A program made the position numbers and the translations under genes. A stretch of DNA of 64,000 nt, taken from contig NZ_RBCI01000002.1 in the NCBI RefSeq assembly GCF_003628535.1, positions 124,001-188,000 on the forward strand, written 5' to 3'. The stretch comes from Flavisolibacter nicotianae (lineage in GTDB: Bacteria; Bacteroidota; Bacteroidia; Chitinophagales; Chitinophagaceae). Positions 1-64,000 of this stretch are shown here, piece after piece. Positions within the stretch are counted from its first letter, which is position 1. Each line of letters begins with the position of its first letter. The notes under the pieces were generated by a model. It made no database searches, was not told the origin of the DNA, and was given only the letters and a program-made list of their open reading frames with translations.

Positions 1-1596
1 GTGTACGAGCCGCTTTTTGATGAAGACAAAAACGTGCACAGCATCCTGGTGATTGCCATCGACATCACGCAGCAGGTCATTGCAAGACGAGCGATCGAAA
101 GCGCGGAGGAAAGAGCCCGCCTGGCGGTGGAATCAGCAAAGCTGGGAACCTACGAACTCAACCTGCTGACCGACGAAATGATCGCGTCGGTCCGCCTCAA
201 TGAATTGTTTGATACCGACCCCACTCATACACATCCCAACTATATTTCCAAAATCCATCCCGATGACCTGCCGGTGAGGCAAAAGGCACACGAACAGGCG
301 CTTACCACCGGCAAGCTGCAGTACGAAAGCCGTGTGGTCAGGAGAGACGGCACGATGAACTGGATCGAGGTCTTCGGGCAGTATTATTTCGACGAGCAGC
401 AGAAGCCGTACAAGATCGTCGGGATCGTGTACGACATCACCCAGCAAAAAATGGTGGAAGAAGAGCGGGAGAAGTTCTTGTCGCTGTCGCACTACAGCCG
501 CGACTTCATCGGCATGTGCGACATGAACATGAAAACGCTTTATGTCAACAAAGCCGGCATCGGTATGCTCGGTATCGAAGGCGATGTCATGCAGGCCAGT
601 TTGTGGGATTGTTTCTTCCCGGAAGACCATGCCTACCTGAAGGAGACTTTTTTCCCCGCTGTGCTGAAGGAAGGGCATGGCGAAGTCGAGATCCGCTTCC
701 GACATTTTCAAACCGGTGCGCCGGTGTGGGTGATTTACAGTGTGTTTATGATCCACGACAGCAAAGGCAAACCATCAGTCATGGCCACCGTCAGCCGCGA
801 CATTACGGAGCGCAAAAACATGGAGAAGGAACTGGAGAAAAGGGTGGCGGAACGAACAGCGGAACTGGTAAAGCTGAACGATGAACTGCAACAGTTCACC
901 TATGTCTCGAGCCACGACCTGAAAGAACCCTTGCGCAAGATCCAGATGTTTGGGCAACTGGCGCAGCAGCATACCGATCCGTCCAACACCAAAGCGGTGG
1001 CAAGCATGGAAAAAGTTGTGCAATCGGCCAGCCGCATGTCAACGCTGATCACGGACCTGCTGAATTATTCCACGCTTTCCAACATCCAGCGATCGTTTAC
1101 AGCGGTTGACCTGAACATACTCTTGCAGCACACGATCGACGATGCCGAGTTGCTGATCAAAGAAAAAGCGGCCACGATCCATAAAAACGAATTGCCGGTC
1201 GTGGAAGGCGTCTCGTTTCAGCTCAGCCAGTTGTTTTTTAACCTGCTGAACAACGCCCTGAAATTCGGCCGGCAGGAAGAACCGCTCGAAATCACGATCG
1301 AAGCCTCCCCTCTGCGTGAAGAAGAACGTGCAGCTTATCCTTCGCTCTTGCCGGTTGCTTATCACAAGATCACTTTTGCCGATAACGGCATTGGCTTCAG
1401 GCCCGAATATGCCCAAAAGATTTTTGTCGTCTTTCAGCGCCTGAACGATAGAAGCCAGTATGGCGGTAACGGGATTGGCCTGTCGATTTGCAAAAAAATC
1501 GTTGAAAACCACCACGGCGAAATCTTCGCCACGGCAGAAGCGGGAAAGGGTGCCGTATTCACTGTACTGTTACCGCAGACGCAAGCGCAAGCATAA
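1..1596 (+). CDS. PAS-domain sensor histidine kinase (5' truncated by window edge)
   Basis: Multi-PAS histidine kinase; autophosphorylates and passes phosphate to an unidentified response regulator. The reading frame is open from base 1, so the N-terminus, which probably carries more PAS domains, lies outside the window; the GTG at base 1 need not be the start. Visible: the end of one PAS/PAC, a second PAS around residues 31-152 closing with YDITQQK, a third around 155-275 closing with VSRDITERK, a short coiled linker, a HisKA domain with SSHDLKEPLRK (phospho-acceptor His near residue 305), and a HATPase_c domain with NNALKFG (N box), DNGIGF (G1) and GNGIGLSICKKIVE (G2). No transmembrane segment is seen, so the part present is cytoplasmic. 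No regulator gene follows, which makes it an orphan or hybrid-partner kinase. No clear terminator is visible after the stop. Confidence 0.93.
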   Translation: MYEPLFDEDKNVHSILVIAIDITQQVIARRAIESAEERARLAVESAKLGTYELNLLTDEMIASVRLNELFDTDPTHTHPNYISKIHPDDLPVRQKAHEQALTTGKLQYESRVVRRDGTMNWIEVFGQYYFDEQQKPYKIVGIVYDITQQKMVEEEREKFLSLSHYSRDFIGMCDMNMKTLYVNKAGIGMLGIEGDVMQASLWDCFFPEDHAYLKETFFPAVLKEGHGEVEIRFRHFQTGAPVWVIYSVFMIHDSKGKPSVMATVSRDITERKNMEKELEKRVAERTAELVKLNDELQQFTYVSSHDLKEPLRKIQMFGQLAQQHTDPSNTKAVASMEKVVQSASRMSTLITDLLNYSTLSNIQRSFTAVDLNILLQHTIDDAELLIKEKAATIHKNELPVVEGVSFQLSQLFFNLLNNALKFGRQEEPLEITIEASPLREEERAAYPSLLPVAYHKITFADNGIGFRPEYAQKIFVVFQRLNDRSQYGGNGIGLSICKKIVENHHGEIFATAEAGKGAVFTVLLPQTQAQA

Positions 1597-1714
1597 TTTT
1601 TACCAGGTTGTCACTGGTTTAAAATGACAAAAAATCATTTGTCTGTCTTTTTCCTGTCCTCATAAAAGACTGCAACCCGCATGAATTGTTTTCTAAGCAG
1701 GCATTCCTGCAGCG

Positions 1715-3079
1715 CTATTTATCCCAGAAAATTTTTGGTGTGGACAAAGTGGCTTGCGGTGCATGTGCGGCGTTTAGCGAATATTCGTTTGTTGGATACA
1801 GAAAACGGCGCGGAACACCCACGCTGCCCGCCACTGGCGTAAGGTTCGGTGAGCCGGTTCTGCGCCAAAGCGTCCAGGCCTCCGGATTCAGGTAGAGGGC
1901 TATCCATTCCTGCTGGGCCAATTGTGCAAGAGCGTTGGAAACCGTTGCAGGCAAAGTGCCGTTTGCAGCGAGGTAGGTGGTAATATCCCCGGATGCAACG
2001 CCTAATTTTTCCATGTTTGCAGTAATGGCAGCCCGATAATAAGATTGTGCAAGCGCAACATTTCCGGTAGAGCGCAAGGTTGCCTCGGCTTTCACGAACA
2101 ACATCTCGTCGTACGTGATGAACTCTACATGCCCATTGATATCGCCGTAATACGAACCAATGCCTGCCCCATTCACATCGTTATAATTCGGGTCCATTAG
2201 AATGTTCAAACGCGGATCCTGTAGTGTAGTCAGCTTGTCGGCCAACGTGCCGGAGGCATAATCAATGTCTCCTCGCTGTTCGTTGAATTGATACACCGGG
2301 TTGGCAAAGGTTTCTGCAGTGCCAAAAACAAATTGTGCATTGTCGTTATTGCTTTCAAAAGCCTGGTTGGCTTCAGCCAAGGCACTGGTTGCCATCGCAG
2401 GGTCTCCCTTGCTTTGATGAATGAAAAGCCTGGCTTTGATGGCATGGCCGAATTTGATCCACTTCGAAGCGTCTCCTCCATAAATCAGGTCGTCTGTACC
2501 GGGTTTTCGTCCGCCGGCATTGGGGTTGGTGAGTTGTGCAATGCCGGCATTGGTTAAACTTTGAATGGTGTCATAAAGCGCCTTGGCATTGTTGTAAGCC
2601 GGATGTGTATTGGCTTCGCCAGCTAAGGCTTCCGAATACGGCACATCCCCCCACATGTCCACCAGGAGCTGAAGACTGTAGGCCATCAGGATTCGCGAAA
2701 TCCCGCTGTACCGGTTATCGCCGGCCGCATCGGCTTTCTGCATCAGGTCCCTGTCATTGCCCATCACCGACGTGTACAGGTTGCCCCAGGGCGTATCAAA
2801 GTCGGTAGAGGTCAGCACGTAATTGTAATAAGCTTCCGCCTGCCGCGAAAAACCAACGGCTTGCTGCACAAAAAGTGATGAAAACCTGGCCACGTCGCCA
2901 CCTTCTGTGTATGCTAACGCTGTTTCGACAATCGGCAGGATGTTGTCCGGCGTTACGGTTGCCGGAGAGTTGGGATTGATGTTGGCTCTTGTAAATGTTT
3001 CCTTTTTACAGGAAACCTGCAATAGCAATACAAGGAGTATAAACGCCAGGGAGGAGTATCTGTTGTTGTGGGATTGCAT
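1715..3079 (-). CDS. SusD/RagB-family outer-membrane lipoprotein (SusD-like_2 type)
   Basis: Surface lipoprotein that caps a SusC-type transporter and captures its substrate. The 454-residue product starts with a lipoprotein signal ending LLLQVSC, which puts the lipidated Cys near residue 24. A SusD-like_2 fold follows, with the typical INPNSPATVTPDNILP start and a TPR-like helical body (DMWGDVPYSEA). It lies 17 bp downstream of the SusC gene on the same strand, so the two are surely one operon. No glycosidase, protease or sigma/anti-sigma gene adjoins the pair, so the substrate cannot be inferred. The C-terminal KIFWDK ending is common in this subfamily. Confidence 0.93.
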   Translation of the reverse strand: MQSHNNRYSSLAFILLVLLLQVSCKKETFTRANINPNSPATVTPDNILPIVETALAYTEGGDVARFSSLFVQQAVGFSRQAEAYYNYVLTSTDFDTPWGNLYTSVMGNDRDLMQKADAAGDNRYSGISRILMAYSLQLLVDMWGDVPYSEALAGEANTHPAYNNAKALYDTIQSLTNAGIAQLTNPNAGGRKPGTDDLIYGGDASKWIKFGHAIKARLFIHQSKGDPAMATSALAEANQAFESNNDNAQFVFGTAETFANPVYQFNEQRGDIDYASGTLADKLTTLQDPRLNILMDPNYNDVNGAGIGSYYGDINGHVEFITYDEMLFVKAEATLRSTGNVALAQSYYRAAITANMEKLGVASGDITTYLAANGTLPATVSNALAQLAQQEWIALYLNPEAWTLWRRTGSPNLTPVAGSVGVPRRFLYPTNEYSLNAAHAPQATLSTPKIFWDK

Positions 3080-3096
3080 AACTCGTTTTTTGAGGT

Positions 3097-6000
3097 TTAT
3101 AAACCGACATTGAGTCGAATGCCATAATTCCTGGTACCCGGATTGTTGAAGTAATCCAGCCCCTGCCCGTTTGCCGGTCCTGCCAGGCTGGTTTCCGGGT
3201 CCACACCAGTATAGCGGGTATGAAGAATGATGTTGTTGGCAAACACTGAAAGAGTCAACGATCGGAATGTTTTTCCCAGGAGCGAAGCCGGCAGGGCATA
3301 CGTAAGACCTACCTGCCGTAGTTTAACGAAGGAGCCATCCTCCACATCCGGTTCGGAAGGGCCGATAAAGCTGCTTCCCACATTCTGCCAGTAGTATTGG
3401 TTCAACGCAACGGTTGCATTGTTGGCACTTCCCGGGCCGGACACCTCGTTGCCGTTTGCATCGAAGTGCACCACTTCCCCGGCCGCATTCAGGTGTCCGG
3501 ATAGACCACTAAACATTTTTGTGGTGCCCCGGCTCTCTGTTTCTTTCGACGTGCCGAAGTAACTGATAGCGCCCCTGGTGCCATTCCAAATATCACCGCC
3601 TCTGCGAACATCGATCTGGACGTTCAGCGAGAGGCCTTTGAATGAAAAGTTGTTGATGACAGCGCCCTGCCAGTCGGGATTGATGTCGCCTATGATGGCG
3701 TTCTTTGCTGCAACGATGGGCATGCCGTAGCCCGGACTGCTTTTATCGTCGTTGATCAACAGGTCGCCAGTGGGAATGTTCTTGCCGTTATCCGTTGTTG
3801 TGCTGGCCCGTTGGTACACACTGCCGTAGATCTGGCCAAACGGCTTTCCTTCAAACGCATCAATCTCACCGTTTTGGAAACCGGCAATCAGCACTTTGTC
3901 AATTCCCGGATATAGCTTTTCGACTTTGTTGCGGTTCAGTGACCAGTTTAAGTTCAAATCCCAGTTGAAGTTCCTTCCCCGGACAGGGTTGGTGTTGAGG
4001 CTCAGTTCAACACCCCTGTTGGTAATCACGCCTGCATTCAGCAGTTGCGAAGCAAAGCCTGTGCTGTAGGTGAACGGCACAGTGAAAATCGCATCTGTTG
4101 TTTTGGAATAATAATACGTTGCCGAAAGATTGATCCGGCTCCGCAGGAAGCCTAGCTCAAGTCCTGCTTCGTAGGAGGAGGTTCTTTCCGGCTTTAGATT
4201 GGGGTTGCCGATCACAGAAATCAGGGATGTGAGCTGGTAGCCGCCAATGGGTGTGCCGTTGTTGATCGGGAACAAAATGCCGGATGTAAAGCCATCGTTG
4301 AAAGCACCGGGAACATAATAGGTCTTTGACCCGAAGACCGGGGCGTCTTTTCCGACCTGTGCATACGACAGGCGCAGCTTGCCAAACGACAGCGTGGAAC
4401 TGTTTGTTTTCAAACCCGGTAATTCGGTAAATACCCAGGTCAGCCCTGCCGAGGGATAAAAGAAGTTGCGGTTATTCTCCGGCAGGGTTGAGGAGGTTTC
4501 ACGCCGGCCTGTCAGATTTAAAAACAGCATGTTCCGGAAGGATAGATCAGCATTTCCGTAAAATGCCATGGTGCGTTTGAGCTGATCCGCTTCAACGGCC
4601 GAATAAGACAGGGCGTTAGAGATATCAAAATACTTTGGCGCAATCAACGCATCGCCAACAGTGGTACGACTGGAGAAGGAACTGTAGAAATAGTTGTGCC
4701 CCAAAAGCAAGGATCCATTGAAATCATTGCTGAATGTTTTCTTCACCGTAACCGTGAAATCGGAATTGTACTGGCTGTTGAAATATCCGTTTACGATTCC
4801 TTTGCCCGCCCGAAAGGCGTTGGAATTGATATCGTAAAAGTTTTTGGAATCCTGCGAATAGACATCGCCCCCTAGACGGTAGGCAACGGTGATCCAATCG
4901 GCAAACTGATAGGTGGTTTGCAGGTTGCCAATCACCCGGTTAACGTTTTCTTTAAACGGGTTGCGGTTCACGGTCCAATACGGGTTGTCGTAACCGGCGC
5001 CGCCGCGGTAGTTTCGCTGGTCGCCCGTGGATGCAATCACGTAAGCCCGTTCGTCATCGGCGGCATTTGCCAGGCCGTACGCATTGTCAAAATTGGGTGG
5101 TGTACGCAGCAGCCCTAACATCACGCCGGAAACGTTTGACCCTTGCTGCACTTTGTTGTTGTACGAATTAATGTAGTTGAGGCTGCCGGAGATGCTTAGT
5201 TGATTCGTGAGCTTTGTTTGGCCATTCAGGGAAAAATTGGTTTTGTTGTATTGCGTTTTCGGCACCACACCGGTCTGGTACACGTTGCCGATAGAGGCCC
5301 GAAAACTTGAGCGGTCGGTATTTCCCGACAACGCAATATTGTTGTTTACGGCAAGTCCTGTTTTAAAGAATTCATAGCGGTCATATGGTGTTACGGGGAT
5401 CTTTGCCAAGGGGCTTGATTTCCCAACAATGTTTCCGTGCGGATCCCATTCGTTAATATTTCCATCCCAGAACAGGGTGTCCAGTGCGGCACCCCAGGTG
5501 ATGCGCCTGTTGGCGTTTCCCTTCGGCCCGGCGTATATGCCGTTGGAACCCTGCGAATATTTCTCCTGCAGTTCCGGCAACCGGTTGGTTTGGCTCCAGG
5601 TGACAGAAGAATTAAAATCAATGCTCATGCGCTGACCCACCGCACCTTTTTTGGTGGTAATGATCAAAGCGCCGCTGGCTGCCCTGATCCCGTACAAGGC
5701 CGTGGCTGCAGGACCTTTCAACACCGTAATTGATTCAATGTCATTTGGGTTGATGTCAATGCCTCTGTTTGTTGGAACAGTGCCACCCGTCAGGTTGGCG
5801 TTGGCGCCACTGACATTGGGCGTGGCAGAAGTGGGGTCGTAATTGTTGATGGAGTTATCAATGGGAATGCCATCGACCACCATCAGGGGCTGATTTTCTC
5901 CCGTGATGGACGTTACACCGCGTAAACGAATATAGGTTCCGCTACCCGGGTCGCCGGAACTGTTGATGACCGTCAGGCCGGCTGCTTTGCCTTCCAGTTC

Positions 6001-6411
6001 GCTGAGCGGATTTCCGGTGCCGGACCGGTTGAGTTCATTGCTATTGATGGTTTGCGTGGCATAGGTCAGCGAACGCCGCTCCCGGCGTATGCCCAAAGCA
6101 GTAACAACAACCTCGTTCATCTGGGCTTCCGTTGCCGGCAGCACAAAATTCAGCGTGCTGGCGTTGGCTGTTAACGTTTGTGTCTGGTGGCCGGAAGCCG
6201 ACACACTGATTTGTGCTCCGGGTTTGACGGTGATTGAAAAGTTTCCGTTCTGATCTGCCAGTACGGTGTTCCGTGTGCCTACCTCTGTGACTGTCGCAGA
6301 TGGAACCGCTTCGCCCTTATTGTCCTTCACCTGTCCCGTGATTGTCCGGTTTTGTGCAAAGGCACAATCGCTGCAAAGCAAAAGCATTGTCAGCAAGAAT
6401 AGTTTACCCAT
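3097..6411 (-). CDS. SusC/RagA-family TonB-dependent outer-membrane transporter
   Basis: TonB-dependent receptor that imports a ligand caught by the SusD partner just downstream. The frame is open to 6462, but the ATG at 6411 is preferred because a signal peptide starts there (MGKLFLLTMLLL, ending CAFAQ). That gives 1104 residues, normal for SusC. Domains: a carboxypeptidase-regulatory-like beta-sandwich (about 22-100, RTITGQVKDNKGEAVP), a TonB-box/plug region with NEVVVTALGIRRE and LMVVDGIPIDN, then a 22-strand barrel ending with the aromatic-rich RNYGIRLNVGL. There is no STN domain, so FecI/FecR-type signalling is not indicated. About 160 bp of upstream sequence separates it from the divergent HD-domain gene; I saw no convincing -7 box there. 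Confidence 0.94.
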   Translation of the reverse strand: MGKLFLLTMLLLCSDCAFAQNRTITGQVKDNKGEAVPSATVTEVGTRNTVLADQNGNFSITVKPGAQISVSASGHQTQTLTANASTLNFVLPATEAQMNEVVVTALGIRRERRSLTYATQTINSNELNRSGTGNPLSELEGKAAGLTVINSSGDPGSGTYIRLRGVTSITGENQPLMVVDGIPIDNSINNYDPTSATPNVSGANANLTGGTVPTNRGIDINPNDIESITVLKGPAATALYGIRAASGALIITTKKGAVGQRMSIDFNSSVTWSQTNRLPELQEKYSQGSNGIYAGPKGNANRRITWGAALDTLFWDGNINEWDPHGNIVGKSSPLAKIPVTPYDRYEFFKTGLAVNNNIALSGNTDRSSFRASIGNVYQTGVVPKTQYNKTNFSLNGQTKLTNQLSISGSLNYINSYNNKVQQGSNVSGVMLGLLRTPPNFDNAYGLANAADDERAYVIASTGDQRNYRGGAGYDNPYWTVNRNPFKENVNRVIGNLQTTYQFADWITVAYRLGGDVYSQDSKNFYDINSNAFRAGKGIVNGYFNSQYNSDFTVTVKKTFSNDFNGSLLLGHNYFYSSFSSRTTVGDALIAPKYFDISNALSYSAVEADQLKRTMAFYGNADLSFRNMLFLNLTGRRETSSTLPENNRNFFYPSAGLTWVFTELPGLKTNSSTLSFGKLRLSYAQVGKDAPVFGSKTYYVPGAFNDGFTSGILFPINNGTPIGGYQLTSLISVIGNPNLKPERTSSYEAGLELGFLRSRINLSATYYYSKTTDAIFTVPFTYSTGFASQLLNAGVITNRGVELSLNTNPVRGRNFNWDLNLNWSLNRNKVEKLYPGIDKVLIAGFQNGEIDAFEGKPFGQIYGSVYQRASTTTDNGKNIPTGDLLINDDKSSPGYGMPIVAAKNAIIGDINPDWQGAVINNFSFKGLSLNVQIDVRRGGDIWNGTRGAISYFGTSKETESRGTTKMFSGLSGHLNAAGEVVHFDANGNEVSGPGSANNATVALNQYYWQNVGSSFIGPSEPDVEDGSFVKLRQVGLTYALPASLLGKTFRSLTLSVFANNIILHTRYTGVDPETSLAGPANGQGLDYFNNPGTRNYGIRLNVGL

Positions 6412-6729
6412 GGTTTGGTGTTTAATATGATTGAATACGCTTCGTAGGCCGATAACCCGCATGGTAATTCAGCTTTGGTTATTGTAAGAACCGTTTTTGT
6501 AGGAGTGCGGTGAGGGTACGCTTTTCTTCAATCAGAATGGACAAAAAAAAGCAGTGGAAAGCTGTACATAAAAGGTGCGTTTTTTATCGAAAGATGACAA
6601 ATGCAATCCGAAGGATGAAAAGTGCCGTGTAAGGCAAGCAAAATGGCTTGCGCCACGAGGCTGCTATTGAATATTTACAGTTTACTGGAAGGAAGAAGTT
6701 CAAACACACTGTATCTTGCTGCCCATCTT

Positions 6730-7338
6730 ATGGCAGACGCAATTCAACCCCTTGGCAGAACAACTTTTGGCGATCCCGCAAATGCCGGCACTGTTTTATC
6801 CGAAAAGGAAGCACTCGATCTTTTAAACTCCTGGGTGGAGAACGAACGCCTTCGCCTGCACATGAAACAGGTAGCCGCCGTGATGAAAGCCTGGGCTCTC
6901 GAAAGGGAACACCTTCCGGAGGAAGAAGCGCACAAGTGGTGGCTCGCGGGCCTGCTGCATGATGCCGACTGGGAAAAGCACCCTACGGAGCACTGCCGCA
7001 TGATTGTGGAAGAGTTGGAGCGTCGCAAAATCGATTCGTCCATTATCCGCTGCATTGCCTCGCACGGGCCAAAGCATTTTGGTGTGGAACCGGAGTCGAA
7101 GATGGACCATATGATCTATGTATTTGACGAGCTGTCGGGCTTTATCCACGCGGCGGCCCTCGTTCGTCCGGCTCGCTACGATGGCATGGATGTAAAAAGC
7201 ATCCAGAAAAAACTAAAAACGCCTTCGTTTGCCGCGCAGGTAAGCCGGGATGATATTAACGATGCCATTGCCCGCATTTCCAGCCCGTTGGAAGAAACAA
7301 TCGACTTTGTGATCCAACACCAGCGGGACGTGGCCTAA
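6730..7338 (+). CDS. HD-domain phosphohydrolase-like protein
   Basis: HD-superfamily protein, probably a metal-dependent phosphohydrolase of unknown substrate. From the ATG at 6730 it is 202 residues; the frame stays open upstream to 6622, but that extension has no conserved look. Metal-binding residues are visible in order: an early His (LHMKQV), the LLHDADW HD pair, then the ASHG histidine and a late Asp in YVFDELSGF. This resembles the HDIG-related proteins of Bacteroidota. Cytoplasmic; no signal peptide. It is divergent from the SusC gene and followed by a separate secreted-protein gene, so it is probably monocistronic. Confidence 0.78.
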   Translation: MADAIQPLGRTTFGDPANAGTVLSEKEALDLLNSWVENERLRLHMKQVAAVMKAWALEREHLPEEEAHKWWLAGLLHDADWEKHPTEHCRMIVEELERRKIDSSIIRCIASHGPKHFGVEPESKMDHMIYVFDELSGFIHAAALVRPARYDGMDVKSIQKKLKTPSFAAQVSRDDINDAIARISSPLEETIDFVIQHQRDVA

Positions 7339-7453
7339 ACTTTCTTTCACGTTTTGTTTGCAATTGATTAAACCTGTCTTTCTTTTCCCTGTCAGTTAGG
7401 CGACGCTGTTGTACCTGTGAGGAAACCCGATCTTCTGCACAAGTCAATTCTGT

Positions 7454-9187
7454 ATGAGAAAAACATTGCTTTTGCTTGCTGCCGCCTGTTGCGGTCTTTT
7501 GCTTTCTGCGCAAACTGTTCCCTCTGTCAATTTTGGATTTACCATCGACGCTGCGACGTCCAATGCCAACTTTACAAACCAAAGCCGCAATTTGGGCGAC
7601 GGCGTTAAAAAAGCCTACTGGAGCTTTGGCGACGGTAACCGGGCTGTTACCGGTGCTGCCGACGGCACGCACCATCAGTACGCCAGGGCCGCCTCTTATG
7701 AAGTGTGCCTGAAGATTTACCGTTATCCCACCAACTCGCACGACTCGGTTTTGGTTGGCTCAGCCTGCAGGTCGCTGACGATTCAGCAAGTTTGCACGGC
7801 AGCCTTTCAGTGGGTTGATTCAATGGAAGGAGCCAAGCCTACCCGTTTCATCAAATTTTATGGCTATGGGCAAAGCAATGCCGGAAGGGTGCTGGAAGTT
7901 TGCTGGAAGTTTGGCGACGGCACCGATAGCTGCCGCACCTTCACCAACAGTTCGATCCCCGACCGTTATTTGCTGATGATGCATCGTTACCAGGAAAGCG
8001 GTGTCTACACAGCCTGTCTCCGCGTGAAGTTTGACGGTGGCTGCGTGGCCGAAAAATGTTCCACCGTTACGGTGCCAAAGATTGAAGCCGACAAAGATAG
8101 CTGCCGCGCCGAAATGGCCGTACAATCCATCACGGCAACGCCGCTGGGCCGTCGGTTCGTTGCAAAACCCTGGAGCAGCCTGCACAAAAAACCCCTCCGC
8201 GTTTGTTGGACTTTTGGCGATGGCAAAGACACCTGCGTGGAATACACATCTACCTATACCGGCGATTATTGGGTAGAACACCGTTATGCACAAAACGGAC
8301 GCTACGAGGCCTGCGTCAGCATCCGGTACGATGGCGGTTGCGAAAGCCGTTCCTGCCAGGCATTCACCATTGAGCAGCCTGCGCCACCACCCACCTCTTG
8401 CGAAGCCGGACTAAATGAAGTGGCAACCAACCTGGCCAGCCTCGAACGAAAGTTTTACGTAGGCCTGCAGGCCAATCGCCGGGCGGAAAAAATCTGCTGG
8501 AAGTTTGGCGATGGCACTGATAGCTGCGTGGTCCTTTCCAATCCTGTCAATCCGCAGCAACTGTTAGTGGCACACCGCTATGCGGCGCCGGGCAAGTACA
8601 CGGTCTGCATCCGTGTGCAATATGCCGAAGGTTGCGTGGCAGAACGCTGCCGGCCGGTTGAAATCCGGGTGCCGCACAACAACATCTGCGGTGGGTATAT
8701 GACGGACTCGCTGGGCGATGGAAATGTTATCCGCTTTACGGCAACCAGCATACACGGTCCGAACGACGAAGCCACGGGTTACCTGTGGTCCTTTGGCGAC
8801 GGAACCTCGGCCAGCGGCAAAGAAGTAAAGCATGCGTTTGGAACGCCGGGCACCTACACGGTTTGTGTTTCCATCAAAACAAGAGAAGGTTGCGAAACAA
8901 AGATCTGCAAACCCATTACCGTGGCCGGCAATGCGCAGCCGCAACTTACTCTGGCGCCCAACCCGGTTGTGAATAATTTGACAGCCGTGTTCCGCTCGCT
9001 GGTGCAGCAAACGGTGTCGGTACGGATTTACAACGGCACCGGTGTGCTCATCAGAAGCTATACCCGAAGCGCCGTCGTGGGAGCCAACACGTGGACCTTT
9101 GAACTGGGCAGCCTGCAAACCGGCGTGTACTCCATGGTGGTACAATCGGCTAATCAATTTGCCACGGCTATTTTCTTTAAGCAATGA
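7454..9187 (+). CDS. Secreted PKD-repeat protein with type IX secretion sorting domain
   Basis: Secreted or surface protein of 577 residues, probably an adhesin or structural protein. After a signal peptide (MRKTLLLLAAACCGLLLSAQ) come five PKD-type Ig-like repeats. Each carries the WxFGDG signature (YWSFGDG, CWKFGDG, CWTFGDG, CWKFGDG, LWSFGDG). From the first repeat on, the strands contain regularly spaced cysteines such as CWKFGDGTDSC and GGCVAEKC, which implies a disulfide-stapled version of the fold. The last 80 residues, beginning LAPNPVVNNL and ending ATAIFFKQ, look like a type A T9SS C-terminal domain, so export through PorU/V is expected. No catalytic domain is visible. A strong hairpin terminator follows at 9249-9283. 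Confidence 0.9.
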   Translation: MRKTLLLLAAACCGLLLSAQTVPSVNFGFTIDAATSNANFTNQSRNLGDGVKKAYWSFGDGNRAVTGAADGTHHQYARAASYEVCLKIYRYPTNSHDSVLVGSACRSLTIQQVCTAAFQWVDSMEGAKPTRFIKFYGYGQSNAGRVLEVCWKFGDGTDSCRTFTNSSIPDRYLLMMHRYQESGVYTACLRVKFDGGCVAEKCSTVTVPKIEADKDSCRAEMAVQSITATPLGRRFVAKPWSSLHKKPLRVCWTFGDGKDTCVEYTSTYTGDYWVEHRYAQNGRYEACVSIRYDGGCESRSCQAFTIEQPAPPPTSCEAGLNEVATNLASLERKFYVGLQANRRAEKICWKFGDGTDSCVVLSNPVNPQQLLVAHRYAAPGKYTVCIRVQYAEGCVAERCRPVEIRVPHNNICGGYMTDSLGDGNVIRFTATSIHGPNDEATGYLWSFGDGTSASGKEVKHAFGTPGTYTVCVSIKTREGCETKICKPITVAGNAQPQLTLAPNPVVNNLTAVFRSLVQQTVSVRIYNGTGVLIRSYTRSAVVGANTWTFELGSLQTGVYSMVVQSANQFATAIFFKQ

Positions 9188-9194
9188 GAACGAA

Positions 9195-9222
9195 GAATGA
9201 TGAGTGATCAGTGACCAGTCGC
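9195..9222 (+). repeat. Solo degenerate heptamer array (GAGTGAT/CAGTGAC dialect)
   Basis: Three to four 7-bp units in tandem (GAATGAT, GAGTGAT, CAGTGAC, CAGTCGC), just after the PKD gene stop and before the terminator. No inverted partner array is visible nearby. Confidence 0.5.
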
Positions 9223-9248
9223 CTTCCTGTCAAATTTCCCTCCTTCAT

Positions 9249-9283
9249 AAAAAAACCTCCTGCGTGTTCAGGAGGTTTTTTTA
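9249..9283. terminator. Bidirectional intrinsic terminator
   Basis: Inverted repeat AACCTCCTG/CAGGAGGTT flanked by an A run on the left and a T run on the right. It serves the PKD gene from the left and the TPR gene from the right, as the two converge here. Confidence 0.88.
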
Positions 9284-9324
9284 TGGGGAAGTGCGACCGT
9301 ATCAAACGGCTACTTGCTTTGCTG

Positions 9325-10323
9325 CTATTTTTCCTTTACGCCATAAAACTGGCCGGCCGGCATTTTGAACACCCGGTTGCGCTGGAAACTGGTAAACTGC
9401 TTGTAAGCGTCGCTGTGTGTCCTTGTCCACAGGTCAAATCCTGCGAGATTGTCTACCGGTCCGAAAAGCCATTGGTTGTAGGCTTCAAACATCCCTTCGC
9501 GAATCAACTGGCGTTGGTAATCGAAAAGACGGAAAGGAAATTTATCGCCGTATTTGTTGAACCAGTCCAGAATAAATTTGGTGCGGATCATGGTGAGGGT
9601 TTCCACCGTCAGGCCTTTTGCCGTGAGAGAGGCCTGCTTTTGCAGTGTTTCATAAACGGCGCTGGCAAACGGCGAAAGATTCTTTGCGGCGTCTGCCTCC
9701 CTGTTCAGAAACAGTTTTTCCTTGTAATCCCGCAACAGGATTTTTTTGACTTCGGTTGCCCTTTCGGTGAGGTATTCCATGTTCACGAAAATCTCGCCGT
9801 AGATCAGCGACCATACCTTGTCTTTCGTATCGTGGTAGTACGTGGCGGCATGATAGTAATTGCCGGCATAGGCCGGGTCCATCTCAATGCCTTTTTCCCA
9901 CTGGCGGATGGCGCCGTCGTCGTTCTTGCTCCACAGCATTTCGCCGTACTCGCTGTACAACACGCCGCTGTTGGGATATTTTTTCATGGCCTTTCTGTAC
10001 ACTTTTTCGGCTTCCTTGGTTTCTTCGAGAGCACGGTACACAGTGCCGGCAATCTGGTAGGAAGCCACGTCGGCGTCATCGCGGTCGGCGATCTGCTTGG
10101 CGTAGGTTCTTGCCTGGGCAAAATCTTTTTTATAGTAATAGGCCAGTGCCAGGTCCTGGAGCAATTGTTCGTTTTGCGGCTCGGCCTGGATGGCTTTGTT
10201 CAGCACCAGGATGGCATTGTCATGGTCGCCGGTTTTCATAAAGCTGTAGGCCGTTTCGTGGGCCGACTGCGCCAACGCAGCTGTAGCGGAGAAAAGAGCC
10301 AGGGCAACAAAAAGGTGTTTCAT
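9325..10323 (-). CDS. Periplasmic tetratricopeptide-repeat protein
   Basis: 332-residue TPR protein with a signal peptide (MKHLFVALALFSATAALAQ). Roughly four to five TPR-like helical pairs can be followed from residue 22 to about 170, for example AILVLNKAIQAEPQNEQLLQDLALAYY, given here only by its key pattern of small/large residues, and YRKAMKKYPNSGVLY. The C-terminal half is less repetitive and rich in aromatic residues. This is probably a scaffold in the periplasm; no enzymatic motif is seen. It starts 83 bp downstream of the DUF1015 gene on the same strand, so co-transcription is possible. Confidence 0.8.
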   Translation of the reverse strand: MKHLFVALALFSATAALAQSAHETAYSFMKTGDHDNAILVLNKAIQAEPQNEQLLQDLALAYYYKKDFAQARTYAKQIADRDDADVASYQIAGTVYRALEETKEAEKVYRKAMKKYPNSGVLYSEYGEMLWSKNDDGAIRQWEKGIEMDPAYAGNYYHAATYYHDTKDKVWSLIYGEIFVNMEYLTERATEVKKILLRDYKEKLFLNREADAAKNLSPFASAVYETLQKQASLTAKGLTVETLTMIRTKFILDWFNKYGDKFPFRLFDYQRQLIREGMFEAYNQWLFGPVDNLAGFDLWTRTHSDAYKQFTSFQRNRVFKMPAGQFYGVKEK

Positions 10324-10405
10324 ACGTCAAAATAAAGGATAAAGATAAGCCCAACGGCCTTGAAGACTTGTTGGGCTTGGGTTTTAGGAGATTTATAAGA
10401 CTTTG

Positions 10406-11626
10406 TCAAATGCGGTGGGTGAGCAGGCCATCCCGCAGCTTGGGCTCAAACCAGGTGCTTTTGGGGGGCATGACCTGCCCGCTGTCGGCAATTGCAAACA
10501 GTTGGTCGATGCTCACGGGATACAGGCTGAAGGCTACTTTGGCATCGCCACTGTTTACCCTTTTTTCCAGTTCGGTCAGTCCGCGGATGCCGCCAACGAA
10601 ATCCACGCGGTTGTCGGTCCGTGGGTCTTTGATGCCGAGGATTTTGTCGAGTACGTTGTTTTGCAAAATGGTCACGTCCAAAATGCCGATGGGGTCTTCA
10701 CTGTAACTGCCTTCTTTGGCTTTGAGCGTGTACCATTGCTTATCGAGGTACATGCCAAACTGGTGCAGCGATTCGGGATGAACAGCGGCAGTGGCTTTTT
10801 CCACGTCGAAGGCCTCGTTCAGCTTTTGCAAAAAGTCCTCTTCGCTCAGGCCGTTCAGGTCTTTGGCGAGGCGGTTGTAATCGAGGATCGCCAACTGGTT
10901 GGCGGGGAAGATGGTTGTTAGAAAATACCGGGCGTCTTCACTGTCCGGCAAGGCCTGGCTCACCTTGGCTGCCGAAGCGGCGCGGTGGTGGCCGTCGGCA
11001 ATATAGGTAGCCGGAACTTTTTCAGCAAAGAGGTGCGTAATGGAGTCGATCGTGGCAAGGGCATCCACCACCCACACGGCATGCGTGACGCCGTCATCGG
11101 CTGTAAAGGAATAGGTCGCATTGTTGTGCGCCTTCCAGTGTTCGAAAATGTTGTTCAGTTCCCGGATGTCTTTGCAGGCCAAAAACACATTACCCGTTTG
11201 TGCCCGGATGGTGCGCATGTGATCGATGCGGTCCTTCTCTTTTTCGGGGCGTGTGAACTCGTGTTTTTTGATAACATCGTTGAAATAGTCTTCCACCGAC
11301 GATACGCAGACCAGTCCTGTCTGGGTGCGTCCTTTCCAGGCCAGCTCGTAAATGTAGTAGCAGGGATTCTCATCCTGGAACAGGATCTTGCGGTCGATAA
11401 AATGCGCCAGGTTGTCCGCCGCTTTTTGGTACACGGATTCGCTGTGAATATCTACGTCGGCCGGCAAGTCGATTTCGGCCTTGGTAACGTGCAGGAACGA
11501 AAGCAGGTTGCCCTCTGTTTCTTTTCTTGCTTCTTCTGAATTCAGCACGTCGTAAGGACGCGAGGCTACCTGTGCCGCGTATTCGTTGTGCGGCCGCAAA
11601 GCCCGGAAAGGTTTGATGATTGCCAT
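10406..11626 (-). CDS. DUF1015-family protein (putative kinase-like/SerB-linked protein)
   Basis: Full-length DUF1015 protein of 406 residues, recognised from the start IIKPFRALRPHNEYAAQVASRPYDV and from internal TYIADGHHRAASA. Function is not established. In Bacteroidota it commonly lies beside serC and serA, and serC is indeed only about 1.7 kb away here on the same strand, but serA is missing. A TAAATTTG box sits only 5 bp upstream of the ATG (see 11632-11639), so the transcript probably starts at or next to the start codon. Confidence 0.9.
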   Translation of the reverse strand: MAIIKPFRALRPHNEYAAQVASRPYDVLNSEEARKETEGNLLSFLHVTKAEIDLPADVDIHSESVYQKAADNLAHFIDRKILFQDENPCYYIYELAWKGRTQTGLVCVSSVEDYFNDVIKKHEFTRPEKEKDRIDHMRTIRAQTGNVFLACKDIRELNNIFEHWKAHNNATYSFTADDGVTHAVWVVDALATIDSITHLFAEKVPATYIADGHHRAASAAKVSQALPDSEDARYFLTTIFPANQLAILDYNRLAKDLNGLSEEDFLQKLNEAFDVEKATAAVHPESLHQFGMYLDKQWYTLKAKEGSYSEDPIGILDVTILQNNVLDKILGIKDPRTDNRVDFVGGIRGLTELEKRVNSGDAKVAFSLYPVSIDQLFAIADSGQVMPPKSTWFEPKLRDGLLTHRI

Positions 11627-11631
11627 GGCTG

Positions 11632-11639
11632 CAAATTTA
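11632..11639 (-). promoter_or_regulatory. -7 promoter box TAAATTTG of the DUF1015 gene
   Basis: Matches the Bacteroidota -7 consensus TAnnTTTG on the minus strand. Only five bases separate the box from the ATG at 11626, which predicts a leaderless or nearly leaderless mRNA. Confidence 0.6.
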
Positions 11640-11750
11640 GGGGGTTCGCTTTCACTGCTAAGGAATTCCTAATTCGAAATCTGTTAACACCAACAGCACG
11701 CATTCTTTTCTTGCTTTAAGACATCGATTAAACCACTAAACCAGACGTGT

Positions 11751-12425
11751 ATGAGAACAGTTTTACTTTCTGCCCTCACTCTTTTTCTTTTTTCCTGCGG
11801 CACCAACAAAGCCATTTACCGGTCGCCGGAGTTTGCGCAAAAAACAGCCCGCCACCAAACCGTTGCCATCCTGCCGGTGAAAATCGTGCAGTCGGGACAT
11901 GTAGCCAAAAACACAACCGAGGCCGACGTGAAAGCGGCCAATGAAAAATGGGGTTATGTTTTCCAGGAGTCGCTGCAGTCGTTTATACTGAAGCAGACAC
12001 AGAAAAACAAAAAAGGCCAACCGGTGCGTTTCCAGGCCACGCAAAAAACCAATGCTATCCTGAAAGAAAAGGGCTTCACCCTTGAAACCCTGTACGACCA
12101 GCAACCGGAACAGATTGCCCGCCTGCTTGGTGTGGATGCCGTGATCATGACAACACTGAGCCACAACAAAAACATGAGCGACGGCGTGGCCTACGGGCTT
12201 GCCGCTGCCCGAACGGTGGTGAATGTGTTGTCGAAAACGGCAACCATCGGGCCTGGCTTGAATGCGTCGGATGTCAGCATCAACTGCTCGCTCTATGATG
12301 CGGCTGACAGCCAGTTGCTCTGGAAAACCTACCGCGATGGCGGCACCGACCTGCCTGCGAACGTAGAGGGGTTGATAGAACATTACAGTAACTGGATCGC
12401 CAAAAAGCTTCCGTACAGAAGCTAA
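11751..12425 (+). CDS. Lipoprotein of unknown function (GNA1162-like)
   Basis: 224-residue lipoprotein: the signal MRTVLLSALTLFLFSC gives a lipidated Cys at residue 16. The mature part has a VAILPV strand typical of CsgG/GNA1162-type periplasmic lipoproteins. It also carries LLGVDAVIMTTLSHNK and ends with a strand-rich segment on how the protein is displayed (CSLYDAADSQLLWKTYRDGG). The GNA1162-like assignment is a fold guess from these patterns. It is divergent from the DUF1015 gene, with 124 bp between them, and its stop is followed by a heptamer array and a terminator. Confidence 0.72.
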   Translation: MRTVLLSALTLFLFSCGTNKAIYRSPEFAQKTARHQTVAILPVKIVQSGHVAKNTTEADVKAANEKWGYVFQESLQSFILKQTQKNKKGQPVRFQATQKTNAILKEKGFTLETLYDQQPEQIARLLGVDAVIMTTLSHNKNMSDGVAYGLAAARTVVNVLSKTATIGPGLNASDVSINCSLYDAADSQLLWKTYRDGGTDLPANVEGLIEHYSNWIAKKLPYRS

Positions 12426-12429
12426 AGAC

Positions 12430-12457
12430 GTGAATAGTGAATGGTCAATGGTGAATA
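12430..12457 (+). repeat. Solo heptamer array (GTGAATG/GTCAATG dialect)
   Basis: Four perfect 7-bp units in register: GTGAATA, GTGAATG, GTCAATG, GTGAATA. It starts 4 bp after the lipoprotein stop codon. Bases 12439-12458 are identical to 35038-35057 in the left arm of the S23 element at 35 kb, a 20-bp match between unrelated loci. No inverted partner is seen close by. Confidence 0.8.
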
Positions 12458-12526
12458 GAAACCTGACTGTTTTGGCACTCTTTCGAAATCTATCCGTTAC
12501 CGGCAGGAATACATCAGTAAGTTTTA

Positions 12527-12555
12527 AAAGGCTAAGCAGTTGCTTAGCCTTTTTC
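12527..12555 (+). terminator. Intrinsic terminator of the lipoprotein gene
   Basis: Stem AAGGCTAAGCA/TGCTTAGCCTT followed by TTTT. The A-rich left side would also allow it to act for the minus-strand gene ending at 12574. Confidence 0.82.
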
Positions 12556-12573
12556 GTAAAGAGCGGAAGTTTA

Positions 12574-13239
12574 TTAAAACAAAATTTTAATGTAAGGGAA
12601 CAATGTAATGGATTCTGAATAGCCAGCAGAAATGGTATAATAAAACTGGGTTTTTACGCCAATGTTCACTTTGGGTTGGAATTTATACTCGTAAGCCAAT
12701 TCTGTAAAAGCGCCCCCTTCATTAAGTCTGCTGTTTTTAAAATCTCTTTCTACATCACCAAAATAGTTTGGATAAAAGATCTCTACTTCTTGTTGTTTAG
12801 GTCTTAAATAATATAGACCCAGGCCAAATGCAAAAAGATGACTTTTCTTTTCCAGCTTTTTAGCCAGACTGCCAAACCACATGTAATCTCTGTGATGAAT
12901 ATCGTGGCTGAGGTCAATTTGGACATTGTTAAGGGTGTCCAGTGATTTTATTCTTCTGGTAAAATGTTGAAAATTGATGCCGAATCTTACCTCCCAATTT
13001 CTTTTTAAATTCACTCCTATCGCAGCATTTTGCGAAACTCCGATAAAGTTTTTTTTATAAAAAGTCTTGTATCTCTGTATAGGAGAAAATTCCTGATAGC
13101 TTCTTACAAAGAAGCTTCCAGCCAACCCATAGCCCGCCGATAGAAAAAACGTTGATTTAGGTGTATTGTTCTCTTGCGAATAAGAGACGTTACTCAATAA
13201 AAAGAAAAGCAGAAAAGCAAAAGGAACCTGTTTCCTCAT
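12574..13239 (-). CDS. AT-rich outer-membrane beta-barrel-like protein, unknown function
   Basis: 221 residues with a clear signal peptide (MRKQVPFAFLLFFLLSNVSYSQ). The mature part has alternating amphipathic strands rich in Y, F and G and ends YSESITLFPYIKILF, as expected for a small 8-10-strand outer-membrane barrel. No family is recognised. The base composition is visibly more AT-rich than that of neighbouring genes, with many A/T third positions, which suggests later acquisition. It stands alone between two terminators. Confidence 0.68.
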   Translation of the reverse strand: MRKQVPFAFLLFFLLSNVSYSQENNTPKSTFFLSAGYGLAGSFFVRSYQEFSPIQRYKTFYKKNFIGVSQNAAIGVNLKRNWEVRFGINFQHFTRRIKSLDTLNNVQIDLSHDIHHRDYMWFGSLAKKLEKKSHLFAFGLGLYYLRPKQQEVEIFYPNYFGDVERDFKNSRLNEGGAFTELAYEYKFQPKVNIGVKTQFYYTISAGYSESITLFPYIKILF

Positions 13240-13306
13240 GGATAATTTTTGAAATACGAATTACTGAATTTATACTCGGTAAAATATTCCTTGAAAAGTA
13301 AAAGAG

Positions 13307-13340
13307 ACAAGACTCCGCACGTACTACTTCGGAGTCTTGT
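13307..13340 (-). terminator. Terminator downstream of serC
   Basis: Stem ACAAGACTCCG/CGGAGTCTTGT with a 12-base loop. On the minus strand it is followed by a T-rich stretch (CTCTTTTACTTTT), so it fits termination of the serC transcript. Confidence 0.75.
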
Positions 13341-13374
13341 ACGATGGTTGTTTTTTCAATTTAAATGAAATCCT

Positions 13375-14508
13375 TTAGCCTTTCCGCTGTGCAAAATATT
13401 TCATCAGGTCAGTGATAGCCTGTACACTTTCGAGCGGCAGTGCATTGTACATCGAGGCACGGAAACCGCCCACCGAACGATGGCCTTTTACGCCAATCAT
13501 TCCTTCCTGTTCGCAAAGCGAGAGAAACTCTTTTTCCGTTGCTTCGTCCTGTGCTACAAACACGGCGTTCATCTTGCTGCGGTCTTCTTTGGCAACGGTG
13601 CCTTTGAACACCGGCAGGCTGTCCAGCGTATCGTATAAAAGTGTTGCCTTTTCGTTGTTTACCTTTTCGATGGCGCTAACGCCGCCAACGTTTTTCAGCC
13701 AGCGCAGCGTGAGCATGCACACATAAATGGCAAAGACCGGCGGCGTATTGAGCAGCGACCCGTTTTCGATGTGGTTGCGGTAATCCATCATCGTCGGTAA
13801 CGACCGGCTGACCTTACCGAGAATGTCTTTTTTCACGACCACCACATTGACACCGGCAGCGCCGATGTTTTTTTGGGCACCGGCATAAATCAGGTCAAAG
13901 CGGTTAAAGTCCAGGTCGCGGCTCAGGATATCCGAGCTCATATCGGCCACCAGCGGTACGCCTTTGTCGTAGAACAGCGACAGGTCCTGCCACTGCGTAC
14001 CATAAACCGTGTTGTTGGTCGTGAGGTGGAGGTAGGCTGCGTCTTTTTTTACATCAAATTGTTTTGGCAGATAGGTATAGTTGTCGGCTTTGGAACTGCA
14101 GACGACGTCCACGTTGCCATAGAGCTTTGCTTCTTTGATGGCCTTGGCGCCCCAGATGCCCGTGTCGGTATAAGCGGCTGTGCGCTTTTCATCCAGCAGG
14201 TTCATGGGAACCTGGAAAAACTGCGTGGACGCACCTCCATGGAGAAACAGCACCTCGTGCGATGCGTCGAGGTGCATCAGTTCTTTCAGCGTGCTGATGG
14301 CTTCATCGATCACCGCCTGGAAAATCTTCGTGCGGTGGCCGATCTCCAGGATGGATAGACCCGTCTCGTTGTAGTTCATTACGGCACGGCTGGCTTCCTC
14401 AAACACTTCCCTGGGAAGGATAGAAGGACCTGCATTGAAATTGTGCTTGTGACCTGTTTTCTTGTTGAAAAGACGCAGGCCGGTGTTTTCCGTTGTATTT
14501 GTCAACAT
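13375..14508 (-). CDS. serC: Phosphoserine aminotransferase
   Basis: PLP-dependent aminotransferase that converts 3-phosphohydroxypyruvate to phosphoserine (serine synthesis) and its analogue in vitamin B6 synthesis. The frame is open to 14661, but the ATG at 14508 is preferred: the family's HNFNAGPSILP start follows 20 residues later, and a TATATTTG box lies at 14528-14535, inside the longer frame. The result is 377 residues, near the family's usual ~360. The Schiff-base lysine is in YAGAQKNIGAAG, and the C-terminal GHRSVGGFRASMYNA is intact. serA is not next to it, unlike in many relatives. Confidence 0.96.
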   Translation of the reverse strand: MLTNTTENTGLRLFNKKTGHKHNFNAGPSILPREVFEEASRAVMNYNETGLSILEIGHRTKIFQAVIDEAISTLKELMHLDASHEVLFLHGGASTQFFQVPMNLLDEKRTAAYTDTGIWGAKAIKEAKLYGNVDVVCSSKADNYTYLPKQFDVKKDAAYLHLTTNNTVYGTQWQDLSLFYDKGVPLVADMSSDILSRDLDFNRFDLIYAGAQKNIGAAGVNVVVVKKDILGKVSRSLPTMMDYRNHIENGSLLNTPPVFAIYVCMLTLRWLKNVGGVSAIEKVNNEKATLLYDTLDSLPVFKGTVAKEDRSKMNAVFVAQDEATEKEFLSLCEQEGMIGVKGHRSVGGFRASMYNALPLESVQAITDLMKYFAQRKG

Positions 14509-14527
14509 GGCTTTGTTTGAATGTCTA

Positions 14528-14535
14528 CAAATATA
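14528..14535 (-). promoter_or_regulatory. -7 promoter box TATATTTG of serC
   Basis: Perfect TAnnTTTG on the minus strand, 19 bp before the chosen ATG. It decides against the upstream start at 14661. Confidence 0.65.
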
Positions 14536-14742
14536 GTCGTCTTCAACGGAAAGGCGCGGGAGCGGTGGAACAGCGGAGGAAGGCGAGAAATGATTCGAAC
14601 CGCAGAACAGGTGAACGAGGTGTAGCGAATGTTGACGTGATCTCCTCTGTTCATCTTTCACTTCTAATAAATTTCTTTCTCAAAGCGGAAAGGTGAGATG
14701 AGGCTAAACCACCTCTAACTTCATCATGCCTTGCTCGTATGT

Positions 14743-15711
14743 TCAATTCTCTTCTTTGCGACCGATGATGGTGGCAGAACGCCAGGCGAGATTCAATTCT
14801 TCAAATTCTTTACGGTCGGTTTCGGTGAAATTTTGTTGCATGAGTAAAGAAAGGTCGGGCTGCCCGGCATCGACCCAGGCCGTGTACCAAAAAGAAGCAA
14901 CGGCAAAGATGGCCTGCCGCATACGCCGTTCGATCATGCCGTTGAGCAGGCGGTTGTAGGCAAGCGAATAAGCGGAGGAGTATTGCCGGAGCAAAACGCC
15001 GTTACGCGTTTCAAATGCATAACGCTGGCCGGCGGGGAAGGAAGCGGAAAGTTGTTTTTCGGTTTGCAAAACTGTGTCGGCGGCAGCAGCACTTTCCAGC
15101 ACCCGTTTCCAGATAAAGTCCTGCGTATTCGGAATGTACTGTGCATGACCGATAAAGAAATCCCACTCCTTATCGGCCAGCAATTCCGGCATACGGCTTT
15201 CCCAAAAACCGTGGATTCCTTGCTGGCCCGTTTGCTGTCCGTTGTGGTTGCTGTTGGCGTGCAGCGGTACATGTGCATCGGCAATGTAATGGCCGATGTC
15301 GGCAGAAAGCTTCAGGATCTTTGCGCCGTCATTTTCTTTAAACGCATTTGTCAGCCTTGCTTTCATCGTTTGCACCCACCAGGGCACGATGCCGTTTGCC
15401 TGCACCGTATCGGTGCCGAATTTGGCAATGGCGCTGTCCCACCGGTGTGGCAGTACAGGAAATGGGTAGGTTCCGTAAAGATCGATGTCGATGTAGTGCC
15501 GCGATCCTTCTTCGGGGAGAAGGTAGCGCCGCTTGTCGGGGTCTGTGGCGTGTTCGGAAAGAAACTGGATGTTTTGCTTGTAAAAGAGAAGCATCTGCGG
15601 CGGCAGCAGGAAGACTGCGTCGTAATTGATTTTCTGGTGGGCAAAGAAGCCCCAGCAGAAGGCTGTTTTGGCAAGGTGACACAGGAAGATAATAGGTAGT
15701 ATTTTATTCAT
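14743..15711 (-). CDS. S1/P1-nuclease / zinc-dependent phospholipase C-like secreted protein
   Basis: Secreted zinc hydrolase-like protein of about 322 residues. The ATG at 15711 starts a signal peptide (MNKILPIIFLCHLAKTAFCWG) whose cleavage would expose Trp, the N-terminal zinc ligand in this fold. Further likely ligands are visible: WGFFAHQKIN, RHYIDID, GHYIADAHVPLH and HGFWES. This is the three-zinc pattern shared by S1/P1 nucleases and bacterial phospholipases C, so the substrate (nucleic acid or phospholipid) is open. The frame extends to 15756, but that part is made of the heptamer array of the S23 element and should not be taken as coding. Confidence 0.82.
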   Translation of the reverse strand: MNKILPIIFLCHLAKTAFCWGFFAHQKINYDAVFLLPPQMLLFYKQNIQFLSEHATDPDKRRYLLPEEGSRHYIDIDLYGTYPFPVLPHRWDSAIAKFGTDTVQANGIVPWWVQTMKARLTNAFKENDGAKILKLSADIGHYIADAHVPLHANSNHNGQQTGQQGIHGFWESRMPELLADKEWDFFIGHAQYIPNTQDFIWKRVLESAAAADTVLQTEKQLSASFPAGQRYAFETRNGVLLRQYSSAYSLAYNRLLNGMIERRMRQAIFAVASFWYTAWVDAGQPDLSLLMQQNFTETDRKEFEELNLAWRSATIIGRKEEN

Positions 15712-15746
15712 CAATCGGCAATTGACAATGTGCAATTGACAAGGGG
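15712..15746 (+). repeat. Left heptamer arm of S23 element 1
   Basis: Five units in exact 7-bp register with consensus CAATNNN: CAATCGG, CAATTGA, CAATGTG, CAATTGA, CAAGGGG. It begins at the base after the start codon of the nuclease-like gene. Confidence 0.85.
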
Positions 15747-15774
15747 GATTGAACAAAAGGCATAACTTGTTGAG

Positions 15775-16140
15775 CTAATACTTTTCAGGGTTGCTGATCA
15801 TGTGTCCCAGAAGTTTGCCTACTTCTATTTGTTGGTTTAGCAGGTCCTGCTGTTTTTCTTTTGTGATATAGCGACACGATGCAGCAAAATCCAGCCATAC
15901 ACTGGTTTCGGAATTTTCCATGTCTGCGTCTGAAATTTTTGAAAGAAAATGGGCCGGATATTGCTTCTTCCTATAAGCTTCTGCAAGGCAGGCGCAAACA
16001 CTTCGCGACGATCGTCTGACTTGATCGGTAAGGGAAAACTTTTCTTCCGCAGGAAACTTTCGGGTGATTTCAAAAATCTCCATTGCCAAACTAAATGCCT
16101 TCTGGTAGACTTTTGTTTGTTTGAAATGTTGTACACTCAT
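15775..16140 (-). CDS. Four-helix-bundle protein, S23/TIGR02436 family (intact)
   Basis: 121 residues, the usual length for this small all-helical family, which includes the protein encoded by 23S rRNA intervening sequences and is structurally related to Avd of diversity-generating retroelements. Subfamily signature: FSLTDQVRRSSRSV, then LAEAYRKKQYPAHFLSKISD and SETSVWLDFA, ending LLGHMISNPEKY. The usual CANLAEA is CACLAEA here (Asn to Cys). The surface is rich in Lys/Arg, compatible with nucleic-acid binding. The gene sits alone between two inverted heptamer arrays. Molecular function is not known for the free-standing members. Confidence 0.88.
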   Translation of the reverse strand: MSVQHFKQTKVYQKAFSLAMEIFEITRKFPAEEKFSLTDQVRRSSRSVCACLAEAYRKKQYPAHFLSKISDADMENSETSVWLDFAASCRYITKEKQQDLLNQQIEVGKLLGHMISNPEKY

Positions 16141-16189
16141 GGCAGTTGGTTTATGGGAATCTCAATTTACCTTCTTTTCCGCTTATTAT

Positions 16190-16217
16190 CAACTGCCAAC
16201 TGCCAATTGCCTATTGG
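16190..16217 (-). repeat. Right heptamer arm of S23 element 1
   Basis: Four units in register: CAACTGC, CAACTGC, CAATTGC, CTATTGG. The reverse complement gives GGCAATTG and GGCAGTTG words matching the left arm. It runs into the last codons of the DUF502 gene, whose C-terminus (EEQRNQ) it helps encode. Confidence 0.85.
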
Positions 16218-16843
16218 TTCCTCTGCTCCTCCACATCCGTCACGCCACCGCTGATGGCAAACTTCATGGCGTCGGTTGCATTGATATTGGTCACCTGCCG
16301 AACCCGTGTTTTGGGCAGGATGTACACATTGCCGGCGATCGAGTACGACATGGGAATATAAACGGCTACGTAGTCGATGAAGCCAAAGTCCTTGGCTTCG
16401 TCCTGTGTGATGAAGCCCACCCGCCACACATCGTTGTCGTCGATATTGGCCAGCACCGGTTTGTTGAATTTCTTTTTCTCCCCGGCAAAGGCCTCGAAAA
16501 ACTCCTTGGTGGTTGAATAAATAAAACGAATGCCCGGCGTCCGTTTCAGCAGGTCATCAAACAGGTTGAACACGCGGTTCTGGATAAAAAACGTGCTGAT
16601 GTAGCCAATGAAAACAATGCCCACGATCACGGCCAGGAAACCCAGCCCGTAGTTGCGCACATGGAGTCTGCCTTCGCCGTCCCGTGCGGTAAAGATCGGT
16701 ACCTGGTTATCAATGAACGAGACAATGGAATACACGGCGTAAATGGTGACGGCAATGGGTGCAAGCACCAGCAGGCCCTGCAAAAAATACTGCAGCAGCT
16801 TGTTGAACCGAAACGCCTTTCCCTCTGTTGACTCATTGTTCAT
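16211..16843 (-). CDS. DUF502-family integral membrane protein
   Basis: 210-residue inner-membrane protein of the DUF502 family. Two hydrophobic segments are clear: LLQYFLQGLLVLAPIAVTIY near the N-terminus and LGFLAVIVGIVFIGYIST around residue 70. A cytoplasmic domain follows with RTPGIRFIYSTTKEF and the conserved GNVYILPKTRV. The frame opens at 16867, but the ATG at 16843 fits better because the TACATTTG box at 16848-16855 lies inside the longer frame. Function unknown. The divergent TetR gene is 110 bp away. Confidence 0.88.
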   Translation of the reverse strand: MNNESTEGKAFRFNKLLQYFLQGLLVLAPIAVTIYAVYSIVSFIDNQVPIFTARDGEGRLHVRNYGLGFLAVIVGIVFIGYISTFFIQNRVFNLFDDLLKRTPGIRFIYSTTKEFFEAFAGEKKKFNKPVLANIDDNDVWRVGFITQDEAKDFGFIDYVAVYIPMSYSIAGNVYILPKTRVRQVTNINATDAMKFAISGGVTDVEEQRNQ

Positions 16844-16847
16844 ACCG

Positions 16848-16855
16848 CAAATGTA
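16848..16855 (-). promoter_or_regulatory. -7 promoter box TACATTTG of the DUF502 gene
   Basis: Perfect TAnnTTTG on the minus strand with only four bases before the ATG at 16843. This suggests a leaderless transcript and fixes the start codon. Confidence 0.6.
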
Positions 16856-16935
16856 CTGTCCCGCCATTCATCCCTGAAATGTGAAGGTTCATAAAAAATT
16901 AATGGCGGAAACTTTGGCAACGGAAAAAGTTTCCA

Positions 16936-16943
16936 TAGTTTTG
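16936..16943 (+). promoter_or_regulatory. -7 promoter box TAGTTTTG of the efflux operon
   Basis: Matches TAnnTTTG, 10 bp before the TetR ATG, with a TTTGG about 22 bp upstream as a possible -33 element. The operator for autorepression would be expected in the same 110-bp divergent gap, but I saw no obvious palindrome. Confidence 0.55.
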
Positions 16944-16953
16944 TTCCCCGATT

Positions 16954-17568
16954 ATGGAGACAAAAGAACGCATCCTGGTAAAGTCGCACGAGCAGTTCAA
17001 CCGCTTTGGTATCCGTTCGGTGTCGATGGATGATATTGCCGCTGCCCTTGGTATGTCGAAGAAGACCCTGTACCAGCATTTTGCCGACAAGGAAGAACTG
17101 GTGAGCGCCTGCTTTCTGCAGGTGATGGACCACAACCGGCACCAGTGCCTGCTGGACCAGAAACGGGCAGAAAATCCGATCCACGAAATTTTCCTTTCCT
17201 ATGATATGATGCAGGAGGTTTTTACCAACATGAACCCTGTGGTTTTGTACGAGATGGAAAAATACCACCCGGCGGCGTTTAAGAAATTCCACGAGTTCAA
17301 GTACGGTTTTCTATACAAGATGATCGTCAGCAACCTGGAGCGGGGAATGGAAGAAGAGCTCTACCGACCCGATATCGACGTGGACGTCATAGCCCGCTTT
17401 CGCATCGAAAGCGTCATGCTACCGTTCAATGTTGATGTTTTTCCCGATAACCGCACCCAATTGATCCACATCGAACAACAACTCTTTGAACACTTTTTAT
17501 ACGGCTTGGCCACTCCCAAAGGGCAAAAGCTGATTCAGAAATACAAAACGCAACGCACGAAAAAATGA
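16954..17568 (+). CDS. TetR/AcrR-family transcriptional regulator of the efflux operon
   Basis: 204-residue one-component regulator. The N-terminal helix-turn-helix is classical: FNRFGIRSVSMDDIAAALGM, then SKKTLYQHFADKEELV at about residues 20-55. The rest is a helical ligand-binding domain. The stop overlaps the TolC gene start by 4 bp (ATGA), so the regulator is the first gene of the RND operon and probably represses it until an inducer binds. Confidence 0.93.
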   Translation: METKERILVKSHEQFNRFGIRSVSMDDIAAALGMSKKTLYQHFADKEELVSACFLQVMDHNRHQCLLDQKRAENPIHEIFLSYDMMQEVFTNMNPVVLYEMEKYHPAAFKKFHEFKYGFLYKMIVSNLERGMEEELYRPDIDVDVIARFRIESVMLPFNVDVFPDNRTQLIHIEQQLFEHFLYGLATPKGQKLIQKYKTQRTKK

Positions 17569-18953
17569 AACAACTGAGATGGATGCCGTTCCTGTTTGTG
17601 CTTTTTGCCGGCACGGCACAGGCCCAGCAGCGGCACGAATTTTCTGCCAAACAAGCTGTCGAGTATGCACAGAAAAACAGTGCACAGATCAAGAATGCGC
17701 TGCTGGATGTGCAAATCCAGGAGCAAACCAACAAAGAAATCACGGCCTCGGCCTTTCCGCAGATCAACGGAAATGCGGGAGTTAACTATTTCCCCAATGT
17801 TGCCGTGCAAACACTGCCCAACTTTATTTCACCTGCCGTCTACGGCGTGCTGATCGACGAAGGCGTGAAGAACGGCAGCGGTGCCGACATCAAAATGCCC
17901 AATGACATTGGTTATATCCAGGCACAGTTCGGGACCAAGTTCTCCAACTCTGTGGGGGTTAACCTGCAGCAATTGCTTTTCGACGGGCAGGTGTTCATCG
18001 GCCTGCAGGCCCGAAATGCCTCCATGCAATGGGCCCGCAAAGCAGCCGAAGTAACCGAAGAGAGCATCAGGGCCAATGTGTACAAGATTTACTACCAACT
18101 GGCCGCCAGCAAAAGCCAGATCAGCATTCTCGATGCCAACATTGCACGGGTACAAAAGTTTTCGAGCGACACGAAAAAGCTGTTCGAGAACGGCTTTGCC
18201 GAAAAGCTGGACATCAGCAAGCTGGAAGTGCAGCTCTCCAACCTGCAGACGGAACGGGAAAAGGCACTCAACAGCATCAACAACGGTTACATCGGGCTGA
18301 AGCTGTTGATCGGTATGCCGATCCAGGATTCGCTGATCCTGACCGACAACATTACCTACGAGGATATCCGCAACGGTGTGCTGGATGCATCGCAATACAA
18401 TTACAGCGATCGCAAGGAATACCAGTACGCGGAACTGGGCAAACAGTTGGGCGAGTTCAACATCCGGCGCTACGAGTTGAGCAAGCTGCCTACGGTTTCG
18501 CTTTCGTCCAACTACAACTATATCCGGCAGGCCAATAAGTTTGGTTTTGGCGGACGCTGGAATCCCAGTTCGCTCATCGGTCTGAACATCAATGTGCCCA
18601 TCTTCAGCGGCTTTGCCAAAGATGCCCGTATCGACAAGGCCAAGCTGCAGTTGCAGCAAACGGTGAACAACATGGAAGCGCTGAAGCTTTCCATCGACAA
18701 GGAAGTGCAGCAGGCCGCCAACAATTACCGCAATGCCCTGGCCACGCTCGACAACCAAAAGCGCAACATGGAACTGGCCCAGCAGGTGTACGACCAAACC
18801 CGCCTGAAGTTCCAGAACGGCGTTGGTTCTAACACGGAAATTTCCACTGCGCAAAGCGACCTGCTCGTGGCCCAGAACAATTATATCCTGGCAACCTACG
18901 ATGCCATCAATGCCAAAATCGATTATTTAAAAGCCACCGGGAAACTGCAATAG
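17565..18953 (+). CDS. TolC-family outer-membrane efflux channel
   Basis: 462-residue outer-membrane component of a tripartite pump. Signal peptide MKQLRWMPFLFVLFAGTAQAQ; two OEP repeats of long coiled helices with FSAKQAVEYAQKNSAQIKNA at the start and NGVGSNTEISTAQSDLL in the second half. Translationally coupled to the regulator and followed after 69 bp by the adaptor gene. A short hairpin lies in that gap. Confidence 0.95.
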   Translation: MKQLRWMPFLFVLFAGTAQAQQRHEFSAKQAVEYAQKNSAQIKNALLDVQIQEQTNKEITASAFPQINGNAGVNYFPNVAVQTLPNFISPAVYGVLIDEGVKNGSGADIKMPNDIGYIQAQFGTKFSNSVGVNLQQLLFDGQVFIGLQARNASMQWARKAAEVTEESIRANVYKIYYQLAASKSQISILDANIARVQKFSSDTKKLFENGFAEKLDISKLEVQLSNLQTEREKALNSINNGYIGLKLLIGMPIQDSLILTDNITYEDIRNGVLDASQYNYSDRKEYQYAELGKQLGEFNIRRYELSKLPTVSLSSNYNYIRQANKFGFGGRWNPSSLIGLNINVPIFSGFAKDARIDKAKLQLQQTVNNMEALKLSIDKEVQQAANNYRNALATLDNQKRNMELAQQVYDQTRLKFQNGVGSNTEISTAQSDLLVAQNNYILATYDAINAKIDYLKATGKLQ

Positions 18954-18954
18954 A

Positions 18955-18989
18955 AAAGCTGCGAGCTTTTGTTTCTCGCTAGCAGCTTT
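18955..18989. other. Intercistronic hairpin between TolC and adaptor genes
   Basis: Inverted repeat AAAGCTGCGAGC/GCTAGCAGCTTT with an 11-base loop, just after the TolC stop. There is no long T run, so it looks like an mRNA-processing or stabilising hairpin rather than a terminator. The AGCTGCG-type words resemble the heptamer arrays and could be a minimal pair. Confidence 0.5.
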
Positions 18990-19022
18990 AAAAAACATCA
19001 ACCACTATCTAAACAGACATAC

Positions 19023-20186
19023 ATGAAAAAGTATTTGATTGGAGCCGTTTTGATTTCTTCACTGGTCGCCGCTTCCTGTGGTTCCAGCAAAAAAGACAAA
19101 GCCGGCGATTTGAACGACAAGAAAGCAAGACTGACTGAACTGAAGACCGAACAGGAAAAGATCACTACTGAGATCGTAACACTGGAAAAAGAGATATCCA
19201 AACTGGACACCACGGTTGCGGCCAAGCCAAAGCTGGTGGCTGTCATGCCGGTTGCTCCGGATAATTTTCAACACTACATCGACCTGCAGGGCAAGCTGGA
19301 TGCGCAGAACATTTCATACGTGGCGCCTCCCAACGGGCAGGGCGGCATTGTAAAAGCTCTGTACGTCACACAGGGACAGACGGTGCGCAAAGGACAGGTG
19401 CTGGCCCGCCTCGACGACCAGATGATCCGCCAGCAGATCGAACCGTTGCGTGTGCAACTGGCGACGGCCGAAGACACCTACCGCCGCACCAAGAACCTGT
19501 TCGACCAGGGAATTGGTACCTATCAAACTGTGTTGAATGCGCAAACGCAGGTGAACACCCTTCGCCAGCAGATCGGGGTGATCCAGAAGCAGGCTTCCAT
19601 GATGACGGTGACAGCGCCGGCCTCCGGTGTGGCTGATATCGTCAGCGTTCGTGTAGGTGAGATGTTCGTGGGTGCAACGGCTGCCGGTCCGCAAATCCGC
19701 ATCGTCAACACCAGCGATCTGAAAGTGGTCGCACAGGTGCCGGAAAATTACCTGAACAAAGTGAAGGTTGGTTCTGATGTGCTGGTATTTCTGCCTGACC
19801 TGAACCGCACACTGAACGCAAAAGTGACGGTGGCCGGCCGCACCATCGATCCGACCAACCGTGCGTTCTACATCGAGGCCCGTATTCCTTCCACACCCGA
19901 ACTGCGGCCCAACCAGATTGCCGTGGTAAAAATCCAGGATTACGCTGCCGGCAACGCTGTTACCATCCCGGTGAATGTGCTGCAGAACGATGAAAAAGGA
20001 AAGTATGTGATGGTGGCTGTGAAAGAAGGAAACAAGATGGTTGCCCGCAAACGCACCATCACCGTGGGTGAACTGTACGGCGACAAACTGGAAGTGAAGA
20101 GCGGACTGCAATCCGGTGATGTGCTCATCACCGAGGGCTTCCAGGGACTGTACGAAGGACAGGCTATAACAACCGCTGCTGCCTGA
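19023..20186 (+). CDS. RND efflux periplasmic adaptor (membrane fusion) lipoprotein
   Basis: 387 residues from the ATG at 19023; the frame opens at 18969, but the lipoprotein signal MKKYLIGAVLISSLVAASC fixes this start, with Cys at 19. A coiled segment with heptads (LTELKTEQEKITTEIVTLEKEI) precedes the barrel-sandwich (lipoyl-like) halves around VKALYVTQGQTVRKGQVLARLD and MTVTAPASGVADIVSVRVGE. Beta-barrel and membrane-proximal domains follow. It links the inner-membrane pump to the TolC channel encoded upstream. Confidence 0.94.
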   Translation: MKKYLIGAVLISSLVAASCGSSKKDKAGDLNDKKARLTELKTEQEKITTEIVTLEKEISKLDTTVAAKPKLVAVMPVAPDNFQHYIDLQGKLDAQNISYVAPPNGQGGIVKALYVTQGQTVRKGQVLARLDDQMIRQQIEPLRVQLATAEDTYRRTKNLFDQGIGTYQTVLNAQTQVNTLRQQIGVIQKQASMMTVTAPASGVADIVSVRVGEMFVGATAAGPQIRIVNTSDLKVVAQVPENYLNKVKVGSDVLVFLPDLNRTLNAKVTVAGRTIDPTNRAFYIEARIPSTPELRPNQIAVVKIQDYAAGNAVTIPVNVLQNDEKGKYVMVAVKEGNKMVARKRTITVGELYGDKLEVKSGLQSGDVLITEGFQGLYEGQAITTAAA

Positions 20187-20191
20187 TGTAA

Positions 20192-20278
20192 ACAGCAGAC
20201 AGTAAGCAGTCGGCGATAGGCAGTAAAAGGCAATCTCCTTCATGACTGCATACTGCGTACTGCCGACTGCGGACTCAG
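20192..20278. repeat. Gene-less inverted heptamer pair inside the efflux operon
   Basis: The left arm (20192-20233) has units ACAGTAA, GCAGTCG, GCGATAG, GCAGTAA. The right arm (20244-20278) has GACTGCA, TACTGCG, TACTGCC, GACTGCG, GACTCAG. The arms are reverse-complementary in dialect (GCAGTNN) with a 10-bp spacer, so the mRNA could fold into a long imperfect hairpin between adaptor and pump genes. Confidence 0.82.
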
Positions 20279-20311
20279 AAAATGAATCAACAACTGCATT
20301 AAACTGACTAT

Positions 20312-23300
20312 ATGCTTCAACAAGTCATAAAAAAAATTACCCGGCGGGAAGAGCCCAAACACAAATCGTTCGGGCCAACCAACTGGAGCATCCGCAACAA
20401 GACGTCCATCTACCTGCTGATGCTGTTTGTTACCCTGATTGGTGTGTACCAGTTTGTGACGCTGCCGAAAGAACAGTTCCCGGATATTGTGATCCCTACT
20501 GTTTACGTGCAAACCATTTACGTGGGCAACTCTCCCCGCGACATTGAAAACCTGGTGACACGCCCCATCGAAAAACAGATCAAGGGCATCACCGGTGCCA
20601 AGATCAACAAGGTGACCAGCAATTCCGTGCAGGATTACTCGGCTATCGTAGTGGAGTTCAATACGGATGTAAAAACCGACGTGGCGGTGCAAAAAGTAAA
20701 GGATGCCGTGGACAAGGCCAAGCAGGACCTTCCCACCGACCTGACACAACTGCCCACCGTGATGGAAGTGAACCTTTCGGACCAGCCCATCATGTATGTG
20801 AACCTGAGTGGCGACTACGATGGCGTGCAACTGAAAAAATACGCCGACAACTTAAAAGACCGGCTGGAAGAACTGCCGCAGCTTAACCGCGTCGACATCG
20901 TCGGTGCACCTGAACGCGAATTCCAGATCAACGTGGACAACTACCGCATGCAGGCGGCCGGTGTGACCTATGACGACATTGAACGGGCCGTGAAATACGA
21001 GAATATGGATATTTCGGGTGGCCAGCTGGAAGTAGGCAACAGCCGCCGCAACCTGCAACTGAAAGGCCAGTTGAAAACGGCCTTCGATATTCAGAACATC
21101 GTGGTGCGCAATACCAGCGGTGCGCCGATCTACCTGCGCGACATCGCCGACGTGCGGGATACCACCAAGGAAAAAGAAAGCTATGCACGCCTGGACGGAA
21201 AGAACGTCGTCACACTCAACATCATCAAACGGGCCGGCGAAAACCTAATCGAAACATCGGCGGATGTGCAGAAGACCATTGCGGAACTGCGCAGCAACGG
21301 AACCCTTCCGCCCCAGCTGAAATCGGTGATCACCGGTGACCAGAGCATCAAGACGCGAATTTCTTTTAACGACCTGGTGAACTCGATCGTCATCGGCTTT
21401 ATCCTCGTGCTGCTGATCCTGATGTTCTTCATGGGTGTCACCAATGCCTTCTTCGTGGCCCTGTCTGTACCCCTCAGTATGTTCGTGGCCTTTATGTTTC
21501 TCCCGGCTGCCGACATTGTGGTGGGCGGGCATGTGACCCTCAACTTTATTGTACTGTTTGCCCTCTTGTTCGGATTGGGAATTATCGTGGATGATGCCAT
21601 CGTGGTGATCGAAAACACGCACCGCATCTTCGTGGAGGGCCGCGGAAAATTATCGCCGTCCAAATCGGCTATGATGGCGGCAGGAGAGGTGTTCATCCCG
21701 GTACTGGCGGGTACCTTAACCACGCTGGCACCGTTCTTCCCGCTCCTGTTCTGGCCTGGCATCATTGGTAAGTTCATGGTGTACCTGCCGGCGATGCTGA
21801 TCTTTACCCTGACCGCTTCGCTGATCGTGGCCTTCATCATGAACCCCGTGTTTGCGGTTGATTTCATGAACCATCCCGAAGGCGAGCCGGAAAAGAAAAA
21901 TGCCATCTTCCGCAAGCCTGCGTTTTGGGTGGCTGTTGCAGCCGGCTTACTGCTCGATGTGATGGGCTATCCTTTCCTGGGTAATCTGTTGCTCTGCATC
22001 CTGCTGCTGATCGTGCTGAACCGTTTTGTGCTGAACGATGTGATCCACTCGTTCCAGAACCGTGTGCTGCCGGCCATCATGCGCCGTTACGAATCGGCCC
22101 TGCGCTGGGCCCTGAATGGCTGGCGTCCGGTGCAGCTGCTGCTGGGGACATTTGCCTTGCTGGTGTTCACGTTTTTCTTTTTTGGTGCCTCGGTAAAGGC
22201 AGGCCGGGTGCCGATCGTATTTTTCCCCCAGGGCGATCCGAACTTTGTGTATGTGTATCTGAAACTGCCGGTGGGCACCGATGTAAAATATACCGACAGT
22301 GTCACCAGGACTTTGGAAGCAAGAGTGAACAAGGTACTGGGAACGGAAAACGGGAAAACAAACCCACTGGTGGAAAGCGTGATCTCCAACGTGGCCGTTG
22401 GCGCCTCCGACCCGACAAGCGGCGACCGGAGTACAAGGCCGGAACTGGGCCGCATACAGATCTCGTTCGTGGAGTTTGAAAAGCGCCACGGAAAATCTAC
22501 CCAGCCTTATCTCGACTCGATCCGCAACGCCGTCAAGGGCATTCCCGGCGCGGAACTTTCGGTCGACCAGGAAAAAGGTGGTCCTCCCACCGATCCTCCT
22601 GTCAACATCGAAGTGGCCAGCGAAGATTTTGATGCGCTGACAAAAACGGCCGTTTCGCTCAAGAACTATCTTGACTCGATCCACGTGCCGGGTGTTGAAG
22701 AACTGAAGATGGATGTTGATTTGCAAAACCCCGAGATCACCTTGTCCGTAGACAGGGAGAGAGCCCTGATTGAAGGCGTGTCTTCGGCACAGATTGGCAT
22801 GGCGATTCGCACGGCGTTGTTTGGCCGGGAAATTTCGAAGATCAAGGAAGGTGAAGACGAATACAAGATCCAGTTGCGCAACAACGAGATCCAGCGGAAG
22901 AACCTTGCCGACCTGCTGAATATGACTATTTCTTTCCGCGACATGGCCAGCGGCGGCCGGGTGAAGAACGTGCCCATTTCCAACCTGGTGAAAGTGGATT
23001 ATACCAGCACCATGGGCAGCGTGAAGCGCAAGAACCAAAAGCGCCTCATCTCGCTTCGCTCCAATGTGCTCAGCGGCTACACACCCACCGCGGTGAATGC
23101 CGTACTGGCGCAGCACATTGCCAACTTTAAAAAGAAGCCGGACACGGTGACTATCGGTCAAACCGGTGAAGGTGCACAGCAGGCCGAAACCGGTGCCTTC
23201 CTGGGCAAGGCACTGATGATTGCCCTGATGCTCATCCTGTTCATCCTGGTGCTGCAGTTCAACAGCATCAGCAAGCCGGTGATCATCCTAACGGAAATTG

Positions 23301-23923
23301 TCTTTAGCGTGATCGGGGTGTTGCTGGGTTTTGCCATCTTTGGCATGACGGTGTCGGTGGTGATGACGGGCATCGGTATCGTGGGCCTGGCGGGTATCGT
23401 CGTGAAAAACGGTATCCTCGTGATCGAGTTTGCCGATGAATTGCGTTCGCGGGGCATGAAGACAAGAGAAGCCGTGATCCAGGCCGGTAAAACGCGGATC
23501 ATCCCGGTGCTGCTGACCGCCCTCGCCGCCATCCTGGGCCTGATCCCGCTGGCGGTTGGTTTCAACATCAACTTCGTGACCCTGTTCTCGGATCTGAACC
23601 CGCACATTTTCTTTGGTGGCGACAACGTGGTGTTCTGGAAGCCGCTGTCCTGGACCATCATCTTTGGCCTGGCCTTCGCCTTCTTTATGACGCTGCTGAT
23701 CGTGCCGAGCATGTACCTGATTGCGGAGCGGCTGAAGCGGCCCATGCGTCGCCAGTTTGGTGGTAACTGGGTGTCTATCCTGGGTATTCCGCCGCTGACG
23801 CTGGTCTTTATCCCGATGATGCTCTTCACCATGGTGAAGCAACGCAGGGCTGTGCGCCGCAGAAGAAGAACAATTGCCAACGAAGACACTGTCAACAAAG
23901 CATTTTTGGGTAGTTGGTTTTAA
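20312..23923 (+). CDS. RND-family efflux permease (inner-membrane pump)
   Basis: Proton-driven RND transporter of 1203 residues; AcrB-type pumps are usually about 1050. Landmarks: NWSIRNKTSIYLLMLFVTLI (TM1), a porter domain, FGLGIIVDDAIVVIENTHRI (TM4 with the proton-relay Asp pair), and a second half with GIVGLAGIVVKNGILVIEFADEL. The extra length is a hydrophobic insertion around residues 530-575 (FWVAVAAGLLLDVMGYPF) and an extended C-terminus with another hydrophobic stretch and RRAVRRRRR. Substrate unknown; probably drugs or detergents. A terminator follows. Confidence 0.94.
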   Translation: MLQQVIKKITRREEPKHKSFGPTNWSIRNKTSIYLLMLFVTLIGVYQFVTLPKEQFPDIVIPTVYVQTIYVGNSPRDIENLVTRPIEKQIKGITGAKINKVTSNSVQDYSAIVVEFNTDVKTDVAVQKVKDAVDKAKQDLPTDLTQLPTVMEVNLSDQPIMYVNLSGDYDGVQLKKYADNLKDRLEELPQLNRVDIVGAPEREFQINVDNYRMQAAGVTYDDIERAVKYENMDISGGQLEVGNSRRNLQLKGQLKTAFDIQNIVVRNTSGAPIYLRDIADVRDTTKEKESYARLDGKNVVTLNIIKRAGENLIETSADVQKTIAELRSNGTLPPQLKSVITGDQSIKTRISFNDLVNSIVIGFILVLLILMFFMGVTNAFFVALSVPLSMFVAFMFLPAADIVVGGHVTLNFIVLFALLFGLGIIVDDAIVVIENTHRIFVEGRGKLSPSKSAMMAAGEVFIPVLAGTLTTLAPFFPLLFWPGIIGKFMVYLPAMLIFTLTASLIVAFIMNPVFAVDFMNHPEGEPEKKNAIFRKPAFWVAVAAGLLLDVMGYPFLGNLLLCILLLIVLNRFVLNDVIHSFQNRVLPAIMRRYESALRWALNGWRPVQLLLGTFALLVFTFFFFGASVKAGRVPIVFFPQGDPNFVYVYLKLPVGTDVKYTDSVTRTLEARVNKVLGTENGKTNPLVESVISNVAVGASDPTSGDRSTRPELGRIQISFVEFEKRHGKSTQPYLDSIRNAVKGIPGAELSVDQEKGGPPTDPPVNIEVASEDFDALTKTAVSLKNYLDSIHVPGVEELKMDVDLQNPEITLSVDRERALIEGVSSAQIGMAIRTALFGREISKIKEGEDEYKIQLRNNEIQRKNLADLLNMTISFRDMASGGRVKNVPISNLVKVDYTSTMGSVKRKNQKRLISLRSNVLSGYTPTAVNAVLAQHIANFKKKPDTVTIGQTGEGAQQAETGAFLGKALMIALMLILFILVLQFNSISKPVIILTEIVFSVIGVLLGFAIFGMTVSVVMTGIGIVGLAGIVVKNGILVIEFADELRSRGMKTREAVIQAGKTRIIPVLLTALAAILGLIPLAVGFNINFVTLFSDLNPHIFFGGDNVVFWKPLSWTIIFGLAFAFFMTLLIVPSMYLIAERLKRPMRRQFGGNWVSILGIPPLTLVFIPMMLFTMVKQRRAVRRRRRTIANEDTVNKAFLGSWF

Positions 23924-23948
23924 GATAGGTTGATAACAACAGATAGGT

Positions 23949-23975
23949 AGCGGCTCCGAAAGGGGCCGCTTTTGT
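23949..23975 (+). terminator. Terminator of the RND efflux operon
   Basis: Stem AGCGGCTCC/GGGGCCGCT with a GAAA-type loop followed by TTTTGTT. It ends the operon that runs from the TetR gene. Confidence 0.85.
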
Positions 23976-25810
23976 TACCCCTTTAGGGGGCTTGACCTCA
24001 GCAATCCTTCCGGCACGCTCAACTCTCCGGTTTGCGGATCAATTAAACCATTGCGTTCGTCTTCAATATTCGTGGCCTGCGTGTATACGTCGCCGGCGAT
24101 GGGACGGCTGCGCATTTCTTCTTTGAAGGTTCTGATCAGTGTTGTTCTTTCATCGGCACTTTGCGGTCCGCCATAATCGGAGAAGCCAAAGCCACCCCAC
24201 TCGCTGACGATCAGGGGTACCTGTTTGCGGTAAAAGAACGGGTCGCCCACGACGAGTGGAAACGCAGCCACACCTTCGAGTTGGCCCGCGACCAGGTCAT
24301 CCAGCAGGCTTTTCCACCGCGTGGTATCGGGTGTATAAATATGCACTGTGAGCAAATCAGATTTCAAGCGACCGGTATACGACACGTGGTGCCAGCCGTC
24401 ATTATCCACCACCAAAAACTGCGGATGGGCAATCTGCATAAAATGGTACATATCCATGATGTACTGCCTTGTTTCGGGGTTGGTGGCAATGTCCTGCGCA
24501 CCCCAGTCTTCGTTGTACAGGCTCCAGATGACGATGGAGGGATGCGTTTCAATGAGGGCCAGCATGCGCAACAGTTCTTCGCGGTGCAACTTGCGGCTTC
24601 GCTGTGTGGAGCTGTGCGGGCTGGGCACCTCTACCCAAAGCACCAAACCGAGGGTATCGGCCAGGTTGTAGATCCGCGGGTCCACACCGGCAATGTGGAT
24701 GCGCACCAGGTTGCAGCCCAGCTTTTTCATGGCGTACATGTGCCGGCTAATTTCCTCGAAGGATGCCGTGCCGGGTTGGTACAATATGCCGTCGAGATAA
24801 AGGGCTTCGTTGTTGAGGTAAACGCAGCAGCCCCTTGCCTCAATTTTACGGAGGCCAAAATGCGTTTCAATACTGGCGGTGTAACCCTTTTCATCTACCA
24901 GTTCGGCTTTCAGGGCATAGAGGTGCGGCCGGTCCGGCGACCAGTGCACCGCATTGGGCACTTCGATAACCACCCGCTGCTGTTTCTCACCTGCATCAAG
25001 CTTGAGCGGAAATTCGTCGGTGGCCACCGGCGCTACATCGGCTTCTTTCCGGTCATAAATATGCAGCCGTAAAATATAGTTGCCAGGATCGTGAATCCGG
25101 GTGGTGAGATTGAACCGCACCAGGTTGTCTTCCACGATGCTCACTACGCCAACCCGGGAACGAAGGCGGTTGCGCTCCACGGTTTCGAGCCACACGCTGC
25201 GGACGGCACCCGTATAGGTTTGATACCAGATGCCTCCGCGTTTGTAGACATGCGACTCCTGCTTGCCGCGGGGAATATCGGCATCCATCGTGTCTTCGAT
25301 GCGTACCGTCAGGCGGTTGACCGGTTTTAGCATCTCCGGTTGCAGTTCGTACGAAAACGAGGTGTATTCGCCCACGTGCACGTCTTCGCCTTCGATGGTC
25401 TGCAGGAGTTTACCATTGAGCCACACCCTGGTCTCGTAGCCGCAGGCGCCGAATGTCAATTGGATCAACTGGTGCGGACCTCCGTTCCCGTTGCCCAGTT
25501 CGGGTGCCGGGAACTCCCGTTCGTACCACGCGATCACCCGGTCCTGCCAGCGGTTTTGCAAACCGCCGTGCGTCATGTGTTCCTCGATCGATCCGGGCCA
25601 GTGCGCCATGTCTGTATAGTCGTGCCCCAGGTGCCAGCCTTCCTGCAAGCCCCGGTCGTCGTTGTCCAGGGCAAATTTCCAGTCGCCATCCAGCAGGATA
25701 AATGAGTTGGAGCGCAGTACGGCTCGCGGCAGGGGATTCACAAACTGTTCATCTACCTGTCCTTCTTCGGTGCTCTTCGTTAGTCCATAGTTCGGATGTA
25801 TTGATTCCAT
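23975..25810 (-). CDS. Glycoside hydrolase family 2 enzyme (beta-glucuronidase/galactosidase-like)
   Basis: 611-residue GH2 protein: jelly-roll sugar-binding domain (about 1-200, FILLDGDWKFALDND), an Ig-like domain, then a TIM barrel with NLVRIHIAGVDPRIYNLADTLG. The acid/base Glu is in WSLYNEDWG and the nucleophile Glu in LIVSEWGGFG, so the enzyme should be active. There is no signal peptide, so it acts in the cytoplasm or leaves by an unrecognised route. The closest activities are exo-beta-glycosidases; which sugar cannot be read from sequence. It is monocistronic and far from the SusC/D pair. Confidence 0.88.
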   Translation of the reverse strand: MESIHPNYGLTKSTEEGQVDEQFVNPLPRAVLRSNSFILLDGDWKFALDNDDRGLQEGWHLGHDYTDMAHWPGSIEEHMTHGGLQNRWQDRVIAWYEREFPAPELGNGNGGPHQLIQLTFGACGYETRVWLNGKLLQTIEGEDVHVGEYTSFSYELQPEMLKPVNRLTVRIEDTMDADIPRGKQESHVYKRGGIWYQTYTGAVRSVWLETVERNRLRSRVGVVSIVEDNLVRFNLTTRIHDPGNYILRLHIYDRKEADVAPVATDEFPLKLDAGEKQQRVVIEVPNAVHWSPDRPHLYALKAELVDEKGYTASIETHFGLRKIEARGCCVYLNNEALYLDGILYQPGTASFEEISRHMYAMKKLGCNLVRIHIAGVDPRIYNLADTLGLVLWVEVPSPHSSTQRSRKLHREELLRMLALIETHPSIVIWSLYNEDWGAQDIATNPETRQYIMDMYHFMQIAHPQFLVVDNDGWHHVSYTGRLKSDLLTVHIYTPDTTRWKSLLDDLVAGQLEGVAAFPLVVGDPFFYRKQVPLIVSEWGGFGFSDYGGPQSADERTTLIRTFKEEMRSRPIAGDVYTQATNIEDERNGLIDPQTGELSVPEGLLRSSPLKG

Positions 25811-25865
25811 GCGATTTCGTTGATGGCAGAAGCGCTGCGAATTTTGGGCCAGCCCGGAGAGAATT

Positions 25866-25896
25866 AGATATTGTGATATTGGATATTGGGATATTT
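25866..25896 (+). repeat. Solo heptamer/octamer array (GGATATT dialect)
   Basis: GATATT occurs four times with spacings 8, 7 and 8 between the GH2 start and the next gene. It is the same dialect as the arrays at 43933 and 46106. No inverted partner is seen nearby. Confidence 0.65.
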
Positions 25897-25902
25897 GCGG
25901 GC

Positions 25903-26304
25903 ATGATCAAAACGCAGGAATTCAGGTTGGGAAACTACCTGATGCATAAAACAGGGGTTCGCATTCTCACCGTCCGCTGCACGCTGGAGCATTTTGCCCT
26001 GGTGGCCAAAGGCGGTGAGAAAGATTTCTTTCCCGTGGTGCTGTCGGCCGCCATTTTGGAAAAATGCGGCTTTGCGGAGAACAGGAAATATGCGCTGTTG
26101 CCCGAAAGCCGCGAGTTCGTCCGTGTTGTGCCGGTGATGGGCAGTGGTGAAATCGAACTTCGTGCTTATGTCAAAAACAATAAAGAATGTTTTGGCCGTG
26201 TGATGATGAGCGGTGTGCCGGTGAGCAATAATTTTTTTCACCTGCACCAATTGCAAAATGTCTATGCCGCGCTGACCGGGCAGGAACTGGAACTGCAGTT
26301 GTAA
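25903..26304 (+). CDS. Small conserved Bacteroidota protein of unknown function
   Basis: 133 residues from the ATG at 25903. The frame opens at 25702, but that part overlaps the start of the GH2 gene and the heptamer array. The layout (MIKTQEFRLGNYLMH start, then a basic beta-rich middle, then FHLHQLQNVYAALTGQELEL end) recalls a family common in Bacteroidota genomes and their prophages whose C-terminus reads like VHQLQNLYFALTGEEL. No function is known to me. No phage genes are nearby. Confidence 0.72.
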   Translation: MIKTQEFRLGNYLMHKTGVRILTVRCTLEHFALVAKGGEKDFFPVVLSAAILEKCGFAENRKYALLPESREFVRVVPVMGSGEIELRAYVKNNKECFGRVMMSGVPVSNNFFHLHQLQNVYAALTGQELELQL

Positions 26305-26419
26305 AAATGGCCGTTCCCGAAAATTTAGCATAAGCCTGTCATAAATCCCGGGCACCGGTTGTCAAAGTAGCACCTGCTGAAAAAGAGAAACCTTTACCTT
26401 CCCAGACGAAACATTGTCT

Positions 26420-28291
26420 ATGAAACAAATACTCTCGTTCGTTACTGTGTTGATGGTCTTCTCTGCTTCGGCACAATCGTTACCCAAACCACCGGAAATC
26501 CAAAAGGCATTCACCCTCGGTACCCGTTCCGAAGACGGCCGGCCCGGCAAAAATTACTGGCAGAACCGGGCCCGCTACACGATCACGGTGACCGCCACAC
26601 CGCCCGACCGCACCATTCGCGGCCACGAAGACATTACCTATATCAACAACAGTCCCGATGCATTGAAGGAACTGGTGTTGAAGCTGTTTTTGAACATCCA
26701 CAAACAGGGAGCGCCCCGCATGGGACCTGCCGGTAAGGACTATCTTACCAACGGAACGATCATCGACAGTGTGAGCGTGAACGGGAAGGCGGTTGCCTGG
26801 ACCAACAGCCCCAATACTTTTACCGTGGCTACGCTTCCGCTGCCCGAGCCGCTGGCCGCACACGACAGCCTGCAATTGTCGTTTGCCTGGCACTACGAGA
26901 TATCGCTGCAAAGCAACCGCGAAGGCATGATCGACAGCACCTCGTACTACCTTGCGTATATCTATCCCCGCATCGCCGTGTACGACGATTACAATGGCTG
27001 GGACACCACACCGTTCAACGATGCGCTCGAGTTTTACAGCGACTTCAATGACTACACGCTGAATGTGCAGGTGCCCAAAAACTACCTGGTGTGGGCTACC
27101 GGCACACTGACCAATGCACCCGCTGTTTTGCAACCAGCTTTCCTCCAAAAATTCCAGCAGTCGTTCACCACCAACGATGTGATCCGCGTGGTGACTCCGC
27201 AGGACCTTGCCGCGAAGAACGTGACAACGCAAAACGATCTCAATACCTGGCAGTTCACGTCGAAAAATATTCCTGATGTGGCCCTGGGCCTGAGTGATCA
27301 TTATGTGTGGGATGCGGGCAGTGTTGTCGTGGACAAAACCACCGGTCGCCGTGCCACGGTTAATGCGGCCTACAACGATACGGCCTCCGATTATCACTAC
27401 ATGGTAAGCTTTGGAAAGCAGTCACTTGACTTTCTGTCGAACAACTGGCCGGGTGTACCATATCCGTACGAAAAAACGTCGGTGTTCCAGGGCGTGGCGG
27501 ACATGGAATATCCCATGATGGTGAACGACAACAGTTTTGCCGATACGACGTTTGCCAAATTTGTGGTCATGCACGAGATTGCCCACACCTACATGCCGTT
27601 TTACATGGGCATCAACGAAACGCAATACGGCTTTATGGACGAAGGCTGGGCCACCACCTTCGAATATCTTTTCAATACCGACAAGATGGGGAAAGCCAGT
27701 GCCAGCGATTTCTACAAACAGTTTCGTGTGCAGGGCTGGCTCAGGGCAATCGCCCAAGGTGCAGAGCAACCCATTCTGACTCCCGGTACGGAGCTGCAGG
27801 GTTTTACGCTGGGCGACAATGAATACGGCAAGCCTTCGCTTGGCTACCTGGCTGCAAAGGAGTTGCTGGGCGATGCGCTGTTCAAAAAAGCGCTCCAGGA
27901 ATACATGGCCCGCTGGAACGGCAAGCATCCTATTCCCTGGGATTTCTTCAACAGCATCAACAATGCGGCGGGCCGAAACCTGAACTGGTTTTGGAACCGC
28001 TGGTTCTTTACCAATAATCACATTGACCTCGCCGTAAAACAGGTGAGAACCGCCGGCGGCCTTACGACGGTTGTTGTGCAAAACAACGGCGGCATGCCGG
28101 CGCCATTCGATGTGGTGGTGACCTACGCGAATGGCAAAACAGCCAGTTTTCACCAAACACCTGCCGTGTGGCAAAATGCAGAAAAAGAAGCCACTATCAA
28201 GGTGAAGACCACCGGTCCTGTACGCAGCGTAAAGCTGGAAGGCGGCATTTTCATGGATGCCAATCCGAAGGATAACGAGTGGAAGAAATAG
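26420..28291 (+). CDS. M1-family zinc metallopeptidase (aminopeptidase-like), secreted
   Basis: 623 residues with signal peptide MKQILSFVTVLMVFSASAQ. The ATG at 26420 is chosen over the in-frame TTG six bases earlier. Zinc site: MHEIAHTYMP (HExxH) followed 18 residues on by the Glu in MDEGWATTFEY. GVADMEYPMM takes the place of the exopeptidase GAMEN motif, so the N-terminus-recognition motif is altered. Probably cleaves peptides in the periplasm or outside the cell. It converges on the AI-2E permease gene across a heptamer pair. Confidence 0.92.
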   Translation: MKQILSFVTVLMVFSASAQSLPKPPEIQKAFTLGTRSEDGRPGKNYWQNRARYTITVTATPPDRTIRGHEDITYINNSPDALKELVLKLFLNIHKQGAPRMGPAGKDYLTNGTIIDSVSVNGKAVAWTNSPNTFTVATLPLPEPLAAHDSLQLSFAWHYEISLQSNREGMIDSTSYYLAYIYPRIAVYDDYNGWDTTPFNDALEFYSDFNDYTLNVQVPKNYLVWATGTLTNAPAVLQPAFLQKFQQSFTTNDVIRVVTPQDLAAKNVTTQNDLNTWQFTSKNIPDVALGLSDHYVWDAGSVVVDKTTGRRATVNAAYNDTASDYHYMVSFGKQSLDFLSNNWPGVPYPYEKTSVFQGVADMEYPMMVNDNSFADTTFAKFVVMHEIAHTYMPFYMGINETQYGFMDEGWATTFEYLFNTDKMGKASASDFYKQFRVQGWLRAIAQGAEQPILTPGTELQGFTLGDNEYGKPSLGYLAAKELLGDALFKKALQEYMARWNGKHPIPWDFFNSINNAAGRNLNWFWNRWFFTNNHIDLAVKQVRTAGGLTTVVVQNNGGMPAPFDVVVTYANGKTASFHQTPAVWQNAEKEATIKVKTTGPVRSVKLEGGIFMDANPKDNEWKK

Positions 28292-28403
28292 CCAACAGGC
28301 AATCAGCAATGAAAACAGGCAAGGAAAGACCGTTTTTCCTTTCCTGTTTTCATTTACGCCAGCCTGCAGATTGCCTATTGCTCCTTGCTGATTGCCTGTT
28401 CAT
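28291..28403. repeat. Gene-less inverted heptamer pair around a hairpin
   Basis: The left arm (28291-28327) has GGCAATC and AGCAATG words. The right arm (28369-28403) has GATTGCC, TATTGCT, CCTTGCT, GATTGCC in exact register, inverted. Between them is the hairpin at 28311-28351. The right arm runs into the permease gene and encodes its last residues (EQAISKEQ). Confidence 0.8.
28311..28351. terminator. Bidirectional hairpin terminator between convergent genes
   Basis: Stem GAAAACAGGCAAGGAAA/TTTCCTTTCCTGTTTTC with a T run in the loop and on both sides. It could end both the peptidase and permease transcripts. Confidence 0.65.
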
Positions 28404-29577
28404 CGTTGTTCTCTGCCTGCTGTACTTCTGCCTCTTCCGCCAGCTTTTCTTCAATTTCTTTTTTCTTCTGCATACGCCGGAAAATGCGGTCCCACCGCTT
28501 TTGCCAGACAAGGCCGATGTGTTCGGACGGGACCTCGGTACCGAGCAGGCTTCCCCAGGGTTTGAGTTCGTCGATCCGGTCGAAGACAATTTTCAACACG
28601 CCAATAAGCGGGATGGAAAGAAACATGCCCGACACGCCCCACAAGGCCCCGCCCAGCAACACACCCACAATCGAGAGCAGGGCATTGACCTGCACCTTGC
28701 TCGATACGACCCGCGGCATCAGGATATTGTTGTCGAAAAACTGGATGACAAGATAGGCGCCGATCACGGCCAACTGCCCCGAGAATCCATTTTGTGTTAT
28801 GGTCACCATCAGCACCGGCAGCGCAATGGCAATGAGCCCGCCGATGTAAGGAATCAGGTTGAGGATACCGCCGATCACGCCAATGACAATGGCCGACGGA
28901 ACACCGATCAGCAGCAGGGCAACGGCGTTCAGCACACAGACGATCACGGTTTCAATCATCAGTCCCTGCATGTAGCTCTGCACGGCGCCTTTTGTTTCGC
29001 TCAAAATTTCCGCTACCCGCAGCGAGTGTTTTTCCGAAAAGATCTGGAACAGGAAGTCGAGAATCAGGGGTTTGTAATACAGCATCAGGAAAACGTAGGT
29101 CGGGATCAGCAGCACCACGCTGGTAAAAGCCAGCACCGGCCCCACGGTGTTTTTCAGCATGTCGCCGCCACCGTTGTTCAAACTCGATGTCAGCGCCGTT
29201 ACCTGCTTTTGAATGCTGAAGCCCAATTCGTTTTTTGTCCAGTGCTGCAACTGCATCAGCAGCAGGGTTAGTTTTTGCTTGATCAGGGGCAGTCTTTCCA
29301 GGAACACGGAGATCTGCGTGGATAAAAAATAAAACAGCCCGGCAATGACCAGGCAGGCGATCAAAAGGGTGAGCAGGATTGCCGGCACCTTGGGCATGAT
29401 GGTTTCGAACCTGGCGTAGAGTGGGTTGAGCAGAATGGCGATCAGGGCGGCGAACGCCAGCGGGATCAGAATATCGCCGAGTACAAATAAAATATACACC
29501 GCCGCGATCAATCCAATCAAAATGGCCGGGAGCTTTATGTAAAAGGGGTATTCGTTTTCTTTTTCGGTTTCTGTCAT
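28375..29577 (-). CDS. AI-2E/YdiK-family membrane permease
   Basis: 400-residue polytopic inner-membrane protein of the AI-2E transporter family (TqsA/YdiK/PerM). About eight hydrophobic segments can be followed, for example LPAILIGLIAAVYILFVLG and ILLTLLIACLVIAGLFYFL. The family-typical GGILNLIPYIGGLIAIALPV and a charged C-terminal tail are present. In different bacteria members export autoinducer-2 or act as Na+/H+ antiporters, so the substrate is not assigned. The C-terminal eight residues are encoded by a heptamer array. Confidence 0.9.
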   Translation of the reverse strand: MTETEKENEYPFYIKLPAILIGLIAAVYILFVLGDILIPLAFAALIAILLNPLYARFETIMPKVPAILLTLLIACLVIAGLFYFLSTQISVFLERLPLIKQKLTLLLMQLQHWTKNELGFSIQKQVTALTSSLNNGGGDMLKNTVGPVLAFTSVVLLIPTYVFLMLYYKPLILDFLFQIFSEKHSLRVAEILSETKGAVQSYMQGLMIETVIVCVLNAVALLLIGVPSAIVIGVIGGILNLIPYIGGLIAIALPVLMVTITQNGFSGQLAVIGAYLVIQFFDNNILMPRVVSSKVQVNALLSIVGVLLGGALWGVSGMFLSIPLIGVLKIVFDRIDELKPWGSLLGTEVPSEHIGLVWQKRWDRIFRRMQKKKEIEEKLAEEAEVQQAENNDEQAISKEQ

Positions 29578-29779
29578 TGTGGAAGAGATTGAAGAAACCT
29601 GTACAAAAGCAGTACCACCCCAACGGCGCTTTCTGCCACACCGGCTTTTCGCTGCGCCATTTGTCAGGCCTATTGACGAACGCAGAACTGTTTCCTGTCA
29701 AAAGCGGCGCATTTCCCGGCTGGGCTGGTCTTTGTGGGTTGCTGGGTGTTAATCGATTGTTCATTTTTAAAACAACAAC

Positions 29780-30178
29780 ATGTACTACAATCAGTCATGT
29801 GCCGCAAAAGGCAAAGAGTACGGAAGCCGGCAAAGGCCGATGCTTATCCGAAGCATGCAGCGTGCTGCTGTGAACATTTACAAAACCGAGAGCAGCTACG
29901 AAATGCTTGTTTTTGCGCCCGGTCGCATCAGGGAGCATTTCAGCATTGACGTGGAAGGGCAGGAGCTCAGGATCTCCTACACACCGCCGGAAGGCTTTCC
30001 CCGGCCCGAATGGGTGTTGCGGGAGTACAGCCGCGGTGGTTTTGTGAGAGTTTTTACACTTGACGAAACCATCGATTCCGCCGGCATCACCGCCAAATAC
30101 GAAGATGGTGTGCTGCACGTCAGTCTGCCCCTTTTACCCGGTAAAACGATCACGAAGAAGCAGGTCGTTATCGGCTAA
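29780..30178 (+). CDS. Hsp20/alpha-crystallin small heat-shock protein
   Basis: 132 residues. The alpha-crystallin domain runs from about residue 30 to the end: VNIYKTESSYEMLVFAPG, FSIDVEGQELRISY, FTLDETIDSAGITAKYEDGVLHVSLPL. The last segment is the conserved beta8-beta9 region with the A-x-x-x-n-GvL motif. ATP-independent holdase expected in the cytoplasm. Shorter N-terminal arm than usual and no I-x-I tail. Monocistronic, with a strong terminator at 30201. Confidence 0.88.
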   Translation: MYYNQSCAAKGKEYGSRQRPMLIRSMQRAAVNIYKTESSYEMLVFAPGRIREHFSIDVEGQELRISYTPPEGFPRPEWVLREYSRGGFVRVFTLDETIDSAGITAKYEDGVLHVSLPLLPGKTITKKQVVIG

Positions 30179-30200
30179 GAACACACGTGGTTGACAAGAC

Positions 30201-30236
30201 AACAGGCGGCGGCGAAGGTGGCCGCCTGTTTTTTTA
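30201..30236 (+). terminator. Terminator of the hsp20 gene
   Basis: Stem AACAGGCGGC/GCCGCCTGTT with a T run of seven. Confidence 0.9.
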
Positions 30237-30315
30237 ACATAGCCACAGAAGTTGGTGGCCTTATTTTTTGTACCGTGAGGGTGAAAACCTTTTTTTACAC
30301 GCAACAAAGAACGCT

Positions 30316-30987
30316 ATGAAAAAACTTTTTTTACCCCTCCTCTTCGCTTTTCTGCTGCCGGTTTCGTTTTCGTGCAGCACACTGAAAAGTTATATGCTGA
30401 ATGAGCAGGATGCAGCCGCTGCCCTGAAGCAAATGCTTTCGCTGGGCGCCAAAAGCAGCCTGCAGGGCGCTTTCAGCCGGGAATCCGTAATGGCCACACT
30501 TTTTCCTGAGCCCTTGCGTAAAACCCTGAACACCCTGCAGCAGATTGGCCTGACCAGCGAGATCGACCGGTTTACCAACACGCTGGGCATAGCGGCAGAA
30601 AAAACCGCCACCCGTTCCGTTCCCATCTTCCTGCAGGGCATTAACAACATGAGCATATCGGATGCCATCCGCATCGTGAAAAACGGCGGCACGTCGGCCA
30701 CCGATTACCTGCGAAGCAATGTTGGTCCCGATTTGCGCAAAGAGATCACACCCGTGATGCAGGAGGCGCTCAACGAATACAAACTCGTGGAGCAATGGAA
30801 CAACATCATCAAGCCTGCGCAGGCACTCGTGGGCAACAAACTGAACCTGGACCTGCCTACCCTGATGGCCGGCCTGGTGAGCGAAAAAATGTTCCAGAAA
30901 CTGGAAGAAAAAGAACGCGACATCCGCACCAATGCATCGGCAAGAACAACCTCGCTGTTGCAAAAAGTGTTTTCGCGAAACTGGTAA
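30316..30987 (+). CDS. DUF4197-family lipoprotein
   Basis: 223 residues from the ATG at 30316, which starts a signal peptide with a lipobox (LLFAFLLPVSFSC); the frame is open upstream to 30268. The mature protein is all-helical and matches DUF4197 in layout: ALKQMLSLGAKSSLQ, FPEPLRKTLNTLQQIGL, MSISDAIRIVKNGGTSATDYLR. Function unknown; periplasmic face of the membrane. A heptamer array follows 7 bp after the stop. Confidence 0.85.
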   Translation: MKKLFLPLLFAFLLPVSFSCSTLKSYMLNEQDAAAALKQMLSLGAKSSLQGAFSRESVMATLFPEPLRKTLNTLQQIGLTSEIDRFTNTLGIAAEKTATRSVPIFLQGINNMSISDAIRIVKNGGTSATDYLRSNVGPDLRKEITPVMQEALNEYKLVEQWNNIIKPAQALVGNKLNLDLPTLMAGLVSEKMFQKLEEKERDIRTNASARTTSLLQKVFSRNW

Positions 30988-30994
30988 GGGCAGC

Positions 30995-31047
30995 TATTGG
31001 ATAGCGGGTATTGGATATTGCGATATTTTTCATTTATCCTAACCCGG
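30995..31047. repeat. Heptamer array (TATTGGA dialect) with short inverted arm
   Basis: Units TATTGGA, TAGCGGG, TATTGGA, TATTGCG in exact register at 30995-31022, then an imperfect inverted segment TATCCTAACCCG at 31036-31047. It lies between the DUF4197 stop and its terminator. Confidence 0.65.
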
Positions 31048-31087
31048 TAAGCCGGGAACAAAACCGTTTACTGCTGATAAACGAAAC

Positions 31088-31118
31088 AACGGCCTTCTAG
31101 CAGGAGGCCGTTTCTTTT
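31088..31118 (+). terminator. Terminator downstream of the DUF4197 gene
   Basis: Stem AACGGCCT/AGGCCGTT followed by TCTTTT. Confidence 0.8.
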
Positions 31119-31177
31119 GTACGAAACAGTCCTTTATCTTCCGTTTTGAAGGGGTGAAAAATTTTACCGGTCACCGC

Positions 31178-31185
31178 TATCTTTA
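31178..31185 (+). promoter_or_regulatory. Putative -7 box TATCTTTA of the ankyrin gene
   Basis: One base off TAnnTTTG, 22 bp before the ATG at 31208. It supports the internal start rather than the longer frame from 31154. Confidence 0.4.
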
Positions 31186-31207
31186 CATCCCTGAAAAAAA
31201 GCCTGTC

Positions 31208-31696
31208 ATGCCAGATTCCGAATTTTTTGATGCCTGCCGCCGTGGCGATCTGCCGGTTGTGCAACAATTGCTTGCTGCAAATCCGGGGGTTGTCAATGCC
31301 GTCGATGCAAAAGGCTTTACACCGCTGATCCTGGCTGCGTATAACGAGCAGCCGGCCATCGTGGACCTCCTGCTGGCCAACGGCGCCGATGTCGACGCAC
31401 GGGACGCGGCCGGCAACACGGCCCTGATGGGTGTTTGTTTTAAGGGCTATAAAGACATCGCCAAAAAACTCATGGATGCCGGTGCCGATGTCAATGTCTT
31501 CAACAGCAACGGGGCACCCGCTCTCACGTTTGCTGCCACGTTTGGCCACCTGCAAATCGCGGAGTGGTTGCTGCAACACGGTGCCGATCTTTCGCTGCGT
31601 GACAGCCGCGGAAAAACGCCTTTCGATCATGCCGTGATCCAGGAAAACGAGGCCATGATCGAGTTGTTTCAGAGGTATATTTCTCCATCAGCCTGA
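31208..31696 (+). CDS. Ankyrin-repeat protein
   Basis: 162 residues made of about four ankyrin repeats, recognisable by KGFTPLILAAYNEQ, LLLANGADVDARDAAGNTALM, LMDAGADVNVFNSNGAPALTFAA and LLQHGADLSLRDSRGKTPFDHA. There is no signal peptide, so it is probably a cytoplasmic protein-binding module. The start at 31208 begins right at the first helix (MPDSEFFDACRRGDL). No partner gene is evident. Confidence 0.9.
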   Translation: MPDSEFFDACRRGDLPVVQQLLAANPGVVNAVDAKGFTPLILAAYNEQPAIVDLLLANGADVDARDAAGNTALMGVCFKGYKDIAKKLMDAGADVNVFNSNGAPALTFAATFGHLQIAEWLLQHGADLSLRDSRGKTPFDHAVIQENEAMIELFQRYISPSA

Positions 31697-31873
31697 GCTG
31701 TTTGTGTATTCTTTTCCCATCTTTTTCCCCCTCTACGGCCGGGCCGGTTTAACCATGCACCAGTTTGCATTAGTTTAACAGCGTTTCGGTACCCATCTAC
31801 CAGTATGGCACACTTTTGTCTTTAGGTAGAGTGCACAATGAATTTTTGATTTTCAATGAAAAAAATTTGACTT

Positions 31874-32386
31874 ATGAAAAAGGTACTTTTTGCTTTAACA
31901 ACGGTGGCAGTGATGGCGTCTTGTAGCCAGAATAACCCCCGCACAGCGGCGGAAACGCAGATGCTAAAGCCGGCTGATACCGCAGGCCTGTCACAATTCC
32001 AGGCCTGGAAAGCACAAAACGAATTGGCTGTTGCGAACCAAATGGCACAGGCTAACCAACTGGCCGCACAGCAACCGACAAAAGAAATTGTACGCGAACG
32101 GGTGGTCTACGTGAACTCACCGCGATCCACCACATCCAGAAGCCGTTCCCGGAGTTCTTCCGGCAGCAGTGGCGTGTATAATTCCACGTCCTCCAACACG
32201 GCCCGTAAAAAAGGCTGGAGTAAGGCCGCGAAAGGTGCTGTCATCGGTGGTGCCGGTGGTGCAGTACTGGGTGCCGTGATCAATAAGCGCAACCGTGCAG
32301 CCGGTGCTGTAATTGGTGGCGTATTGGGTGGTGCCGTTGGATACGGTATCGGTCGTGGCCAGGATAAAAAGGACGGACGTTACTAG
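31874..32386 (+). CDS. Glycine-zipper (YMGG-like) lipoprotein
   Basis: 170 residues. Lipoprotein signal with MASC (lipidated Cys near residue 17), then a low-complexity A/Q/N-rich stretch, an S/R-rich stretch (SRSRSRSSSGSSG) and a C-terminal double glycine zipper (AVIGGAGGAVLGAVIN, AVIGGVLGGAVGYGIG). Glycine zippers of this sort insert into or bridge membranes. Role unknown. The 177 bp upstream hold only an AT-rich promoter-like stretch. Confidence 0.82.
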   Translation: MKKVLFALTTVAVMASCSQNNPRTAAETQMLKPADTAGLSQFQAWKAQNELAVANQMAQANQLAAQQPTKEIVRERVVYVNSPRSTTSRSRSRSSSGSSGVYNSTSSNTARKKGWSKAAKGAVIGGAGGAVLGAVINKRNRAAGAVIGGVLGGAVGYGIGRGQDKKDGRY

Positions 32387-32394
32387 CATCGATG

Positions 32395-32544
32395 GGCAAT
32401 CAGCAATTGGCCGGGAAGAAAATTGGATAAGACAATTGACGGTAAAGAAAAATGAATTGAGGCTGTGCCCAGGTCGTCATCCCTCTCCATAAATCGAAAA
32501 GCGAAGCATTATGCTTCGCTTTTTTAGTTGGCATTGCCGATTGC
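32395..32544. repeat. Gene-less inverted heptamer pair around a terminator
   Basis: The left arm starts GGCAATC, AGCAATT (32395-32408) and decays into looser 7-bp spaced words to about 32440. The right arm, GCATTGC, CGATTGC (32531-32544), is inverted. The dialect equals that of the pair at 28291. The terminator at 32497-32525 sits inside. Confidence 0.65.
32497..32525. terminator. Bidirectional terminator between convergent genes
   Basis: Stem AAAAGCGAAG/CTTCGCTTTT with T run; ends the glycine-zipper and the barrel-like transcripts. Confidence 0.85.
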
Positions 32545-32550
32545 ATAGGA

Positions 32551-33312
32551 TTACTTGCCAATGCGCCGGCCCAGCAGCAATTTAAAAATCCGCTGGTTGG
32601 AATTGTCGGTGAGGCCAAAAAGAAAACCGGCGTTGATCTCCCAGTCCGGGTGCAGGTAAAGGTCCACCGCAGGGCCCAGGAGGTGCTCCTGCATGCCGTA
32701 GGGAAGAAGGCGCCTGAAAGAACCCAGGGCGCCGTAATATTCAATGCCAAGGCCGTATTTTTTTCCCAGCGTGTACACGGATTTGACCTGCGGTGTAAGC
32801 CCTGCACCTTTTTCACTTCCAGTTAAAGCAAATTCGATGTTGGGGTTGAACGAGAGATAAAAATTGCCCCAGGTTTTGTCAACGATGGGCCGCAGTTCGC
32901 CGCCCCAAAGGAAAGCGCTGTCCTTGTGCGGACGGGAAAAACCAATCTCACAGGAAAGGCTGGCCCCGACCGGCCAGTTCCACTCTTGCGGTGCCGTGAC
33001 CCTTGGCCGGATCCGGTTTCCCAGGTACTGAAAGTCGCCCTGCGGCGAAATACCGCTGAATGTATAGAAGCCCAGTTCGAAATTTTTTCTCACGCCGTGC
33101 GTAATTTCCAGCGTTTCGTTTTGCCACCTGGCCGAAGCAGGGTCGGCAAGCATCCGTGTTCCCCGGAAAGTGTAGTTGGAATGCAGTTCGAAAATGGTCC
33201 ATTTTGGCTGAATGGTGGGGGAGGCGTAAACCTGGATTTCGTCGTCGGCCTGTGCAAATAACGCAGGGCGGAAAAGAATGAAGGATAAGACGAAGGCAAG
33301 AAGTTTTCTCAT
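32551..33312 (-). CDS. Outer-membrane protein of unknown family
   Basis: 253 residues with signal peptide MRKLLAFVLSFILFRPALFAQ. The mature chain alternates polar and aromatic strands (YTLGKKYGLGIEYYGALGSF, AVDLYLHPDWEINAGFLFGL), suggesting a porin-like or transporter-like barrel of about 12 strands. No family named with certainty. The start overlaps the stop of the EcsC gene by 4 bp, so it is translationally coupled and the last gene of a Kir-EcsC-barrel operon. Confidence 0.72.
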   Translation of the reverse strand: MRKLLAFVLSFILFRPALFAQADDEIQVYASPTIQPKWTIFELHSNYTFRGTRMLADPASARWQNETLEITHGVRKNFELGFYTFSGISPQGDFQYLGNRIRPRVTAPQEWNWPVGASLSCEIGFSRPHKDSAFLWGGELRPIVDKTWGNFYLSFNPNIEFALTGSEKGAGLTPQVKSVYTLGKKYGLGIEYYGALGSFRRLLPYGMQEHLLGPAVDLYLHPDWEINAGFLFGLTDNSNQRIFKLLLGRRIGK

Positions 33313-34043
33313 TGCCTCAAATGTAAGGACGAAAACAGGCGCATCCGGTAGGCATTTTTGGCTGTGCTTCCCAGTTGGTTTACCAGTTTGTAATTGGCCA
33401 CAATGCCCACCACGGCACCGATACCGGGTACCAGTTGGGCCATCTTTGCCAGGTCGATATAGTCGCGGTATTCCTGCTGGAAAGCCCGCCAGTTGAACTG
33501 GTGGATGTCGTCGGGCAGAACTTGTTTTTGCTGCTCCCAGTTGTTCATCTTCAGGTACACGTTCCGGCGGTGATCCTGGCCGCTGAAGGCCAGTTCAAAA
33601 ACATGCAGCAGGTACACCCGTTCCTTGTAATCTTTTATATCAAAGCCGTAGAGGGCCGCAATGTCAAACAGCATTTTCAACTTAATGCCCAGCAGGAGAG
33701 GAAAATCGGCAAGGCCCATCAAAAAGCCACCGGCGCCGGTAAGGCCGCCTTCTGCCGCAGCGGTATGCCGGTAAGTTTTAATCAGCCGGTCCACGGCTTC
33801 TTCGGTTTTCCGCAGGGTGACGACAGGAGCCGGTTTGCGGGTGGTATATTGGGCGCCAAACAGCACGCCTCGGATCATTTGCTTGATGGCAACGGTGATG
33901 GCGTGGTGTACTTTTTCGGGAATGTAGCTGTTGATTTTTGTTTGCACCTGCCGCGACAGCCTGTTCAGCAGCGAGGGCCGTCGCTGCATCTTTTTTTGCC
34001 AGCGGGAAAGTTCGTCAAAGGCTGTTTGTTCGTATTGCATCAC
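33309..34043 (-). CDS. EcsC-family protein
   Basis: 244 residues of the EcsC family (named after the third gene of the Bacillus ecs operon; biochemical function unknown). Recognisable core: AEGGLTGAGGFLMGLADFPLLLGIKLKMLFDIA followed by GFDIKDYKERVYLLHVFEL; key positions are the GLADFP turn and the hydrophobic helix after it. The start overlaps the K+ channel gene by 29 bp, so it belongs to the same operon. Confidence 0.87.
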   Translation of the reverse strand: MMQYEQTAFDELSRWQKKMQRRPSLLNRLSRQVQTKINSYIPEKVHHAITVAIKQMIRGVLFGAQYTTRKPAPVVTLRKTEEAVDRLIKTYRHTAAAEGGLTGAGGFLMGLADFPLLLGIKLKMLFDIAALYGFDIKDYKERVYLLHVFELAFSGQDHRRNVYLKMNNWEQQKQVLPDDIHQFNWRAFQQEYRDYIDLAKMAQLVPGIGAVVGIVANYKLVNQLGSTAKNAYRMRLFSSLHLRQ

Positions 34044-35022
34044 TATCCTTTTGCAAATTTGGAACCGGCAAGGCTACGCTTTCGTAGCGGCTCAATTTGT
34101 CCAGTTCAAGGATGGTGGTTTCGGCATCTTCCGACTGGTGGTACATCTGGCTGAATTTGGCGCCCCATACCACTTCGTTGAAGGTATAGGAGGTGCGCTG
34201 CAGCACCTGGTTGGAAAAAACCGGGTCAAAGCCGGTCACCTGAATCATGAGTTCAAAGTCGGCCCTGGCCAGGTCTTCCGGAGTAAGGTTGTAGAGCGGG
34301 CTGGTTTCGTTGATGGGATGCACCACCGTCCAATTCATGTTGAACATGTCGACACGGGATCGCTCCAGCGGCAACTGGTAAAATTCGTAATCGGACCGGT
34401 CGTTGTCTGTGATTAACAGCGACAGGTTGACCGCCACTTTTGCATCGGTGAGCTGGTGAATGTTCTTGAACGGCACCATGCGAAACATCAGGCCCGTGCT
34501 GTCTTTGTAAGGACTGATCAGTGCTTTTTCGCTAAAGGCAATGTAAGCCCTCGGACGGGTAAAACGGCCGTACAGCAAGCCCGTAACGAGGGCAAAGAAC
34601 AGCCAGCCGGCCATGGTTTCGACAGAAGCGATTGTATCGGCGCCGTCGCCGGCGGGATGAAGGCGGCCATAGCCGACCGTGGTAAAGGTTTGCGTACTAA
34701 AGAAAAAGGTTTCCTTGATCCGGCCCCACTGGGTTTTGGCCAGGAAGCCCTGCAACTGCTCGATGCCTGCCAGCAGGTACAGGGCGGAGAAGAAAATGTT
34801 TGCCAGGAAATAAAAGACCACGATGACCAGGAGGAACTGCAGCCAGGAGAGTTCAAGGATATACGAGTAAAGGCTGATGCGCTTCCAGAAAGGCCAGCCG
34901 GTTTTACGCAGGTTGAACGACCCATCGCGGTTGATGTAACGGCCGCCGATGCTGCCGGCCTGCGTGCCGAAACCCGTGTCGGGGTTGGCTTTGATGCGGC
35001 GGTTGATCTTGCTCGATGCCAT
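34015..35022 (-). CDS. Inward-rectifier K+ channel (Kir/KirBac family)
   Basis: 335-residue potassium channel. Order: slide helix, TM1 (LQFLLVIVVFYFLANIFFSAL), pore helix and selectivity filter TFTTVGYGRLHP (TVGYG), TM2 (SVETMAGWLFFALVTGLLYG), then the cytoplasmic immunoglobulin-like Kir domain with RPRAYIAFSEKALISPY. It should pass K+ across the inner membrane under control of lipids or pH. First gene of a three-gene operon. Element 4 (heptamer arm at 35035) lies 13 bp upstream of its start and may carry or displace its promoter. Confidence 0.94.
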   Translation of the reverse strand: MASSKINRRIKANPDTGFGTQAGSIGGRYINRDGSFNLRKTGWPFWKRISLYSYILELSWLQFLLVIVVFYFLANIFFSALYLLAGIEQLQGFLAKTQWGRIKETFFFSTQTFTTVGYGRLHPAGDGADTIASVETMAGWLFFALVTGLLYGRFTRPRAYIAFSEKALISPYKDSTGLMFRMVPFKNIHQLTDAKVAVNLSLLITDNDRSDYEFYQLPLERSRVDMFNMNWTVVHPINETSPLYNLTPEDLARADFELMIQVTGFDPVFSNQVLQRTSYTFNEVVWGAKFSQMYHQSEDAETTILELDKLSRYESVALPVPNLQKDSDAIRTNSL

Positions 35023-35034
35023 GGTGTTGTCAGT

Positions 35035-35062
35035 GGGGAATGGTCAATGGTGAATAGTGAAT
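35035..35062 (+). repeat. Left heptamer arm of S23 element 4
   Basis: Four units in exact register: GGGGAAT, GGTCAAT, GGTGAAT, AGTGAAT. It shares a 20-bp identical stretch with the solo array at 12430. Confidence 0.85.
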
Positions 35063-35099
35063 TCGATCAGTCCTGAAAGGATTTCGAAGGTTTGAATCA

Positions 35100-35430
35100 T
35101 GGTCTCTCCCAGGGTTTTAGATTTAGGCTTTCCAGCTAAAGCAATACTTTGGCAATGTTCAAGGCCGCATCGATTTCAATCACAGCTCCTCCCGCCACCT
35201 CGTCACAACATTTCCGTTCCTGTTCAGATTTTCTGGAAGCGTCTACAGCAATGTTTCCCTGTACAGCGAAGGCAGTTCTTCAGATTTTTGAACTCATTCC
35301 GGATTTCTCTTCTACAGGAAGTAGCCTGCTTCGTCGATCGCATTCAAAAACAAATTTTTTTGAGAGCTGTAAACATCCGCCTCCGGTGATTAAGCGTTCA
35401 AAACATTGTGGTTGGTATTCGTGAATAGGA
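35100..35430 (-). pseudogene. Four-helix-bundle (S23/TIGR02436) gene relic
   Basis: Reading the minus strand across stops and frameshifts gives LPVEEKSGMSSKI, a stop, then GNIAVDASRKSEQERK, CDEVAGGAVIEIDAAL and NIAKVLL. This follows the family pattern EEKYGLTSQIRRA..NIAEG.SRKS..E...F...A.GS..EIDTAL. An upstream frame supplies VYSSQKNLFLNAIDEAGYFL, which fits helix 1. It has at least one frameshift and two in-frame stops. The C-terminal part is hard to place. It is a fourth, separate S23 subfamily. Confidence 0.7.
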
Positions 35431-35451
35431 GAAGTCGAAACAACAGGCTAG

Positions 35452-35472
35452 ATTGCCCATTCACCACCTTAC
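35452..35472 (-). repeat. Right heptamer arm of S23 element 4
   Basis: ATTGCCC, ATTCACC, then a looser ACCTTAC; the reverse complement reads GGTGAAT and GGGCAAT, matching the left arm. It covers the stop codon of the AIM24 gene. Confidence 0.7.
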
Positions 35473-36275
35473 CATCCGTCGCCGTCGATCATGTTGCCCA
35501 GGCCGCCAAGGATGCTGCCTTCTTCTTTGCGTGGCCCAACGCCGTACTGCAAAATACGGGCAGCCAGGCGGCTAACCGGTAAAGACTGGATCCACACGTG
35601 CCCCGGGCCGCGCAGGGTGGCAAAGAACAATCCTTCGCCGCCGAAGATGGTATTTTTGATGCCGCCGATAAACTGGATGTCATAATCCACTCCCGCCTCA
35701 AAGGCCACGATACAGCCGGTATCGACTTTCAGCAGTTCACCCGGCTGCAGGTTTTTTTCCAGCACAAAACCGCCCGCATGGCAAAACGCAAAGCCGTCGC
35801 CTTCCAGTTTTTGCATGATGAATCCTTCGCCGCCAAACAGGCCCGTGCCCAGCCTTCTTTGAAATTCGATGCCGATGCTCACGCCTTTTGCAGCGCATAA
35901 AAACGCATCTTTCTGGCAGATGACTCTTCCGCCAAAGCGGCTGAGATCGAGCGTTACAACCTTGCCGGCGTACGGAGCGGCGAAATACACTTTCTTTTTA
36001 CCACTGCCCATGTTGGTAAACGCCGTCATGAAAAGGCTTTCGCCGGTGAGAATGCGTTTGCCTGCCGACATCAGCTTGCCCAGGAAACCACCGGACTGCT
36101 GGCGGCTGCCATCGCCGAAAATGGTTTCCATCTGGATGCCATCATCCATCATCATAAAGGCACCGCTTTCGGCAATGGCGGTTTCCTGCGGGTCCAGTTC
36201 GATCTCTACGCACTGCATTTCTTCGCCAAAAATGCGGTAGTCAATTTCGTGGGAGGTTCTATTGAAGGTTTCCAT
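35469..36275 (-). CDS. AIM24/TIGR00266-family protein
   Basis: 268 residues of the TIGR00266 (AIM24-like) family, a double-psi-like beta-sandwich with a repeated VxxGxxVAFE pattern ([40 protein letters not shown]). Bacterial members have no settled function; mitochondrial AIM24 affects cristae. The glycine-rich tail ([12 protein letters not shown]) ends in the right arm of element 4, so its last residues may have been altered by the repeat. Confidence 0.88.
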
Positions 36276-36305
36276 TTGTAAATCTTTGCCCTAAGGTAAC
36301 AAAGA

Positions 36306-36387
36306 AGTCAAAAGTCAAAAATCAAAATTCAAAGGGTGGCTGCACGTTCGGGGTTGCATATTTTCCTTTGGAATTTTGCCTTTGCTG
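36306..36387. repeat. Gene-less inverted heptamer pair (AGTCAAA dialect)
   Basis: The left arm (36306-36333) has AGTCAAA, AGTCAAA, AATCAAA, ATTCAAA in perfect register. The right arm (36367-36387) has TTTGGAA, TTTTGCC, TTTGCTG, the inverted and more degenerate counterpart. It occupies the gap between divergent genes, where both promoters should be. Confidence 0.75.
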
Positions 36388-36434
36388 CAGTCTCTGGCAA
36401 TATATCTGCAATGCAGTTGAAGTAAAGACCCTTT

Positions 36435-36686
36435 ATGAGTTTAGGCGATGCATTGCTGAAGAAGATCAATCAAAAGTTTGAGCCCTCTGCGAAGGTATTG
36501 CTGCGCTACCGGAGCCAGGACCTCGTGTTGGTAACCGATAAAGAAGGAAATGCCGTCCAGCTTTTTATGGGCAGGGCCAATGACGAAGGTGTGATTAAAG
36601 GCGACCGGTATGCACGAACAATCAAGTACGATCGCGATGGCCGTCTCCTGAAAGATTACTGGGAGCGAAAAGGAAAAGCCTCCTAA
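36435..36686 (+). CDS. Small hypothetical protein (83 aa)
   Basis: 83 residues, MSLGDALLKKINQKF start, followed by strand-rich segments VLLRYRSQDLVLVTDKEGNAVQLF and KGDRYARTIKYDRDGRLLKDYW. The coding pattern and codon use look real and no other frame competes. I do not recognise a family. It lies between the gene-less heptamer pair and the DUF1801-type gene. Confidence 0.65.
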   Translation: MSLGDALLKKINQKFEPSAKVLLRYRSQDLVLVTDKEGNAVQLFMGRANDEGVIKGDRYARTIKYDRDGRLLKDYWERKGKAS

Positions 36687-36775
36687 AGGGAAACGTGGAG
36701 AGGGGCGCGGGTGCAGCAGCAAAACGGGTTGGAGAAAATAAGCGCATGTACAAAAGAAAGCACTGCTTCCCTTTG

Positions 36776-37231
36776 CTATTTTTTAAGTTTGCTTTCGTAG
36801 CAGGCGATCCATTCATCCGGCGATACTTTTTTCATTAGCTCGCCAATTAGGTCATAAGGGATATCGTCTGCCTTTTTAAAACGGATGCAGCTTTTACCCA
36901 TATCCAGCTTCTTTTTACTATGCTTCGAATACTCTTCCTGAAACCAGTGCAGCAATGATGGCATCATATAAAGCCCCATGTGGTACAACGCAATAAAATT
37001 TTTCTGCGATGCAAGGCTTACAAATGGTAAAGGCTGTTTGGGGTCACAGTGATAACCGGCCGGGTAACGGCTGTGTGGGACTACATATCCCAGCATGCCA
37101 TATCCCATTCCTTCTTCGAAACCCTTGGGTAAATTTTTCAGAATAGTTTGACGCAATTTTCGCATGGCCTCTTCGCGTTCAGGGGGCAATGCATCCAAAT
37201 ATTCTTGCGGAGAATCAGCTGTAGACGTCAT
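36776..37231 (-). CDS. DUF1801-domain protein (YdhG/YjhX-like)
   Basis: About 151 residues from the ATG at 37231; the frame begins at 37255. Pattern of the DUF1801 family: SPQEYLDALPPEREEAMRKL, GFEEGMGYGMLGYVVP, FVSLASQKNFIALYHMGLY, DMGKSCIRFKKADDIPYDLI. The family is small, cytoplasmic and related to frataxin-like folds; function unknown. It stands between the RRM gene and the 83-aa gene. Confidence 0.85.
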   Translation of the reverse strand: MTSTADSPQEYLDALPPEREEAMRKLRQTILKNLPKGFEEGMGYGMLGYVVPHSRYPAGYHCDPKQPLPFVSLASQKNFIALYHMGLYMMPSLLHWFQEEYSKHSKKKLDMGKSCIRFKKADDIPYDLIGELMKKVSPDEWIACYESKLKK

Positions 37232-37257
37232 ATGCAGATGTGTATAAAAATACAAAT

Positions 37258-37307
37258 GTAAAAAGTCAAAAGCAGCTCTTACAAAAAGAGACTTCTTTTG
37301 ACTTTTA
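37258..37307 (-). terminator. Hairpin with AGTCAAA words, likely terminator of the RRM gene
   Basis: GTAAAAAGTCAAAAG (37258-37272) pairs with CTTTTGACTTTTAC (37294-37307) with one bulge. The arms use the same AGTCAAA word as the pair at 36306, so it may be a minimal heptamer pair that doubles as a terminator. Confidence 0.55.
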
Positions 37308-37339
37308 CCCGTTGCCGTATTTATGAGTCGGAAAGATTC

Positions 37340-37822
37340 TTAGTAACGGCGATCTTTGTCATTGCCATAACCACCGCCATAGCCGCCACCGCCTTTGTTG
37401 CCGCCGTAGCCACTGCCGCCACCTTTATTGTAACCGCCGCCGCCGCCGCTGCCGTAGCCGCCACCACGGTTGCCACCGCCGCCATAACCACCGCCACCGC
37501 GATTGCCACCATAGCCGCCGCCGCTGCCGCCTTTGTTATAACCGCCGCCTCCACCATAGCCGGACGAACCGCCGCCGCGATGATTTTCTTCGGCTTTTTT
37601 CACGATCAGTTGTTTTTTGCCAAAGGCAATGTCTTTGAGGTGCTCAATGGCATCCAGTGCGTCTTGTTCGTTTTGCATTTCCACAAAACCAAACCCACGG
37701 CTTTTGCCGGTTTCTCTATCCAGCGTCACTTTAGCGGAAACCAGGGGACCAAATTTTTCAAAAATCTCCACTAATTCATCGTCAAACAAATCATAGGGAA
37801 GACCAGCAACAAAAAGTTTCAT
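37340..37822 (-). CDS. Glycine-rich RNA-recognition-motif protein
   Basis: 160 residues: an RRM at 1-82 with RNP2 (KLFVAGLPYD) and RNP1 (KSRGFGFVEM), then a Gly/Tyr/Arg-rich low-complexity tail built of GGGYGGG-type repeats. It binds single-stranded RNA, probably as a chaperone or translation regulator, and is like the cold-induced glycine-rich RRM proteins of plants and cyanobacteria. RRM proteins are common in Bacteroidota. The tail may allow condensate formation, which is inference. Confidence 0.93.
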   Translation of the reverse strand: MKLFVAGLPYDLFDDELVEIFEKFGPLVSAKVTLDRETGKSRGFGFVEMQNEQDALDAIEHLKDIAFGKKQLIVKKAEENHRGGGSSGYGGGGGYNKGGSGGGYGGNRGGGGYGGGGNRGGGYGSGGGGGYNKGGGSGYGGNKGGGGYGGGYGNDKDRRY

Positions 37823-38031
37823 ACGAAATCAAATATTATCCGATAAATGTACAAAACTTATTCCGGCCTCAAAGTGAAGCGCCAAACCTTTTAACGCTGC
37901 CTTTGGATCGGCCGGGAGAACTTAACCCAAATCACGAAGAAAAGCAACGTGTGCCGTAGGCTGCAGTGGGATTTGTTCGAATTCCGGCAGGGGGTTTACC
38001 TTGCACGACCAATCAGCAAACAACCGATTCC

Positions 38032-38889
38032 ATGAAAAAAATAAAAAACTTTCTTCTCGCCGGTGCAGGCGGAAAGCCAATCCTGGCGGATATTTTTTAT
38101 GGCGAAGGCAAGCCAAAACCGGTCGTGCTTTATGCCCATGGCTTCAACGGTTTTAAAGACTGGGCCAGCTTTGACCTGATTGCAGAACAGTTTGTCGCTG
38201 CCGGTTTTTGTTTTGTCAAGTTTAATTTTTCGCACGGCGGCACGGCTCCCCATGCACCCGAAGAATTTGTGGATCTTACTGCCTATGGCAACAACAATTA
38301 CACAAAAGAACTTTTCGATTTGCAGCAGGTGATTGACTGGGCACTGGCTGAAAACAATCCACATGCAGCGGCAATCGACAAAGAGCGACTTTACCTGCTT
38401 GGTCACAGTCGTGGCGGTGGCGTGGTGCTGTTGAAGGCAGCCGAAGAACCGCGGGTGAAAGCGGTGGTGACATGGGCCGCTGTTTCGCAGAGCAAAACAC
38501 CCTGGGGATCGTGGCCGGAAGACCGGATCCGGAAATGGAAGGAGAGTGGGGTAGAGCACTATACCAACAGCCGTACAGGGCAGCAAATGCCGTTGTATTA
38601 CCAGCTTTACGAAGACTACCAGGCCAACAAGGAACGCCTTGATATAGGAAAGGCCGTGCAGGGGCTAACGATCCCGGTGCTGATTTGCCATGGAACACGT
38701 GACGAAGCCGTGCCGGTGGAAAATGCGTACAAGCTAAAAGAAGCAGCGAAACAGGGAGACCTGTTTTTGGTGGATTCGGATCATGTGTTTGGACGGAAGC
38801 ACCCGTGGACCAGCGACGAACTTCCTGCACCGATGCAGCAAGTTGTTGAAAAGACGATTCAGTTTTTCCGGGAAAAAATAAACACCTGA
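38032..38889 (+). CDS. Alpha/beta-hydrolase
   Basis: 285 residues from the ATG at 38032; the open frame begins at 37966 but lacks homology-like pattern. Serine hydrolase fold: oxyanion HGFNGFKDW, nucleophile elbow GHSRGGG, Asp in GTRDEAVPVENA, His in SDHVFGRKHP. This is the dienelactone hydrolase/esterase type. No signal peptide. The substrate is unknown. Confidence 0.88.
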   Translation: MKKIKNFLLAGAGGKPILADIFYGEGKPKPVVLYAHGFNGFKDWASFDLIAEQFVAAGFCFVKFNFSHGGTAPHAPEEFVDLTAYGNNNYTKELFDLQQVIDWALAENNPHAAAIDKERLYLLGHSRGGGVVLLKAAEEPRVKAVVTWAAVSQSKTPWGSWPEDRIRKWKESGVEHYTNSRTGQQMPLYYQLYEDYQANKERLDIGKAVQGLTIPVLICHGTRDEAVPVENAYKLKEAAKQGDLFLVDSDHVFGRKHPWTSDELPAPMQQVVEKTIQFFREKINT

Positions 38890-38989
38890 TCGTTTTCGAC
38901 ATCCGATAGATCGCGGTTCTTGCGGCGGCTCATTTATTGCATAAAGTCCTGTGGACTCGATCTGCGATCTTTTATTATACCAACCAAAC

Positions 38990-39697
38990 ATGAAACGATT
39001 ATCCGTATGCTGCCTTCTTTTTCTGCACGTCTATTCCTTTGCACAGGACAGTCTTACGCATCACCTGAAAGGTGTTTTTTTTCCTTATCCGATGGAGCAA
39101 TCAACCAAGTTTTCCATAGGGGTTACCAGCACGACGTTGCCATATGATATTACGGCCGATGTGCATTACCGTGTGCCGGCGCTTGACGTGCATTGGCTTA
39201 AGAAGATTTCACCCAAACTGGCGCTGAACATTCGGGGTAGTTTGCAAGTGCTGCAAAACCTGGTTACCGTAGGGCCGCGATGGTCAACGATCCTAAGCGA
39301 CCGCTACTCAATGGCCATTGGCGATGATGCGGGTTTCTGGTTTGGCTATATCAATGTCTCGGGAATAAAAACAAGAGGTTACGGTTTTCAAAACCTTCCC
39401 AATTTTTCGGTTGGCCGAAGGTTCAATAAAAAAGTATTGCTTACGTTCAGGGCCGATGCGCAGATTAATTACGGCATTAAGACCTACGCAAAAAACACGG
39501 CACTAAAATCCGGCAACCGCGTTTTGAGCGGCTCTTCCTATGCATTGATTTTAGAACAGCCATTTTACGGTAAAAAAGTTTTGTCGCTGGGCTTCCGTGC
39601 ACTTTACACTGATTTCTTCTGGCAGACATGGACCTTCTACGCGCCTTACGACCGAAACATCTTTTACCCTCAAATCATCATTGGCCTTAACTTATGA
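38990..39697 (+). CDS. Outer-membrane protein (first gene of phosphoesterase cluster)
   Basis: 235 residues from the ATG at 38990 with a signal peptide (MKRLSVCCLLFLHVYSFAQ); the frame is open from 38951. The mature chain is strand-rich with aromatic ends (LGFRALYTDFFWQTWTFYAPY, NIFYPQIIIGLNL) and is probably a small barrel. Family unknown. The stop overlaps the GDPD start by 4 bp, so it is coupled to it. Confidence 0.72.
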   Translation: MKRLSVCCLLFLHVYSFAQDSLTHHLKGVFFPYPMEQSTKFSIGVTSTTLPYDITADVHYRVPALDVHWLKKISPKLALNIRGSLQVLQNLVTVGPRWSTILSDRYSMAIGDDAGFWFGYINVSGIKTRGYGFQNLPNFSVGRRFNKKVLLTFRADAQINYGIKTYAKNTALKSGNRVLSGSSYALILEQPFYGKKVLSLGFRALYTDFFWQTWTFYAPYDRNIFYPQIIIGLNL

Positions 39698-40962
39698 AAA
39701 AGACTTTTTTCTTTTTTCTTATCCTGCTTGGTTTTTTTTCCTGCCGCAAACGCTACGAGGCGCCAGTTCCCGATCGTAGCTGGGACCAGTTTGATTCTCC
39801 ATCGGCAATACCCCTGCAAAACAATAGCGGTAAAAAAATGGAAGGCATCTACAATTTTACGACCGGCAGCGACAGGTTTGGCACCGATGCAGCGCTAAAA
39901 TGGAGCTATACGGCCAATGGAAACGATACGGTTTACCATCTTTCCTTTTTTTGTCAAAAAGACATTACCTATATTATTTGCGAAGGCAAACGGGTGGACA
40001 GCACCATTTTGCTCAACGGCTATTGGCGGCGGATGATCGGTACTGAAACAGGAAGGGCCAGGTTCACCATTTCGCCTGCCAGCGGCGCACTCAATCTACT
40101 TCGAACCGATTCTCTGCTGGCCGGCGACAGCATTCGTATGAATGGCGTTTATGGAAATGGCGATGCGATCCCCGATATCCCGGTTACACTGCAATATGCA
40201 AGACCTTTGTACAACAAAACACCATTCGAGATCGTATCGCATCACGGCGGTCAAAATGCAGATTTGTTACCCGCTTCAGAGAACTCGGTAGAGGCTATTA
40301 AGCTGGCAGCCGGCTTTGGTTCTACGGGAATTGAAATTGACGTACGGATGACGGCCGATGGCGTGCCTGTTTTGTTTCACGACCCTACGCTGAACGAGCG
40401 GCTGATTCAAAAAAACGGCTTGGTAGGTCCTATCGAAAATTACAGTTTTGCGCAGCTTTCTTCTCTTGTGCGATTGATTAAGGGCGAACGCATTCCCAGC
40501 CTTGATGAAGCCTTGGCCGCTGTGTTGTACAGTACGCCGATGCGCTATGTCTGGCTCGATATGAAAGTGCCTGGCCCCATGCTGAAAGTGCGTGAACTGC
40601 AGGCAAAATACCTGCAATTGGCTGCTGCGATGGGTCGCGACCTTACGATAACCATCGGCATTCCCGACCAGGCGGTACTGGATAAATTCAAAACGCTGCC
40701 CGACTACACCCGTGTGCCCTCGGTGAATGAAATGACCACTGCCGATGTGGAGTCGGTGAATTCTTCCATCTGGGGTCCGCGGTTTACGCTGGGACTTCAG
40801 GACAACGAAGTGGCCACCATGCACGCACAAGGCCGCCGGGTATTTGTGTGGACGATTGATATTGAAGAAAACATCAAGGAATTTTTAGTCAATGGCAATT
40901 TCGATGGCATTATTTCCAGCTATCCGTCTGCCGTAGCTTATTACTATTATGCGCAACAGTAA
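39694..40962 (+). CDS. Glycerophosphodiester phosphodiesterase, copy 1 (lipoprotein-like)
   Basis: 422 residues. Signal FFLILLGFFSC gives a lipidated Cys near residue 17. Residues 20-165 form an unnamed beta-rich domain shared only with copy 2 (DTVYHLSFFCQKDITY, STILLNGYWRR). From about 170 there is a GDPD TIM barrel with ASENSVEAI, TGIEIDVRMTADGVPVLFHDPTLNE and VWTIDIE near the end. The usual active-site HRG is HHGG here, so the phosphate-contacting Arg is replaced. The gene overlaps the next by 14 bp. Confidence 0.88.
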   Translation: MKKTFFFFLILLGFFSCRKRYEAPVPDRSWDQFDSPSAIPLQNNSGKKMEGIYNFTTGSDRFGTDAALKWSYTANGNDTVYHLSFFCQKDITYIICEGKRVDSTILLNGYWRRMIGTETGRARFTISPASGALNLLRTDSLLAGDSIRMNGVYGNGDAIPDIPVTLQYARPLYNKTPFEIVSHHGGQNADLLPASENSVEAIKLAAGFGSTGIEIDVRMTADGVPVLFHDPTLNERLIQKNGLVGPIENYSFAQLSSLVRLIKGERIPSLDEALAAVLYSTPMRYVWLDMKVPGPMLKVRELQAKYLQLAAAMGRDLTITIGIPDQAVLDKFKTLPDYTRVPSVNEMTTADVESVNSSIWGPRFTLGLQDNEVATMHAQGRRVFVWTIDIEENIKEFLVNGNFDGIISSYPSAVAYYYYAQQ

Positions 40963-41566
40963 ATACATCATTCTGCTCTTTGCCGCTTTCTTTTTTGTTC
41001 TGATTGTTCGTGCACAGGACGATGAAAAATTTTCTTCCCGGCCTACCGGCCGCGGCGAGTATTCATTGGTGCTCTACCTGGGCGGCGGCATGGGTTATTA
41101 CGCGTCCACTAACGGGGCGCCAGCCTATTTGCAGCCTGTCGTTGCCAGGTGGAATCCTGTAGGAACGGTACGGGTAATGTGGCATCCCGACCATTTGCTG
41201 AAAGCGGGCCTGGAAACCGGCAACATTAGTTTTTATTCTTACTCACTAAAAGACTCGGCTGGAAATGCGGGGAAAATTTCCCTGCAAGCAACACCTATCC
41301 TTCTGGAATGGAGCATGTCGCTGAAAAAGCACATTAACATTTTTGCTGGCTCGGGACTGTATATTCTTAAGACAAAGTTAGATTATGCCGGAAACGTCAA
41401 TTCTAACAAACTGAGTGTAGGCTGGATGGCGGCAGCTTCCTACATTTATCCTATCGGAAAAGAAGTAGGGCTGGGTACAGAGATCAAGTGGCTTTACGCC
41501 GCTGAAACATCGAACGGATCTGTTTGCGGGCAGCTTCAATTGGTATGGCGCTTTTTAAAATGGTAA
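40949..41566 (+). CDS. Outer-membrane-like protein of the phosphoesterase cluster
   Basis: 205 residues, signal peptide MRNSKYIILLFAAFFFVLIVRAQ. Strand-rich body with GEYSLVLYLGGGMGYYAS and KLSVGWMAAASYIYPIGKEVGLGTEIKWLY, consistent with an 8-strand barrel. It overlaps the GDPD copy 1 stop and is followed after 15 bp by the metallophosphoesterase gene. No family recognised. Confidence 0.7.
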   Translation: MRNSKYIILLFAAFFFVLIVRAQDDEKFSSRPTGRGEYSLVLYLGGGMGYYASTNGAPAYLQPVVARWNPVGTVRVMWHPDHLLKAGLETGNISFYSYSLKDSAGNAGKISLQATPILLEWSMSLKKHINIFAGSGLYILKTKLDYAGNVNSNKLSVGWMAAASYIYPIGKEVGLGTEIKWLYAAETSNGSVCGQLQLVWRFLKW

Positions 41567-41581
41567 ACTCCATCTTCCTAT

Positions 41582-42544
41582 ATGCAGCACAAATTCATCC
41601 TCGGTGTTTTCTGTCTTCTTCTCTTAGGCAAAGCAAAGGCGCAAGCCACTGCCGGCGACTCTACCTTGCTTGCCTTTGCGTCCGACACGCAAAAACCCAT
41701 GTGGGTGGAAACGCTTTTTCTGAAAGCCAACCACAATCAGCAGGCGACGAAGCAAATCTTTTCAACCTTTGCGGCTATCCGTCCAAAGGCTTTGTTCCTG
41801 CTGGGCGATGTGGTGAACCTGGGCTACAGCAACCGGCAATGGAAGGCCATGAGCGGTTACCTGGAAAATTTGCGCAGTGAAGGCATTGCCGTTCATGCCG
41901 CGCTGGGCAACCACGAAGTGATGGGAAAGGCCCGGAAGGGCGAAGAAAAATTCCAGACCTATTTTCCCGATCATGTGCGCACCGGTTATGTGAACGTGGT
42001 GGATTCTGTTGCTGTTATTTTACTCAACTCCAATTTTGGCAAGCTCTCGGCAGACGAAAACGAGGCGCAGGTGTCGTGGTATAAGAAAACCTTGCAGTCG
42101 CTTGATGCCGATCCGGCCATCCAGTACATCATCACCGGCTGCCATCATTCGCCGTATACCAACAGCCGCATCGTGGGTTGCTCCAAAGACGTGGAGCAAA
42201 AATTTGTACAGCCGTTTTTGCAATCACGCAAAAGCCAGTTGTTTCTCTCCGGTCACTCGCACAATTTTGAACACTACCAGGTGAAGGGCAAAGATTTTTT
42301 CGTGATCGGGGGCGGTGGCGGCCTGCACCAGCCGCTGAATACCGGAACCGATTGCCTGCCCGACATGTGTGCCGATTACAAGCCCGAGTTTCATTACCTC
42401 ACGGTAAAACGCTGTGCCGAGGGTTTGCTGATCAAATCCATTGAGCTGAAAAAAGATTTTTCCTCTTTTGATGAAGGCCGCAGCTTCGTGATACGGAGGG
42501 CCGCATCGCCGCTTAGTGACTATGCCGCGGCGGGGAACCACTAA
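41582..42544 (+). CDS. Secreted calcineurin-like metallophosphoesterase, copy 1
   Basis: 320 residues with signal peptide MQHKFILGVFCLLLLGKAKAQ. Metal and active-site motifs: FASDTQKP (D), LLGDVVN (GD), LGNHEVMG (GNHE), GCHHSPYT (H), SGHSHNFEHY (GHxH). Acts on phosphoesters in the periplasm; in this cluster it could remove phosphate from the glycerol phosphate made by the GDPD next door (inference). About 50% identical by eye to copy 2 at 44012. Confidence 0.9.
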   Translation: MQHKFILGVFCLLLLGKAKAQATAGDSTLLAFASDTQKPMWVETLFLKANHNQQATKQIFSTFAAIRPKALFLLGDVVNLGYSNRQWKAMSGYLENLRSEGIAVHAALGNHEVMGKARKGEEKFQTYFPDHVRTGYVNVVDSVAVILLNSNFGKLSADENEAQVSWYKKTLQSLDADPAIQYIITGCHHSPYTNSRIVGCSKDVEQKFVQPFLQSRKSQLFLSGHSHNFEHYQVKGKDFFVIGGGGGLHQPLNTGTDCLPDMCADYKPEFHYLTVKRCAEGLLIKSIELKKDFSSFDEGRSFVIRRAASPLSDYAAAGNH

Positions 42545-42560
42545 ATTGAATCGACGGCAG

Positions 42561-42592
42561 AAAAAAGGGCGACAATGCGTTGCCCTTTTTTC
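42561..42592 (+). terminator. Terminator between the two phosphoesterase modules
   Basis: AAAAAAGGGC/GCCCTTTTTT with a 12-base loop, ending in TTTTTTCTTTT. Confidence 0.88.
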
Positions 42593-42657
42593 TTTTCCGC
42601 CCGGCGGTCTGCTTATTGCTTTTGCAACAGGAGAACCCTTCATTGCAAAAGCAAACA

Positions 42658-43926
42658 ATGAAAAAATTTTACCCTCTCCTTCTTCTTTTTCTTTTTGTGT
42701 CCTGCCAGGAACTGATTGATGCCCCGGTCCCCAGCCTTTACTGGGAACGCTTTGAAGCGGCCGGTGCCAGGCCGCTTTCCGCTTCGGCACTGCAACAGTT
42801 GGAAGGCCGTTACCAGGTCCAGGTGGCTGATGATGATTTTGGTGATTCCGCCATTGTAAAATGGACGTACGACATCCAGGGCAAAGACACCAGTCACTAC
42901 CTGTCTTTTTTTTGCAAGGAAGACGTGCGTTATTTTATCCTGCAGGGCAAGTCGCTGGGCGACTCCATCCTGCTCAACGGGTACTGGCGCAATGTAGAGA
43001 ACACCAAAACCGGCAAGGCGCATTTTGTGATCAGCAGCCGCGATGGTGCGTTTGCCGTGCACAGCGGTGCCGGTGCTTCACCCGGCTCTTTTTACATCAA
43101 AGGCCGGTATGGAATGTTTGATGATGAGCCGCAGAAAGAAATCAATTTCCGGTACGACCGGCCACTGTATAGCGGTGTGCCGTTCCAGATCGTGGCCCAC
43201 CGTGGCGGCGGACGAAACAACGACCTGCTGCCGGCTTCGGAAAATTCGCTGGAGATGATCCATCTCGCCTCCCGCTTTGGCGCCACGGGGATCGAGATCG
43301 ATGTGCAACTGACAAAAGACAGTATGCCGGTTTTGTTTCACGACGCCAATCTCAACGACCGGCTGACACACAAAACGGGTATTCACGGCACCATCGACAG
43401 TTATACGTTCGATGAATTACAGCGCGATGTTGTGTTGAAAAGAGGCGGAAAAATTCCTACCCTGCAGGATGCGTTGCACACGGTCGTGTACAATACGCCC
43501 CTGCAATTTGTGTGGCTCGATTGCAAGCTGGAAGGTGCCCTGCCCATCATTCGCGGCTTGCAGAAACGCTTCATGCAGGAAGCAATGGCAATCGGACGAA
43601 ACGTTGAGATCGTCATTGGGGTACCGGATAAAGAGATGCTGCGACAGTTTTTGGCCCTGCCCGGTTTTGCCGGCATTCCGTCGCTTTGCGAACTGGAACC
43701 GGACAGTGCAAAAAAAATGAATGCAAAGATCTGGGCACCGGCCTGGGCGAAGGGACTGCAAACAGAAGACGTGCAGGCCGCACAGGCAATGGGCATGCGG
43801 GCCATTACCTGGACACTCGACGCTCCCCGCAAAATTAAAGAGTATATGCGGCACGGACGGTTCAACGGTCTTACCACGAACAGGTCTACGGCCGTGGCCT
43901 ACGAGTATTACAGCCGGCCGCTGTAG
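42658..43926 (+). CDS. Glycerophosphodiester phosphodiesterase, copy 2
   Basis: 422 residues from the ATG at 42658 with lipoprotein signal (FYPLLLLFLFVSC); same length and layout as copy 1. N-terminal beta domain with SHYLSFFCKEDVRYF and DSILLNGYWR, then GDPD barrel with the canonical AHRGGG, TGIEIDVQLTKDSMPVLFHD and TWTLDAP. All catalytic residues are present, so this copy should hydrolyse glycerophosphodiesters to alcohol plus glycerol 3-phosphate. The sequence is visibly more GC-rich than copy 1. Confidence 0.93.
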   Translation: MKKFYPLLLLFLFVSCQELIDAPVPSLYWERFEAAGARPLSASALQQLEGRYQVQVADDDFGDSAIVKWTYDIQGKDTSHYLSFFCKEDVRYFILQGKSLGDSILLNGYWRNVENTKTGKAHFVISSRDGAFAVHSGAGASPGSFYIKGRYGMFDDEPQKEINFRYDRPLYSGVPFQIVAHRGGGRNNDLLPASENSLEMIHLASRFGATGIEIDVQLTKDSMPVLFHDANLNDRLTHKTGIHGTIDSYTFDELQRDVVLKRGGKIPTLQDALHTVVYNTPLQFVWLDCKLEGALPIIRGLQKRFMQEAMAIGRNVEIVIGVPDKEMLRQFLALPGFAGIPSLCELEPDSAKKMNAKIWAPAWAKGLQTEDVQAAQAMGMRAITWTLDAPRKIKEYMRHGRFNGLTTNRSTAVAYEYYSRPL

Positions 43927-43932
43927 GTAGCC

Positions 43933-43961
43933 GATATTGGATATCGGATATTGGGATATTG
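43933..43961 (+). repeat. Solo heptamer array (GGATATT dialect)
   Basis: GATATT, GATATC, GATATT, GATATT with spacings 7, 7 and 8, six bases after the GDPD copy 2 stop. No inverted partner is visible. Confidence 0.75.
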
Positions 43962-44011
43962 CTCTTTGCCTTTACCGGGTTGGTACGAAATTATCTTGTA
44001 GAAGATTTTGA

Positions 44012-44890
44012 ATGGAAAACCTGTCTGAACTGCAAACAACGTCGCAAAATGTTCTGGCCTTTGTTTCCGATACGCAGGCACCCATGCTGGTGGAAACCAT
44101 CCTGCTGAAGTCGCACAACAACCGCAAGGCAACCGAGCGGCTCTTCACCGATGTGCTGGAGCGGACGCCAGCCGCTATTTTTCATTTGGGCGATGTAGTG
44201 AACCTGGGGTACAGCGGCCGGCAGTGGCGGCCGATCGACCGTTATCTCGAAGCCCTGCGCCTGGCGAAGATCCCGGTCCATGGCATTCTGGGAAACCACG
44301 AGGTGATGGGCCGGCCGGTGGAGGGACAGCGCAAATTTCAACAGCGGTTTCCCGACCATGATTGTACAGGTTATCTGGTGCGTTACGACACGGTAGCCGT
44401 TGTGCTGCTAAACTCCAATTTCAAGGTGATGACACCGCAACAGGACAGGAAACAGCAAGAATGGCTGCAGGCAACCCTGCACGAACTGGACGGTGATGCC
44501 ACTGTTATGGCGATCATCGTTTGCTGTCATCATTCGCCGTTTACCAACAGCCGCATCGTTAGGCCGTCGAAAGAAGTGGAGCAAAAATTTGTCCCGGCCT
44601 ACCTGTCGTCCCGCAAGGCTGTCCTGTTTCTTTCGGGACACTGTCATGCATTTGAGCATTATAAGGTCAAGGGCAAGGATTTCCTGGTAATTGGCGGCGG
44701 TGGCGGTCTGCGGCAGCCGTTGCGACAGGGACTTGGCACGCTGGCCGATCTTTCGCCGGCCTACAAACCCATGTTTCACTATATAACGGTAACGAGCCTT
44801 GGCGAAAGTTTATCCGTTACGTCTTACCACATCAAAAAAGATTTTACCGGTTTTGAAGAAGGCATTAAGCTGGAGATGAAAAAAGGCTGA
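44012..44890 (+). CDS. Metallophosphoesterase, copy 2 (no signal peptide)
   Basis: 292 residues. Motifs FVSDTQAP, HLGDVVNLGY, LGNHEVMG, CCHHSPFT and SGHCHAFEHY mirror copy 1. Unlike copy 1 it starts MENLSELQTTSQN without a signal peptide, so it would stay in the cytoplasm unless a further upstream start exists; none with a signal is visible in frame. Gene order GDPD-MPE repeats that of module 1. Confidence 0.88.
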   Translation: MENLSELQTTSQNVLAFVSDTQAPMLVETILLKSHNNRKATERLFTDVLERTPAAIFHLGDVVNLGYSGRQWRPIDRYLEALRLAKIPVHGILGNHEVMGRPVEGQRKFQQRFPDHDCTGYLVRYDTVAVVLLNSNFKVMTPQQDRKQQEWLQATLHELDGDATVMAIIVCCHHSPFTNSRIVRPSKEVEQKFVPAYLSSRKAVLFLSGHCHAFEHYKVKGKDFLVIGGGGGLRQPLRQGLGTLADLSPAYKPMFHYITVTSLGESLSVTSYHIKKDFTGFEEGIKLEMKKG

Positions 44891-44936
44891 GTGAAGAAAT
44901 GGTTTGTTACGACGAAAAACATAACTCGCCTCTGTA

Positions 44937-44957
44937 CAGTCATTGGTCATCTGCCAT
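44937..44957 (-). repeat. Solo heptamer array (ATGACCA/ATGGCAG dialect)
   Basis: Units CAGTCAT, TGGTCAT, CTGCCAT in register. The same dialect occurs at 56660. It lies between convergent genes; no partner is seen. Confidence 0.55.
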
Positions 44958-45007
44958 CGAATAATGTCCAGGCCTGCATTTGCCGATTGCCCGGGTACAA
45001 ATTGGTC

Positions 45008-46081
45008 TTATTCCGCGTGGACGAGGCGATGCTTTTTAAAGGCGTGCAGCAGGGCATCCACCTGGGCCAGTTTCTCTTGTTCTTCGCCAAAAATCTGTTC
45101 CACTTCGGCTTTCAGTTCGTCGTCGTTTTCCTGCGCCAGGTAAACTTCAATTTTGTTGACCGCCTGCGTGGTTGCCCTTTCCAGCAAAGCTTCCGTGTCG
45201 GTCATCCCGGACAGTTCGGACGATGTGTGGGCTTGTTCTTCGCGCTGTGCGGCCGTGTGGAGAATCTGCACCCGCAGATCCTCGAGGCTGCGGATGACGC
45301 TTTCGAGCGGCGGGGCACCCGGCATTTCCAGTCCTTCCAGCAGGTAATCCTTTCGCCGTAATTCAAAGTTTCGTCCGAGGTAGAGCCGCTTCACTTCGTC
45401 ATCTGCCGCCAGTTCTTCGGCCGTCCCATGCTTGAAGATCTTTCCTTCGATGAGCAGGTAGGCACGGTCGCAAATGGAAAGGGTTTCGGTTACGTTGTGA
45501 TCGGTGATGAGGATCCCGATGTTTTTGTATTTGAGTTTGGCCACAATGGCCTGGATGTCTTCCACCGCGATCGGGTCGATACCGGCAAACGGTTCGTCGA
45601 GCAGGATGAACTTTGGGTCTACGGCCAGTGCCCTGGCTATCTCGGTACGTCGTCTTTCACCGCCGCTCAGCACATCGCCCGGGCTTTTCCGCACATGGTG
45701 CAGCCGGAATTCATCGAGCAGGCTTTCGAGCTTTGCCTTTTGTTCCTTGCGGGAAAGTTTGGTCATCTCGAGCACGGCGCTGATATTGTCTTCCACGCTC
45801 AGTTTGCGAAACACGGACGCTTCCTGCGGCAGGTAGCCGATGCCCAGTTGTGCACGGCGGTACATGGCCAGCTTGGTGATGTCTTCGCCGTCGAGGTACA
45901 CGGCGCCTTCGTCGGGTTTGATCAGTCCAACGACCATGTAAAACGTGGTTGTTTTTCCGGCACCGTTGGGCCCCAGCAGTCCCACGATCTCTCCCTGCTT
46001 TACTTCAACGGAAGCATGGTTGACCACTGTGCGTTTGCCGTAGCGTTTTACCAAATCCTGCGTATGTATCCGGATGCTCAT
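45008..46081 (-). CDS. lptB: LPS export ABC transporter ATPase LptB with extra C-terminal domain
   Basis: ATPase that powers lipopolysaccharide export with LptF/G. The first ~240 residues are a canonical LptB: Walker [16 protein letters not shown]-loop [10 protein letters not shown], signature [15 protein letters not shown], Walker [14 protein letters not shown]-loop ITDHNV. LptB normally ends near residue 241 (YLGRNFEL is the usual end). Here about 115 further residues follow: a loop and two acidic helices ([36 protein letters not shown]). The extension is not familiar to me. Confidence 0.93.
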
Positions 46082-46105
46082 GGGGTAAAAATAAGGAAGG
46101 GTGCA

Positions 46106-46140
46106 TATTGGATAGCCGATATTGGGTATTGGGGAATCGT
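46106..46140 (+). repeat. Left heptamer arm of S23 element 2
   Basis: Five units in exact register: TATTGGA, TAGCCGA, TATTGGG, TATTGGG, GAATCGT. It abuts the stop of the four-helix gene. Confidence 0.86.
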
Positions 46141-46524
46141 TTATTGTGAAGTCGTTTTGAGTTTTTTGATATAGCCGTTTAACTTGTGATGCAGGGTACG
46201 AAGTTTTTCTAACAGCAAATCGTATTCATCTTGCTGGATAAGAGATCGGTTTCGTGCCTTTGTCGCCCAATTCTTTGTTTCCAAAAGCGATCCCCGGCTG
46301 TAATAGCAGAATGATTTTCTATCCTTATAAAAATAGCGGCCATAACCCTCCGCGATGTTAGCAGAAATAGAGTCTGACGCTTCTACAAATTGCTTTCCTA
46401 TAGTTGCCTTTGAAAAATATTCCCACTTGATCACAATACTCCAAACATCTTCTCCAATTGCCAGTGCTAACTGATAGATGTCTAAATCTTCAAGCTTGAG
46501 GGTGTCCATTGGCTTAATTTGCAT
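46141..46524 (-). CDS. Four-helix-bundle protein, S23/TIGR02436 family (intact)
   Basis: 127 residues; the ATG at 46509 ([16 protein letters not shown]) may be the true start. Family signature: [18 protein letters not shown] followed by [20 protein letters not shown], ending in a basic helix [14 protein letters not shown]. It is a different subfamily from the one at 15775. The gene is AT-richer than its neighbours and lies exactly between two inverted heptamer arrays, with the stop codon next to the left arm. Confidence 0.88.
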
Positions 46525-46560
46525 AGCAAACTATAAAAAAAAATCTTCACGTAATAAAAA

Positions 46561-46609
46561 TATCCACTATCTAATCCCTCAATATCTAATATCCTAATAT
46601 CCCAATCTC
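46561..46609 (-). repeat. Right heptamer arm of S23 element 2
   Basis: Seven consecutive 7-bp words (TATCCAC, TATCTAA, TCCCTCA, ATATCTA, ATATCCT, AATATCC, CAATCTC) with small phase slips. They are the reverse complement of the left arm dialect. Confidence 0.85.
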
Positions 46610-46613
46610 ACCC

Positions 46614-46621
46614 TATGTTTG
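46614..46621 (+). promoter_or_regulatory. -7 promoter box TATGTTTG of metF
   Basis: Perfect TAnnTTTG, 10 bp before the metF ATG. The expected -33 position (around 46590-46597) is occupied by the heptamer arm and has no TTTG. Confidence 0.6.
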
Positions 46622-46631
46622 CACCCTTATT

Positions 46632-47582
46632 ATGACAGTCATCGAGCAAATAAAAGAGGCGAAAGACACCCTGGTTTCCTTTGAGATCCTTCCCCCGCTG
46701 AAAGGCAAAAGCATCAATGCACTTTGGGAACACCTGGATCCGCTGATGGAATTTAAACCGGCGTTTATCAACGTGACCTACCATCGCAGCGAAAGCATGT
46801 TTAAGAAAAAACCGGACGGCACCTTCGAAAAAGTGGAAGTGCGCAAACGTCCCGGCACGGTGGGTATTTGTGCGGCGCTGATGAACCGCTACAAGGTGGA
46901 TGCGGTGGCGCACCTGATTTGTGGCGGCTTTAACAAGCAGGAAACGGAAGATGCCCTGATTGACCTGCACTTCCTGGGAGTGAACAATGTGCTGGTGCTG
47001 CGTGGCGATGCGCCCAAAAACGAAAGCTCCTTCGAGCCGGACCCGGGCGGACACCGGTACGCCATCGAACTGCTGCAGCAGGTAACCAACATGAACAACG
47101 CGATATACCTGGAAGAGGACCTGAAAAATGCCGTGCGCACCAATTTTTGCATCGGTGTGGCCGGGTATCCCGAGAAACATTTCGAGGCGCCCAACATGCA
47201 AACCGACCTGGCTTTTTTGAAAGCAAAAGTGGATGCGGGTGCCGAGTACGTGGTGACACAAATGTTCTTCGACAACCAGAAATATTTTTCCTTTGTGCAG
47301 TCGTGCAAAGACGCCGGCATTCATGTTCCCATCATACCCGGACTAAAGCCGATCACGTCGAAAAAGCAACTCACCATCATTCCCCGCACCTTTCATGTAG
47401 ACATTCCCGAAGAACTGTCTTCCGAGATCACGAAATGCAAGACCGATGCAGACGTGGAAATCGTGGGGCAGGAGTGGTTGTTAAAACAATCGAAAGAATT
47501 AAAAGCCGCCGGCGTGCCGGTGTTGCACTACTATACCCTGGGCAAGCCGCAGGTGATTGCCAATGTGGTGAAGAATCTTTGA
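46632..47582 (+). CDS. metF: Methylenetetrahydrofolate reductase
   Basis: FAD-dependent reduction of 5,10-methylene- to 5-methyl-tetrahydrofolate for methionine synthesis. 316 residues, full length. Motifs: FEILPPLKGKSI (start, catalytic Glu), FINVTYHR, AHLICGGFNKQE, VLRGDAP, GVAGYPEKHFEAPN, YVVTQMFFDNQ, PGLKPITSKKQL. Cytoplasmic. A strong terminator follows. Confidence 0.96.
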   Translation: MTVIEQIKEAKDTLVSFEILPPLKGKSINALWEHLDPLMEFKPAFINVTYHRSESMFKKKPDGTFEKVEVRKRPGTVGICAALMNRYKVDAVAHLICGGFNKQETEDALIDLHFLGVNNVLVLRGDAPKNESSFEPDPGGHRYAIELLQQVTNMNNAIYLEEDLKNAVRTNFCIGVAGYPEKHFEAPNMQTDLAFLKAKVDAGAEYVVTQMFFDNQKYFSFVQSCKDAGIHVPIIPGLKPITSKKQLTIIPRTFHVDIPEELSSEITKCKTDADVEIVGQEWLLKQSKELKAAGVPVLHYYTLGKPQVIANVVKNL

Positions 47583-47633
47583 GGAAGAGTATGTAGCAAG
47601 TAGAGCGCCTAAATCAGGCAAACATTATAACGA

Positions 47634-47668
47634 AAAAACCTCCTGGACATCCAGGAGGTTTTTTTTAT
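47634..47668. terminator. Bidirectional terminator (metF / surA-like gene)
   Basis: Stem AACCTCCTGG/CCAGGAGGTT with A run before and T run after; the genes converge here. It closely resembles the terminator at 9249. Confidence 0.9.
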
Positions 47669-47704
47669 TGCATATTGTTCGTAGCAAAAACGACCGGCCG
47701 CCTG

Positions 47705-49627
47705 CTATTTACGACTCGCTTTCCTGACTACTTCGCTCCAGGTTTTCTGGTTCACGCTGACGGGATATTTTTTCTTCAGCCTCTCCAGCCATTCTTTTTC
47801 CAACTGCGTCTGGTAGTCGTTGATCACAAGACCTTTTGCTTCGGCAAAGCTGCGCGGCTCTGTGCCTTTGTGAAGGTGGGTCACGTAGGCGAAGGAGGCA
47901 GTGTTATCGGCTTTGTTTACCACAGGCGGGATCACGCGGCCCTCGGTCAGCGGGGCATTTTCATTTTTGGGAAGCTGATCGAGTTCAAACCGGTTCGAGT
48001 CGGCCGTAATCTGGTCTGCATAATTGGTCAGAACAGTTTTCCACTCGGCAGGCTTTGGTGACACGGCATTGTAAAAATCCTTCGCCGCCTGCTCGTTGGC
48101 CGCGTAGAACAAAACGGCATCGGCGCTTTCTTTCCAGTTGTAGTTTGCCCGGTGTTTCCGGTAATACGCGGCCAGTGCCGCACTGTCGGACTGTGCCGGA
48201 GTCCATACACGGCGCTGCATGATCTCGAAAAACAGGTTGCCTTCGGCAAACTCGGTGATCTGCTGGCGAAACTCTTCGTTGAAATCTTCGAGGTGATCCT
48301 GGTAATAATTGAGTGCGGTTTGTTGCAGGAAGTCTGCCCACAACTGCGGGTAAGGCCGGGTGCCGGTGCCATCGGGTTTGTACAGGTGAGCTTGCGCATA
48401 GGTAGTCCAGTCATTCACGGCAAACGTCCGGTTGCCGATCTTCAGCAGGGGAGTAGACGGCTTCAGGCTGATCTTCGTTTTCGGCACCATGTATTTGAGG
48501 GCACTGTCGCTGTAAGCCCACAATTCCGCATCGGTCACGGAGAATTTCTGGTAGTTCGCCTGGCGCAGCACTTTTTCGGCCAGCACTTTTTGCGCATAGG
48601 CAGCCCGGTCGCTTTGCTCGATGCGCTTTCGCAGGGATTCCTGTGTTTCGTCATCCAGTTTTGCAGACACCGGTGAAATCTTCAGGCGCTTCACAATGTG
48701 GTAGCCGTAAGCTGTCGCAAACGGCCGGCTGATGTCTCCGTCCTTAAGCGACAGAACGGTCGTTTCGAAAAGCGGGTCGTACTCGCCAACGCTAAACTCC
48801 GTCATTTGCCCGTTGGATGCTGCAGAAATAATGTCATTGCTGAAAGCAGCTGCCAGCTTTCCAAAATCATCGCCCTGCTGCAGGCGGTTATAGAGAGAGT
48901 CGGCCCTGTGCTTCACTTCCTGTCTTGCCGCCTCATCGGCGCGGGGCGGGATGGCCAAGAGAATCTGCGCCGCCTTGATGCGACCCAGCGCTTTGCGTTC
49001 GCCCAAGTTTTTAAAAATATGGTAGCCGGCTTTGGTCTTGAACACAGCCGATACCTTGCCCGCCGGTGTGCTGTAGGCCAGGTTCTCCAGTTCGTATGGA
49101 AGCGAGAAAACCGTCAGCCACCCCAGGTCGCCGCCGTTTTGTTTTGCCGACGGATCGTCGGAGAATTCCCGGGCCACATCGGCAAAATCTTTTTTGCTGA
49201 GTGCAGCGATTGCCTCTGTTTTCTTTTGTTCGGTGGCGATCTCGTTTTCGCCAGCCCTGATAAAAATGTGGGCCAGGTGAATGTCTTTCTGCGAACGGCT
49301 GAAGGCTTCGCCGATCATCCGGCTCATGCTTTCCTTGTCGTTTAAATATGTGGGCAGGATTTGCTGCCGCAGGTTGGCCAGGTCCGAAATCAACTGGGGC
49401 AGGGTGTCGTAGCCCAGCTCTTTGGCTTCCTGGATCTTTAGCCGCGATGCGACATAGAGGTCGAGGTAGTCTTTCAGGGCTTTTTCCGTGACGGGGCCCT
49501 GGCTATTTTTCCGGAAGGCCCGTAAAAAATCAGAAGCGTTAACGGAATGTTTTCCGTAGGTAAACAACGTTTGCGCCGGTGCGGAAAAAGCAGCGGCCAG
49601 GCAAACGGCAGTTAGCAATTTTTTCAT
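47705..49627 (-). CDS. SurA/PpiC-like periplasmic peptidyl-prolyl isomerase
   Basis: 640 residues from the ATG at 49627 with signal peptide MKKLLTAVCLAAAFSAPAQ; the frame opens at 49654. Two parvulin domains are visible: about 125-225 (DIHLAHIFIRAGENE to KAGYHIFKNLGER) and 226-335 (IKAAQILLAIPPR to AYGYHIVKRLK). Large N- and C-terminal helical chaperone regions surround them. Likely assists folding of outer-membrane proteins. Downstream of the TlpA-like gene on the same strand. Confidence 0.9.
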   Translation of the reverse strand: MKKLLTAVCLAAAFSAPAQTLFTYGKHSVNASDFLRAFRKNSQGPVTEKALKDYLDLYVASRLKIQEAKELGYDTLPQLISDLANLRQQILPTYLNDKESMSRMIGEAFSRSQKDIHLAHIFIRAGENEIATEQKKTEAIAALSKKDFADVAREFSDDPSAKQNGGDLGWLTVFSLPYELENLAYSTPAGKVSAVFKTKAGYHIFKNLGERKALGRIKAAQILLAIPPRADEAARQEVKHRADSLYNRLQQGDDFGKLAAAFSNDIISAASNGQMTEFSVGEYDPLFETTVLSLKDGDISRPFATAYGYHIVKRLKISPVSAKLDDETQESLRKRIEQSDRAAYAQKVLAEKVLRQANYQKFSVTDAELWAYSDSALKYMVPKTKISLKPSTPLLKIGNRTFAVNDWTTYAQAHLYKPDGTGTRPYPQLWADFLQQTALNYYQDHLEDFNEEFRQQITEFAEGNLFFEIMQRRVWTPAQSDSAALAAYYRKHRANYNWKESADAVLFYAANEQAAKDFYNAVSPKPAEWKTVLTNYADQITADSNRFELDQLPKNENAPLTEGRVIPPVVNKADNTASFAYVTHLHKGTEPRSFAEAKGLVINDYQTQLEKEWLERLKKKYPVSVNQKTWSEVVRKASRK

Positions 49628-49644
49628 TCGATCGTTTTTAGAAC

Positions 49645-49690
49645 GGTTGCGCAATGGTTGCTGGATTGTTGGTATACGGTTACTGGTGCT
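49645..49690 (+). repeat. Weak heptamer-like array (NGGTTNN words)
   Basis: GGTTGCT, GGATTGT, TGGTATA, CGGTTAC, TGGTGCT follow at 7-bp steps in the short gap between the TlpA-like stop and the SurA-like start. Low certainty. Confidence 0.35.
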
Positions 49691-51117
49691 TACCCTTTTG
49701 CAGCTTTTCTCCGCTGCTCCAGGATCTCGTCGAGTTGTTTATCGGTTATTTTTTTGGCGATGATGCGTTTGTCTTTGTCGAGGAGATACAAAGTAGGAAA
49801 ACTTTGCACATCGTACAACTGCGAGTACGACGGGGTGTTGGCGGCGATACGGGCTTTTTCGGCTTCGCGGGAATAGTACACGTTCACCCATTCCTTCATC
49901 CCGGTGTGGTGCATGAAGTCGTACCAGTCGCTTTTTTGTCCGTCGGTTTCTTTGGCCATGGCAAACACCTTGACGCCCCAGGCTTTCCATTTCTGGTTGT
50001 ATAGGCTGTCGATATGCGGAAGGGTTTCTTTGCAATGGCCGCAGGTGGGATCATAGATGACCACCACCGTGTAGGGGGCATCCACGCCATACAGGTTTCG
50101 TTTGGCGCCGGTGGAGTCGGGCAGCTCAATTTCCGCAGCCGGGGAGCCCATGATATTGGCCATAAGGCTGTAGGCGCGGTCGGTGATGATCTTGCGGCCT
50201 TTGTCGTTGAGCCAGTCGTAATTTTTCTGGGCAAAATATTTTTCAAACAGGTGCACGAACACGGCGTCTTCCCACATGTATTTCTGGTTCAGGTAGCGGT
50301 TCACAAATTTCAGCAGGAGGAATTTTTGCATGTCCTCGCTGATCGATGCAAAACCCATCATCCAGTCGATTTCTTTAATCACCGAATCGGAAGAAGGAAA
50401 GACCAGCTGGTCGAAATATTTGTCGACGCGGTTTTCGAAAAACGGTGTCCGCGTGAGGCGGTCGTCCCAGAGGTTGATGCCGTCCCAGTAATGTCCTTTG
50501 AAGTAGTGGTAGGCATAAAGCGAATCTTTTTTCTCCGCTTCCTTGTTGGCCGGCACGGTGGGTTCTTTCATCCCCCTGAGCAGGGCACTGAGTAAACTGT
50601 TCGGGGCCTTGTTGATAACGGCCAGCCGGTAGTCCACGATTTTTTTCGAAAGGGTATCAATTTGTGCCGTGATCCGCAGCGAATCGGCTGCGCTGCTGCC
50701 GGTTCGTTTTTTGTACAATTCGTCCAGCCTGCGGCCGTTCTGCAGCATGAACTGCTGGTAGGCTTTGAAGGCGGTATTTTCGGCCGAGCCGGTGAAACTG
50801 ATCCTGTCAATCGCAGCGGTATCGGCCACGACGGAAAATTTTTGTTCGGTGCCCACCAGCAGCTCAAACTTGTTGGAACGATCGGGATAACCCACCAGGT
50901 AAATGCCGCCGCCCAGTTTTTTGGGCCCTTTAAAAACGCCGGTGCTGTTGGCATCCAGTTTTACCGAATCAACAATCGGCAACTGCTTGCCGTAGTAATG
51001 CCCCAGGTAGATGTATTGATTTTTGAACGGCTTGAGCGTGACTTTGATCTCGTAGCCGTTTTGTGCAAAAAGGGAAGTGCCCACAAGCAGTGAGAAGGCG
51101 GTGGCCAGATATTTCAT
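49690..51117 (-). CDS. TlpA-like thioredoxin-fold lipoprotein-type envelope protein
   Basis: 475 residues, signal peptide MKYLATAFSLLVGTSLFAQ. N-terminal DUF4369-like beta domain (YLGHYYGKQLPIVDSVKLD), central helical DUF5106-like region, and a C-terminal thioredoxin fold (about 325-465) with the redox motif YDPTCGHCKETLP (CGHC) and cis-Pro region VQSFPTLYLLDKD. Probably a periplasmic thiol-disulfide reductase. Ends RRKAAKG. Confidence 0.9.
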   Translation of the reverse strand: MKYLATAFSLLVGTSLFAQNGYEIKVTLKPFKNQYIYLGHYYGKQLPIVDSVKLDANSTGVFKGPKKLGGGIYLVGYPDRSNKFELLVGTEQKFSVVADTAAIDRISFTGSAENTAFKAYQQFMLQNGRRLDELYKKRTGSSAADSLRITAQIDTLSKKIVDYRLAVINKAPNSLLSALLRGMKEPTVPANKEAEKKDSLYAYHYFKGHYWDGINLWDDRLTRTPFFENRVDKYFDQLVFPSSDSVIKEIDWMMGFASISEDMQKFLLLKFVNRYLNQKYMWEDAVFVHLFEKYFAQKNYDWLNDKGRKIITDRAYSLMANIMGSPAAEIELPDSTGAKRNLYGVDAPYTVVVIYDPTCGHCKETLPHIDSLYNQKWKAWGVKVFAMAKETDGQKSDWYDFMHHTGMKEWVNVYYSREAEKARIAANTPSYSQLYDVQSFPTLYLLDKDKRIIAKKITDKQLDEILEQRRKAAKG

Positions 51118-51185
51118 AAGAAATGAATAAGTAGACGTAAAAATAGATTTTAATGGGAGATGAGTGGTTAAAAAGATGCAAAACA

Positions 51186-51227
51186 GTTTGGAGTTTGGAG
51201 TCTGGGGTTTAGGGTTATTGGGTGCTA
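51186..51227 (+). repeat. Left heptamer arm of S23 element 3
   Basis: Six consecutive units: GTTTGGA, GTTTGGA, GTCTGGG, GTTTAGG, GTTATTG, GGTGCTA. Confidence 0.87.
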
Positions 51228-51621
51228 GTTTCTTTCTTTAATTTTTTGCCCCTGATGTCCGAAGCGTTTAAATAGCTGATAAAGGCACCAATTTTTTTGA
51301 CCGGTAAATCTGCATTGGAATAGAGTTCGTTGAAAAGTGCTTCTGAAAATAGTGTATGTCCAAGCCCCTGCATAATTGCGATTTCAGCTCCCCGGCTTCT
51401 CCCTTTGCAGTGGTTAATGAGTGTACAAACTCATGTTTACTTCCCCGGCCGAAGCCTTCGGCAATATTGTCCATAATAGAACCACATGTGCCTCTGACCT
51501 GGTCTTTGTAGCGAAAGTCCTTGGCAATAGGCTCCTCAAAAGTGAGCAGATTGATTTCCCGGGAAAGCCGCCGTGCTGGCTGCCAAATCTCCAGGTCTTC
51601 AAACTTATGAACAGCAGCCAT
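51215..51621 (-). pseudogene. Four-helix-bundle protein, S23/TIGR02436 family (frameshifted)
   Basis: The open frame 51621-51268 gives 117 residues: FEDLEIWQPARRLSREI, SIMDNIAEGFGRGSKHEFVH, TAKGEAGELKSQLCRGL, then an unrelated tail. A -1 shift near CRGL restores the expected family ending: FNELYSNADLPVKKIGAFI and SYLNASDIRGKKLKK, closing at a stop at 51215-51217 inside the left heptamer arm. So this copy carries one frameshift (or a sequence error) close to the start of helix 4. It is a third subfamily, different from those at 15775 and 46141. Confidence 0.8.
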
Positions 51622-51647
51622 GGTAAAGTTTGACCGAACTAAGATAA

Positions 51648-51682
51648 CAACTCCGGACCCCCATCTCCAAACCCCAAACTCT
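51648..51682 (-). repeat. Right heptamer arm of S23 element 3
   Basis: CAACTCC, GGACCCC, CATCTCC, AAACCCC, AAACTCT in register; the reverse complement (GGGGTTT, GGAGTTG) matches the left arm. Confidence 0.86.
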
Positions 51683-51686
51683 CACC

Positions 51687-51694
51687 TATCTTTG
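51687..51694 (+). promoter_or_regulatory. -7 promoter box TATCTTTG of the barrel-protein gene
   Basis: Perfect TAnnTTTG about 60 bp before the ATG at 51755 and 4 bp after the heptamer arm. No TTTG at the -33 position, which lies inside the arm. Confidence 0.6.
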
Positions 51695-51754
51695 CCCGCG
51701 TTTAACCTTTCATTAACCCAACGGCGAATACATTTGTTTCCTTTAACAATCATT

Positions 51755-52480
51755 ATGAGAAAAGTAATTTTCAGTGTGTTGATCCTTTGCTTTGGCTTTG
51801 CTGCAGTAGCCCAGACCGATACCTCCCGGAATGCCCGTTTGCTCAGTCCCATGCAGATTCCGTCCAGCGACCATTTCATGATCCAGATCGGAAGTGCCGC
51901 CTGGCAAAACAAGCCCGACTCGATCCAGACAAAAGGCTTTTCCCGGACGTTCAACATGTACCTGATGCTGGACTTTCCGTTCAAGACCAACCCCCACTTT
52001 AGCGTGGCGCTGGGTCCCGGCCTGTCGACCGACCATATTTTCCTGGACAACCGGACCGCCGCTATCACGTCTACGGCCACCAAACTTACTTTTCCCAACG
52101 TAGCCGATACCAATCATTTTAAAAAATACAAGGTTTCAACCGCCTTCCTGGAAGTTCCTGTTGAATTGCGTTACTCTACCAAGCCTGAATCCAACGGCAG
52201 CAGCGTGAAGCTGGCCATCGGCGCCAAGGTAGGAACCCTGCTGGCTGCCTGGACAAAAGGAAAGACGCTGCAAAACAAAACAGGCAGCACCATCAACGAT
52301 TTTATCGAGAAAGAAAAAGACAAACGGTATTTCAACTCCACCCGGCTTTCGTTAACCGGCCGTATCGGGTACGGGCATTTCTCCGCCTTTGCCTCGTATG
52401 CCCTGACACCGGTGTTCAAAGAAGGCGTGGCCCCCAAGGTGAACACCTTGAGCCTGGGGTTAACTGTGAGCGGCTTGTAA
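51755..52480 (+). CDS. Outer-membrane beta-barrel protein (PorT-like)
   Basis: 241 residues from the ATG at 51755, which starts the signal peptide MRKVIFSVLILCFGFAAVAQ; the longer frame from 51620 runs through the heptamer arm and overlaps the S23 gene, so it is rejected. The mature chain is strand-rich (PHFSVALGPGLSTDHIFLDN, TAFLEVPVELRYSTKP, VKLAIGAKVGTLLAAWTKGK) and ends NTLSLGLTVSGL, the layout of the outer-membrane beta-barrel/PorT-like family. Function unknown. Confidence 0.82.
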   Translation: MRKVIFSVLILCFGFAAVAQTDTSRNARLLSPMQIPSSDHFMIQIGSAAWQNKPDSIQTKGFSRTFNMYLMLDFPFKTNPHFSVALGPGLSTDHIFLDNRTAAITSTATKLTFPNVADTNHFKKYKVSTAFLEVPVELRYSTKPESNGSSVKLAIGAKVGTLLAAWTKGKTLQNKTGSTINDFIEKEKDKRYFNSTRLSLTGRIGYGHFSAFASYALTPVFKEGVAPKVNTLSLGLTVSGL

Positions 52481-52499
52481 GAGATTGCCTGGCGACAGG

Positions 52500-52538
52500 A
52501 AAAAAGCGGTGCACTGAATAGTGGCATCGCTTTTTTAC
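52500..52538 (+). terminator. Terminator of the barrel-protein gene
   Basis: AAAAAAGCGGTGC/GCATCGCTTTTTT with a 12-base loop and a T run. Confidence 0.88.
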
Positions 52539-52545
52539 ATTTAAG

Positions 52546-52553
52546 TAGGTTTG
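52546..52553 (+). promoter_or_regulatory. -7 promoter box TAGGTTTG of hflX
   Basis: Perfect TAnnTTTG, 19 bp before the hflX ATG, right after the preceding terminator. Confidence 0.65.
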
Positions 52554-52572
52554 CGACGAAACATATAGAGCA

Positions 52573-53763
52573 ATGCTGGACAAGAAAAACAAGATCAACA
52601 AAGAAGAACGGGCGGTGCTGGTTGGCGTGGTGCACAAAGACCAGCGCGAAGAAGAAGTGATGGAATACCTGGCCGAACTGGCCTTCCTGGCTGAAACGGC
52701 CGGCGCCGTAACGGTGAAAAAATTTATCCAAAAGCTTCCGCACCCCGACAGCCGGACTTATGTGGGCAAAGGAAAGCTGCAGGAAATCGCAACCTATGTG
52801 CAGAACAAAGACATCGACCTGCTCATTTTCGACGACGAGCTAAGCGGCGCCCAGATTGGCAATATCGAAAAAGAAGTGAACGTCAAAACCATCGACCGCT
52901 CCGACCTGATCCTCGATATTTTTGCCCGCAGGGCAAAAACCGCACAGGCAAAAGCCCAGGTGGAACTGGCCCAATACCAGTATATCCTTCCGCGGTTACG
53001 GGGGATGTGGAAACACCTCGAACGCCTGGGCGGTGGCATTGGTACACGGGGACCCGGTGAAACGGAGATCGAAACCGACCGCCGGATCGTTCGGGATAAA
53101 ATTTCGCTCCTGCGCAAACGGCTGCTCGAGATCGACAAGCAGGCTTTTACACAGCGAAAAGATCGCGGCGAATTTATCCGCGTGGCCCTGGTGGGATATA
53201 CCAACGTTGGCAAAAGCACCATCATGAACCTGCTGAGCAAAAGCGACGTGCTGGCCGAGAACAAGCTCTTTGCCACGCTGGACACCACCACCCGCAAGAT
53301 CGTTTATGAAACCACGCCCTTCCTTCTCAGCGACACGGTTGGATTTATTCGCAAGCTGCCGCACCACCTGGTGGAAAGTTTTAAAAGCACGCTGGACGAA
53401 GTGCGGGAAGCCGATATTTTGCTGCATGTGGTGGATATTTCGCACCCGGCCTATGAAGACCAGCTTGGGGTGGTCAACAAAACGCTGCAGGAGATGGGCG
53501 TGCAGGAAAAGCCCACCATCACCATCTTCAATAAAATGGACCTCTACATCAAGCACACTTTTGATGAATGGCTGAACGAGGAAACAAAGGAGCAGATCCT
53601 GAATGATATGAAAGCAAGGTGGCAGGAGCAGACAGGCGGCAACGCCATCTTTATTTCGGCGCTGGAGCGGATGCACATCGACGAACTGCGGAAAGTGATC
53701 CTCGATAAAGTGCGGGAACTCTACCGCATCCGCTATCCCTACAAAACGGAATTCTTTTATTAA
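52573..53763 (+). CDS. hflX: Ribosome-associated GTPase HflX
   Basis: 396 residues, full length. N-terminal HflX domain with YVGKGKLQEIATYV and FDDELSGAQ, the linker helix region LPRLRGMWKHLERLGGGIGTRGPGE (only partly quoted by key GGGIGTRGPGE), then a G domain with G1 GYTNVGKSTIMNLL, G3 DTVGFIRKLP, G4 NKMD. It splits stalled or hibernating ribosomes, as known for the family. Followed by the Rieske gene 23 bp on. Confidence 0.96.
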   Translation: MLDKKNKINKEERAVLVGVVHKDQREEEVMEYLAELAFLAETAGAVTVKKFIQKLPHPDSRTYVGKGKLQEIATYVQNKDIDLLIFDDELSGAQIGNIEKEVNVKTIDRSDLILDIFARRAKTAQAKAQVELAQYQYILPRLRGMWKHLERLGGGIGTRGPGETEIETDRRIVRDKISLLRKRLLEIDKQAFTQRKDRGEFIRVALVGYTNVGKSTIMNLLSKSDVLAENKLFATLDTTTRKIVYETTPFLLSDTVGFIRKLPHHLVESFKSTLDEVREADILLHVVDISHPAYEDQLGVVNKTLQEMGVQEKPTITIFNKMDLYIKHTFDEWLNEETKEQILNDMKARWQEQTGGNAIFISALERMHIDELRKVILDKVRELYRIRYPYKTEFFY

Positions 53764-53786
53764 CCGCGGACGGACAGGATTGTTTC

Positions 53787-54140
53787 ATGAATGATAAAAT
53801 CAGCTGGGTCAAAGTGGCGGAGAGCCGGGAAGAAGTGCCGTTTGGTGAAAACGGTTTGGCAGAACTGATGGCCGGCGACAAAAAAGTTTGCATCGGGACC
53901 TACAAAGACGAACTGTTTGCGTTTGCGGCCAAATGCCCGCATGCCAGCGGCCACTTGAAAGAGGGCTATATCGATGCGCTGGGCAACGTGGTTTGTCCGC
54001 TGCACCGCTATAAATTTTGCATGAAGAATGGCCGCAATGTGAGCGGCGAAGGCTACTACCTTAAGCATTGGCCGGTGGAAGTAAGGGCCGACGGGGTGTA
54101 TGTGGGAATGAAGACCGGTGGCTTTTTCGGGTGGTTTTGA
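53787..54140 (+). CDS. Rieske [2Fe-2S] ferredoxin-like protein
   Basis: 117 residues. Cluster-binding motifs CPHASGHL (CxH) and CPLHRY (CxxH) are intact, and the flanking strands fit the NirD/ferredoxin subtype. Small soluble electron carrier in the cytoplasm; partner enzyme unknown. Probably co-transcribed with hflX. Confidence 0.92.
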   Translation: MNDKISWVKVAESREEVPFGENGLAELMAGDKKVCIGTYKDELFAFAAKCPHASGHLKEGYIDALGNVVCPLHRYKFCMKNGRNVSGEGYYLKHWPVEVRADGVYVGMKTGGFFGWF

Positions 54141-54237
54141 GCAGAGCGGTTTTTTAAGAAATTTATTGTGAAATGGGGATTTTCTCCTTTGCTGAAAAGT
54201 GAAAAACCCTATTTTTGCCGTCCCAAATACGGGGTAT

Positions 54238-54311
54238 TCCTCCTTAGCTCAGTTGGTTAGAGCATCTGACTGTTAATCAGAGGGTCTCAGGTTCAAGTCC
54301 TGAAGGGGGAG
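54238..54311 (+). tRNA. tRNA-Asn (GTT), copy 1
   Basis: 74-nt cloverleaf: acceptor TCCTCCT/AGGGGGA, D arm with AGTTGGTTAGAGC, anticodon arm CTGAC-TGTTAAT-CAGAG (anticodon GTT), T arm with GTTCAAGTC. CCA is not encoded. Confidence 0.96.
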
Positions 54312-54343
54312 CAACAGAAACGTTCTTATTGTCAATTTTATTT

Positions 54344-54417
54344 TCCTCCTTAGCTCAGTTGGTTAGAGCATCTGACTGTTAATCAGAGGGTCTCAGGTTC
54401 AAGTCCTGAAGGGGGAG
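54344..54417 (+). tRNA. tRNA-Asn (GTT), copy 2
   Basis: Identical in all 74 positions to copy 1, 32 bp downstream, surely one transcript. CCA is not encoded. Confidence 0.96.
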
Positions 54418-54424
54418 CTGAACG

Positions 54425-54466
54425 AAAATGGTTTGAAAAGCAATTTTTTCAAACCATTTTTCTTTT
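54425..54466 (+). terminator. Terminator of the tRNA-Asn pair
   Basis: AAAATGGTTTGAAAA pairs with TTTTTTCAAACCATTTTT, followed by CTTTT. Confidence 0.88.
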
Positions 54467-54678
54467 AATCCCTTACCTGGACAGTCTAACCAAAGTCAAT
54501 GGATCGGTTAATTCCCATATAACATTGCAGCAACCGATAAAGATCCATTTCTGAAACAATCTTAAAGTAAAGTTCATAGCCTTCTAGCTGGCGGTATGGG
54601 AAGTGTTTTTGCTCTGTACGAGTTGGGTAAAAATAGAGCGTGTTTTAGCAGCCACTAAATGGCTGGCCTAAAAAAGAG
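54467..54678. other. Intergenic stretch without recognised feature
   Basis: 212 bp with no convincing gene. A short plus-strand frame (about 54560-54650, containing GGMGSVFALYELGKN) looks protein-like but has no start and is only about 30 codons; it could be a worn-out gene end. Confidence 0.3.
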
Positions 54679-54709
54679 AAAGTGGCAATACCGACAGCAT
54701 TGCCACTTT
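54679..54709 (-). terminator. Terminator of the ScyD/ScyE-like gene
   Basis: Perfect 11-bp stem AAAGTGGCAAT/ATTGCCACTTT; on the minus strand followed by a T-rich tract (TCTCTTTTTTA). Confidence 0.82.
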
Positions 54710-54784
54710 TACCAATAAGACGCTATATATGCAATTTCAGAGAGTCCTAAAAGTTTTAAGTACTGCCAACGGCGCAACCAAAAC

Positions 54785-55948
54785 TTAATCACTTATAGCT
54801 ATTTGCAACACCTGTCCGCCGCCAATGGCTGTGGGACCCAATCCCCAATTGGACACATAGAGGTTACCATCGGGTCCCATGGTCAGGCCGGTGGGCAGGC
54901 TAAGTCCCGATGCAACTGTTGTTACCCCGGTATGGTCCAAACGGACGACCCGGCCCTTACCTGGTTCGGGAAATCCACTTGAGGAGCCGACGGTATTTTC
55001 CAACACATAAATGCGGTCTCTTTTATCCACCACGATTCCCAGTATAGTAGTAAAGCCGGTTGCCAGTGTGGTAACCTGGCCGGAAGGCGTGACCTTCATG
55101 ATCCTGGCGCCTCCCAGTGGAATGGGGAAAGTGTCTAAATTCCCTACGTAATAGTTCCCTTTGTAATCCATTACGGTTGGAACAATATGTCCAAAAAGGG
55201 CTGAAAAATCCACTACGCGGCTAATGTTTCCATCGGTGGTGATGCGCAACAGTTGGCCGCTGTTGGCTTCCACTACATAAAGGTTATCTCTTACAGCAGT
55301 CATGCTGTAGGGATCACCGTCCGGTTCAAAGTCATCCTCTTCCGGATTTTTTACCGGGTGCGTTTGTACAAAGGCGCTGATGCTGGCCACAAGGCTCCAG
55401 GATCCGTTGGACTCCACTTTCACAACACCGTTCGGTATGGAAGGGTTCCCATGTGAACAACCACCGCCTTCGATCAGTGCATAAAGCTGGTTGTGGATAA
55501 AAGCCACATCGGCTACCCCGATGATGTCCCCTCCAGTGATCTCGCTTAACATAGCGGATGGAAGCTGGTCCGTAACCGTGGTTCGTACGCCAGCAGGGCT
55601 GACTTTTGAAATCCGTCCGCCGGTTGGACTTCCTTTAACCGGACCTAACGGAAAGGGCACCTGTCGGCAAAGTCCTACCGTAGTATTGGTGCCGCCGGTT
55701 CCGCCCTCGGCTACATAGAGATATCCATCAGGACCGAATTCCAATCCTCTTGGATTGTTGAAGCCCGTGGCAAAAACCCTTACATTGTTAGTGAGCTGGC
55801 TTTTAACTTGTTTGCTCAATGCAGCTTTCCGCAGGGCCAGAGATTCATCGCTTTTGGGCGCCGTGGGTTCCGTAACCGTTTTTTTACAAGCCGTAAAAAA
55901 CAGGACAATCACCAGGACGGCTGCCGTTGGTTTTGAAAACTTGCGCAT
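54785..55948 (-). CDS. ScyD/ScyE-like beta-propeller lipoprotein
   Basis: 387 residues. Lipoprotein signal AAVLVIVLFFTAC, then a six-bladed propeller of NHL/SMP-30 type with FNNPRGLEFGPDGYLYVAE in the first blade and LPTGLTMGPDGNLYVSNWG in the last. It follows the ScyD/ScyE family pattern; the name comes from the scytonemin cluster, but the family is widespread and its role is unclear. The start is preceded by a perfect AGGAGGT Shine-Dalgarno five bases off, rare in this window. A fragment of a paralogue lies upstream at 56310. Confidence 0.88.
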   Translation of the reverse strand: MRKFSKPTAAVLVIVLFFTACKKTVTEPTAPKSDESLALRKAALSKQVKSQLTNNVRVFATGFNNPRGLEFGPDGYLYVAEGGTGGTNTTVGLCRQVPFPLGPVKGSPTGGRISKVSPAGVRTTVTDQLPSAMLSEITGGDIIGVADVAFIHNQLYALIEGGGCSHGNPSIPNGVVKVESNGSWSLVASISAFVQTHPVKNPEEDDFEPDGDPYSMTAVRDNLYVVEANSGQLLRITTDGNISRVVDFSALFGHIVPTVMDYKGNYYVGNLDTFPIPLGGARIMKVTPSGQVTTLATGFTTILGIVVDKRDRIYVLENTVGSSSGFPEPGKGRVVRLDHTGVTTVASGLSLPTGLTMGPDGNLYVSNWGLGPTAIGGGQVLQIAISD

Positions 55949-55952
55949 AATT

Positions 55953-55959
55953 ACCTCCT
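55953..55959 (-). promoter_or_regulatory. Strong Shine-Dalgarno of the ScyD/ScyE-like gene
   Basis: AGGAGGT with optimal spacing to the ATG at 55948. Most genes here have no such motif, as usual in Bacteroidota, so it points to unusual translation or foreign origin. Confidence 0.6.
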
Positions 55960-56309
55960 ATGATTTTTAGTGAATAAGCCGGTTGAGTCGAAAGATGGAT
56001 AAAGACAAACGTTAAAGACTACAAACCAGCCAGCCCTCTCTATCCATTTTTGTTTATATAGGGGATGTGGATGCTTACTCCCGCAAGATTCATTCAGTTG
56101 GGCCAGAGGGTTAGACAAGAAGGATCGCCAAGGGCAGATTGTAACAGGAGGATAAAATTACTGAAAATACATAATCACAGCGAAGAACGGTTTGTTTTGC
56201 ATGGTAAGAATTGAATCAAACGATATGATGTTGCGAGGCCGGGGTTTGGTGTAATACCATTTCAAGTTGGGTAGTACGGTATCTTTTCATGACCATTGTG
56301 CCGTACTGA

Positions 56310-56489
56310 AACACAGGGAAAATTCTCTGGATTGACATGAGGGATCCCACGCACCGGCAAACGATTGCAACCGGGCTGGATTCGCCAACCGGTATGACCA
56401 TGGGACCCGATGGCAATTTGTACGTTTCCACACGCGGTTTTGCCAGCAGCCCGGGTGATGGGATGGTAATGAAATTCAGCCTGCACTAA
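56310..56489 (+). pseudogene. C-terminal fragment of a ScyD/ScyE/NHL propeller gene
   Basis: About 60 codons without a proper start: GKILWIDMRDPT, ATGLDSPTGMTMGPDGNLYVS, then TRGFASSPGDGMVMKFSLH and a stop. This matches the last blade of the intact gene at 54785 (TGLTMGPDGNLYVSNWG), but on the opposite strand. An in-frame stop lies at 56307. The upstream blades are not recognisable in 55960-56310, which holds nothing else I can name. Confidence 0.75.
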
Positions 56490-56546
56490 CCGAATATTGA
56501 TTTGCCCTGTTTACCCACAGGATTGTTGAAAGGGCAGGGATATAAT

Positions 56547-56580
56547 AACGGCTTGAAAACATTGTTTTCAAGCCGTTTTA
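56547..56580. terminator. Terminator hairpin 3' of the propeller fragment
   Basis: Perfect 13-bp stem AACGGCTTGAAAA/TTTTCAAGCCGTT followed by TTTA; it works in both directions. Confidence 0.82.
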
Positions 56581-56659
56581 CTTGCATCCTTTTTGACAGG
56601 ATAAATCAAACTGCCATCCAGGTCAAACACTCGCCTGCGGAGAAAAGCCGTTCTCTCTA

Positions 56660-56687
56660 CTGTCATCCGTCATCTGCCATCCGGACA
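56660..56687 (-). repeat. Solo heptamer array (ATGACGG/ATGGCAG dialect)
   Basis: CTGTCAT, CCGTCAT, CTGCCAT, CCGGACA in exact register before the stop of the reductase gene. Same dialect as at 44937. Confidence 0.7.
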
Positions 56688-56702
56688 AAATCTTCCCAAC
56701 CC

Positions 56703-57362
56703 TTAACTCACTACCTTAAAGTTGAATGCCCCGTTCTGCGTAGCCGTCCAAATGCGCAGCCAGATGGGCAACACGGCTTCAGTTCCTCTTGCCGATGTGA
56801 TGTCGCCAAGGTCGAGCAGGTTTTCGTTCTTCCAGCCAAATTCATTCAGCAAGGCTTTTACGTTTTGCTTGGCTTCTGCATCATTGCCGCAGATAAAATT
56901 CGTGTGATCGCCACTGTTGATCATGGCCGGGTTTACCATCAGTCCGCACCACATGGTGTTCAGTGTTTTCACCACTTTGGCGGAAGGAAATGTTTTCTGA
57001 ATTTCTTCACCCAGCGAATGGGTGTTGCTTAAAGAGGGAAGAAGACTTGGTGGCGCACCTTTGCTAAAGTCCAGCGGGTTGGCAATGTCGACGATGATCT
57101 TTCCATCGATGTTGCTTTCGCCGGCCAGTTTCAGTGCTTCCACAGAAGCGCCTCCGGCCGTGCAGTTGAAGATGATCTCGCCAAAGGCTGCCGCATCGGC
57201 AAAGGTGGCGGCGCTGGCCTTGCCATTGTGTTTGGCAACAAAGGCCGCTGCTTTTTCATTATCCGCCGTGCGGGAGCCCATCCTGACTTCATGTCCCAGT
57301 TCGATCAGTCTTGAACCGATGGCATCACCGACCATGCCGGTTCCTAAAACAGCAATTTTCAT
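56703..57362 (-). CDS. F420H2:NADP-oxidoreductase-like NAD(P)-binding protein
   Basis: 219 residues. Rossmann start KIAVLGTGMVGDAIGSRLIELGHEVRMGSR, then IIVDIANPLDF and VVKTLNTMWCGLMVNP. This is the NADPH-dependent F420 reductase/6-phosphogluconate-dehydrogenase-like family; in organisms without F420 the substrate is unknown. Cytoplasmic. Next to an aldo-keto reductase and two AraC genes on the same strand, suggesting a stress or detoxification locus. Confidence 0.87.
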   Translation of the reverse strand: MKIAVLGTGMVGDAIGSRLIELGHEVRMGSRTADNEKAAAFVAKHNGKASAATFADAAAFGEIIFNCTAGGASVEALKLAGESNIDGKIIVDIANPLDFSKGAPPSLLPSLSNTHSLGEEIQKTFPSAKVVKTLNTMWCGLMVNPAMINSGDHTNFICGNDAEAKQNVKALLNEFGWKNENLLDLGDITSARGTEAVLPIWLRIWTATQNGAFNFKVVS

Positions 57363-57514
57363 TTGTATAAATTTTTATTGTTTGTGAATGATTGACCACA
57401 CAAAGTTCCTGCTCTGTCACGGCTGCAGCATGGTCAATAACTTGGTTAAAATGGTCCATTCATAAAAAAGTCCTGTTCAGGCGAACAGGACCAATCATGC
57501 GATGCCAGATCATT

Positions 57515-58507
57515 CTATTTATTCACTACCATGCCCATTTGCGGCGCTGCGTACCGTGTTCCGGCAAAGGCACCTTCCGGAAAATTCTTGTCAAGCCTGG
57601 CCAGTTCTTCTGTTGATAAAGGAATGTCTCCTGCGTCGATATTTTCTTTCAGGCGACTTTGTTTCGTCGTGCCGAACAGGGGTAAAATATCATTGCCCTG
57701 GTGCAGCACCCACGCCAATGCAAGTTGCGAAGCCGTGCATCCTTTTTCTTTTGCCATTTCCTGTAAAAGCGCAACTCGTTTTTTGTTTGCTTCAAAATTT
57801 TCACCTGTAAACCTTGGTGCATGTGCCCTGAAATCGGTTGGTGCAAACTGGCCGGTCAGTTCACCGGACAGCAAGCCGCGGCTCAACACACCATAGGCAA
57901 CTATGCCAATGCCCAGTTCGCGGCACACCTGCAGTAATTCATTTTCGATAACCCGGGAAGCCAGGGAATACTCCACTTCCACGGCGGTGATGGGATGAAC
58001 CGCATGGGCTCTCCGGACCGTTTCGGGACTGGCTTCGGAAAGGCCGATGTATTTGACTTTTCCCTGTTGCACCAGGTCTGCAATGGCACCCACAGTATCC
58101 TCGATGGGGATCGTTGGGTGAACACGGCCGGGTTGGTAAATATCAATGGCTTCCGCACCCAAACGGTTGAGCGAGTAAGCGGCAAAGGTTTTGACGGCTT
58201 CCGGCCGCATATCAAATCCCAACCAGTCGCCGGCAGGCGAACGCAAGGCGCCGAACTTGACGCTGATCACCGGCTTTTCGCTTCGTCCCTTCAGTGCCTC
58301 GCGGATCAACAATTCGTTATGTCCCATGCCGTAATAGTCGCCGGTGTCGAGGAAGTTGATGCCCATGTCCAGGGCCGCATGTATCGTCGCAATGCTTTCG
58401 GCATCGTTGCGGGTTTCTTTGTTGCCGTACATATCGCTCATGCCCATCGTGCCCAGGCCGGGCACAGCCACTGCAGGACCTATTTTGCCTAATTGGATCG
58501 TCTTCAT
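57515..58507 (-). CDS. Aldo/keto reductase
   Basis: 330 residues, NADPH-dependent TIM-barrel reductase of the AKR11/13-like group. Catalytic tetrad: Asp and Tyr in FLDTGDYYGMGHNE, Lys in PVISVKFGAL, His after IDIYQPGRVHP. The C-terminal cofactor loop is LFGTTKQSRLKENI. The usual GxxE/YG motif is GDYYG. Likely reduces aldehydes or ketones; substrate unknown. Probably regulated by the AraC pair just upstream. Confidence 0.93.
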   Translation of the reverse strand: MKTIQLGKIGPAVAVPGLGTMGMSDMYGNKETRNDAESIATIHAALDMGINFLDTGDYYGMGHNELLIREALKGRSEKPVISVKFGALRSPAGDWLGFDMRPEAVKTFAAYSLNRLGAEAIDIYQPGRVHPTIPIEDTVGAIADLVQQGKVKYIGLSEASPETVRRAHAVHPITAVEVEYSLASRVIENELLQVCRELGIGIVAYGVLSRGLLSGELTGQFAPTDFRAHAPRFTGENFEANKKRVALLQEMAKEKGCTASQLALAWVLHQGNDILPLFGTTKQSRLKENIDAGDIPLSTEELARLDKNFPEGAFAGTRYAAPQMGMVVNK

Positions 58508-58600
58508 GTGCTGAATGATTTTAAAATGTCATACAAAAATCAGACAGTGCTTTCAATAGATCGTGGTGAGAAGTTCAGAAAAAATAGTGAGAAGTTCAGG

Positions 58601-58954
58601 TTATCCGCCGTGGCTGTCGCGAAACTTCTTCGGCGTTGTTCCTGTAAAATGTTTGAAGAACTTGCTGAAGTTAGACGGGTCAAACGTCAGGTGCCTGGCA
58701 ATGGCTGCAATGGAAAGGTCAGTTGTGAGAATGATTTCCTTGGCGAGGTTCACCAGCCTTTCTTCGTAAATATCGCAGGGCGACCGGTTTAATTCGGCCT
58801 GTATGGTGTTGCTCAGGTGCGTGGGATGAATGTGCAACAGCGCCGCAATGTCTTTCACTTCAAACGTCGTAGCCGCCTTGCCGGATCTGAGCTCGTCGAT
58901 GTGCTTGTCCAGTTCTTTTAAATAGGCTTCCGTGATTTCTTTTGGACGTTTCAT
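58601..58954 (-). CDS. Short AraC-type DNA-binding protein
   Basis: 117 residues consisting almost only of the AraC double helix-turn-helix: FEVKDIAALLHIHPTHLSNTI for the first and DLSIAAIARHLTFDPSNFSKFFKHFTG for the second. There is no sensor domain. The start overlaps the stop of the larger AraC gene by 4 bp, so both are translated together. Confidence 0.9.
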   Translation of the reverse strand: MKRPKEITEAYLKELDKHIDELRSGKAATTFEVKDIAALLHIHPTHLSNTIQAELNRSPCDIYEERLVNLAKEIILTTDLSIAAIARHLTFDPSNFSKFFKHFTGTTPKKFRDSHGG

Positions 58955-59883
58955 TTCCCTGTTTGTGCTTTTCGGTAGGCCAGCGGTGTTTGTCCTGCGT
59001 GCCGTTTGAAAAACTTTCCAAAATTAGCCGGATCGGAGAAATTCAACTGCCAGGCAATCTGCGCCATGTCAAAACCGGTGAACCGGATGAGCGATTTGGC
59101 TTCAGTCATGATCCGCTCGTTGATAAAGGACAGTGCGTTTTTGCCGGAGGCTGTTTTTACGGCCTGCGATAAATGGTTGGGTGTAATGAACAGGAGATCG
59201 GCATATTCTTCTATGGTGCGCTTTTCCAGGTAATAGTTGTTGACCAGTTGAATGAATTTTTTCAAAAGCGTTTGCTGCGGGGAGGCGAAACCATCCTCCC
59301 ACTGGTTGAAGGCGGCTGCAAAGTCTTTGACCTGGTAGAGGAGGGCCAGCAATTTTAACGTCGCTGCGGCGTGCCGGCCTTCCGTTTTTTCGTAAGTGCT
59401 CTGCACGTCTTCAAACAAAGGGGCAAACTCGGTAAAGCGGCTTTGATTCAGCCTGAAAAAATTGGTGTGCAATAAATCAAAAAAAGGAAACTCACTTTCG
59501 AATTCGGGTTTGAAAAAGGAAAAGCATTCTTTTTTGAAATAAAACAGGTAGCCGCTGGCTTTGTTGTCGCGAAAAAAACTGTACACCAATCCGGGCGACT
59601 GGAAAACAAGAAAGGCATTCAGGTCAGTGACGCTGGTCGTATCGTAGGTGATCTTGGTCTTCCCGGCATTGTTGACCAGGGCGATGAAGTAAAAGTCTTT
59701 TTTAAATGGCGGTTTGTATTGTTGCATTGCCGGCATGTTTTCGTTCAGCCGCAGGCAATAAAGGTGAGGGTCGCGGGTGTTGTAGCCGGATGAAAACGAC
59801 TGCAGGAAATCGTTGATCTCCTGATAGTGCGGGATGATGTGTTTTTGCGTCGCCACCGGATAAAGATAAAAGCCGTGACCCAA
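58951..59883 (-). CDS. AraC-family transcriptional regulator with N-terminal cupin-like sensor
   Basis: 310 residues: a cupin-like ligand-binding half (about 1-190, KKDFYFIALVNNAGKTKITYD) and a C-terminal HTH (TIEEYADLLFITPNHLSQAVK, GFDMAQIAWQLNFSDPANFGKFFKRHAG). The first codon of the open frame is TTG; a start downstream cannot be excluded. It is the first gene of a run with the short AraC gene, the aldo-keto reductase and the F420-reductase-like gene. Confidence 0.88.
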   Translation of the reverse strand: MGHGFYLYPVATQKHIIPHYQEINDFLQSFSSGYNTRDPHLYCLRLNENMPAMQQYKPPFKKDFYFIALVNNAGKTKITYDTTSVTDLNAFLVFQSPGLVYSFFRDNKASGYLFYFKKECFSFFKPEFESEFPFFDLLHTNFFRLNQSRFTEFAPLFEDVQSTYEKTEGRHAAATLKLLALLYQVKDFAAAFNQWEDGFASPQQTLLKKFIQLVNNYYLEKRTIEEYADLLFITPNHLSQAVKTASGKNALSFINERIMTEAKSLIRFTGFDMAQIAWQLNFSDPANFGKFFKRHAGQTPLAYRKAQTGK

Positions 59884-60207
59884 AGCATTCGATTATTCCG
59901 GGCCTGTGGCCGTGTGTCAAATCATCTCGTGCATGTGCAGAGCCTCCCACAGGAAGATGCGACGCTGTGTTTTTGTTGGCGCGATTGCATAGAAAACAAC
60001 CGGTATACATTTCTGTCCTGTCATCAAGCGAAGTGTTTGCAAAAATGCTCAGGCAAAGCGCTGTCGGTAACTGGATTTGCTGATTGCGTTTAAGTGCAAG
60101 GCCTTATTTTTTTTAGTTTTCCAACTGCATTCATTGCCGGTTTTTTTGTTCCTTTTATCTTTCGGCCCTTCACCCCGCTAACCACGTACCATCCCAAAAA
60201 ATTACCT

Positions 60208-60672
60208 ATGAAAAACCCTGGCTCGTTTTTCACGGCACGGCAAATGCCTTTGGATTCGTCGATGGTAATCGACCATCCTGCAGGCAGAAAAGAAAAGCCT
60301 GTGTTTGTGTCAGCGGCCAGTCTGCACAGTTGGAAGGGAAAACAGGAAAAGCTGGTCGGGGAGGCATACGCCAGGTTGGTGCTCCCCGAAGCCCTCCGCA
60401 CATTCCGGCAAACATGTGCCTTCCCTGCAATTGATTTTCCCAGCCACCTTGTAAACGAAACGGCGATGGACGGTGACAGGCGACTCACTTCGCATTTGCC
60501 AACACCAATCAACCGTGCAGGAATGAATGCGGACGACTTTTTTGCCGATGCCCCTGCCTGCCGTCTTCAACCTCTGTTGCTGCAGAACGATCCCGGGAAT
60601 ATGGATAGGTTTAATTCGAACAGTCGCAGTTGGCTGCGTTTTGTTCAGCCACTGCTTTTTGTACAACTATGA
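60208..60672 (+). CDS. Hypothetical protein coupled to a response regulator
   Basis: 154 residues from the ATG at 60208; the frame is open from 60094. No family recognised and few secondary-structure cues; basic N-terminal half (VIDHPAGRKEKPVF) and a hydrophobic tail WLRFVQPLLFVQL. Its stop overlaps the regulator start by 4 bp (ATGA), which speaks for a real, co-translated gene. Codon use is less regular than in neighbours. Confidence 0.45.
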   Translation: MKNPGSFFTARQMPLDSSMVIDHPAGRKEKPVFVSAASLHSWKGKQEKLVGEAYARLVLPEALRTFRQTCAFPAIDFPSHLVNETAMDGDRRLTSHLPTPINRAGMNADDFFADAPACRLQPLLLQNDPGNMDRFNSNSRSWLRFVQPLLFVQL

Positions 60673-61310
60673 AAAAAAACACTCTTCTCATTATCGACGA
60701 TCACACGCTTGTCAGGGAAACCTGGCGTTTGATTTTGGACCAGCATCCTGCATTTACAGTTGTGGGAGAGGCTGGAACTGCAGCGCAGGGAATCGAGCTG
60801 GCAAAAAAACTGCGTCCTGCCGTTGTGATCATGGACATTAACCTTCCCGATAGCAGCGGCATCGAAGCCACCCGGGCGATCCGCAAGGAATTGCCTTCGG
60901 CCAGGGTGCTGGCCGTGTCCCTGCACACGCATCCTGCATATGCCAGGCGGATGATCCGGGAAGGAGCGCAGGGCTATCTGACCAAAAATTCGTCGCGGGA
61001 GGAAATGTTTACCGCACTCCTTGAAATACTCGGTGGAAAAAAATACATCTGCCGGGAGATCAAAAACATTCTTTCCGAACAACTGCTGGGCGGTGGGGAA
61101 ACCTCCGTTGCTGGTGAGCTTTCCAAACGCGAGAAGGAAATTGTGTCATTGATCCGGCAGGGGCATTCGTCTAAGCAAATTGCCGCAGCCCTTTCGATCT
61201 CCATCAAAACAGTGGAAGTGCACCGCTTCAACATACTTCGGAAACTACACCTGCGAAACAACGCCGCCCTGCTGGATTTCATTCATGCCAACAAACTGGC
61301 CTTTGTCTGA
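60669..61310 (+). CDS. NarL/FixJ-family response regulator
   Basis: 213 residues from the ATG at 60669. Receiver domain: LLIIDDHTLVRE (acidic pocket), VIMDINLPDSSG (phospho-Asp), VLAVSLHTHP (Thr/Ser switch), GYLTKNSSREE (Lys). C-terminal LuxR-type HTH: SKREKEIVSLIRQGHSSKQIAAAL and SIKTVEVHRFNILRKL. It faces a HisKA_3 kinase gene 46 bp away on the other strand, its likely partner. Confidence 0.95.
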   Translation: MKKNTLLIIDDHTLVRETWRLILDQHPAFTVVGEAGTAAQGIELAKKLRPAVVIMDINLPDSSGIEATRAIRKELPSARVLAVSLHTHPAYARRMIREGAQGYLTKNSSREEMFTALLEILGGKKYICREIKNILSEQLLGGGETSVAGELSKREKEIVSLIRQGHSSKQIAAALSISIKTVEVHRFNILRKLHLRNNAALLDFIHANKLAFV

Positions 61311-61356
61311 TACGAGCCGGTAAGCCTGCCTGGTCGGGTTTGTTGCAATGGTGTTT

Positions 61357-62625
61357 TCAGCATGTTGCCGGGATGGCAACCCGCAATTCGCAGCCACCTT
61401 TCGGACCGGCGGAAAGTTTAACGGTCCCATTGAGGTGCTCGGCACTGGAGAGAATTTTGTTGATGCCGACCCCGCGTTTGAAATTGAGCATATCAATGCC
61501 GATGCCGTCGTCGCAGATCGTAATATGCACCGATGCCGCCACACGGATCTCAATGGCCACCTGTTTTGCATGGGCGTGCTGCTGCACGTTCAGCAACTGT
61601 TCCTCCACGATCCGGTAGATGGTCAGTGCCAGTGAAGCGTCAACCACAGCTTCGCCATCGTAATGCAACTGCGTTTCCACAGCAGTGCGGCTGGAAAACG
61701 CCTTGAGCATGCCCCGCAGCAGGTCTTTCAATTCTACCTGCTGCAGCAAAGAAGGCGAAATGGCTTGCGACAGCTCTCTTACCTGGTTTACCAGCGAGGC
61801 GATGTTCTGCCGGCTCATGCGAATCAGGTTGGTCCTGTCAAGATTGCCGCCTTCGGCCATCTCCAGGTAAAATTTGGTTGCGGCAAGGCCCTGTGCAATG
61901 TTCTCGTGCAGTTCCCGCCCGATGGATTGTTTTTCTTCTTCGTGTTGTTGCAGGGTTTTTTGCAGGAGACGTTTTTCCAACTGCAATTGTTCCTCCGCTT
62001 TTTGTTTGAGCAGTTTGTTCTTCAGGCGGAGTTCCAGGAGTTTCGATACCTGTCGCGAAATAATCTGTAAGGTCCTGGCCTTCGTGGCGGGCAAGTCTCG
62101 TGGCTTATTGTCAATGACGCAAATGGAGCCAAGGTTATAGCCGGTTGGCGAAACAATGGGGGCACCGGCATAAAAACGAACATTCGGATCCGACTCCACA
62201 AAGGGGTGGTTAAAAAAACGGTCGTCATTTCGTGCATCATTTACGATCATCACATCCTTTTCAAGGATGGTGTGGGCACAAAATGAAAGAGACCGGGCTG
62301 TTTCGTAAAAGTCGTCTGCGAGGCCGATTTTGGATTTGAACCACTGTCGTTCACTGTCGATAAAGCTGATGGCGGCAATCGGGCATCCGCAAATGTCTGC
62401 CGCCACTTCCAAGAGGTCGTCGAATTCCCTGTCCTTCCCGCTATCGAGAATGCCATAGGAGTAAAGATCCTGCAGGCGGAGGTCTTCATTGAGGGGTAGG
62501 GATGCGATGGGCATATGAACCTGTTCCGGCGTAATGGATAAATCCGAAAACGCCTCAAAAATATTCCGAAACGGCCCTGCGTACATGCAAACCGCAGTGA
62601 TTTTTTGTTCGCTATTTGTTTGCAC
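61357..62625 (-). CDS. GAF-domain sensor histidine kinase (HisKA_3 / NarX type)
   Basis: 422 residues, or 385 if it starts at the ATG at 62514 (MPIASLPLNEDLRLQDLYSY), which fits the family better. GAF domain about 40-190 with EVAADICGCPIAAISFID and RQWFKSKIGL; coiled linker; dimerisation/phospho-acceptor helix SIGRELHENIAQGLAATKFYL (His of the RELHEN motif); HATPase_c with CDDGIGID and GVGINKILSSAEHLNG. No transmembrane segments, so it senses a cytoplasmic cue. Kinases of this class pair with NarL-type regulators, as here. Confidence 0.93.
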   Translation of the reverse strand: MQTNSEQKITAVCMYAGPFRNIFEAFSDLSITPEQVHMPIASLPLNEDLRLQDLYSYGILDSGKDREFDDLLEVAADICGCPIAAISFIDSERQWFKSKIGLADDFYETARSLSFCAHTILEKDVMIVNDARNDDRFFNHPFVESDPNVRFYAGAPIVSPTGYNLGSICVIDNKPRDLPATKARTLQIISRQVSKLLELRLKNKLLKQKAEEQLQLEKRLLQKTLQQHEEEKQSIGRELHENIAQGLAATKFYLEMAEGGNLDRTNLIRMSRQNIASLVNQVRELSQAISPSLLQQVELKDLLRGMLKAFSSRTAVETQLHYDGEAVVDASLALTIYRIVEEQLLNVQQHAHAKQVAIEIRVAASVHITICDDGIGIDMLNFKRGVGINKILSSAEHLNGTVKLSAGPKGGCELRVAIPATC

Positions 62626-62893
62626 TTAGTGTGCGCTGGTGTTGCTGCTTATCCGCGCAGCCGAAAAGTGCTGTTGCCCGGTTGTATTCAATGGCAGGCC
62701 TGTTTTTCAGCTATCAAAATGACCCTGGTTCTAGCCCCAATTTGCACGGGTTCTCTATGGCGGTGCCAGCACGAAGCGGTTGGTGAACGACCATTTCCGG
62801 ATTGCTTCCCGGCCGTATTTTTGGCCGGCATTCGATTGGTGCAGCCGTTCGGGTTGCCTATTTGTTTTATTCTTTTACCGACCAGTGGCAGGC

Positions 62894-63730
62894 ATGAGTG
62901 GAAAGACCTTGATCGAACAGGAGTTTTCGGTTCCCTTCCGGCACCTGCAGTTCCATTTTGGCGGTGTCAGTTGCAAAAAGCGGATCCCGGCGCTGAATAA
63001 AAAGGTTCCCATCACCATCATTAATTACAATATCCGCGAAGAGTTTGATGCGGTGAAAGACTATTTTGCCAATGCCCTGGGCACAACCGCGATTCACATC
63101 AGGGTTCGCATTGCCATAACGAACGACCAGCCCAGCACCATTGAAGCCACATCGCCGGAGATCGATGCCATCAACACCCGCCTTATTGAAACCGTTCGGT
63201 TCCGGTATGTAAAAGAAGCCGTGCGGAAAAAGGCGTGGCCGGAGACGGGAAAGAACCTGCTGACCATGGATGAATTTTTTGAAGCCTTGTCGGAAGAAAC
63301 ATTCAACCCGGCTGCTTTTTACAGCCAGGAAAGCGAACTGGCGGAGGACCTGCTGGCCGTTACCGAAACGAAACATTACCAGCACCTGCGGTTTTTATCA
63401 TCTGCACATGTCCACCACATCATGCGGCTGCGGTTTGTGTTAAAGCCATTTTCCTTTTTGTTCCTGCTCGAAGGGCAGGAACAGTACCACATCGTGTGGG
63501 AAACACTGGACACGGAAGAAGCCACTTATGTGTGGCCGGTGGCCAAGGATGTCGGCAAAGTAAAGTTGGCCCTGCAAAAGGTGGAAGATGTTCTTCAACT
63601 GGTGAATGTACAGGGTAAAACGGCCTACCTCAGTTCTGACGAAACCTGCTCACGGATCTTTCATCACTACAAAGAGGGCATCAGGGGATTTGTCAAATGG
63701 AAAAACGAACTGGAAAGCCGTCTGACATGA
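62894..63730 (+). CDS. Hypothetical protein, about 278 aa
   Basis: The ATG at 62894 starts MSGKTLIEQEFSVPFRHLQF; the frame is open from 62780. Coding pattern is good throughout. Segments such as VKDYFANALGTTAIHIRV, EIDAINTRLIETVRFRYVKE and LAVTETKHYQHLRFLSSAHV suggest a mixed alpha/beta cytoplasmic protein. The end (VNVQGKTAYLSSDETCSRIF) has no motif I know. No family recognised. Divergent from the histidine kinase gene. Confidence 0.7.
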   Translation: MSGKTLIEQEFSVPFRHLQFHFGGVSCKKRIPALNKKVPITIINYNIREEFDAVKDYFANALGTTAIHIRVRIAITNDQPSTIEATSPEIDAINTRLIETVRFRYVKEAVRKKAWPETGKNLLTMDEFFEALSEETFNPAAFYSQESELAEDLLAVTETKHYQHLRFLSSAHVHHIMRLRFVLKPFSFLFLLEGQEQYHIVWETLDTEEATYVWPVAKDVGKVKLALQKVEDVLQLVNVQGKTAYLSSDETCSRIFHHYKEGIRGFVKWKNELESRLT

Positions 63731-64000
63731 TTTGCGGGTTCAAAGGCAACACCGACCCTGGTGCAGAAACCCGGTTCACCTGTACCAACTATTCGCCGCA
63801 GGCATGTTTAAATGTTTTTAAAAAAGAGGCAGTGGGCAAACAAAAAGGCCGGATAGAAATCCAGCCTCGTGTAAAATCCAATATCCTATGAAAAACCAGT
63901 TCAGTAATAAACAAATTGTAAACCAATTCTTCTGCACAGGGAGAACAGCAGGCTCACCTGTTGAAAACAGGACGGGGCGGGAATTTTTTTGCCCATCTTT
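63731..64000. other. Right-edge intergenic stretch
   Basis: No gene supported. A hairpin AGGCCGGAT/ATCCAGCCT (63846-63867) is followed on the minus strand by TTTTTG and could terminate a minus-strand gene lying beyond the window edge. Confidence 0.4.

Follow-up and report, generated by a model that had tools for sequence, protein, structure and literature searches.

The window analysed here is a stretch of 64,000 nucleotides from the genome of Flavisolibacter nicotianae (6.1 Mb in 70 contigs, with 17 PF05635 places in a profile search). Between lptB (45008–46081, reverse strand) and metF (46632–47582, forward strand), and between two promoter regions, it carries an S23 gene (23S_rRNA_IVP) at 46141–46524 on the reverse strand. 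The gene is an intact open reading frame for 127 amino acids, and its product matches PF05635 with 84.3 bits (8e-24; curated cut-off 33.8) and TIGR02436 with 86.1 bits (2e-24; cut-off 24). The stop codon is only a few bases away from a left arm (46106–46138), a degenerate array of short words that is inverted relative to the right arm on the 5' side of the gene (46559–46609). The right arm was detected by TRF (score 49) and is an array of YAATATCC, the reverse complement of GGATATTR, with a match to three consecutive GGATATTR units at C2:170587. The intact gene, the abutting stop codon and the inverted arms agree with the original prediction, which had also counted seven 7-bp words in the right arm; this count was not borne out, as the word is mainly an 8-mer (GGATATTR) with 7-bp slips. 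As predicted, a -7-like box of metF, TATGTTTG, follows just past the right arm (46614–46621, forward strand), and its form TA(T/A)GTTTG is conserved in many relatives. The product of the lptB-like gene, an ABC ATPase of 357 amino acids, has a long C-terminal extension past its ABC domain match (21–166).

Arms were scored by comparing the 5' flank of each S23 gene with the reverse-complemented 3' flank of the same gene, with a threshold of 14. The lptB-metF element scored 17, whereas swapped flanks among 79 elements of the genus averaged 10.5 (sd 3.0), with 10.6% of the swapped pairs scoring at least 14. The strongest support for the window arms comes from the copy at the same site in a relative (G010), in which the left arm is clean and reads GGATATTG GGATATTA GGATATTG GGATATTG. 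The S23 protein of this copy is 73% identical to the window protein over residues 20–125, and its N-terminal part lies outside the same open frame. The window arms are too irregular for a stricter array scan, which found nine other arrays in the window and none in each of three shuffles (0, 0 and 0); of these nine, two are low-complexity sequence with a period of 6.

Further elements are present in the window. A second S23 element (L002, word approximately CAATTGG/GGCAATT) is located at 15712–16216, a third (L010, word GTTTGGR) at 51185–51682, in a slot with other elements in G005, G008, G010 and G015, and a decayed one with two stops (L017, word approximately GGTGAAT) at 35029–35470, all on the reverse strand. 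An inverted pair without S23 (word approximately GGCAGTA) lies at 20201–20275, and a solo array of the word family of the lptB-metF element (GGATATT), also without S23, at 25863–25895. Two tandem tRNA genes with equal scores (69.5 bits) are found at 54238–54311 and 54344–54417.

The AF2 model of the window S23 protein (pLDDT 92) has the four-helix fold of 2gsc and 2rld (TM up to 0.85), both of which contain five chains. In the fold ranking these were followed by Avd of diversity-generating retroelements (4dwl, TM 0.72–0.77), which shares the fold and is only 8–11% identical to S23; the likeness to diversity-generating retroelements consists in the Avd fold alone, and no reverse transcriptase was seen adjoining the elements read. 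No nuclease or transposase domain was recognisable in S23. A relative of S23 from Xanthomonas is described as a toroidal homopentamer whose function is not known (PMC4990558). S23 is under purifying selection in the pairs tested: pN/pS was 0.04–0.41 in all 15 hand-picked pairs, and dN/dS was 0.04–0.19 in the eight of them with computable dS, two of which have a dS above 2.

The metF promoter

The original prediction had pointed out that a -33 element is missing upstream of the metF box, and indeed neither TTTG nor TTG occurs in the 30 bases preceding TATGTTTG. It had further proposed that the element inserted into, or replaced part of, the metF promoter. The order lptB-metF is syntenic in all 17 genomes of the genus that have metF, and the site is without an inverted pair in 12 of them, one of which (G003) has a one-sided 7-bp array. 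Of this proposal, insertion is supported and an ancestral promoter is not, and the notion that the element caused the loss of the -33 box is not supported either: the missing TTTG is not peculiar to the carriers, because it is absent in 9 of the 12 genomes without an inverted pair as well as in all five with one. In two of the latter, G008 and G015, TTTG is absent although the arms stop well short of the -7 box on its upstream side, and three genomes without a pair (G009, G011 and G017) keep TTTG-N19-TA(T/A)GTTTG. The suggestion that the arm supplies an alternative upstream element for metF is ruled out by the spacing comparison in the window genome (G000) and G010, where no TTTG or TTG is found at the right distance. 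Taken as a whole, the original observations were thus mostly right and their reading was supported in part.

An arm ending directly before an outward -7 box is a recurrent pattern among the elements. An outward TANNTTTG was found within 40 bp of 12 of 128 arm edges, compared to 4 of 896 more distant windows, most of which lie in coding sequence and so provide no matched control for the enrichment, and an inward one at none of the 128 edges.

Inverted arms around S23 genes in other genomes

PF05635 matches were obtained in 17 of 18 genomes of the genus and in 232 of 296 genomes of a phylum sample. Matching inverted arms flank 67 of 79 elements in the genus, 22 of 30 in the phylum and 57 of 74 in a scan of many phyla, leaving 12, 8 and 17 elements below the threshold, respectively; 5 of 84 genus loci and 6 of 80 scan loci had been left out before counting as fragments or for short flanks. 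Among swapped flank pairs, 10.6, 14.6 and 10.7% passed in the three sets, and the mean scores of own and swapped flanks were 20.1 and 10.5, 17.0 and 11.1, and 20.7 and 10.1. In the genus set, shuffled flanks (9.8) and flanks in direct orientation (9.9) also stayed far below the own inverted flanks. In the scan of named genomes, 40 of 53 records not titled as members of the Bacteroidota passed, and the taxa included Clostridia, Planctomycetes, Acidobacteria, Chloroflexi, Thiohalocapsa, Candidate Phyla and a Methanophagales archaeon. Matching arms were further found for 7 of 11 elements of an additional set, for 6 of 17 in genomes of the family Chromatiaceae, and for 6 of 11 on cyanobacterial plasmids, where two of the passing elements are near-copies from one strain and the rate for swapped flanks was high (26 of 110). 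It is highly probable that S23 and its arms form one unit.

Several individual loci differ from the common picture or have unusual neighbours. On a plasmid of Pseudanabaena galeata (L354), very long arrays on both sides of S23 are, unlike in most elements, not inverted copies of one word (inverted-flank score 7). In this locus and on a plasmid of Anabaena sp. 90 (L348), the S23 gene lies between cas6 and cas4 in a CRISPR locus, which is annotated with a type I-D cas1d in Anabaena. One Clostridia record (G331) has 16 S23 places in a genome of 3.8 Mb, with long heptamer arms at L209. L106, L114 and L132 align to L197 over approximately 2 kb at about 82–83%, their S23 loci being collinear with Flavobacterium.

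Word and protein

Within arms, base matches at lags of 7, 14 and 21 reached 0.40–0.50 and at lag 8 0.34–0.35, compared to mostly 0.23–0.31 elsewhere. A strict 7-bp period is ruled out by the spread among the 79 genus elements, in which the word period was 7 (57 elements), 8 (15), 9 (3), 6 (2) or 10 (2). The arms have median lengths of 4.9 and 4.6 units in the genus, so that five units per arm is a tendency and not a rule, and arrays of 11–15 units also occur.

Each S23 subfamily has its own word of 7–9 bp (among them GTTGAYAR, GTTCACNN, GGTGAAT, GAGCTGT, TTAGCTG, GTTTGGR and AAACGTGAGACGTG), and the word tracks the protein. Arm similarity correlated with S23 identity (Mantel r = 0.50; best of 2000 permutations 0.11; n = 70), and the correlation fell to 0.00 once one set of arms was reverse-complemented, indicating that the word has a set orientation relative to the gene. 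This tracking of S23 itself argues against S23 being a cargo or regulator on elements that are moved by another enzyme, such as a host transposase, reverse transcriptase or recombinase, as does the finding that the elements read, with a length of about 0.5 kb, showed no second conserved gene. In favour of such a passive role, S23 is without a known catalytic domain, and Avd, to which it is related in fold, has a reverse transcriptase as its partner according to PDB titles; on balance we consider it rather unlikely.

The inverted arms are able to pair, and S23 is known as the protein of the intervening sequences (IVS) of rRNA genes, whose borders are complementary to each other and are cleaved by RNase III (PMC4990558). 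The window element may therefore be an RNA element of the same kind, with arms that pair in the transcript and are trimmed by RNase III, S23 as a passenger or RNA-acting protein, and incidental dispersal. However, the order of unit variants is barely common to the two arms: the mean over 64 elements was 17.5, compared to 17.7 after resampling of units and 16.2 after permuting their order, and 5 of the 64 elements reached p ≤ 0.05 for a shared order. Arms with a common word but an almost unrelated sequence of its variants favour a protein that reads words over a perfect stem. The mild excess over order-permuted arms in 44 of 64 elements leaves some room for pairing. The RNA of the window element folds no better than shuffles (z = -1.0), which together with the unshared unit order rules out exact base-paired stems as the main conserved feature. 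The arms are also found mainly outside rRNA; the window element itself lies between lptB and metF, and Rfam finds only the two tRNAs in the window. Compared to the IVS, with which they share the protein family and inverted complementary ends (PMC4990558), elements of the window type lie between protein genes, are present in many copies per genome and have word arrays in place of a unique stem. An RNA element is accordingly an improbable explanation.

Occupation of intergenic slots

From one related species to another, a given intergenic slot may be occupied by different elements or be empty. Among 161 pairs of S23 proteins with at least 50% identity, 143 are without homology of the flanks, and 61 of these share the word. 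At the lptB-metF site, G000 and G010 have inverted pairs of GGATATTR with S23, and G008 (GTTAATAR) as well as G005 and G015 (GTTGA-type) have pairs without S23. The sister genomes G008 and G010 have different elements in three further slots with flanks that are 87–90% identical: L041 and L069; L067 and L068, with 23% S23 identity; and L065 and L020, with 56% identity and opposite orientation. Two of the nine array sites of the window were covered by the comparison across relatives. In the slot at 51185, G015 has an element of the GTTTGGAG family with S23 reading the opposite way and G005 a pair without S23. In a slot that follows the end of a gene, G000 has a compact element, G008 a run of 12 GTTTGTA, and G017 an inverted GTTCACAA pair, and no element is visible in G006, G009, G010 and G015. 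A search for an empty site with both flanks of the compact element returned relatives matched by the left flank only, and no target-site duplication was seen by eye at the compared slots. No recent jump was found; among pairs with the same word at unrelated sites, identity does not exceed 84%.

Dispersed copies without S23

In the window genome, three consecutive GGATATTR units were matched 45 times, and these matches were grouped by eye into about 28 sites; the reversed pattern gave none. None of the 20 sites that were read contains S23. By a loose script rule 14 of them are inverted pairs; 10 of these have three or more units in each arm, and their polarity is always inward and never outward. 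Six compact elements have a common loop, which was not seen in the S23-bearing copy, and the loop pattern was matched 18 times in this genome compared to 19 times in 17 relatives together (reversed control 0 in the window genome). Triples of GTTGAYAR were found in 8 of 18 genomes, among which are all five with S23 of the GTTGAYAR family among the elements read. These findings make it very probable that derivatives with the same word have spread.

Two further features of these copies were noted. On one side, beyond the arms, a motif resembling GGTTTCAGT / ACTGAAACC accompanies the compact elements L384, L390, L402, L403 and L411, and with 0–1 mismatches it is present at 5 of the 18 compact elements and additionally at L401. 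L375, L376, L380 and L382 are inverted pairs without S23 that enclose apparent intrinsic terminators or other stems, so that the longer pairs may contain host DNA between their arms.

Arrays also occur where the matching S23 was not seen. G002, which belongs to the same genus and has no PF05635 match, has 16 matches to the GGATATTR triple and 75 to the GTTTGGR triple (control 39), contradicting a strict requirement of S23 for array persistence. The GGATATTR triple is matched 90 times in G008 and 35 times in G005, with no S23 of the family of the lptB-metF element among the part read in these genomes. The arrays of the S23-free G002 would suit regulatory or structural arrays of the host that arise by slippage and become symmetrical via template switching, with S23 genes there by happenstance. 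Replication is able to make tandem words and quasi-palindromes uniform, and the elements often abut outward -7 boxes, which is in line with such an origin. It is difficult to reconcile, however, with one word at about 28 sites with a common loop and a fixed inward polarity, with the correlation between word and protein, or with the distribution of arrays. Outside long ORFs, the S23-rich genomes of the phylum sample had 14 arrays in 350 kb, compared to 3 in 380 kb for those without S23 (binomial p = 0.006), and two of these three belong to G002. This count excluded all arrays inside ORFs of at least 120 amino acids, among them 46 of the 55 arrays of the S23-free genomes, which all come from a single repetitive coding region (L314); the S23-rich set was counted without two short loci. 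We thus give little credence to host arrays as the origin and prefer spreading of derivatives of an S23 element.

Relation to known repeats and elements

REPIN/RAYT systems show a comparable arrangement, with a short repeat on both sides of one gene and further copies of this repeat dispersed over the genome as gene-less inverted pairs; in these systems RAYTs are Y1/HUH transposases acting with REP hairpins. The window word likewise flanks a gene and is dispersed as inverted pairs, whereas the protein here has the four-helix bundle of a pentamer and the repeats are tandem arrays of 7–9 bp words. The window S23 matches PF05635 only and no Y1/HUH transposase, and the lack of a transposase domain and of target-site duplications visible by eye also sets the element apart from insertion sequences and MITEs.

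Heptamer arrays that we take to be of the STRR type, the heptanucleotide repeats of cyanobacteria, flank S23 on cyanobacterial plasmids; no link between STRR repeats and S23 was found in earlier work. TAACTGA repeats have been reported from Beggiatoaceae, Thiocystis, cyanobacteria and some Bacteroidetes, with a transfer mechanism that was not evident (MacGregor et al., 2015, PMC4679880). They are described there as direct repeats, and the main text of that paper is without mention of S23. The same word forms the S23 arms of three Chromatiaceae genomes (G343, G367 and G401). Among 77 genomes of this family, to which Thiohalocapsa belongs, TAACTGA triples are present in six, one of which has 109 matches. 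Five of the six have S23; in G377 and G390 S23 has other arms, and G335 is without S23. G343 has a second S23 (L285) without TAACTGA arms, and none of its 13 array regions that were read has S23, four of them being inverted pairs. Intergenic tandem heptamers, the common feature of TAACTGA and STRR repeats, are thus found as S23 arms in Chromatiaceae and on cyanobacterial plasmids, and the window word is a different 8-mer. We found no publication linking S23 to word arrays in the open-licence literature, in a search that did not extend to preprints or most subscription journals and returned partly off-topic papers.

Proposed mechanism and implications

We infer that copies of the element move, that S23 binds the arrays and drives or assists the movement, and that the pentamer reads approximately one word per subunit. 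The lptB-metF element is probably a dispersing element whose S23 recognises its own word array and helps copies to spread. The arrays would be the recognition sites of the S23 protein and mark the ends of the element, and its dependent derivatives would comprise inverted pairs without S23, solo arrays and compact hairpins, all built from the same word. An S23 ring sitting on tandem words may mark the ends for copying or recombination, in a manner resembling RAYT/REPIN systems but working with an unrelated protein. Spread into intergenic slots after stop codons and upstream of -7 boxes would be slow, and elements would be swapped or lost there. That S23 drives or assists the spread seems reasonably likely, whereas the assignment of one word to each subunit of the ring is tentative; arm lengths (medians of 4.9 and 4.6 units) fit the reading of five copies by a pentamer weakly, as 11–15 units also occur. 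It is conceivable, though somewhat doubtful, that S23 proteins in general are widespread self-marking mobility proteins, whose ring-shaped pentamers read about five copies of a word that co-evolves with the protein, and that they are the source of TAACTGA, STRR and many other heptamer families across bacteria and archaea.

If the proposed mechanism is true, binding of every S23 to its own word, but not to that of its neighbour, is expected, and arrays of the same word should expand only where the corresponding S23 is, or recently was, present. Intergenic regions, and promoter comparisons such as that of metF, can be reshaped by such elements. The S23 elements would then transpose or be copied by a system in which no transposase can be recognised, which would give a function class to PF05635, among the most widespread of the orphan families, and a source to the heptamer repeats that have been noted in several phyla without an origin.
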